DNA of 44,622 bases, taken from Gammaproteobacteria bacterium. GTDB taxonomy: Bacteria > Pseudomonadota > Gammaproteobacteria > Pseudomonadales > Cellvibrionaceae. The notes below the pieces were generated by a model. The model searched no databases. It saw nothing but the letters and a program-made list of their open reading frames with translations, and was not told where the DNA came from. Positions 1 through 44,622 of this stretch are shown here, one piece after another (the first letter of the stretch is position 1; each line of letters opens with the position of its first letter). A program made the translations under genes and the position numbers. The stretch lies in assembly GCA_025362015.1 (NCBI GenBank), contig JANYIO010000107.1, positions 1-44,622 of the forward strand, in the 5' to 3' direction.

Positions 1-180
1 GCCTTGGAAGAAGCTGGTTTAGACGATGCAGCTTTTGAACGTGCCACCTCAGATTTTGCAACTGAAGATGCAGCCCTGGAAGAAGCTGGTTTAGACGATG
101 CGGCTTTCGAACTTGCTATCTTAGATTTTGCAACTGAAGATGCAGCTTTCGAACTCACATTATTGGATGAAGCTGCCACA
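1..180. repeat. Imperfect 72-bp tandem repeat encoding the Ser-rich linker of the metalloprotease
   Basis: 'gcc(t/c)tggaagaagctggtttagacgatgc(a/g)gctt' at 1 recurs at 73, with a further partial copy from about 140. Confidence 0.75.
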
Positions 181-974
181 TTGAATTTTGCAATCTGTGG
201 CGCAGTAATATTCAGTGCATAATGTGCATCTGCACCATTTGCTGCATCATTACGATCAATACCACAGGGAACGCCTTTACACATTAAATCTGGATTAGAA
301 AATTTATATAATTTTCCTGCCCAATAGTCCACATTAAATGATGTTTGATAAGCCATAATGGTAGTGAATTTATTGTCTACACCATAACCTAACGCGTAAG
401 GGAAAGCGCCGCCAGCACCATCTTGTTTACGTGAATGTTTTAAACCCATGTTATGACCCAGTTCATGCGCTGTTACGTAATCACCACAAGCAGTAATGGC
501 AACATGGGCGTACATATATTTTTTCCAGTCTGGATTAGCAAAGTCACCATTAGCACCGCCGCCAATCCACGCAATACCGCAACTGCCGTGACTCGCCATA
601 TAGGGACGATAGAAAACCACCATATCTGCTTTAACTTGATCCCTATAAGCAGCTACATCACTGAACGCAGGAACTTTTGCGTAAGTAATATCATTCAAAG
701 CAACACCGGCATCATTATCATCGGTGTAATCAACCAGTTTTGATCCCGCCAATCTTAGCTCTACATCTACATTACTATCTTTATAGATTTGATTGCTAAC
801 TTGAAAAATTTGATTAAAGCGAGTGGTAGGGTCACTACCGTAAAGATCTGTAGTACCTTTGGTGTAAACCACCAGCACATCGATGACGGTATTAGCTGCA
901 TAAGTAATTGGAGTAAAAAATATTGTCGCCAATGCGGAAAAAGAGAAAATTGTTTTTTTAATTGAAAATATCAT
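1..974 (-). CDS. Secreted zinc metalloprotease (HExxHxxGxxH, M12-like) with Ser/Ala/Lys-rich C-terminal linker; truncated by window start
   Basis: Read on the minus strand from ATG at 974: signal peptide MIFSIKKTIFSFSALATIFFTPITYA, catalytic motif TAHELGHNMGLKH, Met-turn-like IMAYQT, then a repetitive SSKAASSKPASSK tail running off the window. Not in the ORF track because it is open at the edge. Confidence 0.85.
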   Translation of the reverse strand, partial: MIFSIKKTIFSFSALATIFFTPITYAANTVIDVLVVYTKGTTDLYGSDPTTRFNQIFQVSNQIYKDSNVDVELRLAGSKLVDYTDDNDAGVALNDITYAKVPAFSDVAAYRDQVKADMVVFYRPYMASHGSCGIAWIGGGANGDFANPDWKKYMYAHVAITACGDYVTAHELGHNMGLKHSRKQDGAGGAFPYALGYGVDNKFTTIMAYQTSFNVDYWAGKLYKFSNPDLMCKGVPCGIDRNDAANGADAHYALNITAPQIAKFNVAASSNNVSSKAASSVAKSKIASSKAASSKPASSRAASSVAKSEVARSKAASSKPASSK

Positions 975-1151
975 GATTAAAATTCCTAGGTTAATGTGAC
1001 TTTACTTAAAACCTTCCATGATTAGCAATAATTGCGCGCATCCATTAAAGTCCACCAAGGTAGCGGTTATGTTTTCATGATTTCATCTCTCGTTAAGGTT
1101 AATTTTTTAAGGCTTTAAAAAATTCTTTTTGAACAAAATTTAAAAAATAAA

Positions 1152-1859
1152 TTATAAAATTTCATTTGTTTCTAGATAATCTTTACTGCCAACCGCCGAT
1201 AACTCAAATTCTGACGGATTTTTATAAAGCCAACCAAGGCCATCAACTGACACCATACTATAACTGCCTTCGGGTGTAGTAATCATCGCAAAAATAGAAT
1301 GCTCGCCGTAAGTCATAATGACAGGATAATCAGTGCCCTGCCCTTGCAAATGTCCACTCCAGGATTGATCACCATTAGGGCTAGTCGCTATTGATTGCAC
1401 ATCCACCATCACTTTTTGGCCATGCAACATTGGCAGTTCAACTTGTTCACCCACTTGTGGAATACTTTCCGGATGTTGATCAATTTCTACAATTTCATAA
1501 GCAACAACTTTTTCATTTAATGGAATACTAGGAATAGGAGCCTTTACACCGCCGATTTTCCACGTATTATTTTTTACATCAACCTTTACAGATTCAGAAT
1601 TTTGTTTTACAGCACATGGATTCTGTTTATCACTTAAACTGCACAGATCATTTTTAAGATCCGCCTCAGCAACAATTGCTGTGTGTGTTGTCACTGGCAA
1701 TAATGTCGATGCCTGGGGGGTCACTTCTGAAGGGTTTACCACTGAACTTATATCCGACTGCGACTCGCCCCGAATAAATACATAAATAACCACACAAACA
1801 ATAACTGTCAGTGCAAGCACATAGTTTTTTTGTTTTGATGGTAGATTATGATTTCTCAT
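1152..1859 (-). CDS. Hypothetical membrane-anchored periplasmic protein
   Basis: ORF 1152..1916; more plausible start MRNHNLPSKQKNYVLALTVIVCVVIYVFIRG at 1859 gives an N-terminal TM anchor. Lies just upstream of the metalloprotease, same strand. Confidence 0.6.
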   Translation of the reverse strand: MRNHNLPSKQKNYVLALTVIVCVVIYVFIRGESQSDISSVVNPSEVTPQASTLLPVTTHTAIVAEADLKNDLCSLSDKQNPCAVKQNSESVKVDVKNNTWKIGGVKAPIPSIPLNEKVVAYEIVEIDQHPESIPQVGEQVELPMLHGQKVMVDVQSIATSPNGDQSWSGHLQGQGTDYPVIMTYGEHSIFAMITTPEGSYSMVSVDGLGWLYKNPSEFELSAVGSKDYLETNEIL

Positions 1860-2210
1860 TGCATCGAACTCGTTCGCCGATATGGATGTTCTTAATATAA
1901 AGATAGACCAGTTCACAAAACAAATCGAATGTAATTTATTGCGACATACAACAAAATCTAGTTGAAAATTTTTTATCTTTTTTAGTTCTATGAAAAGAGA
2001 GTATTGCGAGGAAAATGAGTTTCTTTATTCCATTACGAATAAGGATAAATAATTTTAAAGCTCACTTTTGATGGAATAAGCGTTTTCTTATAACAAAGCC
2101 TACCCAAAAAGCCTATAGGCAATTTACATCCCTCACAAAAAACATCCCGCTTATACCATTACATAGATTTCGCTGCTCCCTAATTTTTTATAACGGCTTT
2201 ATCGCACTAT

Positions 2211-2238
2211 AAAAAAAGCAGCCACTAGGACTGCTTTG
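2211..2238 (-). terminator. Rho-independent terminator of the antiporter gene
   Basis: Minus strand AAAGCAGTCCTAGTGGCTGCTTTTTTT: 7-bp stem plus T-run. Confidence 0.7.
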
Positions 2239-2277
2239 GTCTATTACAAAAACTTTATAGTTTTACGCAAGAATTAA

Positions 2278-3597
2278 CTAGGAATGAGGGGCCAATTTGG
2301 CATCTACCGGATCATCATCTAATGCACCCAACTCACCACTTGCGCGAGCGTGTTTACCGTAGGCCCATTCAAAAACAGGAGTGGCCATCAGAGTAGTCAC
2401 TATCGTCATCAACACGAGCATGGAAAAAAGCGCCGGACCAATAATACCGCGCTGCAAACCGATATTAATAATAATTAATTCCATCAGGCCACGAGCATTC
2501 ATGAGTGCACCAATACCTAAGGCAGTACGATTATCCTGACCACATAAACGTGCTGCTGCCCAGCAAGCACCACCCTTGGCAAGGATAGAACCAATCAACA
2601 CTGCTGCTGCAATTAATATCAACTCAGGATTATTGATCATGGTCATGTGAGTGTTAAGGCCAGAGAAAGTGAAAAATATTGGTATGAGTAGCACGACGGC
2701 AAGTGGTTCCAATTGCTTTGTAAGCTCGGTGGTAAATACACCGCGTGGCATAATAGTCCCCAGTAAAAAGCCACCGAATACTGCGTGCAGGCCAATGCTA
2801 TCGGCGATAAAAGCGCACATCATAAGTGCCATTAAGATGATTGAAAGTATTTGCGGGGTAATTTTTCCGTCGCGCTCAACAATGCGCCCCAAAGGCGCCA
2901 ATAAACGAGTGCCGAGCAATAACATTACACTAACAAAGGCAATTCCGCCGCCGACAGTTTTAAAGGCAAGAAACGGGTTACCACCGAGGCTGGCTAAAAC
3001 CACTGCCAATACGCACCATGCTCCTGCATCATCAACAGCACCTGCAGAAAGTGTAAGTGCGCCCAGACGAGAATTACTCAATCCTCGCTCATGAATGATT
3101 CGTGCTAACACCGGAAAAGCGGTAATCGCAATTGCAGCGCCCATAAATAAAGTAGCATTAAAACGGTTGGTTGTTTCCGTAAAGAGCCCAGGCACAGACA
3201 TTAACCATGGCGTTATCAGTAACGCTACGATAAAAGGCGCGGCCATACCCGATATTGAAACAGCCGCCGCGGTACCTGCATTATTTTTGAAGTGGTCGAT
3301 GCGAAAACTCATTCCCACCAAAAACATAAACAAGCCTATACCTAACTGCGCCACAACATAAAGCACGCTGATAGATTCTTTAGGGAAAAGTGCATGTTGC
3401 CATTCTGGGGCAATCAACCCAAACAATGTTGGGCCGAGCAATACACCAGCAATCATTTCTCCCACTACCAGAGGCTGATTAAAAAATCTTTTCCCCGCCC
3501 AACCAATGCCAAGGCACGCCGTTAGAATGACAAATAATTGAATAAAGAATAAAACTGAAAGCTGTGCATTTGCCATAAAATAAATCTCCAAAAACAC
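2278..3597 (-). CDS. CPA2-family cation:proton antiporter (KefB/NapA-like)
   Basis: 439 aa, polytopic; motifs GEMIAGVLLGPTLFG, AITAFPVLARIIHE, AGAVDDAGAWCVLA, NARGLMELIIINIGL. Confidence 0.9.
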   Translation of the reverse strand: MFLEIYFMANAQLSVLFFIQLFVILTACLGIGWAGKRFFNQPLVVGEMIAGVLLGPTLFGLIAPEWQHALFPKESISVLYVVAQLGIGLFMFLVGMSFRIDHFKNNAGTAAAVSISGMAAPFIVALLITPWLMSVPGLFTETTNRFNATLFMGAAIAITAFPVLARIIHERGLSNSRLGALTLSAGAVDDAGAWCVLAVVLASLGGNPFLAFKTVGGGIAFVSVMLLLGTRLLAPLGRIVERDGKITPQILSIILMALMMCAFIADSIGLHAVFGGFLLGTIMPRGVFTTELTKQLEPLAVVLLIPIFFTFSGLNTHMTMINNPELILIAAAVLIGSILAKGGACWAAARLCGQDNRTALGIGALMNARGLMELIIINIGLQRGIIGPALFSMLVLMTIVTTLMATPVFEWAYGKHARASGELGALDDDPVDAKLAPHS

Positions 3598-3644
3598 GAT
3601 AAATAAATTTTTCTAACTGAACGATTTACGTTGTATACAGCTCA

Positions 3645-3679
3645 TAAAAAATGCCCATATCTTTCAATAAGGGCATTCT
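3645..3679 (-). terminator. Rho-independent terminator of glyA
   Basis: Minus strand GAATGCCC-TTATTGAAAGATAT-GGGCATTTTTTAT hairpin with T-run. Confidence 0.7.
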
Positions 3680-3762
3680 CCAATGGCTCTTTTACTTACA
3701 GAGTTTTTATACACCTGAACAGCCACATCTGAATAACAGCTGCTTTTTACAGTTCTCAACAA

Positions 3763-5028
3763 TTAAGCCGCGTACACCGGAAAATCTTTACATAGGGTAG
3801 CAACTTTTGTTTTCACACTGGCAATAACTTCATCTGCATTACCCTTTTCCAATGCATCAAAAATATCGCAAATCCAGTTGGTCAACAGTACGCATTCAGC
3901 TTTGCCGAAACCACGAGTAGTAACTGCTGGTGTACCTACACGAATACCAGAGGTCACAAAAGGTGAGCGCGGATCATTTGGAACAGCATTTTTGTTCACG
4001 GTAATGTGCGCTTTACCCAAGGCTTCGTCGGCATCTTTACCGCTGTAGGGTTTTCCGATCAGGTCAACCAACATCAAATGATTTTCAGTACCGCCAGACA
4101 CGATTTTGATGCCGCGCGACAAGAAAGTCGCTGCCATTGCTTTAGCATTCACGACGACTTGTTGTTGATAAACCTTGTACTCAGGTGTCATTGCTTCTTT
4201 AAAACTAATCGCCTTAGCTGCAATTACATGCATCAATGGGCCACCTTGGCCACCGGGGAATACCGCGGAATTTAACTTCTTCTCAATCTCTTCGTTGGCT
4301 TTAGCGAGGATGATGCCGCCACGGGGACCGCGCAAGGTTTTATGCGTGGTTGTGGTAGTTACGTCAGCAATTTGCACCGGGCTTGGGTAAACACCTGCGG
4401 CAACTAAACCGGCAACGTGCGCCATATCCACAAATAAATACGCGCCTACTTTATCGGCGATGTCGCGAAAACGTTGCCAATCCATAATTTGGGAATAAGC
4501 TGAGAATCCGGCAACAATCATTTTAGGCTTATGCTCGATAGCTAAACGCTCAACTTCGTCGTAATCCACCACGCCAGTTTCCGGGTTCAAACCATATTGA
4601 ATAGCGTTGTATATTTTGCCAGAAAAACTCACTTTTGCACCGTGAGTTAAATGACCGCCATGAGCCAAACTCATACCTAACACTGTATCGCCCGGATTAC
4701 ACAAAGCTGCATATACCGCAGAGTTAGCTTGCGACCCTGAGTGCGGTTGCACATTTGCGTAATCTGCGCCAAACAATTCTTTGGCGCGCGAAATTGCTAG
4801 CGCCTCAGTCACATCAACGTACTCACAACCGCCGTAATAACGTTTACCTGGATAACCTTCCGCGTACTTATTCGTTAATTTTGTACCTTGCGCCGCCATC
4901 ACCGCAGGGCTGGTGTAATTTTCTGAAGCAATTAATTCAATGTGCTCTTCTTGACGACGACCTTCATTTTGAATGGAAGCCCAAATTTCAGGATCGAAAG
5001 AAGCGATAGTTTGGTTTTTATCAAACAT
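3763..5028 (-). CDS. glyA: Serine hydroxymethyltransferase
   Basis: 421 aa; [42 protein letters not shown] and PLP-lysine motif [15 protein letters not shown]. Confidence 0.98.
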
Positions 5029-5056
5029 AGAGGAATCCTAAGTAGACCAACAATTG

Positions 5057-5075
5057 CCTTATTTGCGAAATAAGG
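5057..5075. promoter_or_regulatory. Perfect 8-bp hairpin in the glyA upstream region
   Basis: CCTTATTT-GCG-AAATAAGG, about 30 nt upstream of the glyA start. Confidence 0.45.
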
Positions 5076-5462
5076 ATTGCCGAATTAATGAGAAGGGGAA
5101 AAAGTTTAGGTGAGCATTGTACATCAAGACAGTAAATAGCTGCCACGCAAAACACTCATGATGAGCATCAATTTGGCTCATACTAAAAAGGACAACACCA
5201 TCTAAAAATATATTTTCGTTCGCTGGCGCACAGACCTGAAACACTTCTTTAGCCAATATGAAATCCCGTTATGGTCGCAAGAAAAATCGCACCACAACCG
5301 TGCAAAACTAATTTTTTAGCTCTTAATTCAGGACTTAATGCTGAGCCAAATCATTATGGTTTGCAAAAAAATCCTTATGCGTTCATTTACTTAGGTTACT
5401 TAGGTAAAATCGAGGGAGCAAATCTCCTTAGGGCTGTTTTGCGCCAACAACCTGCGTCACTT

Positions 5463-5566
5463 CAGCGATGGGGTTAACAAAGGTGGGATGTATTTCAAAG
5501 ATTCTCCCTAAATCATCGCTGCATTTGCCAAGTGCTTGCGGTTTCGGCCTTAGTCTTGCAATGCAG
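5463..5566 (+). promoter_or_regulatory. Structured 5' leader upstream of the gum-like operon
   Basis: CAGCGATG (5463-5470) pairs with CATCGCTG (5514-5521); adjacent CTGCATTTGCCAAG (5519-5532) pairs with CTTGCAATGCAG (5555-5566) with two bulges. The two helices overlap by 3 nt. Confidence 0.45.
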
Positions 5567-5628
5567 ATAATACATAGGTCCAAGCATCCTGCTGCTAAGG
5601 CGCCTTCAACCCTTTAAGGTCATGTTTT

Positions 5629-6429
5629 ATGAACAGGTTTCGAATATTAATATGGAGTGGTTTATGGCTGCTTTTGCTCACGAACACTACAAATGCTCAA
5701 TCCAACTATTTATTAGGTGTAGGCGATGAAATACACCTAACAGTTTACGGACAGCCAGAACTCACCGCTGAAGGTCAAATCAATTCCGATGGCGCCATGC
5801 AGATACCCTTACTCGGAAATGTAAAAATAGCGGGGATTTCCAGTGCAGAGGCAGCCAAAGTCATTACTGAGCGTTATCAAAATGGTAATTTTTTAAAAAG
5901 TGCGCAGGTGAATGTATTAATTACCAAATATCGTAGCCAAACGGTAGCCATTTTGGGCAAGGTCAATCACCCCGGCAAACTCATTTTGGAAGGCGCAACC
6001 TCACTAACTCAAGCCATAGCTTGGGCTGGTGGCGTGGCAGATGCAGGCAGCGAACGAATTATCCTGATTCGTAACAATGTCAATGGCCGTGAAGAGCGCC
6101 ATGAATATGATCTGCAAAAACTACTTAATCGTGAAGCTGACACCAGCCCCGTGGTGTGGCTGAAAGATGGCGACACACTCTATATCCCTGTTGCTGGGCG
6201 CTTTTATGTTAATGGTGAAGTTCATGCTCCAGGTATGTATGCCTTGGATCGACCACTCAATGTCATGCAGGCATTGGGCGTAGGTGGCGGCCTCAATTCC
6301 CGCGCTAGTGAACGCTCAGTGAAGCTGTTTCGTAAACAAGCCGATGGCTCAGTGAAAGAATTGCGCGCTAAACCTGATGAATCAGTTTTGGATGGTGATG
6401 TACTGGTTGTTCAGGAAAGCCTCTTCTAA
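5629..6429 (+). CDS. gumB-like: Polysaccharide export protein, Wza/GumB family (Poly_export + SLBB)
   Basis: Signal peptide then YLLGVGDEIHLTVYGQPELTAEGQINSDGAMQIPLLGNVKIAG and SLBB-type FYVNGEVHAPGMYALDRPLNVMQALGVGGG. Confidence 0.92.
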   Translation: MNRFRILIWSGLWLLLLTNTTNAQSNYLLGVGDEIHLTVYGQPELTAEGQINSDGAMQIPLLGNVKIAGISSAEAAKVITERYQNGNFLKSAQVNVLITKYRSQTVAILGKVNHPGKLILEGATSLTQAIAWAGGVADAGSERIILIRNNVNGREERHEYDLQKLLNREADTSPVVWLKDGDTLYIPVAGRFYVNGEVHAPGMYALDRPLNVMQALGVGGGLNSRASERSVKLFRKQADGSVKELRAKPDESVLDGDVLVVQESLF

Positions 6430-6439
6430 GGAGAAAAAT

Positions 6440-7819
6440 ATGACTTTAAATACGTTAATTCGAATTTTATTTGCACACAGACGAATCATCATTGGCATCA
6501 CACTTGGAGCGCTAGTAATTGCTGGCTTACTGATTTTTATTATGCCAAAAACCTACACGGCTACCACTGACTTGATTGTCGATGGTAAAGGTCAAGATCC
6601 AATTAGCGGGCAGGTTTTGCAGGGGCGTTTATCAGCAGGTTATATTGGTACCCAAGCCGATATTATTCGCAGCCGGAACGTCGCAAAAAAGGTTATCGAT
6701 CAGCAAAAACTAACGCTAAATACTGATTTAGCAACTGAACTGCATCTTGTGGATGACGAGCAAATAAAACGTCGCGCCTTACTTTCATATTTGAACGGAG
6801 GGCTGGATGTTACTCCTCAACGTGATAGTAGTGTATTGAGTATTAGTTTTGCAGCACGTAACCCGGAACTAGCCGCACAATTGGCAGATGCTTTCGCGCA
6901 AGCTTATATCAAAACCAACCTCGAGTTGCGTATTGAGCCTGCCAAACAAATTACTCAATGGTATGACGAACAACTCACTTCACTGCGCGTCAATCTTATT
7001 GAAAAACAGAATGTTTTATCTGCGTACCAGGAAAAACATAATATTTTAGCGTCTTCCGACCGGCTCGATCTGGAGTCAGCCAAATTAGCTGAATTATCGT
7101 CCATGTTGATTGCTGCACAAAGTGAACGGCTTAATAGCACCAATCGCAACGAGCAAATGACGGGCAAACGCGGTGCTGTACCTTCACAAGCGCTGGATAA
7201 CCCGCAGGTTCAAAGGCTGTCAGGCCAACTTGCCGAAGCAGAGGCCCGACTTGAGGATATGGCAACCAAGGTAGGTGAAAACCATCCTCAGTACCGCCAA
7301 ATTCAAGGTGAAGTGGATTCGCTAAAACAACAACTAGACCAGGCACTCCGTTTCATCAATGGCAGCTTACGTTCCTCGGTTGAACTTTCCCAATCGCGTG
7401 AGGCTCAACTCACCGCTGAACTAGCTGCGCAAAAAGAGCGTGTTATGCAACTTAGCGGTAATCGCAACGAATTAGCTTTGCTTAAGCAAGAAGTCGATAA
7501 TGCCCAATCAGCCTATGACGCAGCTCTTGCACGCGCTACAGCAACTAAACTCGAAAGCCAAATTGCGCAAACAGATATTGCGCTTTTAAATCCCGCAACA
7601 GTTCCTACCACTCCAACCTCACCAAAATCACTCATGATCTTATTTTTAGCAGGCGTTAGTAGCCTGCTATTTGGCGTTGGAATGGTGCTTTGCTGGGAAT
7701 GGCTGGATAGGCGAATTCGCGGTACCAATGACCTTGAAAAAATATTAGGTTTACCAGTACTTGCTTGCATTCCCGCTGATCGCGGCAGCAATTTATTACA
7801 CAAAGAGGTGATGGTGTGA
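6440..7819 (+). CDS. gumC-like: Chain-length determinant, Wzz/GumC (EpsF) family
   Basis: ATG at 6440 preceded by AAGGAGAAAAAT; Wzz N-terminal TM, long coiled coil, C-terminal TM; PATVPTTPTSPKSLMILFLAG. Confidence 0.9.
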   Translation: MTLNTLIRILFAHRRIIIGITLGALVIAGLLIFIMPKTYTATTDLIVDGKGQDPISGQVLQGRLSAGYIGTQADIIRSRNVAKKVIDQQKLTLNTDLATELHLVDDEQIKRRALLSYLNGGLDVTPQRDSSVLSISFAARNPELAAQLADAFAQAYIKTNLELRIEPAKQITQWYDEQLTSLRVNLIEKQNVLSAYQEKHNILASSDRLDLESAKLAELSSMLIAAQSERLNSTNRNEQMTGKRGAVPSQALDNPQVQRLSGQLAEAEARLEDMATKVGENHPQYRQIQGEVDSLKQQLDQALRFINGSLRSSVELSQSREAQLTAELAAQKERVMQLSGNRNELALLKQEVDNAQSAYDAALARATATKLESQIAQTDIALLNPATVPTTPTSPKSLMILFLAGVSSLLFGVGMVLCWEWLDRRIRGTNDLEKILGLPVLACIPADRGSNLLHKEVMV

Positions 7820-8691
7820 ACGATTTAGCTAACATGCGTCAAGACGAAACTACGGGTCAAAAGCCGCCCTCCAAAATGGGAAGGATGCTGCTCGATAGCG
7901 GGAAAATTAGCGCCGCTGACTTTAAGTCAATACTGGAGACTCAAGTAGCACGAGACCTACGGTTTGGCGATGCTGCTTTAGAATTAGGTTTAGCCAATAC
8001 AGCGGATATCCAAGACGTACTAGCGCAGCAATTTGCCTACCCACTCATCCCTCAGTCAAACAGCAAATTAGATCCACGCTTATTCACGGCGTTTCGTCCC
8101 GATAGCCGCCAAACAGAAGCACTACGCAGTTTACGAAGTGAACTGCAACTGCGCTATTTTAATCATCGCCCCCATTTAAGCCTTGCCTTAGTCGGCGCCG
8201 AAGACGCATTGGGTATAGCGCTTACCACCGCCAATTTGGCTATTACTTTTGCGCAATTAGGTATACGCACCTTACTGGTGGACAGCAATCTACGCTCACC
8301 ACAGTTACATAAATTATTCGGCCTCAACGAACGCAATCCCGGCCTCACAGACTTGATTGCGAAGCGAGTATTACTTGAGCCCAATGCTATTCCAGAGCTG
8401 GGTTCACTGTGGCTGTTACCGGCGGGCACGCAGGCCCCCAACCCACAAGAACTACTTGCCAGCCAACACTATTCAAAACGCATGAGGGAGTTAAGTGAAA
8501 ACTTTGACTTAATTCTCCTCAGTACGGCACCCTTGAATCGTACGCTTGATGCTCAGCTAGTAGCAGCCCATGCAGGTGCTGCACTGGTGGTGGTTCAGGA
8601 AGATGTCTCGCGTCTGGAAGATGTCGAAACCATTTGCAACAACTTAAGAGGATTTGGAGTTCGTTTGCTGGGCGCTGCATTACGCAAGTAA
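7816..8691 (+). CDS. EpsG-like chain-length regulator / BY-kinase homologue with MshEN/GspE-N-like N-terminus and degenerate Walker A
   Basis: GRMLLDSGKISAADFKSILETQVARDLRFGDAALELGLANTADIQDVLAQQFAYPLI plus ParA/Wzc-like fold (TLLVDSNLRSPQLHKLFGL); P-loop position reads VGAEDALGIALTTANLA. Confidence 0.82.
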   Translation: MNDLANMRQDETTGQKPPSKMGRMLLDSGKISAADFKSILETQVARDLRFGDAALELGLANTADIQDVLAQQFAYPLIPQSNSKLDPRLFTAFRPDSRQTEALRSLRSELQLRYFNHRPHLSLALVGAEDALGIALTTANLAITFAQLGIRTLLVDSNLRSPQLHKLFGLNERNPGLTDLIAKRVLLEPNAIPELGSLWLLPAGTQAPNPQELLASQHYSKRMRELSENFDLILLSTAPLNRTLDAQLVAAHAGAALVVVQEDVSRLEDVETICNNLRGFGVRLLGAALRK

Positions 8692-8713
8692 AGCAAGCGT
8701 TCCCAAAGGGGCC

Positions 8714-10072
8714 ATGATGAATTACTCACACCAGCACAACCTAGATTCTGACATGCATTCTGTAATGCCCGGTTATTCTCCACAGATGTTAACAACCCCT
8801 GTCTCACTCGCTCAGCCGGCCACCCCCACCGATCAAAATTTGGTAATTGCTATTGTTATCGCCACGGTCACTTACCAGGCCATGCTCTGTATGCTTAATA
8901 CTCACTTGCATGCAGTATCGCGCAGCTTGGTAGGCTTGGCGGAAGTAGTAATTTTGCTAGCGTGTCTCCCGATTCTGGCGCGCCGGCTGCTACCTGGAAT
9001 TATTATTATTGCCACCTTCGCGGGCGCGATGCTTACTCTGCTGACGCTGTTCAGTGGAGAAGTAAATATTAAAGCCTTTCGCGACCTACTAATTCCACTG
9101 TGTTATTTTTGGCTAGGATGTAATGTAGGCCGCCCCGAACTTGCTGACCGTGCGCTGACTTACGCCATTATGATTGTGTTGGGATTGGGGATGATGGAGT
9201 TATTGTTTCTCGATCAATACACCAATATTTTCGACATTTTCAACTACTACGTGAGTATAGGTAACCTGCAACCCATTACCGATTACGTTCGTGAAAGTCA
9301 CCTGCAACTTAACGGTATTCGCCCTGAAGGCATTGGTCGAACACTCTTGCCCTCGCTGTTAGGTAGTCATCGTGTTTCATCAGTGTTTTTGGAACCGGTA
9401 TCACTTGGTAACTTTGCAACTATCTGCGCAGCTTGGGGTTTAAGCCGGGATAAAGCAGAGCTACGTCAAATAGTATTTTTTGTCGGTGCGGCAGTTGTGT
9501 TGATGGTGTTATCTGATTCGCGTTTTGCACTTATCTCGGTCACCCTAATGATTGCAATGCGTCTGCTGTTGAATGGTAAAGCGCTGAACCTCACCGTGCT
9601 TGCACCCTTCGCAGCCATTGGCTTACTAATGATATTGGGATACCACACATCAGGAAGAGGAGATGACAATTTTCACGATCGTTTAGCATTGTCCGGTAGA
9701 TCACTTCTGGATTTCGATCTACCAACGCTATTTGGTGTTGCACATGGTGATAACTTTTCAGACCAGGGTTACGCATACGTCATATCTACTTTTGGTTTGC
9801 CTATATGCATTCTGCTTTGGCTTAGCTTCTGGTTTCTAACTATGCCCGACGAACGCGGTCAACGTTTCCGCGCGTTCAGCTCTATTTATATCGCCCTGAT
9901 TCTTTGCATTAGTGGCTACTCACTATTTGCGCTCAAGAGTGCCGGTGTACTTTGGTTTCTAATGGGCTGCAGCTTAAAAACACCTGCCCCTTTACCTAAA
10001 CCTTTGCCATCACTTGAGCCTTCCCTGCCCACTATGAGCAACTCAATCGAGAGTAGAAAATATGTCGATTAA
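8714..10072 (+). CDS. Polytopic membrane protein, Wzy/GumE-type polysaccharide polymerase
   Basis: Multiple TM helices, O-antigen-polymerase-like, located in the EPS operon; likely start ATG 8714 rather than 8654. Confidence 0.7.
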   Translation: MMNYSHQHNLDSDMHSVMPGYSPQMLTTPVSLAQPATPTDQNLVIAIVIATVTYQAMLCMLNTHLHAVSRSLVGLAEVVILLACLPILARRLLPGIIIIATFAGAMLTLLTLFSGEVNIKAFRDLLIPLCYFWLGCNVGRPELADRALTYAIMIVLGLGMMELLFLDQYTNIFDIFNYYVSIGNLQPITDYVRESHLQLNGIRPEGIGRTLLPSLLGSHRVSSVFLEPVSLGNFATICAAWGLSRDKAELRQIVFFVGAAVVLMVLSDSRFALISVTLMIAMRLLLNGKALNLTVLAPFAAIGLLMILGYHTSGRGDDNFHDRLALSGRSLLDFDLPTLFGVAHGDNFSDQGYAYVISTFGLPICILLWLSFWFLTMPDERGQRFRAFSSIYIALILCISGYSLFALKSAGVLWFLMGCSLKTPAPLPKPLPSLEPSLPTMSNSIESRKYVD

Positions 10073-11192
10073 GGTTACCCATGTCGTGCGTCAATACCTA
10101 CCGTCCATCGGCGGCATGGAAGAGGTTGTGCGCAATATCGCCATGCATCAAGTACGTAAAGGTTACGAGGGTATCCGCATCATTACGCTCAATAGATTGT
10201 TTCGCAACGCAAAAGAACAGCTCCCCGCTCGCGAAATAATGGATGGAATCGAGGTAATAAGGCTCCCATATTATGGTTCTAGCCGTTACCCGCTGTGCCC
10301 GAGCATTCTCCGTCAGCTAAGTGAAACAGATGTAGTTCATGTACATGGGGTAGATTTTTTCTATGACTTTTTAGCCGCAACCAAGTGGCTACATCGGCGC
10401 CCACTTATTCTTTCCACTCACGGTGGTTTCTTTCATACCCGTTTTGCCTCGCGCGCCAAACAAGCTTATTTCAACACTATTACGCGCTTATCTTCATATG
10501 CCTATAACAGCGTGATTGCTACCAGTGCTAACGACGGCCTATTGTTCGGCCAAATTATGGGCAATCCCAAATTACAGGTGATTGAAAACGGGGTGGACAT
10601 AGAAAAGTTTGCCACTCAAGCCGCGAGCGAACTGCAACCTACGTTGATCTATTTTGGGCGTTGGTCAGCCAATAAAGGCTTGCTGGAATCGCTCGAATTA
10701 TTCTCTCAACTGCATGCTCGTTCGAGTGCCTGGCAGCTCATTATTACCGGGCGAGAATATGACCACAGCTTAATCGAATTACAAACTCTGGTAAATGAGA
10801 TGGGGTTGCAAAACTGTGTACAGCTAGTTGCAAATCCCAGTGACACTGAAATTTGTAAGCTAATACAGCAGGCCAGTTATTATCTATGCCTCTCGCGCCA
10901 TGAAGGTTTCGGCATTGCACCGATTGAAGCGATGAGTGCCGGCCTAACGCCAATTCTCAGTGATATTCCCCCATTCCGGCGCCTAATCGACAATTCAGAG
11001 TTAGGTTTCACTATAAACGACCTATCCAACATGAGAACAGCAGTCAACCAGTTGACCAGTCTGCATGCACAAGGTAACTCGGCATACCTCAAACGTCGTA
11101 CTTCAGCGATCAATTTTGCCGCTCAGTATGCTTGGCCACAGGTTGCCGACAACTATTTAGCGCTGTATGAAAAATGGGGAGCATCCGCATGA
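10062..11192 (+). CDS. gumH-like: GT4 glycosyltransferase, GumH-like (alpha-1,3-mannosyltransferase in the xanthan pathway)
   Basis: THVVRQYLPSIGGMEEVVRNIA, VHGVDFFYDFLAATKWLHRRPLILSTHGGFFHT, LIYFGRWSANKGLLE, CLSRHEGFGIAPIEAMSAGLTPILSDIPPF; strong recalled resemblance to Xanthomonas GumH. Confidence 0.9.
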   Translation: MSIKVTHVVRQYLPSIGGMEEVVRNIAMHQVRKGYEGIRIITLNRLFRNAKEQLPAREIMDGIEVIRLPYYGSSRYPLCPSILRQLSETDVVHVHGVDFFYDFLAATKWLHRRPLILSTHGGFFHTRFASRAKQAYFNTITRLSSYAYNSVIATSANDGLLFGQIMGNPKLQVIENGVDIEKFATQAASELQPTLIYFGRWSANKGLLESLELFSQLHARSSAWQLIITGREYDHSLIELQTLVNEMGLQNCVQLVANPSDTEICKLIQQASYYLCLSRHEGFGIAPIEAMSAGLTPILSDIPPFRRLIDNSELGFTINDLSNMRTAVNQLTSLHAQGNSAYLKRRTSAINFAAQYAWPQVADNYLALYEKWGASA

Positions 11193-12283
11193 AAAACTCG
11201 CTGCACAACTTGCTAAAGCGCTCAGCAATATTGGGTTTCAGTTGCTTGCTCGCGTCCCCACTCGCAGCAGCATCCTGTTTAAATGATGTGCGTTTAACCG
11301 GCGTTAATCTCGCCGGTGCTGAATTTCATACAAATAAGTTACCCGGCAACCCGGAAAAAGACTACGCGTACCCCAAAGAAAGCGAACTTAGCTATATTGC
11401 TGCGCAGGGCGCCAACGTCGTTCGCTTACCGTTCCGCTGGGAGCGTATCCAGCACCAAATTCTCAGCCCGCTCGATACAGATGAAGTAAAACGTCTACAA
11501 AAAACTATTAAATCTGCTAATGAAAAAGGCTTGTGCGTCATTATTGATGTTCACAATTACGCCAAATACTACAGCCAACCACTGCAAGACGATGCTGCGT
11601 TACAAGATGCGTTTGTAGATCTCTGGCTGCGTCTTGCCGCTGTTTTTACGGACGCCAACAGCACGGCTTTCGACCTGATGAATGAGCCTAACTATATGTC
11701 CAATGGACAATGGGCAACACTTGCCAAACGTACCCTTGCTGAATTACGACACTCCCATGCAAAAAATTTAGTATTTATTGGCGGCGGCCACTGGAGCGGC
11801 TTGCACGATTGGTTTAGTGAGCGCGATGGCATCTCTAACGCAAGCGTTTTTGCCGACATTAAAGATCCGCTGAAACGCGCGATTGTGGAGGTACACCAAT
11901 ACGCAGATCAGAACCATTCGGGTACCGGTAGTGATTGCCGCTCCGCCGATCAGTTCAATGACCTATTTGACAAGCTTGGTGCTTGGGCAAACGAGAATGG
12001 GCAACAACTCTTTCTCGGTGAATTTGGAATGGCTCCATCAGCAGACTGCTTACTGACGTTAGAACGGTTTCTCACATTAATGAATGGTCCAGCCTGGAAA
12101 GGTTGGAGCTACTGGGCAGCAGGAAGTTGGTGGGGCGGTTACCCTTTGGCGATAAACACTAATGCTGAAACACCATCGCCACAATGGCAGCTATTAAAAA
12201 AATATTTTGCCGGGAATCTTGCTAACAAAAGCCAACCGCTACCACCTGAACACGTAACTATTCCAAAAACCTATAAACGATGA
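11189..12283 (+). CDS. Secreted glycoside hydrolase family 5 (endoglucanase-like)
   Basis: Signal peptide; FRWERIQ, VIIDVHNYAKYY, FDLMNEPNYMS (acid/base E), LFLGEFGMAP (nucleophile E), WSYWAAGSWWGGYPL. Confidence 0.9.
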   Translation: MKNSLHNLLKRSAILGFSCLLASPLAAASCLNDVRLTGVNLAGAEFHTNKLPGNPEKDYAYPKESELSYIAAQGANVVRLPFRWERIQHQILSPLDTDEVKRLQKTIKSANEKGLCVIIDVHNYAKYYSQPLQDDAALQDAFVDLWLRLAAVFTDANSTAFDLMNEPNYMSNGQWATLAKRTLAELRHSHAKNLVFIGGGHWSGLHDWFSERDGISNASVFADIKDPLKRAIVEVHQYADQNHSGTGSDCRSADQFNDLFDKLGAWANENGQQLFLGEFGMAPSADCLLTLERFLTLMNGPAWKGWSYWAAGSWWGGYPLAINTNAETPSPQWQLLKKYFAGNLANKSQPLPPEHVTIPKTYKR

Positions 12284-12301
12284 TGAATCCAACCAATGGA
12301 G

Positions 12302-12331
12302 AAGGCTATGTCCAATAAGGCTATGTCCAAT
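12302..12331 (+). repeat. Perfect 15-bp tandem duplication spanning the gumK-like start codon
   Basis: AAGGCTATGTCCAAT x2 (12302-12316, 12317-12331). Confidence 0.95.
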
Positions 12332-13498
12332 GCAGCGGCTATTATCCGTGAAGCAGATTCGACTGCAGCGCAAACACCGTTTGACGAGACTTTTTTAGTG
12401 CTCTCAGCACATGATTACCGCTCACCACGCAAGGCAGGTGTCCATTTTATTGCTGAAGAATTGGCGAAGCGCGGACGCACTCGTTTTTTCTCGTTGCGTT
12501 ATAGTTTTTTATCGCGTTACACGGCTGACCCACGCCTAACACTGGATGCCGAAGCTAATCGTATCGACATACATAACGGTGTGGAGTGCTACCTGTGGAA
12601 AACCTTGATCCATCCCTTTAATACTCGCCGTAACTGGCTGCGTTTAGCGGAAACCTGGATGTACCGCTGGTACAGCAAGGGCCAAAATTCTGTGCTACAC
12701 CAGTGGATACAAGAAGCATCCGTTATTATTTTAGAAAGTGGTGTGGCCCCGGTATTTTTTGATCTGATTAAACGATTAAATCCCGATGCGACCATTGTCT
12801 ATCGTGCGTCAGATGCTCTCGAAACTATTAATGTTGCTGCCTATGTTAATGACACTTTTACACGCATCGCGGCTGATATTCACACGATTGTATTACCCTC
12901 AAAAGCTCTAGCGGAAACAATTCCTAGTAGCCATAATTTAGCTTTTGTTCCGCAAGGTATTGATTACTCCATTGCCGAAAAAGCCGATCCATCACCTTAT
13001 GGTCCGGGAATTCATGCAGTATCCATTGGCTCTATGTTATTTGATCCGAGCTTTTTTATTCTCGCTGCGAAAAACTTTCCTAATATTCATTTTCATATCA
13101 TTGGCTCTGGCCAACCGAGGCATTCTGAATACGGTACTAACGTAAGCGTGTACGGTGAAATGCCGTTTGCGCAAACACTGCCTTACATCAAACACGCACA
13201 GCTGGGGATCGCTCCTTATAGCAGCAACAATATGCCCGCCTATTTACGCGATACCTCATTGAAATTACTACAATATGATTTTTTTAGTCTTCCGGCAATT
13301 TGCCCAACATTTATCGCTGCAGATTATCCCAATCGTTATGGCTACCAAATTGGGAATGCTGAAAGTATTACTCAGGCCATTAATCACGCCTTAAATCCAC
13401 ACGCACGATCAATACCTCGACCTGTATTTAGCTGGAGCCAGGTTACCGATCGGATGTTAGCACCACAATTATTTCGCGACACAGAAATGGCGGTATGA
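12308..13498 (+). CDS. gumK-like: GT70 glucuronosyltransferase, GumK-like
   Basis: LVLSAHDYRSPRKAGVHFIAEELAKRGRTRFFSLRYSFLSR, LIHPFNTRRNWLR, IGSMLFDPSFF, IIGSGQPRHSEYG, YIKHAQLGIAPYSS, LKLLQYDFFSLPAICP; near-collinear with GumK from memory. ATG 12308 has an upstream GGAG; the ORF track starts at 12296. Confidence 0.92.
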   Translation: MSNKAMSNAAAIIREADSTAAQTPFDETFLVLSAHDYRSPRKAGVHFIAEELAKRGRTRFFSLRYSFLSRYTADPRLTLDAEANRIDIHNGVECYLWKTLIHPFNTRRNWLRLAETWMYRWYSKGQNSVLHQWIQEASVIILESGVAPVFFDLIKRLNPDATIVYRASDALETINVAAYVNDTFTRIAADIHTIVLPSKALAETIPSSHNLAFVPQGIDYSIAEKADPSPYGPGIHAVSIGSMLFDPSFFILAAKNFPNIHFHIIGSGQPRHSEYGTNVSVYGEMPFAQTLPYIKHAQLGIAPYSSNNMPAYLRDTSLKLLQYDFFSLPAICPTFIAADYPNRYGYQIGNAESITQAINHALNPHARSIPRPVFSWSQVTDRMLAPQLFRDTEMAV

Positions 13499-14331
13499 GC
13501 ATGTCTGAAAACTCTCGCAATAACTTCCCCAACAACTCACGTGATAAATCGCTCAACCATGCACCTGATAAATCGCGTGATCAATCACACAATATTTCAC
13601 TCGGTGGTTTTAGTATTTTGCGCACAACGGGCGCCGCACTTGAACAACAACTTGCGCTAGCCTTGAATGCTGCTGAGCAAAAAATATTATTTTTTGCCAA
13701 CACCAACTTCATCGTTAAATGCCAAGCCCTACAACCGCAAATGCAAACTGCAAATACTCTCATCGTCAATGATGGTATAGGTGTGGATATTGCTACTTGG
13801 GTTATTCATCGCGAAAAATTCCCTGAAAATCTTAACGGCACCGATTTTATTCCGCACTACTTGCACAGTGTTTGCAATCAGGCACGCGTGTTTTTAGTGG
13901 GAGGAAAGCCAGGCATTGCAATACGCGCAGCCACGACACTTCGCGAGCAATTTAATGTTCACGTTGTTGGCAGCTGCGATGGTTACGCACAATCACAAGA
14001 TACGCAAAAAGTTATCGCAGAAATAAATGCATCAGCCGCGAATGTAGTACTGGTCGCTATGGGCAACCCGATGCAAGAAAAATGGATATTAGAAAATCGT
14101 CAACTGCTTAACGCATCAGTATTTATTGGTGTAGGTGCCCTATTGGATTTTCTGGCAGGAGATAAACCTCGCGCACCACATCTTATCCAAAAATTTCGCC
14201 TCGAATGGCTGTATCGCTTATGTTTAGAGCCTACGCGCTTAATGCGGAGATATACCCTTGATATTGCAGTATTTCTTGCGCTCTGTATTCGCACAGAAAA
14301 ATGGCGTAAAAATGCCATGAAAACTCATTAG
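13495..14331 (+). CDS. gumM-like: WecG/TagA/CpsF family glycosyltransferase (GT26), GumM-like
   Basis: ILFFANTNFIVKCQ, TLIVNDGIGVDIATWV, NLNGTDFIPHYL, VFLVGGKPGIA, VVLVAMGNPMQEKWI, FIGVGALLDFLAGDKPRAP. Confidence 0.92.
   Translation: MSMSENSRNNFPNNSRDKSLNHAPDKSRDQSHNISLGGFSILRTTGAALEQQLALALNAAEQKILFFANTNFIVKCQALQPQMQTANTLIVNDGIGVDIATWVIHREKFPENLNGTDFIPHYLHSVCNQARVFLVGGKPGIAIRAATTLREQFNVHVVGSCDGYAQSQDTQKVIAEINASAANVVLVAMGNPMQEKWILENRQLLNASVFIGVGALLDFLAGDKPRAPHLIQKFRLEWLYRLCLEPTRLMRRYTLDIAVFLALCIRTEKWRKNAMKTH
13510..13593 (+). repeat. Degenerate 12-bp repeat (tetrapeptide xSxN/D) at the GumM-like N-terminus
   Basis: NSRN NFPN NSRD KSLN HAPD KSRD QSHN: seven tetrapeptide units. Confidence 0.7.
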
Positions 14332-14341
14332 GACAAACTCA

Positions 14342-15532
14342 ATGCGAATTTTAGCTTCACCCGCGTTTGCGAATGAAAAAGTTAACCCATACAATGCGTT
14401 GCTTTATCGCGGCATAGAAAGTGTTGTTGTAGAAACTGTTGTTGTAGAAACTGTTGCTACAGAAACTGTCGACTCTACAATTATCGATTCAAAAACTATC
14501 GCCAACAAAGCTATCGATAGAAAAACCAACAACAGCAAAATCATAAAACCATCCGTAAGCGAATATTCACATAAAAAAGCATTTCTGGGAAAATACGACA
14601 TAATTCATTTTCATTGGCCGGACGGATACATTAATCAGCGTAGCTTATTAAAGCTCATCCAAAGAGCATTTATATTTTCTCTGATCATTTTAATGACAAA
14701 ATTAAAAGGCGCAAAAATCGTATGGACAGTTCACAATATTGCACCACACGACGCCTATCATCCGAAACTTTCGCGTTTATTTATGGATTGGTTTATTAAT
14801 CGTTGTAATGGTTTAATATTCATGAGCGAAGCCAGCAAAACAACATTTTTTAACCTCTACCAACCACCAGCAACAATTCAATATGCCATTATCCCTCACG
14901 GCCACTACCGTAGCTCTTATCCTGCAGCCATTGACAAGGCGATTGCAAAAACTCAACTCGAATTATCCCCGGATAAAAAAATTCTCCTTTTTTGCGGAAT
15001 GATAAAACCCTATAAAAACATCAACTCACTTATTCAAAATTTTAGCCAAGCTCAGCTCGCTGACTACGAGCTAGTGATTGCGGGTAACCCAGACTCACTC
15101 CAACTTGCAAAACAATTGCAACAACAAAAAGGCAACAATTCAAGCATCCATTTATTTCTACGTTTTATTCCTGACGCGGAACTCCATGTTTATTTAAGCG
15201 CAGCAGACGTTGTGATATTACCCTATAAATCAATACTCAATTCCGGTGCATTACTATTGGCCCTTTCATTTAACAAACCCGTCATAGCCCCACACATTGG
15301 TGCCTTCGTTGCACTCCAGCAAGAATTGGGCTCGCAATGGGTATATAGCTATGAGGGTGATTTACAAACACAAACCTTAACTTCAGCGTTATATGAACTT
15401 GAAAAACTAGAACGTGCCACAATTTGCCCGTTAGAAAACTACGATTGGAATAAACTTGCAGCATTAACAGTTGCATTTTATCAACATCTTTTTCTACCGC
15501 CAGCCACTCGCAATCAACAAGTGATGTCATGA
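14342..15532 (+). CDS. gumI-like: Glycosyltransferase, GumI-like (beta-mannosyltransferase in the xanthan pathway)
   Basis: YDIIHFHWPDGYI, KIVWTVHNIAPHD, LLFCGMIKPYKNINSL, VVILPYKSILNSGALLLALSFNKPVIAP, GSQWVYSYEGDL; resembles GumI. Confidence 0.85.
   Translation: MRILASPAFANEKVNPYNALLYRGIESVVVETVVVETVATETVDSTIIDSKTIANKAIDRKTNNSKIIKPSVSEYSHKKAFLGKYDIIHFHWPDGYINQRSLLKLIQRAFIFSLIILMTKLKGAKIVWTVHNIAPHDAYHPKLSRLFMDWFINRCNGLIFMSEASKTTFFNLYQPPATIQYAIIPHGHYRSSYPAAIDKAIAKTQLELSPDKKILLFCGMIKPYKNINSLIQNFSQAQLADYELVIAGNPDSLQLAKQLQQQKGNNSSIHLFLRFIPDAELHVYLSAADVVILPYKSILNSGALLLALSFNKPVIAPHIGAFVALQQELGSQWVYSYEGDLQTQTLTSALYELEKLERATICPLENYDWNKLAALTVAFYQHLFLPPATRNQQVMS
14423..14542 (+). repeat. Eight-unit 15-bp (pentapeptide) degenerate tandem repeat within the GumI-like CDS
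   Basis: VVVET VVVET VATET VDSTI IDSKT IANKA IDRKT NNSKI; the first two units are identical at DNA level (gttgttgtagaaact). Confidence 0.9.
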
Positions 15533-17019
15533 CTTTAAAAAAACGTTTAGGTAGTAGCACCGCGTGGATGAGCCTTGCCGCCACTGGCAATAGTGCCATC
15601 AGCTTTATTATTTTTATTGTTTTATCGCGAATTCTTACACCCAGTGATATTGGCCTAGTGGCATTTTCACTGATTGTAGTTGAGATTGGCAAGATCATCG
15701 TAAATGCAGGATTTTCTCAAGCCGTAGTGCAAAAGCCAGAATGGGATGACGTCTATGCATCAACTTGCTTTTACTTAAATATTATTTTTTCAATTGTTGT
15801 TACACTCGTGGTTATTTTTATAGCCGCACCACTCATTGGCCATTACTACCAGGCCCAAGCTGAACCCATAGTAAAAGTTTTATCAATTATTTTTTTTATA
15901 GAAGGGTTAAAAGCTGTTCATGAAGGAAAACTAAAACGTGAATTTTCATTTAAAGTTATCGCTATTAGAACCATACTTGCCGGCCTAATACCTGGTACAG
16001 TAGGAATTTATTTGGCGCTACATAACTTTGGCGTATGGGCGCTGGTATGGCAGCAGCTTTTGAATCAAATTGTGGTAACAGTTCTAACATTGATTACTGC
16101 GAAATGGATGCCGAGATTTGTTTTTTCTTTCACGCAAGCGAAGCAGCTGCTTGCATTTTCATCGCCATTAATGCTGTCACAGCTGATTAGCAATATCAGC
16201 TCGAAAATATTTGAATTGCTTATTGGCATTATTATTGGCCCCGCCGCACTTGGCTTTTATCGCGTTGGTGGTAGAGCCTTATATATTTTACAAGATATTA
16301 TTTTAAAACCCTTTGAACATACAGCGCTCTCCGCATTATCAAGAGTAAACGGAGTATCACAACAAGCTCGGGCGACCGTGCGAATGATACGAATGAGTTC
16401 ATACCTGACATTCCCTATTTTTTTTGGCGCAGCGGCAGTCGCACCTGAATTTATTACATTGGCCTTTGGCGAAAAATGGGCCGAGAGCGGCAACATTATG
16501 ACGATCCTCGCGATAGGTATAGCGCCGATAATTGTTGGCTTACATGTTAATGCCGCGTTAACCGCCAGCGACAATTCACGCTTTGTTATGTTACTTGCCA
16601 TTATTGCACTTATTATTAATTGCAGCTTGGGTGCACTGACAGTCCCATTGGGATTAACAGCAACCGCGTGGGGATTCAGTTTTCGTAGTTATCTCATTGC
16701 AGGCTTAAGTTTATTTTTCTTCAGATACATTTTTGATATTAGCTGCAACGATATGCTGAAAAACCTGGCGCCCAGCTTTATAGCTTCAACCATCATGTTC
16801 GCCGTAGTATTCGTCAGCAAATCACTGTTTGAAAATCATTTACCTGCAGCACTGAATATTATTGTCTTATGCGCGATTGGCGCCATATCCTACATGCTAT
16901 TAATGATAATCCTTTTTAAAAAGGAGACAAAAAATTTCTTTACGGAAAGCATTGACATTGCACCCAGTAATGTAAAACCTTACATTGGTGCCATTCAACG
17001 TTTAATCAATTTAACTTAA
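15529..17019 (+). CDS. gumJ-like: Wzx-type lipid-linked oligosaccharide flippase (MOP superfamily), GumJ-like
   Basis: SSTAWMSLAATGNSAISFIIFIVLSRILTPSDIGLVAFSLIVVEIGKIIVNAGFSQAVVQ; about 12-14 TM segments. Confidence 0.9.
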   Translation: MTLKKRLGSSTAWMSLAATGNSAISFIIFIVLSRILTPSDIGLVAFSLIVVEIGKIIVNAGFSQAVVQKPEWDDVYASTCFYLNIIFSIVVTLVVIFIAAPLIGHYYQAQAEPIVKVLSIIFFIEGLKAVHEGKLKREFSFKVIAIRTILAGLIPGTVGIYLALHNFGVWALVWQQLLNQIVVTVLTLITAKWMPRFVFSFTQAKQLLAFSSPLMLSQLISNISSKIFELLIGIIIGPAALGFYRVGGRALYILQDIILKPFEHTALSALSRVNGVSQQARATVRMIRMSSYLTFPIFFGAAAVAPEFITLAFGEKWAESGNIMTILAIGIAPIIVGLHVNAALTASDNSRFVMLLAIIALIINCSLGALTVPLGLTATAWGFSFRSYLIAGLSLFFFRYIFDISCNDMLKNLAPSFIASTIMFAVVFVSKSLFENHLPAALNIIVLCAIGAISYMLLMIILFKKETKNFFTESIDIAPSNVKPYIGAIQRLINLT

Positions 17020-17033
17020 AAAAAGAGCGCATC

Positions 17034-17807
17034 ATGATTAAATCTTATCTTATCAATCTTGATAAAGACTCTGAACGACTTAATTTTATTACCGCTAATT
17101 TTAAAAAGCTGGGAATTGAATTTGAACGAATTGCCGCTATTGATGGGCGAACATTCTCTGAACAGGCCTTTCAGGAATTTTTAAAGGTTCGCCCGCGCAA
17201 TAATAAATCCTGGATGCGGGGACAAATGGGTTGTTTTTTAAGTCATTACGCTGCGTGGGAAAAAGCTTCTCAAGGGAATGAGCGCTTTTATGCGGTGTTC
17301 GAAGATGACATTCACATATCGGATGATTTAAAACAAATTTTGAACGATGACAGTTGGATACCAGATGACGTTGATATTATTCGTCTTGAAACATCCACCA
17401 ATAGAGTTCGCTTAACATCGCAACCATTACTAACACATGCCAAGCGAAAAATATTCGGTGTGAAATCTACCAGCTGGTGCGCGGGGGGTTACCTTATAAA
17501 TCGCAGAACAGCACAACAACTCGTAAATTTACCTGCGAAGTATCATGAGCCTTCAGATGTTATTTTATATAATTTTGATGATTCAATTATTGCGAAAGAA
17601 CTTAACATCCTGCAGTTTCATCCCGCGCTCTGTACTCAGGATAAACATTTAGCAACAGGAAATTTAAAATTTTCCAGCAATATCGAATTATCCGCACCCA
17701 AAAAAGCGTCGCGATTAATCCTCAAACTAAAACAGACTAACCCAATAAGCATTATTGGTGGCGTATATCGATCGTTACGAGGTTACAAACGCATTGGCTT
17801 TCACTAA
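17034..17807 (+). CDS. Glycosyltransferase family 25 (LPS biosynthesis type)
   Basis: SYLINLDKDSERLNFITANFKKLGIEFERIAAIDGR, GQMGCFLSHYAAWEKA, YAVFEDDIHIS, AGGYLINRRTAQQLV. Confidence 0.9.
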   Translation: MIKSYLINLDKDSERLNFITANFKKLGIEFERIAAIDGRTFSEQAFQEFLKVRPRNNKSWMRGQMGCFLSHYAAWEKASQGNERFYAVFEDDIHISDDLKQILNDDSWIPDDVDIIRLETSTNRVRLTSQPLLTHAKRKIFGVKSTSWCAGGYLINRRTAQQLVNLPAKYHEPSDVILYNFDDSIIAKELNILQFHPALCTQDKHLATGNLKFSSNIELSAPKKASRLILKLKQTNPISIIGGVYRSLRGYKRIGFH

Positions 17808-17828
17808 GAAAAATTACGAACCAGGCCG

Positions 17829-18641
17829 CTACTTCCACAACGCATAGGGAAATGCTTTCATTAACGCGGTGTGATCATAACGAATAGCTTGTGCACCCCC
17901 CATCTCCAGCCCTTCCTCAATTGAATTTGCAAAAATAAATTCTGATTCCTTGCGTCCACTGCCAAAATAATAATCTTTGTATTTAAACAAATCCTCTGTT
18001 TCAGAAAGCCGAACATAGCGCGCGGGGATACCAAATGCCTCTGCAATGATTAGCCCGTGTAGCGAACTGGCTAACACTAACTTGGCTTTTAAAATATTAG
18101 TTATCGCAATATTCCAGCCCCACAATGGCGAGACCACATCTTGCAAGCCATTTACCAATACCAAATCATGCAAATTAGGTACAAAAACATAATCTTTTTC
18201 TGCACGAGGGGTAAATCTATTTTGAAAAATATGAGGAATTAACAATGCTGGATCACCATAAACCTCAGACACTTCGATATTGCGCTTTTTTAAAAACTCA
18301 GCCGTAAGTGGGCCCCTCACCGCATGTACTTTTAAACCCCTAGCTTTAAAATTCTTTTCTGGAATTTTTCCATTCCAACCGGTGCCCCAAACATGATCCC
18401 CTGTTTCGGAAAAATGCAGAATTGAACCTATCGACAACAAGCGCTCCTCCCGGTTAACTTCATCATCAAGACTGTAACCACGCAAACTAAGCATTTGCCG
18501 GCAAACAATATCCGCAAGACGATCACCAAAATTAACTCGACCATCATTGGGCGACCAATGAAACAGTTCCACATGGGGGTAAGGCAACCGGGGAAATCCA
18601 TTGCGTCTTTTTTCGGTAAAAGAAAGTATTTTTTTAATCAT
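17829..18641 (-). CDS. gumL-like: Polysaccharide pyruvyl transferase, GumL-like
   Basis: ELFHWSPNDGRVNFGDRLADIVCRQML, HVWGTGWNGKIPEKNFKARGLKVHAVRGPLTAEFL, YGDPALLIPHIF, LVLASSLHGLIIAEAFGIPARYVRLSE. ORF opens at 18680; MIKKILSF at 18641 is a likely start. Confidence 0.9.
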   Translation of the reverse strand: MIKKILSFTEKRRNGFPRLPYPHVELFHWSPNDGRVNFGDRLADIVCRQMLSLRGYSLDDEVNREERLLSIGSILHFSETGDHVWGTGWNGKIPEKNFKARGLKVHAVRGPLTAEFLKKRNIEVSEVYGDPALLIPHIFQNRFTPRAEKDYVFVPNLHDLVLVNGLQDVVSPLWGWNIAITNILKAKLVLASSLHGLIIAEAFGIPARYVRLSETEDLFKYKDYYFGSGRKESEFIFANSIEEGLEMGGAQAIRYDHTALMKAFPYALWK

Positions 18642-18749
18642 GTCTTTTGCTCCTAAATTTATCATACCCCCTGAGTACAATAAATTTATTAAAGGCTAAT
18701 ATAATATGTTTGTTATGCAAATCACTGGGAATTTAACCCTCGCTTGCGA

Positions 18750-19883
18750 CTAATAACGCAACACAATACCCAGTGTTGCTTGCAATGAGGTGTATTCGCG
18801 AGAAATATCAGGTGATTGATTATCTCGCCATCCAGTATTCAAGATAATATTTAAAGATTTGTTAGGTTCGTATGTAATCACAAAAGGGGCAAGCACAGTA
18901 AGAGTTTCTATACGATTCAGTTCAGCTATAGGCTCATAATATCGTTTAACGTAATTTACACTACTACTAATATTTACTTTATCGGTGAATTGCCAATGTG
19001 CTGAAATGAAATAAGTTTGCACTTTAGAAGGGGTATCCACTGTTTCACCAACAGCGGGCTGACTGAGGGAATACCCACTTCCCAAACGCAATTTTGGAGA
19101 AACATCCCACTGCATATTAATGGTAGCCAGCTCACCGGAGCCATCGTTGATAACTCCCTTACGTTCGACATGAGCAAACGTAGCAGTAATGCTGGTTTTC
19201 GGCGACACTTTCCAGGTACTTTCCAATTCAAGTTGCTGAAAATCAAAATCAAAAATATCCAGTGGTGTTTCTACATAAAACCGATTTCCCGATCTTATGC
19301 GCAACACTAACGTCGAATTATTCGCGGTTTGATAACCAGCATCGAAATAGGTTTCCTTTTCATCAAAATTCAATTCCTCCAGGAGTGAATTAGAATGGAT
19401 CTGGCGCGTCTGGCGCCCACCCAGATGAAAAGTGAGTCGGTTATCATTGCCAAAGCCAACTTTTGCTTTTAGATCATCCCTGCTCACAATATCTTTCTCA
19501 AAAAACTCCCACTGGTCCGCTAAATGAGCATTGCGTAGGCCTTCAATTTCTGTATTAAAATCACTACCAAACTGCCCATTCCAACGGACTTGCCCCTCAT
19601 GAAGAGTTGCATCGAAATCACTAAGTTCATCATGTTGATAATTGCTAACATGCCAAATAGCAACGAGCCGCTGACGCCCAAATCGCTCGTCAAAGCTAAC
19701 ACCTGCGGAGGTCACTGTAATTTTTTCGGCATCCGCCGCAGGAGTCCGCGAAAAATTACTATCCCATATTTCCTGCGCTGATGTCTCAGCATGGAATAAC
19801 TGTTCTTGCGCTTTGGCATAGGCAGAAATAAAAGAACATAAAAAAAATAAACAACAATATACTTTAGAAAAATTACGCATCAA
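18750..19883 (-). CDS. Outer-membrane beta-barrel protein, EpsL-like
   Basis: Signal peptide MMRNFSKVYCCLFFLCSFISAYAKA, alternating beta-strand pattern, C-terminal aromatic (LGIVLRY); located within the EPS locus. Confidence 0.75.
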   Translation of the reverse strand: MMRNFSKVYCCLFFLCSFISAYAKAQEQLFHAETSAQEIWDSNFSRTPAADAEKITVTSAGVSFDERFGRQRLVAIWHVSNYQHDELSDFDATLHEGQVRWNGQFGSDFNTEIEGLRNAHLADQWEFFEKDIVSRDDLKAKVGFGNDNRLTFHLGGRQTRQIHSNSLLEELNFDEKETYFDAGYQTANNSTLVLRIRSGNRFYVETPLDIFDFDFQQLELESTWKVSPKTSITATFAHVERKGVINDGSGELATINMQWDVSPKLRLGSGYSLSQPAVGETVDTPSKVQTYFISAHWQFTDKVNISSSVNYVKRYYEPIAELNRIETLTVLAPFVITYEPNKSLNIILNTGWRDNQSPDISREYTSLQATLGIVLRY

Positions 19884-19903
19884 TGACTAATCTCGAAGTT
19901 TAC

Positions 19904-21361
19904 TCAATAGGCTTGCTGGCCAACAAATCCGCTGAATAAAGTGCCCCAGAGAATTTTGGTATCCAATAACAAAGACCAGTTGCGAATGTATTCTAAATCG
20001 TAAGCAATACGTCCCGACATTTTGTCCAGAGTTTCAGTTTCACCACGAAAGCCATTGATTTGTGCAAGCCCGGTAATACCTGGCTTTACTTTATGGCGCA
20101 ACATGTAACCTTTAATTTGTCCGCGATAAAATTCGTTGTGCGCAACCGCATGCGGCCGCGGGCCAACCAATGACATGCTTCCTGATAATACGTTAAATAG
20201 CTGCGGCAATTCATCAAGCGATGTACGTCGTAAAAAATTACCAAAAGCTGTTACACGCATATCGCCTTGTTTCGCCTGGGTTACATTGTCCCCATCTTCA
20301 CAGACCGTCATAGAACGAAACTTCCATACTTTAATTCGTTCACCGCCCATGCCATAACGCGTTTGTTTAAAAAATATAGGACCTGGCGATGTTAACTTAA
20401 CACCCAATCCAATAATCAGCATGGGTAACGTTAACAATAGGAGCATACCAGAACCAATGACCAAATCTTCAAGTCGTTTTGCCCAACTATTATCAACCAA
20501 CGGTGAATCATAAATACTCAGCGCAGGAATACCCTGAAAGCAGGTTAACCGTGAGTGAAGCAAGTCAAAATTAAATACATCAGGAATAACATACGGCGTT
20601 ACAGTCGTGTCTGCTAGACGATCAATAACCGCGTGCATACGCAATTCAGCACGCATGGGAAGAGTAACAAAAACGATGTCAATTTTATCATCCCGAGCAT
20701 CCTCGTAAAGCTGATCCAATCCGCCATTCACCGTAATATTTTGTCCTATTAAACGGCGACCCACATCATCGTTAGCAATACGATCATCATAAAAACCTAT
20801 TATACGATAACCCAACCAAGGCATATCGTTGACGGTGTTAATCATACGCAAACCCAGATCATTTGCACCGACGATAGCTACTCGACGCGGCTCCGAAGGA
20901 TTAGAACGTAGCTTCGCCAAAAACACACGCCGGCTCCAATGCAAACCGATCATTATGATAGGAGTCACCACTAGCCAGAGAAATATTGCGGACAGGCTTA
21001 CGCCTTTAAATGGGTGAATAAAAAACATTGGCACGCTAATAATTAACTCGGTAACAATCCAGGCGACCATTATGCGAGATGCAAGATTCAACATAGAATG
21101 GCCGCGCCATAAATAATATATTTCATTACTTTCAGCGAACAATCCGAAAATAATAACAGCACTTATGGCGAACATCGTATAAACGTTATTCCATTCTATT
21201 TGTGCAATTTGCAAAATGAACCAAAGCAAAAAAATAATAAGCAAGCTATCAAACGCACGAAACAGCGCCAATATATTGGAATGATGCAAGCGAATTTCCT
21301 GCGGCTTTGCGGACAATTCAATCGGGCTCATTGTGGCTCCCAATGTTTGCTGACTACCCAT
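19904..21361 (-). CDS. gumD-like: Undecaprenyl-phosphate glucose phosphotransferase (initiating enzyme), GumD/WcaJ family
   Basis: CoA-binding-like GANDLGLRMI, bacterial sugar transferase motifs KRLEDLVIGSGMLLLLTLPMLIIGLGVKLTSPGPIFFKQTRYGMGGERIKVWKFRSM, RRTSLDELPQLFNVLSGSMSLVGPRPHAVAHNEFY. Confidence 0.95.
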   Translation of the reverse strand: MGSQQTLGATMSPIELSAKPQEIRLHHSNILALFRAFDSLLIIFLLWFILQIAQIEWNNVYTMFAISAVIIFGLFAESNEIYYLWRGHSMLNLASRIMVAWIVTELIISVPMFFIHPFKGVSLSAIFLWLVVTPIIMIGLHWSRRVFLAKLRSNPSEPRRVAIVGANDLGLRMINTVNDMPWLGYRIIGFYDDRIANDDVGRRLIGQNITVNGGLDQLYEDARDDKIDIVFVTLPMRAELRMHAVIDRLADTTVTPYVIPDVFNFDLLHSRLTCFQGIPALSIYDSPLVDNSWAKRLEDLVIGSGMLLLLTLPMLIIGLGVKLTSPGPIFFKQTRYGMGGERIKVWKFRSMTVCEDGDNVTQAKQGDMRVTAFGNFLRRTSLDELPQLFNVLSGSMSLVGPRPHAVAHNEFYRGQIKGYMLRHKVKPGITGLAQINGFRGETETLDKMSGRIAYDLEYIRNWSLLLDTKILWGTLFSGFVGQQAY

Positions 21362-21451
21362 AACGAACTCTCCACGCAGATGACTACCTTATTCATGTGA
21401 TCTGCACTAATCAAGCCAAAAAATACATCATAAAAATAAATTGAATATTTT

Positions 21452-21808
21452 TTGATATGTAAAAACAACGGAAAAAAATTCAAGAATACTGAATGGCGCG
21501 CGCTTCATTTCAAGGCACACCCTGAAAAAATGCTCATGAAAGTAATGCACAACAGAAAAAATAAAATCTTTTGTGACCAGGAGTCAGAACTATATAAAAT
21601 AAGATGGCTTCAATCGGTGCGTTGGCACACATACAATACTGTCAGCGGAGCAATTGTCGTTTTAACGAAAGGCCGCGAAGAGGTGGATTTATTTTGTGCG
21701 GATTATTTGTTTGCGAAATGTATAAATAAAAAATCATTTAATGTCGCGGAAATTGTTTATGTAAATGCCCACATGCGGGCATCTATTGAATACTCGGCCT
21801 CTATTTGA
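21452..21808 (+). CDS. Hypothetical small protein
   Basis: 118-aa ORF divergent from gumD; no recognised domain; end abuts a repeat array. Confidence 0.35.
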   Translation: MICKNNGKKFKNTEWRALHFKAHPEKMLMKVMHNRKNKIFCDQESELYKIRWLQSVRWHTYNTVSGAIVVLTKGREEVDLFCADYLFAKCINKKSFNVAEIVYVNAHMRASIEYSASI

Positions 21809-21912
21809 TACACAGTTCCTATTTTTTGATACGCAGTTCCTGTTTTTTAATAAGCAGTTCCTATTTTTGATACACAATTCCTATTTTTGATGCACAGCTC
21901 TATTTGATGCGT
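21801..21912. repeat. Tandem array of about five and a half 18-21 bp units
   Basis: CTATTTGATACACAGTTC / CTATTTTTTGATACGCAGTTC / CTGTTTTTTAATAAGCAGTTC / CTATTTTTGATACACAATTC / CTATTTTTGATGCACAGCTC / TATTTGATGCGTC. Confidence 0.92.
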
Positions 21913-22745
21913 CGCACCAGCTTACCTATCACATCCCAGAGCATAGGCGGCATCACTGCTTTCCCGATCCGTCTAGCCCGGTCAGACTTACTCATAAATA
22001 AAAAGAGTGAATTTTGCCGAGCTTCGCGATCAATTTTGGCAAAACGATTTGAGTAATAATAAGACGCCAGTGAGCGCCGTTTTACACCTTCTGGAGGCGT
22101 AAGAGGATGCGGGTGACCATGAAAACTGTTGCGCCCATGTCGCATTAGAATAGTGCGACCAAACTCTGGCTCAACGCTGGTTACCCGCTGTGTAGCGGTG
22201 GCATCCCATAATTCCAGTGCACCGCCCCACTCCGGTAGCCAGCATTTATTGAGGTAGGTAATCATTACCATTTCATTATGCAGACCTGAACGTAAATGTC
22301 GGTCAAAATCCCGATGAATCCCAAAACGTCCACCTGGCTTGGTTTCATGCAGCCCACCACCATAAAGATGGGCGTCAACCAGTAACTCATCAACTTCCGT
22401 CAAGAGTGAAAGTACCTGCACAAACCAGCCAGAATTTACCAAACCAAAATATATTTGGCTGGCCGGGCCAAGACTCGAACCCAGGACAGAACGTTGCGTA
22501 CTTTGATTTTTATTTGCCACCGAGCGCCATGCTGATGCATCATTTAACTCAAACTCTTCTAATATCAACTCAAGCAGCACCGGGTTGAACCAGTTATTTT
22601 CTATAAGGTGTTGAAATGGCTGGGCAGATTGCAGGCGATTACGCAAATTGAGCAAATAAGCTTCATCGTATAAACACGGATCAACAAGTTCCTTCAAGCC
22701 AAGTCGCTTGCCGCGAATGGTTACAAAATCATCTGAGCCAAGCAT
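21900..22745 (-). CDS. 2OG-Fe(II) oxygenase (prolyl 4-hydroxylase-like)
   Basis: GGRFGIHRDFDRH (HxD), YLNKCWLPEWGGALELWD, FGRTILMRHGRNSFHGHPHPLTPPEGVKRRSLASYYYS. Confidence 0.88.
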   Translation of the reverse strand: MLGSDDFVTIRGKRLGLKELVDPCLYDEAYLLNLRNRLQSAQPFQHLIENNWFNPVLLELILEEFELNDASAWRSVANKNQSTQRSVLGSSLGPASQIYFGLVNSGWFVQVLSLLTEVDELLVDAHLYGGGLHETKPGGRFGIHRDFDRHLRSGLHNEMVMITYLNKCWLPEWGGALELWDATATQRVTSVEPEFGRTILMRHGRNSFHGHPHPLTPPEGVKRRSLASYYYSNRFAKIDREARQNSLFLFMSKSDRARRIGKAVMPPMLWDVIGKLVRRIK

Positions 22746-22878
22746 TGAGCATCTCCAGTCATAAAACTAAAAACATCACATTTCATCATGAGAATAATGA
22801 TAATGACGTCTAAGTTATCATGCAACTATCAAGCCCGCAGCTATATAATGATCACTACCTACCGATAAATAACTATTT

Positions 22879-23382
22879 ATGACCCACCTGAAATACTTTA
22901 CTGGCTATCCAAGCGAAACTACCGAGCAAGTCCAACAGGTTATTGTTGATCAGCGCTTGAGTGAAATCCTGCTTAAAAAATATCCCCACGCTCATGCGGT
23001 ACGCACCGACAACAACCTGTATCAGTACACTATGGATTTAAAAAATCAATTTATGAGCAAGGCACACCCACTTAGCAAAGTTTCCTACGACAGCAAAATT
23101 AAAGTGATTCAGCACGCACTCGGTCAACATCATTACATCAACAGAATACAAGGCAATAAAACCAAGGCAGTGAATGAAATTAAAATCGCTAGCCTCTTTC
23201 GCGTTGCGCCAGAAGCTTTTTTAAAAATGATTGTGGTGCATGAGCTGGCGCATTTTAAAGAGAAGGAGCACAACAAAGCGTTTTACCAACTTTGCCGGCA
23301 TATGGAACCCAATTACCATCAATACGAATTTGATGTGCGTTTGTATCTTACGCAACTGGATTTGTTTGGGGAGATTTACTAA
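22879..23382 (+). CDS. YgjP-like (M48-type/DUF45) metallopeptidase
   Basis: MIVVHELAHFKEKEHNKAFYQLCRHMEPNY zinc-peptidase signature. Confidence 0.85.
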   Translation: MTHLKYFTGYPSETTEQVQQVIVDQRLSEILLKKYPHAHAVRTDNNLYQYTMDLKNQFMSKAHPLSKVSYDSKIKVIQHALGQHHYINRIQGNKTKAVNEIKIASLFRVAPEAFLKMIVVHELAHFKEKEHNKAFYQLCRHMEPNYHQYEFDVRLYLTQLDLFGEIY

Positions 23383-23390
23383 TGGAAAAA

Positions 23391-24041
23391 TTATTGTTTC
23401 TGAAATTCCGCAAAAACTTCTACATCAACTTTATCTGCAATCGCGGGAACTAAATAATCAATACCAAAAACGGAGCGATTGAAACTTGTGATTGCAGAAA
23501 ATCCTAATGTGTAATTTCCGGTTAACATATTATTCCCACCACCATTAAACACCACATCTAAAACAATCGGTTCAGTTACACCATGCAAAGCCAGCGTACC
23601 GGTAAACTTTGCATGCTTTTCATCGAGCAGTTGCACGCTGGTGGTTTTAAATAAAGCTTGTGGATATTTTTCAGCATCAAACCAACTACTACCGCGCAAA
23701 GTGTCTTCAAGGTCCTCGTTATTAACATCAACGCTGGCAATATTAATCAACGCCGATAATTTTGCATTAGCCATATTTTTTGGATCAAATTCTAAACTTG
23801 CTTCCACCGTATTAAAGCGCCCGACAAAAGTCGACATGCCCATGTGATTTATCTTAAACAAAACACTGGTATGCTGAGGGTCAGTTTTATAGCTACCTTT
23901 TTCGAGTAACGCAATAACGGTTTTTATTTTTGGCTGAATCAGATAACCGCAAGAAGACAACACCGACATGAGTGCCGCGGCCATTAACAAGATAATGAGT
24001 GAGCGGTGATATTGTTGAATACAATTGCGCATAAAACTCAC
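23391..24041 (-). CDS. YceI family protein (lipocalin-like), putative lipoprotein
   Basis: DPQHTSVLFKINHMGMSTFVGRFNTVEASLEFDP, LRGSSWFDAEKYPQALFKT, GVTEPIVLDVVFNG; lipobox LSSC. Confidence 0.9.
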   Translation of the reverse strand: MSFMRNCIQQYHRSLIILLMAAALMSVLSSCGYLIQPKIKTVIALLEKGSYKTDPQHTSVLFKINHMGMSTFVGRFNTVEASLEFDPKNMANAKLSALINIASVDVNNEDLEDTLRGSSWFDAEKYPQALFKTTSVQLLDEKHAKFTGTLALHGVTEPIVLDVVFNGGGNNMLTGNYTLGFSAITSFNRSVFGIDYLVPAIADKVDVEVFAEFQKQ

Positions 24042-24071
24042 TCACTAAAAACAAATATCGATTAAAAATAT

Positions 24072-24098
24072 AAAGCTCCGACTAAGGAGCTTTTTTTG
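24072..24098. terminator. Rho-independent terminator (hairpin between yceI-like and minE)
   Basis: AAAGCTCC-GACTA-AGGAGCTTTTTTT. Confidence 0.6.
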
Positions 24099-24127
24099 TT
24101 TTTCCGATGCATTAATCTTATTGATTG

Positions 24128-24379
24128 CTATTCTGGCAAAGTAATATTTAATTCCAATACCGAGCAATGATCAGATTCATCCAAACTTACAACGACCTGA
24201 TCCGAATCAATATTAATGTACTTGCGAATAACATCGATAATTTCTTGTTGCATCTTCGGTAAAAAATCCGGTTGTTTACGCCTATGGCGCTCATGCGCAA
24301 CAATAATTTGTAGCCGTTCTTTGGCGCGCGCCGCCGATGTAGGCTCACTCTTTTTTTGAAAGTAACTGAAAAAGCTCAC
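24128..24379 (-). CDS. minE: Cell division topological specificity factor MinE
   Basis: 83 aa; [40 protein letters not shown]; downstream of minD. Confidence 0.97.
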
Positions 24380-24381
24380 AA

Positions 24382-25194
24382 TTATTTACCTCCTAGCAAA
24401 CGCTTGAAGAAACTTTTCTTTTCTTCCTCAAGAAACCTATGGGCCACATCTTTACCAAGCAATCTATCCACGGCATCATTATATGCCTGCCCCACTTGCG
24501 TCTCTGCATCTAAAATAACGGGAGTACCCTGATTGGATGCCTTTAGCACCGCTTCTGATTCCGGGATAACCCCTAACAATGGAATTGCCAAAATATCTTC
24601 TACGTCACTAACGCTTAGCATTTCACCATTAGCAACACGTATTGGATTATAACGGGTTAATAATAAATGCTCTTGAATAGGCTCAAGGCTTTGCTCTGCA
24701 CGGCGCGATTTACTTTGTAAAATACCGAGAATGCGATCCGAATCGCGCACCGATGAAACTTCAGGATTAGTTACCACAATCGCAATATCCGCAAAATACA
24801 ATGCCATGAGTGCGCCCTGCTCAATCCCAGCAGGTGAGTCGCACACTATGTATTCAAAATCTTTTGCAAGTTCATTTAAAATCTTTTCCACACCATCCCT
24901 CACTAACGCATCTTTATCGCGTGTTTGTGATGCAGGTAGAATATATAAACCTTCAGTACGCTTATCTTTAATTAATGCCTGATTGAGTGTGGATTCACCT
25001 TTAATGACATTCACAAAATCGTAAACTACACGGCGTTCACAACCCATAATCAAATCGAGATTACGCAAACCGACATCAAAATCGATGACGACAGTTTTAT
25101 GACCACGCATAGCCAAACCCGTACTAATTGCAGCACTAGTGGTGGTTTTACCCACACCACCCTTACCTGATGTTACAACAATAATCTTGGCCAA
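24382..25194 (-). CDS. minD: Septum site-determining ATPase MinD
   Basis: [59 protein letters not shown]. Confidence 0.98.
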
Positions 25195-25260
25195 GTGAGG
25201 CTCCCATACATTAAATTAAAATAATAAATAATTAAAAAAAATGAAAATAAAAAATAATGT

Positions 25261-26013
25261 TTAACTATTTGCTAATGCCTCAATAATAACTTTTTCGCCA
25301 CTTAAAGATATTTGCGTAGGCTTTTTAAACAATTCTTTAGGCAAGGCCTCTTGCAATACAAAGTTACCTGCAATAGCAACTAATTCAGCTTCGAATTGCT
25401 GACAAAAAATTCGCGCCCCCACATCACCTTTGACACCCGCAAGCGCACGACCACGCAGTGATCCATAAATATGAATATGTCCATCTGCTAAAACTTCTGC
25501 ACCCTCACTAACTTGAGCGAGCACAATTAAATCAGCGCCTTCAGCATAAATCTGCTGGCCGGAACGCACGGGGCGTGTAATAACTTTACTAACACGCTGC
25601 ACCAAGCGCTCTTCAATGACAACCCGCTCTTCGATCACAGCTTCCAGAGTTTTAGCGGATTCTTGTATCGGTATTTTTAATGCACGTTCAGAGGGTTTGG
25701 ATAATACTGCCAAGCCCGTTGCCTGCACGCTAGCCAACAACACTTCAGGCACGGAAGTAAACCCGAGCGGCTGTAAATTGAGTGAGCGGCAAATTTGCAC
25801 CAATGGTGCAGCATTTTTAATTAGCGCTGTGCATTTTTCCGGGTTTTCTAACTTTTCAAGACTTATCAGTACCGGTGAGTTATCAAAAAAATGAGGAGCT
25901 TGGTCTATCTTCTCTTTAAGCTCGGCAGAGAGTGTTTTGGGGTTGTAGTCTATTAAAGCCAATACCACTACCGTTAACGCACTACCTTTAAGCTGAAAAC
26001 TTACATCAATCAT
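25261..26013 (-). CDS. minC: Septum site-determining protein MinC
   Basis: VTRPVRSGQQIYAEGADLIVLAQVSEGAEVLADGHIHIYGSLRGRALAGVKGD; upstream of minD. Confidence 0.97.
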   Translation of the reverse strand: MIDVSFQLKGSALTVVVLALIDYNPKTLSAELKEKIDQAPHFFDNSPVLISLEKLENPEKCTALIKNAAPLVQICRSLNLQPLGFTSVPEVLLASVQATGLAVLSKPSERALKIPIQESAKTLEAVIEERVVIEERLVQRVSKVITRPVRSGQQIYAEGADLIVLAQVSEGAEVLADGHIHIYGSLRGRALAGVKGDVGARIFCQQFEAELVAIAGNFVLQEALPKELFKKPTQISLSGEKVIIEALANS

Positions 26014-26247
26014 TACACGTGCTCATCTGCATAAGTAAGAGTCATACTTTAGGCCGCTATTATCAAGCCCGTAGTTTTTTAGTCAAGTCACTTGGTTCAG
26101 TCAAGCCAAAGTACTTGAACCCTACCGATGCTTACTCCATTATGGTTTGTTATTCAGTCGCGGTTAAGGCACAAAAACTTATAAAGGGTTTGGAAGTCAG
26201 AGTTACATCTGAGCTATCGCCAACAGGACAAAACACGGGGTAACATC

Positions 26248-27927
26248 ATGAAACTGTTCAGCAGCATTGCTTTAACCAACCAGCTTTTTTTGCGGGCCTT
26301 TGCCATTTTGTCTTTTGCCCTACTCCCTATAGTTATGATTTCCGCGCCCGCCCGTGCCGAAAATGATACATCCCACCAAAAACCTGACACTGTAGAATTT
26401 AGCCAGGCAGAGCTTGATCAAATTCTCGCACCTATTGCGCTTTATCCAGACACCATTCTCTCTCAGGTCTTAATTGCTGCAACCTATCCCATTGAGGTAG
26501 TTCAAGCTGACCGTTGGGCGCGTGCTCACACCACAGCAAAAGGTACAGATGCAGTGAAACTGGTAGAGAACAAAGATTGGGATCCAAGCGTAAAAGCGTT
26601 GGTCGCCTTTCCCGATATTTTACAGCGCATGAGCGATGATGTTGATTGGACACAAAAACTCGGCGATGCATTTTTAAACGATGAAGGTCGCGTAATGGAT
26701 AGCGTACAAAGCCTGCGCAAAAAGGCCTATGCCTCAGGTAGCCTGAACAAAGTTCAACACTTAAAAGTACAACGCGATGATGATGAAATTGTGATTGAAC
26801 CAGCGGAAGAGCGCGTGGTGTATGTACCGGTTTACGATACTCGCGTAGTTTATGGCAATTGGTGGTGGCCAGATTATCCGCCGGTGTACTGGCATTACCC
26901 CAGCTATACCTATGTGTCAGGTTTTTACTGGGGCCCGAGTATTTTTATCGGCCCGACTTTTTTCTACAGCTCATGTCAATGGCACGACCGCCATGTTGTG
27001 GTAATTGATCATTATGATCGCGGTTATGCACGCCCTAATTTTTATACCAGCACAAGTATCGTACATTATGAAGGCGCAAGAGAATGGCATCACGAACCCA
27101 TTCATAGACGCGGCGTTGCCTATTATAATAATCGCTTGCGTGATGATTATGGCAGTCGTCATGAAAGCTATCGCGATGCGCATGTTTATCGCGACCAATA
27201 TCGCGGCCAAAATAACGAAAGAAATAATGAAGAAAATAGAGGCGCACCTACGCATCCCCAAACGCGTTTTGATGAAACCCATCGGGGGAACTCTCGTATA
27301 AATCCATCAAATGGTATTAGTTTTGCCACGCCAGTTAATCAAGCTACCAATAACAATCCACCCGTTGATCGCGCAGAACAATTACGTGCACGTATGCAAC
27401 GCCCAACAGATGTGAATAATAACAATGCTAATTCGCGCGGACCTGAACGCATTGATCGTACGTTAAGCCGTGGTGGAGTTGACCATTCTAACGATAGAAA
27501 CAACGAGCAAAATAACGAAAGATCAATCGACAGAGCGAATAATAATCATCAACCAGTTACTCGCACTGAAACGACTGATCATCCAGATTACAACACTACC
27601 AATAACCAGGAAGCGCACGAACGCTTTCAGCAAGAGCAGAATCGTACAGCTCATGCACAACAGGCGCCCGTGCAAGTAAACCCTCCTCGTCAGGAAGGCA
27701 ATGAAAACAATAATGGCGGGTCAAGGCTAGATCGCATTCAACAAGAGCGCGCGCAAAACAACGAACGCAGAGTCGACACGAATAGCGGCCGCGCAATGCG
27801 TATTGATGACAGCATGACACGTCGCGTTGAAACACAACGTGAAAGTCCACGCGAGGAGCACACCAACAATGACGGAGGCAACAGAATGCGGCGTGGCGAT
27901 TCAAAAGATGACGACAGAAGACATTAA
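26248..27927 (+). CDS. DUF3300 domain protein with Asn/Arg-rich low-complexity C-terminus
   Basis: LDQILAPIALYPDTILSQVLIAATYPIEVVQADRW; PAEERVVYVPVYDTRVVYGNWWWPDYPPVYWHYP. Confidence 0.88.
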   Translation: MKLFSSIALTNQLFLRAFAILSFALLPIVMISAPARAENDTSHQKPDTVEFSQAELDQILAPIALYPDTILSQVLIAATYPIEVVQADRWARAHTTAKGTDAVKLVENKDWDPSVKALVAFPDILQRMSDDVDWTQKLGDAFLNDEGRVMDSVQSLRKKAYASGSLNKVQHLKVQRDDDEIVIEPAEERVVYVPVYDTRVVYGNWWWPDYPPVYWHYPSYTYVSGFYWGPSIFIGPTFFYSSCQWHDRHVVVIDHYDRGYARPNFYTSTSIVHYEGAREWHHEPIHRRGVAYYNNRLRDDYGSRHESYRDAHVYRDQYRGQNNERNNEENRGAPTHPQTRFDETHRGNSRINPSNGISFATPVNQATNNNPPVDRAEQLRARMQRPTDVNNNNANSRGPERIDRTLSRGGVDHSNDRNNEQNNERSIDRANNNHQPVTRTETTDHPDYNTTNNQEAHERFQQEQNRTAHAQQAPVQVNPPRQEGNENNNGGSRLDRIQQERAQNNERRVDTNSGRAMRIDDSMTRRVETQRESPREEHTNNDGGNRMRRGDSKDDDRRH

Positions 27928-27956
27928 AAAAGTACCATCCCTGATAAACAGCCTTT

Positions 27957-27987
27957 AAAAACTCGGTCGCAAGCGACCGAGTTTTTA
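27957..27987 (+). terminator. Rho-independent terminator after the DUF3300 gene
   Basis: AAAAACTCGGTCGC-AA-GCGACCGAGTTTTT. Confidence 0.85.
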
Positions 27988-28207
27988 GAAGAGCTCCAGC
28001 CGCTTACTGCATCCCATGCAGCCATCATAAAGTTTTGAATCAAACAGTATTCGTTAATGGCTTCTCATTACTACGTGGGGTAAAACGTGCGGTAAAAAAC
28101 ATCAAAAAAATAGAGTACTTTCCTTTCACTCCACCTTGGCTTTCTCTATAGTACGCGCTTCATAAAAGGCTACGCGCTTTACTATTTCCCCGCTACCGAG
28201 GTGCCCC

Positions 28208-29872
28208 ATGGCTCAATTCGTATATAGCATGCACAGGCTTGGCAAAATTGTGCCGCCCAAGCGTGAAATTCTGAAAGATATTTCGCTCTCATTCTTCCCT
28301 GGCGCCAAAATCGGCGTATTGGGTTTAAACGGGTCAGGTAAATCCACCCTGTTAAAAATTATGGCTGGTGTTGATACCGATTTTAATGGCGACGCTCGCC
28401 CCATGCCGAATCTCAAAATCGGTTACTTACCGCAAGAGCCTCAACTTGACCCAGCCAAAGATGTTCTCGGCAACGTACAAGACGGCGTGCGCGAAGCAGT
28501 AGATGCCCTCGCAGCGTTGGACAAAGTTTACGCTGACTATGCCGAGCCCGATGCCGACTTTGATGCGCTTGCCAAACAACAAGCAAAATGCGAAGACATC
28601 ATTCAAGCCTGGGATGCACACAACCTGCAACACACTTTAGAAGTCGCTGCCGATGCCTTGCGCTTACCACCGTGGGATGCAGATGTTACTAAACTATCGG
28701 GTGGTGAACGCCGCCGTGTCGCACTTTGCCGTTTGTTACTGTCGCGCCCCGATATGCTATTGCTCGACGAACCCACCAACCATTTGGACGCAGAATCGGT
28801 TTACTGGCTAGAGCAATTCCTTCACAACTTTGCCGGCACCGTAGTGGCCATTACCCATGATCGCTACTTCCTCGACAACGCAGCCGGCTGGATTTTAGAA
28901 CTCGACCGCGGCCACGGCATCCCTTACGAAGGCAATTACACCAATTGGCTCGAGCAAAAAGAAGCGCGCTTGGAGCAAGAAGCACGCACCGAAGCCGCCC
29001 ACCATAAAGCACTCAAAACCGAACTTGAGTGGGTACGCCAAAACCCTAAAGGCCGTCAGGCAAAAAGTAAGGCTCGTTTAGCACGCTTCGATGAATTGCA
29101 ATCGCAAGAATTCCAGGCACGTAACGAAACCAACGAAATTTATATTCCACCGGGCGAGCGCTTGGGCGACAAAGTTATTGTGTTGGAAAATATCAGCAAA
29201 GCTTATGGCGACCGGTTACTCATCGATAATTTTTCACTCACCGTTCCCAAAGGTGCAGTAATAGGAATTGTTGGCGGTAATGGTGCAGGTAAATCTACGT
29301 TGTTCCGCATGATTGCCGGTACCGAAAAACCAGATAGCGGCACAGTCACGCTGGGCGAAACGGTAAAAGTTGCTTACGTTGAACAAGGACGCGAAAGTCT
29401 CGACGATAAAAAAACGGTGTGGGATGCAATTACTGGCAGCCAGGAAATTTTGAAAATTGGTAACTACGAAGTCAGCTCGCGTTCTTACGTTGGCCGCTTC
29501 AACTTCAAAGGTGCTGATCAACAAAAACGCGTGGGCGAATTATCTGGCGGTGAACGTGGCCGTTTGCATTTGGCCAACACTTTGAAACAAGGCGCGAATG
29601 TTTTGTTACTCGATGAACCTTCAAACGATTTGGATATTGAAACCTTGCGCGCGCTGGAAGATGCAATTCTTGCTTTCCCGGGCTGCGTGTTGGTGATCTC
29701 GCATGATCGCTGGTTCCTTGACCGTATTGCAACGCACATTCTCGCGTACGAAGGTGATTCAGATATTCAATTCTTTGAAGGAAATTACACTGAATATCAC
29801 GAAGATTTTGTCAAACGCAAAGGCAATGATTCACAACCTAAACGTATGAAGTACAAACCGCTAAAAGCGTAA
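28208..29872 (+). CDS. ettA: Energy-dependent translational throttle protein EttA (ABC-F)
   Basis: MAQFVYSMHRLGKIVPPKREILKDISLSFFPGAKIGVLGLNGSGKST; two ABC domains with LSGGERRRVALCRLLLSRPDMLLLDEPTNHLD. Confidence 0.97.
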   Translation: MAQFVYSMHRLGKIVPPKREILKDISLSFFPGAKIGVLGLNGSGKSTLLKIMAGVDTDFNGDARPMPNLKIGYLPQEPQLDPAKDVLGNVQDGVREAVDALAALDKVYADYAEPDADFDALAKQQAKCEDIIQAWDAHNLQHTLEVAADALRLPPWDADVTKLSGGERRRVALCRLLLSRPDMLLLDEPTNHLDAESVYWLEQFLHNFAGTVVAITHDRYFLDNAAGWILELDRGHGIPYEGNYTNWLEQKEARLEQEARTEAAHHKALKTELEWVRQNPKGRQAKSKARLARFDELQSQEFQARNETNEIYIPPGERLGDKVIVLENISKAYGDRLLIDNFSLTVPKGAVIGIVGGNGAGKSTLFRMIAGTEKPDSGTVTLGETVKVAYVEQGRESLDDKKTVWDAITGSQEILKIGNYEVSSRSYVGRFNFKGADQQKRVGELSGGERGRLHLANTLKQGANVLLLDEPSNDLDIETLRALEDAILAFPGCVLVISHDRWFLDRIATHILAYEGDSDIQFFEGNYTEYHEDFVKRKGNDSQPKRMKYKPLKA

Positions 29873-29890
29873 TTTATATTTTCAACAAAC

Positions 29891-29935
29891 AATAAAAAAT
29901 GCACAACTCACGCAAGTGGTTGTGCATTTTTTATT
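29891..29935. terminator. Strong bidirectional terminator hairpin
   Basis: AATAAAAAATGCACAAC-TCACGCAAGTG-GTTGTGCATTTTTTATT. Confidence 0.85.
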
Positions 29936-30002
29936 GGCAATAAACATTAATTTTAGAAAAATCATTTTTAGAATATATATAGTTGATTTCCCCATTCATT
30001 CA

Positions 30003-30904
30003 TTAGATATCCCAATAAGCAGGCTCACCAAATTCCTGTTTTAAATGACTAATAAATAATTTAGCACGCAGATTGTGCGAGCGCCCCGGCAACCTCACCG
30101 CATTAATATCTTTTTTAGGTGTTGATTCAAACTCTGTGAGTACAGGAACCAACTCGCCAGTAGCAATTTTATCACCAACTAACCAACTAGCGAGATGAAC
30201 AATCCCCACGCCATCCAGCGCAGCTTTTAATAAAGCCTCAGTATCTGTGCAACGAAAACTTCCTTTAACAGGCAAGCTCGCGCCTTTATTAATGCCTAAA
30301 AAACTCCACCAGGCCGCCGGTAGTGGCAGAGATGCGACGCTTAAGCAATTATGTTTTAACAAATCATCCGGCGTTAGCGGTCGCCCATTTTTTTCAAGGT
30401 ATTCGGGGCTCGCGCAGACAATTCGACGAATGGTTGCGAGCGGTGTTGCGACTAAATCACTATCGGGCAATACACCAATCCTGATGGCAACATCAATTCG
30501 TTGTTCCGCTAAATCGACCATGCGATCATTGAGATGCAACTCAATTTCTATTTGCGGATGCAGCTTCAAAAAGCGGGTAATTGCCGGCATGAGATGTCGT
30601 CGGCCAAATGACGAAGGCGCAGTAACGGTGAGCAGGCCGCGCGGATCAGATTGAGAATCCAGCAATGCGGCTTTCGCGCTATCTACCTCGTCGAGGATAT
30701 GCCGAGCCGACGCGATAAACTGTTGCCCCGCATCTGTCAGCATCATCGACCGCGAGTTGCGACGTAGCAGCTTTACGCCCAACTCTCCTTCAAGCTGATC
30801 TATTTTTCGCGTACGGAAGAGACCGCGACGCCTTTAACACGAGCCGCCCTGGACAGGCTTCCCGCTTCAACCACGGCCATAAATAAACGCAGCTCTTCAA
30901 TCAT
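30003..30904 (-). pseudogene. LysR-family regulator interrupted by a single-base frameshift in the HTH region
   Basis: From ATG 30904: MIEELRLFMAVVEAGSLSRAARVKGVAVSSVREK*; the other frame continues ...TRKIDQLEGELGVKLLRRNSRSMMLTDAGQQF. Intact LysR effector domain downstream. Confidence 0.8.
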
Positions 30905-31038
30905 CGTCGCCTCTTAATCTTATTCATTTTTGCATTTTTCGCAAAATAGGTTTCCAAGTTGGATGATTGTTGCAAAATTCGAAACGGTTAACAATGGCTT
31001 CACCTACACAAACGGCGTGAACCGCCCCAGGAGATAGT

Positions 31039-32036
31039 ATGTTCAACCTTAAACCCCAATCAAAATTAACCAGCCTTAAAAGTGCTCTTGCTTCATCCAT
31101 CATGCTCACGGCGCAACTGACTATGGCTGCACAGAATATGGCCACACAGGGCATGGCGAGTGCCGATATCAGCTTTAGTACCAATCAAACCTATCCAGAA
31201 AGTGCCGCATGGTCTGCAAAAGAAAACACTTTTTTTGTAGGCTCGGTGCATCGCGGAATTATCGGCAAAGTGAATCAGCAGGGAAGTTATTCACCATTTA
31301 TCACAGACAAACAATTGGTGGGAACTGTGGGAGTTAAAGTAGATGCCAAACGCAATATTTTGTGGGTAGCAAACTCTGATAGCGGTGCCTCTGATCGCAG
31401 CAGTGAAACTACGCAAGGAAAATTAGCAGCATTGGTCGCTTACAACGCAGCAACTGGTGAGCAAATCGCTTATCACGATTTGGGTAAACTTTCTGAAGGC
31501 GCGCACTTTGCAAATGACATCGCCCTGGATGACAAAGGCAACGTTTATGTCACCGATAGTTTTTCGCCAATTATTTATCGCGTAGACGCGAATGGCAAAG
31601 CAAGCATCTTTGCCACCAGCGATCTTTTTAAAGGCGAAGGGTTTAATCTCAATGGAATTGTTTATCACTCCAAAGGTTATTTGCTTGTAGGTAAATATAA
31701 TTCCGGCGAGCTGTTTAAAATTGATATGTTAAAAATCCAACGCATATCGAGAAAGTTGCTTTAGCGGAACCAATTAAAGGCGCAGATGGATTGCTGCTGC
31801 GCTCATCCAACAAATTAATTGCGGTTCAAAATATGGGGATCGACAGAACCGTAGAATTAATTAGCAACGATGATTGGAAATCTGCAACCATTAAATCTGT
31901 CACCAATAGTAAGTTGCCGTTTCCAACCAGCGCAACAGTTGTCGACAATGATATTTATGTGTTGAACGCACAGTTAGGTTCGTTGTTTAGTCCAACTGCA
32001 GAAAAAGTGAGTAATTATTTATTGCAAAAACTTTAA
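31039..32036 (+). pseudogene. SMP-30/gluconolactonase-like beta-propeller protein split by a single-base frameshift
   Basis: ORF 31039..31764 continues in another frame after the AAAAA run at 31731-31735: GELFKIDMLKNPTHIEKVALAEPIKGADGLLLRSSNKLIAVQNM to 32036. Confidence 0.8.
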
Positions 32037-32059
32037 TAATTTTTTAGTGAAGGTTTGAA

Positions 32060-32097
32060 AAATAAATGCTACCCGAATTGCGGGTAGCATTTATTTT
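32060..32097. terminator. Bidirectional terminator between convergent genes
   Basis: AAATAAATGCTACCCG-AATTG-CGGGTAGCATTTATTTT. Confidence 0.85.
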
Positions 32098-32119
32098 AGT
32101 GCGGCGTATTTTATAAATT

Positions 32120-33151
32120 TTATTTATTGGGCAATGAAATATATTTCTTGCCCAAATCTGTCAGCTGGCCATTTGCAGCTAATATACTGGTGAAATGCAC
32201 ATCATTGCTCCAGCGGCCCGTGAACCAGGCGTAACGGAATACATCTGAACGCGATTCACAAATTGAAACCATTTCAGTCATTTGTGTTATTTGTTTTGCA
32301 AGCGTATCAATTTGCGCACCATCATTTTGAGGATGCCAATTCGCAAATTCAGTGATCCAGAACTCCTTGCCATATTTTTGCAAGCGATCGAGTTGTCCGG
32401 CCAAACCATAGTCATACCAATGAAATGCGAGGTAATCGATATGTGGATCGCGGTTATTGTTGGCCGCGCGATAAGCTGCATAAAAAGCGTCGAGCCATTT
32501 CACCGGATCTTCGTAATTGGTTTGTGTTCCCCAGGTAATTGCAGGGCCGACAATTTTTACGCCAGTGTGATTAGCAATCGCTTCATACTTGGGCCATTCG
32601 GTCGCAGCATCTTGTGGAGATTTGTTTGATTGATCAGTTAAGTTGGGTTCGTTCAATACCAAAATATATTTTATTCCAGGATTTTGTTGCAAAAAGTTTT
32701 CCACATCCGTCGCGTTAAAATTGAAATTCCATAACATGGGGTAATAATCCATGTTGTAACGTGTTTGGTAATCCGCAGGAATATTACTATTTGGCCGATC
32801 GCTCCAGTTGTACCACCAACTCACACCAGCAGAAATTGCAGTTATATCTTCGGGAGTTGCCAAGTTGTAGGCGATGCCACGCTTGGGGCTTTTTTGAATT
32901 GCTGACGAAACGCTCGACGAACTTTTACTTGTGCTCGTAGCAACACTTGACGATGTTTTCGCGGATGCAACTACCGATGCAGCGCTACTGCTTAGGCTTA
33001 CAGAGCTAGAACTGCTGACCAGTACGCTAAGCGTCGAAGAGGCTACGCTGCTAGTGCCCGAATTATTTTCTCCGCCGCCGCCACATGCGGTTAAGCTAAA
33101 GGCGAGAGCGAGAGATAAACTGGCTCGACGTAATTGTTGTAGTGAGTTCAT
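32120..33151 (-). CDS. GH128-like (Asl1-type) glycoside hydrolase lipoprotein with Ser-rich linker
   Basis: MNSLQQLRRASLSLALAFSLTACGGGG lipobox; poly-Ser linker; KRGIAYNLATPED, GVSWWYNWSDRPN, YILVLNEPNL, IDYLAFHWYDYG, FWITEFANWH. Confidence 0.85.
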   Translation of the reverse strand: MNSLQQLRRASLSLALAFSLTACGGGGENNSGTSSVASSTLSVLVSSSSSVSLSSSAASVVASAKTSSSVATSTSKSSSSVSSAIQKSPKRGIAYNLATPEDITAISAGVSWWYNWSDRPNSNIPADYQTRYNMDYYPMLWNFNFNATDVENFLQQNPGIKYILVLNEPNLTDQSNKSPQDAATEWPKYEAIANHTGVKIVGPAITWGTQTNYEDPVKWLDAFYAAYRAANNNRDPHIDYLAFHWYDYGLAGQLDRLQKYGKEFWITEFANWHPQNDGAQIDTLAKQITQMTEMVSICESRSDVFRYAWFTGRWSNDVHFTSILAANGQLTDLGKKYISLPNK

Positions 33152-33289
33152 AGTTGTAATCATGGGATATATGTCAGTCGTATTGCGAAAGTAGAATAGG
33201 ACGTATAATGACACAAAATGGCGAGCAGAAATTAGAAGTAGCTCTTGTTTTTGCAAAGTGGTGAAAGGAGAAATACTTTTTTACTCTGG

Positions 33290-33321
33290 GCTCCTAATAA
33301 GCAGCAGCTTATTCATTAGGC
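33290..33321. repeat. Imperfect inverted repeat just downstream of the alpha/beta hydrolase; possible attC remnant
   Basis: Minus strand GCCTAATGAATAAGC-TGCT-GCTTATTAGGAGC, with 7-bp core stem and outer GCCTAA/TTAGG arms. Confidence 0.45.
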
Positions 33322-33993
33322 ACTTTCTTCACTTACAAATTTACTGATATGTTTTGCACAACCGCCTGGATTTGACTGCAACAAAAAATGTGCACCCTTA
33401 ACATCAAAAACCGAAATGTTATAAAACAGTGAAACAAATTCACTGACATGATTTCTGGAAACAAGACTGTCATTTTCAGCACAAAGATAAAGTGCCCGAA
33501 TATTTGACTTTATTTTAATAGCTTTTTCACTCAGGTTTTCTAAAACGGAAAGCCTAAATTTAAACTCAAGTTCTGAAACTTCGGATAATGCCTTATAAAA
33601 TAACTCTATAGGAAACTCAGGGCCAATAAGAAACCTGCGAATGAAATACGCAGAGAATGGAATTTTTAACAGAGCTTTTAAAGGTAACTTCTTTGCAAAC
33701 CAAACAAGTTGTTTTGAAGGACAGGAAAGAAAAGTTGCCACGAAAATAACTCCCTTCAAATTCTCTATATTGTCAAATGCAAGCCGGGTTGCAATAGGAC
33801 CAGAAAAAGATTCTGCTAACAGGTAGAACTCTTCGCTTGGAAGACGCGTCTTTATATGCGTATATATTGATTCGTAAGTTTGGTTTGGTGCAGAAGGAAA
33901 TGAAATTATTTCGTGTGGAAGCGAAAGAAGAGGAAGCAAAGGCTTAAACAACAAGCCCGTTCCATCCATACCCGGCAGCAAGATAATTTTCAA
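33316..33993 (-). CDS. Alpha/beta hydrolase
   Basis: IILLPGMDGTGLLFKPLL, LLAESFSGPIATRLA (nucleophile elbow), GAHFLLQSNP; start codon TTG. Confidence 0.8.
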   Translation of the reverse strand: MKIILLPGMDGTGLLFKPLLPLLSLPHEIISFPSAPNQTYESIYTHIKTRLPSEEFYLLAESFSGPIATRLAFDNIENLKGVIFVATFLSCPSKQLVWFAKKLPLKALLKIPFSAYFIRRFLIGPEFPIELFYKALSEVSELEFKFRLSVLENLSEKAIKIKSNIRALYLCAENDSLVSRNHVSEFVSLFYNISVFDVKGAHFLLQSNPGGCAKHISKFVSEESA

Positions 33994-34037
33994 TTATTAC
34001 GCCTCATTTAATGCCGAACTAAGCAGCAGTTTTTAGG

Positions 34038-34652
34038 TTACACTGTGGTAGCTAGCAACAGTCCACTGCCTACCATAATACTACCAGCAGACACATTAAG
34101 TGCTTTAGTGGCTTTTGAGTTTTTGAAGATTTTACTAACTTTACTTGCCGTATAAGCATAAACAGTCATAACAGAACCTACCGCGACAGATGCTAACAAC
34201 AATAATTCACCAATTTGAATAATAGCTACGCTTTGAATATTTACGAATGCAGGAAAAAAGCTAATATAAAAAAGAATTGCTTTTGGATTGCTTAGAGTAG
34301 TAATAAGGCCAGCAATGAAATTTGAAAGAAAGGATAACTCAAGAACTGGTTTAACTTCTACAGAATTGGGTTTTTCTAAAATTAATTTAACACCTAACCA
34401 GATCAGATAAAGAGCGCCGCCATATTTTATAAATGTAAAGAAACCACCCATTGCACTTGCTAAAGTAGACAAACCATAAAGCGATAAAATAATGAAAATG
34501 TAGTCACCACAAACGATGCCGCAAATTGTAATTAACCCATGCGAAAAGCCAGATGCCATAGATCTGGCAACAACAGTAAAAACTCCTGGACCAGGAATTA
34601 CTGCCAAAATAACCAGGGCCACAAATAACGGGAACATGCTGGCAATTGTCAT
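34038..34652 (-). CDS. LysE/RhtB family translocator
   Basis: AVIPGPGVFTVVARSMASGFSHGLITICGIVCGD; KYGGALYLIWLGVKLI; SNPKAILFYISFFPAFV. Confidence 0.92.
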   Translation of the reverse strand: MTIASMFPLFVALVILAVIPGPGVFTVVARSMASGFSHGLITICGIVCGDYIFIILSLYGLSTLASAMGGFFTFIKYGGALYLIWLGVKLILEKPNSVEVKPVLELSFLSNFIAGLITTLSNPKAILFYISFFPAFVNIQSVAIIQIGELLLLASVAVGSVMTVYAYTASKVSKIFKNSKATKALNVSAGSIMVGSGLLLATTV

Positions 34653-34693
34653 AATGCTTCCTTGTGGGTAAGGTAAATATTCAGTGGCAATAT

Positions 34694-35140
34694 TTAAAGT
34701 GACTCTATATATTTTCTTGCCTCCAACTCTGTTTGAGCTTCCTGCTCTTCAGTTAATACATATTTATCGCAAGCCGCTGGTTCTATAGCCGGCAATAAAA
34801 AGCCGGAAGTCACAAATAAAGAATTGGAGGATAACGGAATCTTCCATTTTATATCAGTATCTTTATCAAACAATGAGCTAAAAGAATACCATTCGGATTT
34901 TGACCTGAGCCTTTCAAGCGTAACATCGGGCACATTACATTTTATTTTATATTCCTCGAAAAAATATACGATGCTGTTAAAGTCACGCCCCTTGAATAAA
35001 ATTTCATGATCCGTCCATTTTCCATTGGATGATATATAAGCCAGATCAGTGCCATGCGTGTAAAACAGACAATTGATTAACACGATAAAACCCATCATAA
35101 AAAATATTAAAACACCAACAATCACTTTAAAATACTTCAT
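34694..35140 (-). CDS. Hypothetical membrane-anchored protein
   Basis: 148 aa with N-terminal TM MKYFKVIVGVLIFFMMGFIVLINCLF. Confidence 0.6.
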   Translation of the reverse strand: MKYFKVIVGVLIFFMMGFIVLINCLFYTHGTDLAYISSNGKWTDHEILFKGRDFNSIVYFFEEYKIKCNVPDVTLERLRSKSEWYSFSSLFDKDTDIKWKIPLSSNSLFVTSGFLLPAIEPAACDKYVLTEEQEAQTELEARKYIESL

Positions 35141-35480
35141 ACACTCTTCTCTATTAAATTATTATCTATTACTGAACAAGTCGTATGGGTGGAACCTGCA
35201 CGTCTGAGTTCGATGGTCCCGAAGATTTTGCTGCAGACTTTCCTCTTCAAGGTGATCATACGGCGAATTATGTCGCTTTTATGAATTCAATTCCCTACGG
35301 AACTTGGGATCAGCCTTCCAGCAATACTTTACCTGTCGCTCACTTCACTCGTTGCTTACGCCACCCAGATCTATGCACTGTATCCATGTGAACTTCGACG
35401 GCGGCGGAAAATGTGTGAATAGTGAATATGGTGATTTTTTTTAACCAGAGTTCTAGGAAAAAATAAACGTCTATCCATAT

Positions 35481-35519
35481 TTTTTATCGACCCCAAGCCC
35501 CGCTTGCGGTCGATAAAAA
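35481..35519. terminator. Long near-perfect hairpin, terminator-like
   Basis: TTTTTATCGACC-c-CAAGC-CCC-GCTTG-c-GGTCGATAAAAA: 17 bp stem with one C.C mismatch and a 3-nt loop. Confidence 0.65.
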
Positions 35520-35590
35520 TTTAAAACCACACAAGATTCTACTTACGCATAACCGTATCGAAAAGCAAAAAGTCAGACCTGCCCGGTATA

Positions 35591-35968
35591 TTAAACTTTT
35601 GCGTGATCCAATAATTTCCTCAACTCGCCTGACGCCAGCAAAGCATCAACATCCTGACTGCCGCCAACCAATTGGCCGCGAACGAATACCATAGGGAAAG
35701 TTGACCAGCCACTCCACATTTTTAACACTAGGCGACGACGCCAACCTCTGAAATAGCTGCCATACTCAAGATAGTGATAACTCAATATTTCAAGATCCAG
35801 ATTTTTTCTAACGGTTTTGCAAAATGGGTTTTGCTTCATACCGACAATCACTATCGGGTTATTTGCAATGGCATGAATAACTTCGTTGAGTGTCTCTTCA
35901 TAACCACCGCCCATATGAGTGCTGATAGCGGGGTGAATAAAGCTTTCATGTAATAATTGTCGTGACAT
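35591..35968 (-). CDS. Glutaredoxin-like protein
   Basis: IVIVGMKQNPFCKTVRKNLD ... WSGWSTFPMVFVRGQLVGGSQDVDAL. Confidence 0.82.
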   Translation of the reverse strand: MSRQLLHESFIHPAISTHMGGGYEETLNEVIHAIANNPIVIVGMKQNPFCKTVRKNLDLEILSYHYLEYGSYFRGWRRRLVLKMWSGWSTFPMVFVRGQLVGGSQDVDALLASGELRKLLDHAKV

Positions 35969-36136
35969 ATCTTAAAATTCCTTTGATAAATATTTATGGG
36001 TGATTTAATCGAAAAGCAACATCTGATTCCGCGCACATTAAAAATAAACACCCCATCCAGAAAAAATAGGGCGTCAAAACACCGGAGGAACCAATGAATA
36101 AAATTCAATCCATATTGTCGCACTCCAAACTAAGTA

Positions 36137-36889
36137 TTATAAGCCGCCCGCTGGATCTATAAAGCTACCTGTTACAAATGACGACTTTTCTGTTGCAAGC
36201 CAAAGTATTGCCTCAGCAACTTCTTTAGGCTGACCGCCTCTTTGCAGAGGTATTTTTGATTTCAATCTTTCTACGCGGTTTGGCTCACCACCAGAAGCAT
36301 GCATTTCTGTATAAATAAGACCAGGACGTACAGCATTTACCCGTATTCCTTCTGCAGCAACCTCTAATGCTAAACCTCTGGTTAAGGTATCTATAGCTCC
36401 CTTCGAAACTGCATAATCAATATATTCGTTTGGAGAGCCACTTTTTGAAGCACCAGATGATACGTTTACAATAACACCACCTGACCCACCATTTTTAGTA
36501 GACATACGTTTAACAGCTTCTTTAGAGCACAGAAAACAACTCATGACGTTTGTTAGTAAAACTTCACTGAAACGCTTTGCAGAAATTTCCTCTAGGCGAC
36601 ATTGAGTCCTCAAAATTCCTACATTATTTACCAAGATAGATATATAGCCTAACTGGTTCTCTACCGTTTCAAATAATCTTGCAACTTCACTTTCTATAGA
36701 AACGTCTGCTTTTACAGTTATACAATGGTCGCCGCGTTGTAATATTTCATTTTTAACTTTCTCCGCAGCGCTTTCATTTGAAAGATAATTGATGCAAACA
36801 TAATAGCCATTTTCTGCAAATAACTTTGCAGTTTCAGCACCAATACCTCTACTTGCGCCAGTAATAATTGCAACTTTACTCAAGGTCAT
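36137..36889 (-). CDS. Short-chain dehydrogenase/reductase
   Basis: TGASRGIGAETAKLF; NNVGI; YAVSKGAIDTLTRGLALE; NAVRPGLIYTEM. Confidence 0.95.
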   Translation of the reverse strand: MTLSKVAIITGASRGIGAETAKLFAENGYYVCINYLSNESAAEKVKNEILQRGDHCITVKADVSIESEVARLFETVENQLGYISILVNNVGILRTQCRLEEISAKRFSEVLLTNVMSCFLCSKEAVKRMSTKNGGSGGVIVNVSSGASKSGSPNEYIDYAVSKGAIDTLTRGLALEVAAEGIRVNAVRPGLIYTEMHASGGEPNRVERLKSKIPLQRGGQPKEVAEAILWLATEKSSFVTGSFIDPAGGL

Positions 36890-36905
36890 TTATTTTTTTC
36901 CTTTT

Positions 36906-36924
36906 ACATAACGTCTAGCTATGC
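36906..36924 (-). other. attC-like right-half site (candidate, degenerate)
   Basis: Minus strand GCATAGCTAGACGTTATGT just upstream of the SDR start. Confidence 0.35.
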
Positions 36925-36938
36925 GAGCGACTTGCATG

Positions 36939-37175
36939 CTATTTTTTACGCCAAAAAATCAATAGCGAAATGATAAAATCAAGAAAGCCACCAAAATAAC
37001 TGGCGTAATGAATAAAAACAACGCTCATGAAAGCATTGCAATTAATAATACGATAGTAAGCTAATGTGCCGCACCAATAACTGTAGTTATAAAAATTCGG
37101 CATTACTGCGCAGTACACGCCGACAAACAATGTGGACAGATAGTAGCTAATAACACGCTCCAAGCGGTGCCTCAA
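36939..37175 (-). CDS. Hypothetical small protein
   Basis: 78-aa ORF with hydrophobic stretches, same strand as its neighbours. Confidence 0.4.
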   Translation of the reverse strand: MRHRLERVISYYLSTLFVGVYCAVMPNFYNYSYWCGTLAYYRIINCNAFMSVVFIHYASYFGGFLDFIISLLIFWRKK

Positions 37176-37195
37176 CGACTTACTAGTAAATGGCT

Positions 37196-37570
37196 CTACT
37201 TATTTTTCCAATGAGCCGCATACCATATGATTAGCAACATGCAAAAAACCTCAATAGAAGCAAAAAAGATGTAATGTAAATATAGTGAGCCTCCGACAAC
37301 AACAAAAAGAATTGTAATTACCCCTGAAACTATATTTGCTATTCTGTTATGTCCATACTTCAAAACTCTAGACAAGAAAACCATAGCAATTGGAATTTCT
37401 AAAAGAATAGCGAATACCAATAGGATTCCTTCAGTAATTTTTAATTCTCCAGCTCTGCCTGTCATCATTTCAGAAAGAACTCCCGGAGTAATAAAAGTTA
37501 AGATGTCTGCAAAAATCATGTTTAGCATTACTATCAACCAGAGAGTAGATAATTTTACTTTTATGTCCAT
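37196..37570 (-). CDS. Small four-TM membrane protein (DUF6326-like)
   Basis: 124 aa; MDIKVKLSTLWLIVMLNMIFADILTFITPGVL. Confidence 0.7.
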   Translation of the reverse strand: MDIKVKLSTLWLIVMLNMIFADILTFITPGVLSEMMTGRAGELKITEGILLVFAILLEIPIAMVFLSRVLKYGHNRIANIVSGVITILFVVVGGSLYLHYIFFASIEVFCMLLIIWYAAHWKNK

Positions 37571-37612
37571 GTATTCCTCTTTTATTTCATCTATGATTTG
37601 TTTTTTGTCTTT

Positions 37613-37632
37613 ACTAACGCCGAGCTAACGGC
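37613..37632 (-). other. attC-like right-half site (candidate)
   Basis: Minus strand GCCGTTAGCTCGGCGTTAGT; GTTAGT matches the GTTRRRY core. Confidence 0.4.
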
Positions 37633-37669
37633 ATTTTTTAAGTTTTAAGAAGTGACACTTTTTAATTAT

Positions 37670-37698
37670 AAAAAACCCGGCCATCACGCACCGGGTTT
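37670..37698 (-). terminator. Terminator of galM
   Basis: Minus strand AACCCGG-TGCGTGATGG-CCGGGTTTTTT. Confidence 0.8.
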
Positions 37699-37787
37699 GT
37701 TTATTTTTAGTCGCGTACTTATCTTTTTATGTATCTGGCGACTTAATCAACTAGCTAGCAGTGCCTGCCGAAGATAAAGAAAATTCA

Positions 37788-39005
37788 TTATTTCGCGCTA
37801 AACGCGTACACGGTCTGTGAATGAAAAGTCTCACCAGGCTTAAGAGTAGTTGTCGGGAAGGATCGCTGGTTTGGTGAATCCGGGAAATGTTGGGTTTCCA
37901 GGCAAAAAGCATTGTGCTTGTTGTAAGCGTGACCTGCTTTCCCGATGAGTGATCCATCCATGTGGTTAGCAGTGTAAAGCTGAATCCCCGGCTCAGTGGT
38001 ACGCACTTCCAAAATGCGGCCAGTTTTTGGTTCCTGAACGCGAGCGGCAAGAACAAGATCCTTGCCTTGATCATTAGCTGGACGGTTAATTACAAAATTA
38101 TAATCATAGCCAAGGCCAACTTTATGCTCGGCCTCAATATGCGTACCTATAGGTATGCTGGTGCGAAAATCCAGCGTCGTACCAGCAACACTTGCCAGTT
38201 TGCCGAGCGGAATCCCGGTTGCATCAGTCGGCGTATAACGATCAGCATTAATCATTAATTGATGGCTCAATACATCACCGGAGCCATCGCCACCCAGGTT
38301 AAAGTAACTATGGCTGGTATAGTTCACAACGGTAGCTTTGTCGGTAGTGGCGGTGTAATCCACAGAAAGCTCGTTGGCATTGTTGAAAGCGTAAATCACG
38401 CGTGTTGTCAGAGTGCCCGGGTAACCTTCTTCACCATCTGGACTGATATAAGTTAGCACCACACCTGCCGCATCAGCTTTCACCAATGGCTCCGCTTGCC
38501 ACACAACCTTATCAAAACCCTTGAGGCCGCCGTGCAAGGTATTGGGTTTGTTATTCAACGCAAGCTTGTCGTAGGTTTTGCCATCAAGCTTGAATGTGCC
38601 TTTGGCAATACGATTGGCAAAACGGCCAATGATTGCACCAAAGAAGGTGGGATTTTTTATGTAGTTATCAAAAGTGTCATACCCCAGTACGACGTCGGCC
38701 AGCTTGCCATCGCGATCAGGAACTTTGAGTGCAGTAACAATGCCACCGTAATTGATAATACGAACTTCCGAGCCCGACGCATTGGTCAAAGTAAACTGCT
38801 CAATGTTCGTGCCATCCGGTAGCTTACCGAAAGGGCTGTGCGTAACCGAGGCTTTAGGTGGTTCGACCACTTTGTTCTTTTGAGGAGCCGGAGTTTTCTC
38901 AGCCGTTGTGCCGGGTGCAGGTGAACTGCAACCACTCAGTGTAAGCACAAGCACAGAGCAAAATGCTAACAGGCTTGGGCGGAACGATTGTTTAAAATAT
39001 TGCAT
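37788..39005 (-). CDS. galM: Aldose 1-epimerase (galactose mutarotase), predicted lipoprotein
   Basis: LTLSGCSSPAP lipobox; PFGKLPDGTNIEQFTLTNASGSEVRIINYGGIVTALKVPDRDGK, NRIAKGTFKLDGK, LHGGLKGFDKVVW. Likely start MQYFKQSF at 39005. Confidence 0.93.
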   Translation of the reverse strand: MQYFKQSFRPSLLAFCSVLVLTLSGCSSPAPGTTAEKTPAPQKNKVVEPPKASVTHSPFGKLPDGTNIEQFTLTNASGSEVRIINYGGIVTALKVPDRDGKLADVVLGYDTFDNYIKNPTFFGAIIGRFANRIAKGTFKLDGKTYDKLALNNKPNTLHGGLKGFDKVVWQAEPLVKADAAGVVLTYISPDGEEGYPGTLTTRVIYAFNNANELSVDYTATTDKATVVNYTSHSYFNLGGDGSGDVLSHQLMINADRYTPTDATGIPLGKLASVAGTTLDFRTSIPIGTHIEAEHKVGLGYDYNFVINRPANDQGKDLVLAARVQEPKTGRILEVRTTEPGIQLYTANHMDGSLIGKAGHAYNKHNAFCLETQHFPDSPNQRSFPTTTLKPGETFHSQTVYAFSAK

Positions 39006-39085
39006 AGTTTTTATCTCGTTGATGTTGTTGTATGCCTGTGTATTTTTAATAGGGAATCTAACCCGCTTTTGCACACACCGATTTG

Positions 39086-39555
39086 TTAATTATTAAATTC
39101 TCGTTCATAACTAACTGGTGAAACACCACCAATCGACATATGTATGCGCTCATGATTGTAATAGTGCATGTAGCGGCTGACAATATTTTTCAGTCGCTCG
39201 CCAGCCTCAATGACCTGCCGCTTAATTCGTTCCAACTTCAAACGATTAAAAAATGACTCCACATAAGCATTGTCATTCAATTCCTTTACTCGACTCATAC
39301 TTTGGTCGATATTAGAACGAACCAAACATTCGCGAAACGTAGTAGCAATATATTCCGAGCCTTTATCTGAATGGAAAATAATACCGCTTGTACAACCTCG
39401 ATTTTAACCGCTCGATCTATTGTGGCGACTGAAAGTCCTGCATCACGCCACTCACTCAACGACCACGCAATGACGCGACGACTAAAATGATCCATGATGA
39501 CCGACAGGTATTGCCAGATTACATTAGCCAGCTTGATATAAGTAACATTATTACT
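39086..39555 (-). pseudogene. IS3-family OrfB transposase remnant, 5'-truncated and frameshifted
   Basis: VTYIKLANVIWQYLSVIMDHFSRRVIAWSLSEWRDAGLSVATIDRAVK, then in another frame GCTSGIIFHSDKGSEYIATTFRECLVRSNIDQSMSRVKELNDNAYVESFFNRLKLERI...YYNHERIHMSIGGVSPVSYE. Confidence 0.9.
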
Positions 39556-39569
39556 CCTAACTTGCATTT

Positions 39570-39589
39570 TCTAATACCGAGTTAGCGGC
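39570..39589 (-). other. attC-like right-half site (candidate) adjacent to the IS3 fragment
   Basis: Minus strand GCCGCTAACTCGGTATTAGA, closely similar to the site at 37613-37632. Confidence 0.35.
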
Positions 39590-39654
39590 TTGTTATAAAT
39601 ATTATCTCGGTGTAAGCTGAATTTGAAATTTTACCAAAATTAAAGGTGGCGGCT

Positions 39655-39963
39655 ATGCGTGCAATACAATTTCTACTGTGTTTTTTGTTTGTCGCCCCAG
39701 CATTCGCTGGTGTTAAAATTAGGGTTCCTGTTTGGTATGTTGCATTAACTTGTGAACACGATCCAGTGTGTTATGCATCGAGTAACGGCAGTTATACCGG
39801 AAGTATTGGCGGCGCACGTAAATTTTACAATTATTCTGATGCAAATACTTTCGTTGGAAGTTTGACTGAAAGTATCCGCGAAAAATCACCAAGACTTATA
39901 GAAGGCTCAGAGTTTAAATGTGTTGAGAGCACAAAAGAAAAACTAGACGGCCCACCATGCTAA
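39655..39963 (+). CDS. Hypothetical secreted Cys-containing protein
   Basis: MRAIQFLLCFLFVAPAFAG signal peptide; preceded by AAAGGTGGCGGCT. Confidence 0.55.
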   Translation: MRAIQFLLCFLFVAPAFAGVKIRVPVWYVALTCEHDPVCYASSNGSYTGSIGGARKFYNYSDANTFVGSLTESIREKSPRLIEGSEFKCVESTKEKLDGPPC

Positions 39964-39977
39964 TACGGGAAGAGTGC

Positions 39978-40237
39978 TGGGAGCCTGTAGTTAATAAAAG
40001 CGGCAATGGTGGTGAAATGTGGAACCGTATCGCAAGAGAGTGCTTTAAAAATAATATTGTTTTCACAACACCATTGAATTTCGCGGCTGGAGTTAATGCC
40101 TTTAGAGTAAGCAAACAAAATAATGCTTAGCAAAATAGCGGGGTCATAAGCACTGTGACCTGTTACATCATTTTTGTAAGCTGAATTAAAAATAGAAAGT
40201 CGAGTTTGTGATTGATAAGGTATTATGCCTTTGGCAG
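39978..40237 (-). pseudogene. IS1182-family transposase N-terminal fragment
   Basis: KGIIPYQSQTRLSIFNSAYKNDVTGHSAYDPAILLSIILFAYSKGINSSREIQWCCENNIIFKALSCDTVPHFTTIAAFI; truncated at both ends. Confidence 0.8.
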
Positions 40238-40526
40238 CGAAAGTTTTCTTGCCTACCCCAACCTGGAAACAGATCTTTCCGCCAAGACCAAATACCACCT
40301 GCCACAATTTTCTGCGAAATATCAAATTCCTGCAACGCGCCAACATTTAGCTGAGGGTAACCCTGCTATTGAAATTCATGCAATGGCCGAAAAACTCGAC
40401 GCAGATGTTATGGTCATAGGCAGCCACGGACGCAGTGGTTTATCGCTAATGTTCGGCTCAACCGCCAACAGCGTATTACATGGTAGTAAATGCGATGTAT
40501 TGGCAGTACGCGTGGGTAAAAATTAA
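40238..40526 (+). pseudogene. Universal stress protein (UspA) C-terminal half, 5' truncated at the IS1182 fragment
   Basis: NPAIEIHAMAEKLDADVMVIGSHGRSGLSLMFGSTANSVLHGSKCDVLAVRVGKN. Confidence 0.85.
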
Positions 40527-40553
40527 TTTCCCACTCAGGCACTCACTACTACT

Positions 40554-40605
40554 CTAAACAGTTCACCACCATTCTAAACAATTGACTTTACCCTAAATCG
40601 TTTAC
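40554..40605. repeat. Three iteron-like copies at 19-20 bp spacing
   Basis: CTAAACAGTTCAC (40554), CTAAACAATTGAC (40574), CTAAATCGTTTAC (40593). Confidence 0.55.
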
Positions 40606-41131
40606 TTTCTTGTGGTGTTAGCCGAGTACGATGCAACCTTGAATGTGTGATACCCGCAACGAAAGTCGTTCAATCTCATACAATCATTCGATCTCGTAAA
40701 GTTGAGAAAAACAAGTTTACCGACCTACATCGGCAATACTATTGCTAGAAAAGTATTGCTTCTGCATTGAAAACATCTCTTTTCACCCATCAGTGCCGTA
40801 TAAAATGTCCCTCAGGCAGGAATATTTTTTCAATTCAGGCCTTTCTACATACAGCTTTCTCGATAAGAAATGCTTGTATGCATTGCGAAGAAATATCGAC
40901 ATTTTATTATTTTCAAACTCAGTACACCCATCAAACCGACTAAAAAAGATGGAGCTTTAACGAGATTTATTACGGTGCACCATAAAAAAGGCTGAATGCA
41001 CCCGGCAAACTTTGCTGTAAAACATCAAGGCACACAAATTAACGTGTGACTTTTAGTAATTGCGGTTCGAACTTCAGCGACTTGTAGAGTCGGGCAAAAT
41101 GCATTGATAAACTCAAAACGGGCTTAGATGC

Positions 41132-41175
41132 CAAGCTGTGATTAGTTTTATAACAAGCTGTGATTAGTTTTATAA
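41132..41175. repeat. Perfect 22-bp tandem duplication upstream of the TonB receptor gene
   Basis: CAAGCTGTGATTAGTTTTATAA x2, directly adjacent. Confidence 0.97.
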
Positions 41176-41364
41176 ATAATAGCTTCATCGTTGTTTATTC
41201 AGCTCATTGCAAGCAAACGCAGCTATTACACCGAGCATTACCTTGAAAGAAACTAATAAAAAATACCCTTAAAACGCAGGCATAAAAAATTAAATTGTAC
41301 GTTGAATGTCACACTTATCTTTAATAAATGTACGACCTATTAAAACTAGAATGGAGAGAGACAC

Positions 41365-44300
41365 ATGTTCCATAACCATACGAAAAATATGCAATTCCGA
41401 CGCTCACTGCTAGCAATGTCCATCATCGCCTTGGGCTCACCTACACTTGCACTGGCTCAAACTGCTCCTGCTACAACTCCTGATGAGGTTGAAGAAGTTG
41501 TTGTGTTAGGCGTTAAAGGTGCACAAAAATCCGCGATTGAATCGAAGCGTACCGCTGCTTCTATTGTTGATGGTTTTTCTGCAGAAGATATTGGTAAATT
41601 ACCCGATGCGACAGTAACCGATTCATTGCAACGCATTACTGGTGTACAAATTCAGCGCAACGCGGGTGAAGGCTCTAAAGTCAGTATTCGTGGTATGCAA
41701 CAAATTGCCACCATGTTAAATGGCGAGCAATTTTTAGGTGCGGGTAACCTAACTTCAGCGCAACCAAACCTGAATGATATTCCCGCGCAATTATTGAATG
41801 GCACTATTGTTTACAAATCATTGGATGTACGAAACGCAACTTCAGGTATTACGGGTACAGTTAACCTTACTACTTACCGCCCACTAAGCTTTAAAGAAGG
41901 CTTAACCACTGCAGGCGGTATCGAAGCCTCAATGGGGGAATTGACCAAAAAAACCCACCCTACCTTTAACGCTTTATTGAATTGGCGTACCGATACTGTT
42001 GGCATTTTGATTTCAGGCGTTACTGGCACGAAGAACCTCGCCAGTGATTATGCCGGCACTGGTCAAGGTGGCCTTGACAGTCTCCATTCAGGCGCAGTTT
42101 TAGCTGAGAATGGAACAACTTATGTTGCAGATAACGCACCAGGATACGATTTTTTTAAGGAACAAATAGAACGCGAACGCACTGGTTTTAACGTTTCCCT
42201 GGAAGCGGATTTGAGTAATGGTTTTAAATTTATCGCAGAGGCATTTTCTGCTCATTCCAAAAGCTATGATCGTGCAACAGGTTTGGATATTTCCAATCGT
42301 TGGTTGAGTGAAACAAATAGCACGGAGCATGTTGATGCAAATGGACTATATCCACCAGATGCAGTAGGCCCACTACACACCGTGACTTCAGGTAATGGTT
42401 TTTGGCGTGACGCAGGCAATGGCTGGCATGGTGGTGCTATTGCTATGCCGACTAACACAACAGCGACTGCTGTCGGTAAAGATGGCACAAAATGGGCAAC
42501 CGCGAGCCAATATGATATTGATGCGCTTTGGGTAGATACCTACAGTATTAACAACGTGACCACTACCGATTCCAAAAACTATAATTTTGAATTGAATTAC
42601 GATAACGGTGGGCAATTTACCGGTGGTTTACGCGCAATAAAAGGCACCGCTACCAATTTGGCATTACACGCTAATGCCCAAGGCGACTTTAGCAATTGGC
42701 AAGGTAGCCAGGCTGAAAAGTTAAATACCTTTTACCCTAGAGATATTGCCAATAAATTTACACCGGATACACGCCATACCGAAGTGGGTGTTAATGGCGG
42801 CTATTATGTGAACCCCAATCCTGAAGGTTATGGTTCAGATCCGCAGCTGACGCTGAGCCGCAAAAATCACCTGCAAACCTGGGGTGGTTTTAATCGTGTT
42901 ATTGGTGGTGGCCTGGGTGCTAACTCAACACTGGCTGATTATATGGCCAATGAAAAAAGCCAAACGATTGGCTCTTATGCGCTGGAATACAATGTTGATG
43001 CGTCCTCTGATCTCAGTGCGTTAAGCGCGCACGGTAGATACGCATTTGAAAGTGATGATATGTTTTTCACGGATGTCGAAGTAGGTTTGAGATCCAGCAA
43101 ACGTAGTGTGGATACCACTACCTTTATGATGTTTTCACCGTTTTATCAAAACTCAAGCAACTACGGCACTAACCCAACTAATCCTTCGGTTAATATTGCT
43201 GGCTGCTCTGCGCAATGGAAAGCCATTGATCAGGCGTTTGATGGTGGCGAAAACCATAGCCAATGTTCTGCCGGCGAACGTTTAGTTGGCCGCGAGAATG
43301 ATCCTACCTCATTCACGCCCTACACCATTTTACAGCCCACTAAAATTGATGCTTACGGCGCAAAAGTAACTTTTGTGAAAAGCCTTGGCGCAAATGTTAA
43401 AGGCATTCCTGGCTTCTACGCGATAGATCCACATACCTTTGATGACCCTATAGGTTTTGCCAACAAAGCTTTTGGTAGTTCTGCGCGCGAAATATCACCA
43501 GCACAAAGTTACGATATTAACCTGGAAGAAACTAGCGCTTATGCGTACAGTAATTTCAAAATGGGTATGGTGAGCGGTAACCTGGGAGTGAGGGTCATCG
43601 ACACTACACTTATGAGTAACGCCTACAAAACTACCGGTGTGACTAAAGCCAATGGTGATATCACCATTGCTAATGGCAGACTTGCGCAAGAGAAGACCTA
43701 TACCGACATCTTGCCCGCATTAAACGTAGCAATAGATGTTAGCGATGCCATTAAAGTACGCTTTGCCGCCGCAAGAACCAAACAAGAATTAGACCTGGAT
43801 CGTTATGGTTCAAGCCTGGATCTGCGTACCGCAGCTGATCCAAGTGATCCTACCAAGCGTGTCCCGAGTGGCTGGGCCTCAAATGGCAATATGGAACTAA
43901 AACCATGGCGCGCAAATAACTTTGATCTCTCTACGGAATACTACTTTGGCAATGCGAGCATGGTCTCCATTGGGGCTTACCACATTGCGATCAGTAGCTT
44001 TGTAGAAAGCCACCATTACAACAGAGACTTTGTCATCAACGGTGCAAACTACAGCCTTGAGGGTGATGGCCCTATTGTCGGCAAAGGCGGTAAAGTAGAT
44101 GGTCTTGAACTGGGCACTAAATTAGCATTTAGCGATCTGACATCTGGCTTCCTCGCTGATTTCGGTATTGATGCTAACTTCACTTATTCACCCAGCGAAA
44201 AAACAGGCACCGCTACTAACATTGCCGGTAAAAAATATCCATTTGAAAACAACTCGAAAGAAACCGCTAACTTAATTGCGTGGTATCAAAAAAATAAGTT

Positions 44301-44574
44301 GCAAGCGCGTATCGCATTTAATAGCCGCAGTGATCAATATCTTAGAGATAACGGCAAGGCAAATGGTTATTCTGAATACGCCTTGGGATCACTCTTTGTA
44401 GATGCAAATATAAGTTATGATGTAATGGACAATGTTACTGTATATTTGCAGGGTTCAAACATCACCAGTACGGATTATAAAACTGTATATCGCTTGAAAG
44501 ATGGAATGGATCAAGATGCAAACGTGGTTAATTTTGAGGCGCGCTATGACTTGGGTATTCGTGCTAAATTTTAA
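41365..44574 (+). CDS. TonB-dependent receptor (large, Xanthomonas/Cellvibrio carbohydrate-type)
   Basis: 1069 aa; EEVVVLGVKGAQKSAIESKRTAASIVDGFSAEDIGKLPDATVTDSLQRITGVQIQRNAGEGSKVSIRGMQ plug motif; C-terminal DLGIRAKF. Confidence 0.95.
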   Translation: MFHNHTKNMQFRRSLLAMSIIALGSPTLALAQTAPATTPDEVEEVVVLGVKGAQKSAIESKRTAASIVDGFSAEDIGKLPDATVTDSLQRITGVQIQRNAGEGSKVSIRGMQQIATMLNGEQFLGAGNLTSAQPNLNDIPAQLLNGTIVYKSLDVRNATSGITGTVNLTTYRPLSFKEGLTTAGGIEASMGELTKKTHPTFNALLNWRTDTVGILISGVTGTKNLASDYAGTGQGGLDSLHSGAVLAENGTTYVADNAPGYDFFKEQIERERTGFNVSLEADLSNGFKFIAEAFSAHSKSYDRATGLDISNRWLSETNSTEHVDANGLYPPDAVGPLHTVTSGNGFWRDAGNGWHGGAIAMPTNTTATAVGKDGTKWATASQYDIDALWVDTYSINNVTTTDSKNYNFELNYDNGGQFTGGLRAIKGTATNLALHANAQGDFSNWQGSQAEKLNTFYPRDIANKFTPDTRHTEVGVNGGYYVNPNPEGYGSDPQLTLSRKNHLQTWGGFNRVIGGGLGANSTLADYMANEKSQTIGSYALEYNVDASSDLSALSAHGRYAFESDDMFFTDVEVGLRSSKRSVDTTTFMMFSPFYQNSSNYGTNPTNPSVNIAGCSAQWKAIDQAFDGGENHSQCSAGERLVGRENDPTSFTPYTILQPTKIDAYGAKVTFVKSLGANVKGIPGFYAIDPHTFDDPIGFANKAFGSSAREISPAQSYDINLEETSAYAYSNFKMGMVSGNLGVRVIDTTLMSNAYKTTGVTKANGDITIANGRLAQEKTYTDILPALNVAIDVSDAIKVRFAAARTKQELDLDRYGSSLDLRTAADPSDPTKRVPSGWASNGNMELKPWRANNFDLSTEYYFGNASMVSIGAYHIAISSFVESHHYNRDFVINGANYSLEGDGPIVGKGGKVDGLELGTKLAFSDLTSGFLADFGIDANFTYSPSEKTGTATNIAGKKYPFENNSKETANLIAWYQKNKLQARIAFNSRSDQYLRDNGKANGYSEYALGSLFVDANISYDVMDNVTVYLQGSNITSTDYKTVYRLKDGMDQDANVVNFEARYDLGIRAKF

Positions 44575-44622
44575 GTTGCTAGCAAGACAATAGTTAACAA
44601 AACAGCGTTAATTAGTTACTGA

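Follow-up and report, generated by a model that had tools for sequence, protein, structure and literature searches.

In a Cellvibrio genome, three consecutive glycosyltransferase genes of a gum-like polysaccharide cluster each carry short in-frame tandem repeats, and this raises the question of whether the repeats have a role in the three enzymes or reflect a property of the genome as a whole. The source is a 96%-complete Cellvibrio draft genome of 328 contigs. The window, i.e., the whole stretch of DNA analyzed, is one entire contig (C267, 44,622 bp). No paper in the literature collection searched mentions Cellvibrio together with gumK.

Gum-like cluster and its repeat arrays

The cluster spans positions 5629-17807. 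It encodes three glycosyltransferases of interest, namely a GumK-like enzyme, a WecG/TagA-like (GumM-like) enzyme, and a generic GT-B enzyme at the GumI position, along with an EpsF-like chain-length protein, an EpsG-like kinase, a flippase, a GH5 cellulase-family protein, a possible polymerase, and further enzymes of the GT4 and GT25 families. The GH5 cellulase-family gene (11174-12283) lies inside the polysaccharide cluster, immediately 5' of gumK. The three glycosyltransferase genes and their arrays are as follows:

12296-13498, + strand: GumK-like glucuronosyltransferase gene (GT70; Pfam GumK_N, 221.6 bits; PDB 2hy7/2q6v, E 2.5e-134)
12302-12331, + strand: 15-bp perfect duplication, AAGGCTATGTCCAAT x2 (TRF, 100% identical), with a partial Shine-Dalgarno sequence and two in-frame ATGs within it
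13495-14331, + strand: WecG/TagA/CpsF-family glycosyltransferase gene, GumM-like (Pfam Glyco_tran_WecG, 188 bits; TIGR00696, 130 bits; PDB 7mpk, E 3e-28)
13510-13593, + strand: degenerate 12/24-bp array, NSRN-NFPN-NSRD-KSLN-HAPD-KSRD-QSHN, in the N-terminal extension preceding the conserved LGGF (TRF and shuffles)
14342-15532, + strand: GT-B glycosyltransferase gene, GumI-like by position (Pfam Glycos_transf_1, 50.9 bits; NCBIfam matches weak and generic)
14423-14542, + strand: eight 15-bp units, VVVET VVVET VATET VDSTI IDSKT IANKA IDRKT NNSKI, residues 28-67 (TRF)

All three arrays proposed in the preliminary description are real intragenic short tandem repeats, as TRF and codon-shuffle tests showed that their copies are more alike than expected by chance. 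The perfect GumK duplication including the start codon and the lists of seven tetrapeptides and eight pentapeptides were likewise correct, and every unit is in frame, with a length that is a multiple of 3. The arrays had also been placed near the start codons, which is accurate for the gumK-like and gumM-like genes but not for the gumI-like gene, in which the array begins at codon 28 and forms an internal insertion.

It is very unlikely that the arrays are assembly artefacts of a fragmented draft. Repeats are a known source of assembly errors and the draft consists of 328 contigs, but the arrays span only 30-120 bp, no more than about one short read, and their units have diverged; such units tend to be collapsed rather than created by short-read assembly, and the reading frames are intact throughout.

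N-terminal extensions of the GumK-like and GumM-like enzymes

The first enzyme belongs to GT70, as it has the GumK_N domain and is homologous over its full length to GumK of known structure. Homology to solved GumK (PDB 2hy7/2q6v) starts only at residue 32 of the protein, so the duplication lies outside the GumK fold. The fold is orthologous to that of Xanthomonas campestris GumK (PDB 2HY7, GT70) across residues 32-397, whereas the Cellvibrio repeat is upstream of the aligned fold and outside the family. Three in-frame ATGs are present, at 12296, 12308, and 12323, with Shine-Dalgarno duplex energies of +0.2, -6.4, and -2.0 kcal/mol, respectively, and translation probably starts at 12308, not 12296. 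Because 12308 has the best Shine-Dalgarno sequence, the duplication appears to have copied a partial ribosome-binding site together with the start codon, adding five residues. From 12308 to the conserved [FY]L[VLI]LSAHD motif there are 28 residues; congeners range from 14 to 33 (first plausible ATG, ATG-start congeners only; G005 and G008 have no ATG before the motif). An extension of this length is therefore ordinary for the genus. The 15-bp repeat was absent from all 15 congeneric GumK N-termini examined.

The start-codon duplication bears on the suggestion that the repeats form a contingency or tuning locus, in which unit number would alter GumK initiation or enzyme level or activity, so that exopolysaccharide output varies from cell to cell. 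The duplication overlaps the Shine-Dalgarno sequence and doubles the start codon, so copy number might affect expression at the GumK start; in GumI, the first units are similar enough (near-identical) that they could still slip. Repeat-number variation in Mycobacterium tuberculosis promoters is phase-variable (PMC12817950), which would also favor such a locus. Nevertheless, tuning is unlikely: gumK has two copies only, the stronger Shine-Dalgarno sequence still serves one start, the total GumK extension is inside the genus range, the GumM units and most GumI units are too degenerate for easy slippage, and unrelated genes carry arrays of a similar kind. Moreover, all units are multiples of 3 and thus provide no on/off frame switch.

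The GumM-like protein belongs to the WecG/TagA/CpsF family (GT26), an assignment at the level of that domain family. TRF detected a 24-bp repeat (2.0 copies, 82%) at 13530-13576, and self-identity across 13501-13593 exceeded that of 20,000 codon shuffles (lag-12, P=3e-4; lag-24, P=5e-5). Only one of 445 sampled genes of the same genome had an N-terminus as self-similar. The protein has 33 residues before LGGF, counted from the better ATG at 13501, versus 9-16 in 17 congeners, and this excess is due to the array. None of the 17 congeneric GumM sequences examined contained the repeat.

Added segments of this kind might instead be functional tails or loops that interact with the membrane, with one another, or with a partner, leading to a three-glycosyltransferase assembly. 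This reading could be favored by the fact that the substrate of all three enzymes is a lipid-linked intermediate, as established for xanthan. In simulation, the N-terminus of Xanthomonas GumK contacts the membrane (PMC12768416). However, such a role is quite unlikely for the Cellvibrio arrays, whose units share no sequence (polar/charged in GumM; Val/Ile/Thr/Glu in GumI) and are absent from every relative examined, despite the synteny of the gum genes and the conservation of the enzymes in congeners.

Internal insertion in the GumI-like enzyme

Model matches of the third enzyme were confined to the generic Glycos_transf_1 family and, weakly, to GT4, with no GT94 model among them, and its identification as GumI (GT94) rests on its position in the cluster. 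TRF reported 15-bp repeats at 14415-14469 and 14463-14501. Units 1-3 are near-identical (lag identity 0.87), and the last five are degenerate, yet they exceed codon shuffles (0.635, P=5e-5). The distance from LYR to EYxH is 10 residues in nine relatives, 15 in one (G020), and 50 in the GumI-like protein, in which the excess over the common linker length is 40 residues, i.e., eight units of 5 aa. The repeat was absent from all 10 congeneric GumI proteins examined.

The AlphaFold model of the window protein, built on a four-sequence alignment, has low confidence (mean pLDDT 58.9 overall; 25-31 in the insertion), and for this reason the insertion was placed only on the model of a relative that lacks it. 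In that model, of moderate confidence (mean pLDDT 70.0), a helix covers residues 16-27 and a strand residues 31-34, and the 40-aa insertion is predicted to map to the turn that joins helix 1 to strand 2 in the N-terminal glycosyltransferase domain. In GT-B Rossmann domains, helix-to-strand turns face away from the catalytic cleft; thus, an insertion at this turn could be tolerated and probably leaves catalysis undisturbed.

The same comparisons bear on the idea that the arrays are relics of a conserved structure that was present in the ancestor and that the relatives have lost. No support was found for it, yet variable-length N-terminal extensions precede GumK and GumM in all relatives. Against it, the GumI linker is exactly 10 aa long in nine of ten relatives, the 40 added residues equal exactly eight 5-aa units, and independent loss in each relative is less parsimonious; a relic origin is extremely unlikely. 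The absence of the repeats from congeneric orthologues agrees with the earlier view that these segments do not belong to the conserved structure of GumK, GumM, or GumI homologues. Unit number also differs from that in relatives, as anticipated, in a comparison between species rather than strains, and arrays are entirely lacking in the relatives.

Two further candidates for the GumI-like array were rejected. Pentapeptide-repeat proteins consist of A(D/N)LXX-type units and form a right-handed beta-helix; the VVVET/IDSKT-like units lack the central Leu motif and gave no Pfam pentapeptide match. A shared mobile repeat was also considered, but the array DNA occurs only once in its genome, with one chance-like 29-bp match elsewhere.

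Genome-wide excess of tandem repeats and origin of the arrays

We sampled 60 regions (660 kb) of the same genome, excluding the window, for interior arrays with a score of at least 60, coding or not. The sample contained 57 arrays (86/Mb). The controls, consisting of two congeners sampled in depth and a single locus from each of sixteen, gave 8 arrays in 400 kb for G009 (20/Mb), 7 in 400 kb for G020 (17.5/Mb), and 4 in 238 kb for the gum loci of the 16 congeners (17/Mb). Array density in the Cellvibrio genome was 4.7 times that of all controls pooled (P=3e-10). Shuffled sequence yielded 0-1 arrays, which rules out base composition as the cause of the excess. Among complete ORFs, in-frame arrays (score of at least 60) were found in 19 of 445 (4.3%), compared with 5 of 285 in G009 and 3 of 300 in G020 (Fisher P=0.087 and 0.013, respectively). 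In orthologue pairs, of which 28-36 overlapped between samples, the signal from insertion counts outside the window was too small for use. Since array density in the sampled regions exceeds that of the controls, the unusual thing is the genome, not the operon.

Similar arrays occur in intergenic DNA and in unrelated genes of this genome. A CorA-like gene (L109:12447-13505, - strand, contig C210) has an N-terminal expansion of 18-bp LRED units, in which MLRMFKVQG-TLRED is followed by repeated LRED. The distance from its ATG to the conserved WID is 64 aa, versus exactly 30 aa in all 17 congeners with a readable start, and the LRED-type units extend an LRED already found in many relatives. This expansion is the same type of event as the gum arrays, in an unrelated gene. 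Other ORFs of the genome with N-terminal short tandem units are:

L105:7172-7720, NIKTM units
L129:5844-7364, GSQNS units
L146:821-1219, NSI units
L138:15602-16012, AANL units

A search gave no close orthologues for the L129 gene.

The occurrence of arrays in three adjacent genes, which had been considered unusual, is only partly so. With arrays in 4.3% of 3,800 genes, about 0.3 runs of three adjacent array-bearing genes are expected per genome against this high background, and about 0.009 if arrays are confined to the first 75 codons (1.3% of genes), a criterion that was set post hoc, after the data were seen, and rests on six genes. The clustering is therefore mildly unusual, and it is not evidence of shared function.

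Taken together, these results suggest that the gum arrays are probably independent, lineage-specific local tandem duplications in length-tolerant segments, forming part of a genome-wide excess and not a gum-specific regulation. Three neighbors with arrays in their first 75 codons are improbable under the N-terminal background, and this counts against the explanation. We found no sign of the tuning of translation or dosage, the scaffolding, or the three-gene system that had been proposed: the units are unrelated, one array is inside the fold, the GumK extension length is ordinary, and similar arrays are found in unrelated genes and intergenic DNA. The gum arrays thus look like the product of a genome-wide mutational habit rather than an enzyme-tuning device, and an odd local pattern would be explained by a genome-wide property. 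That their lengths keep the frame is no evidence of a role, since in any functional gene selection would leave only such lengths.

According to this explanation, units of 12-24 bp would have been locally duplicated or expanded in tandem, independently at each of the three gum arrays, most likely by slipped-strand misalignment in replication or repair. Selection would then purge duplications that break the frame or strike structured or catalytic segments, and the permissive sites would be the two N-terminal extensions ahead of the fold and the helix 1-strand 2 turn of the GT-B domain. The arrays may have been retained because they keep the frame and lie in such length-tolerant segments, and they are presumably near-neutral. 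The GumI-like and CorA-like genes are the clear cases, in which a linker near-constant in the genus was enlarged by whole repeat units in one lineage.

KPC beta-lactamases provide a similar example of multiple-of-3 tandem insertions within loops of a folded enzyme, ascribed to polymerase slippage or related errors (PMC12593533). The KPC insertions are under drug selection and are mostly single duplications of 3-84 bp, whereas the Cellvibrio arrays have no known selection, reach eight units, and belong to a genome-wide excess. Intragenic VNTRs and promoter tandem repeats with copy-number variation, for example in M. tuberculosis (PMC12817950), also have tandem units near gene starts, and copy number might vary in Cellvibrio as well, although the Cellvibrio units are shorter, mostly degenerate, and known from one genome.

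It is conceivable, though doubtful, that 12-24-bp tandem duplications arise at a raised rate throughout the genome of this Cellvibrio lineage, lengthening protein linkers in many genes, from a cause other than the loss of MutS, MutL, PolA, RecJ, ExoVII, or ExoI. If the rate is truly raised, the lineage would be a natural system for studying the limits on short tandem expansion in bacteria and the tolerance of enzymes to it. A defect in mismatch repair or missing nucleases that suppress slippage were rejected as candidate causes, as the genome has genes for MutS, MutL, PolA, RecJ, XseA (ExoVII), and ExoI, each with an open frame. The match span of RecJ (C91:11299-12966) is 1668 bp versus mostly 1653 bp in congeners (about 15 bp longer), and that of XseA (C11:5258-6340) is 1083 bp versus 1023 bp in G002 and G009 over the same profile range of 1-344 (about 60 bp longer). 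These match spans hint that RecJ and XseA may also carry in-frame insertions.

Several other features were observed in the window. A protease-like ORF with an HELGHNMGLKH zinc motif is truncated by the contig start (3-974, - strand); its Ser/Ala/Lys-rich C-terminal linker, ordinary for Cellvibrio secreted enzymes, yields a 72-bp repeat. A 21-bp unit (TTTGATACACAGTTCCTATTT-like) is repeated five times at 21804-21905, mainly in intergenic DNA, at the end of one ORF and ahead of another. In addition, a 22-bp perfect direct duplication (CAAGCTGTGATTAGTTTTATAA) at 41132-41175 lies upstream of a 1069-aa ORF at 41365.
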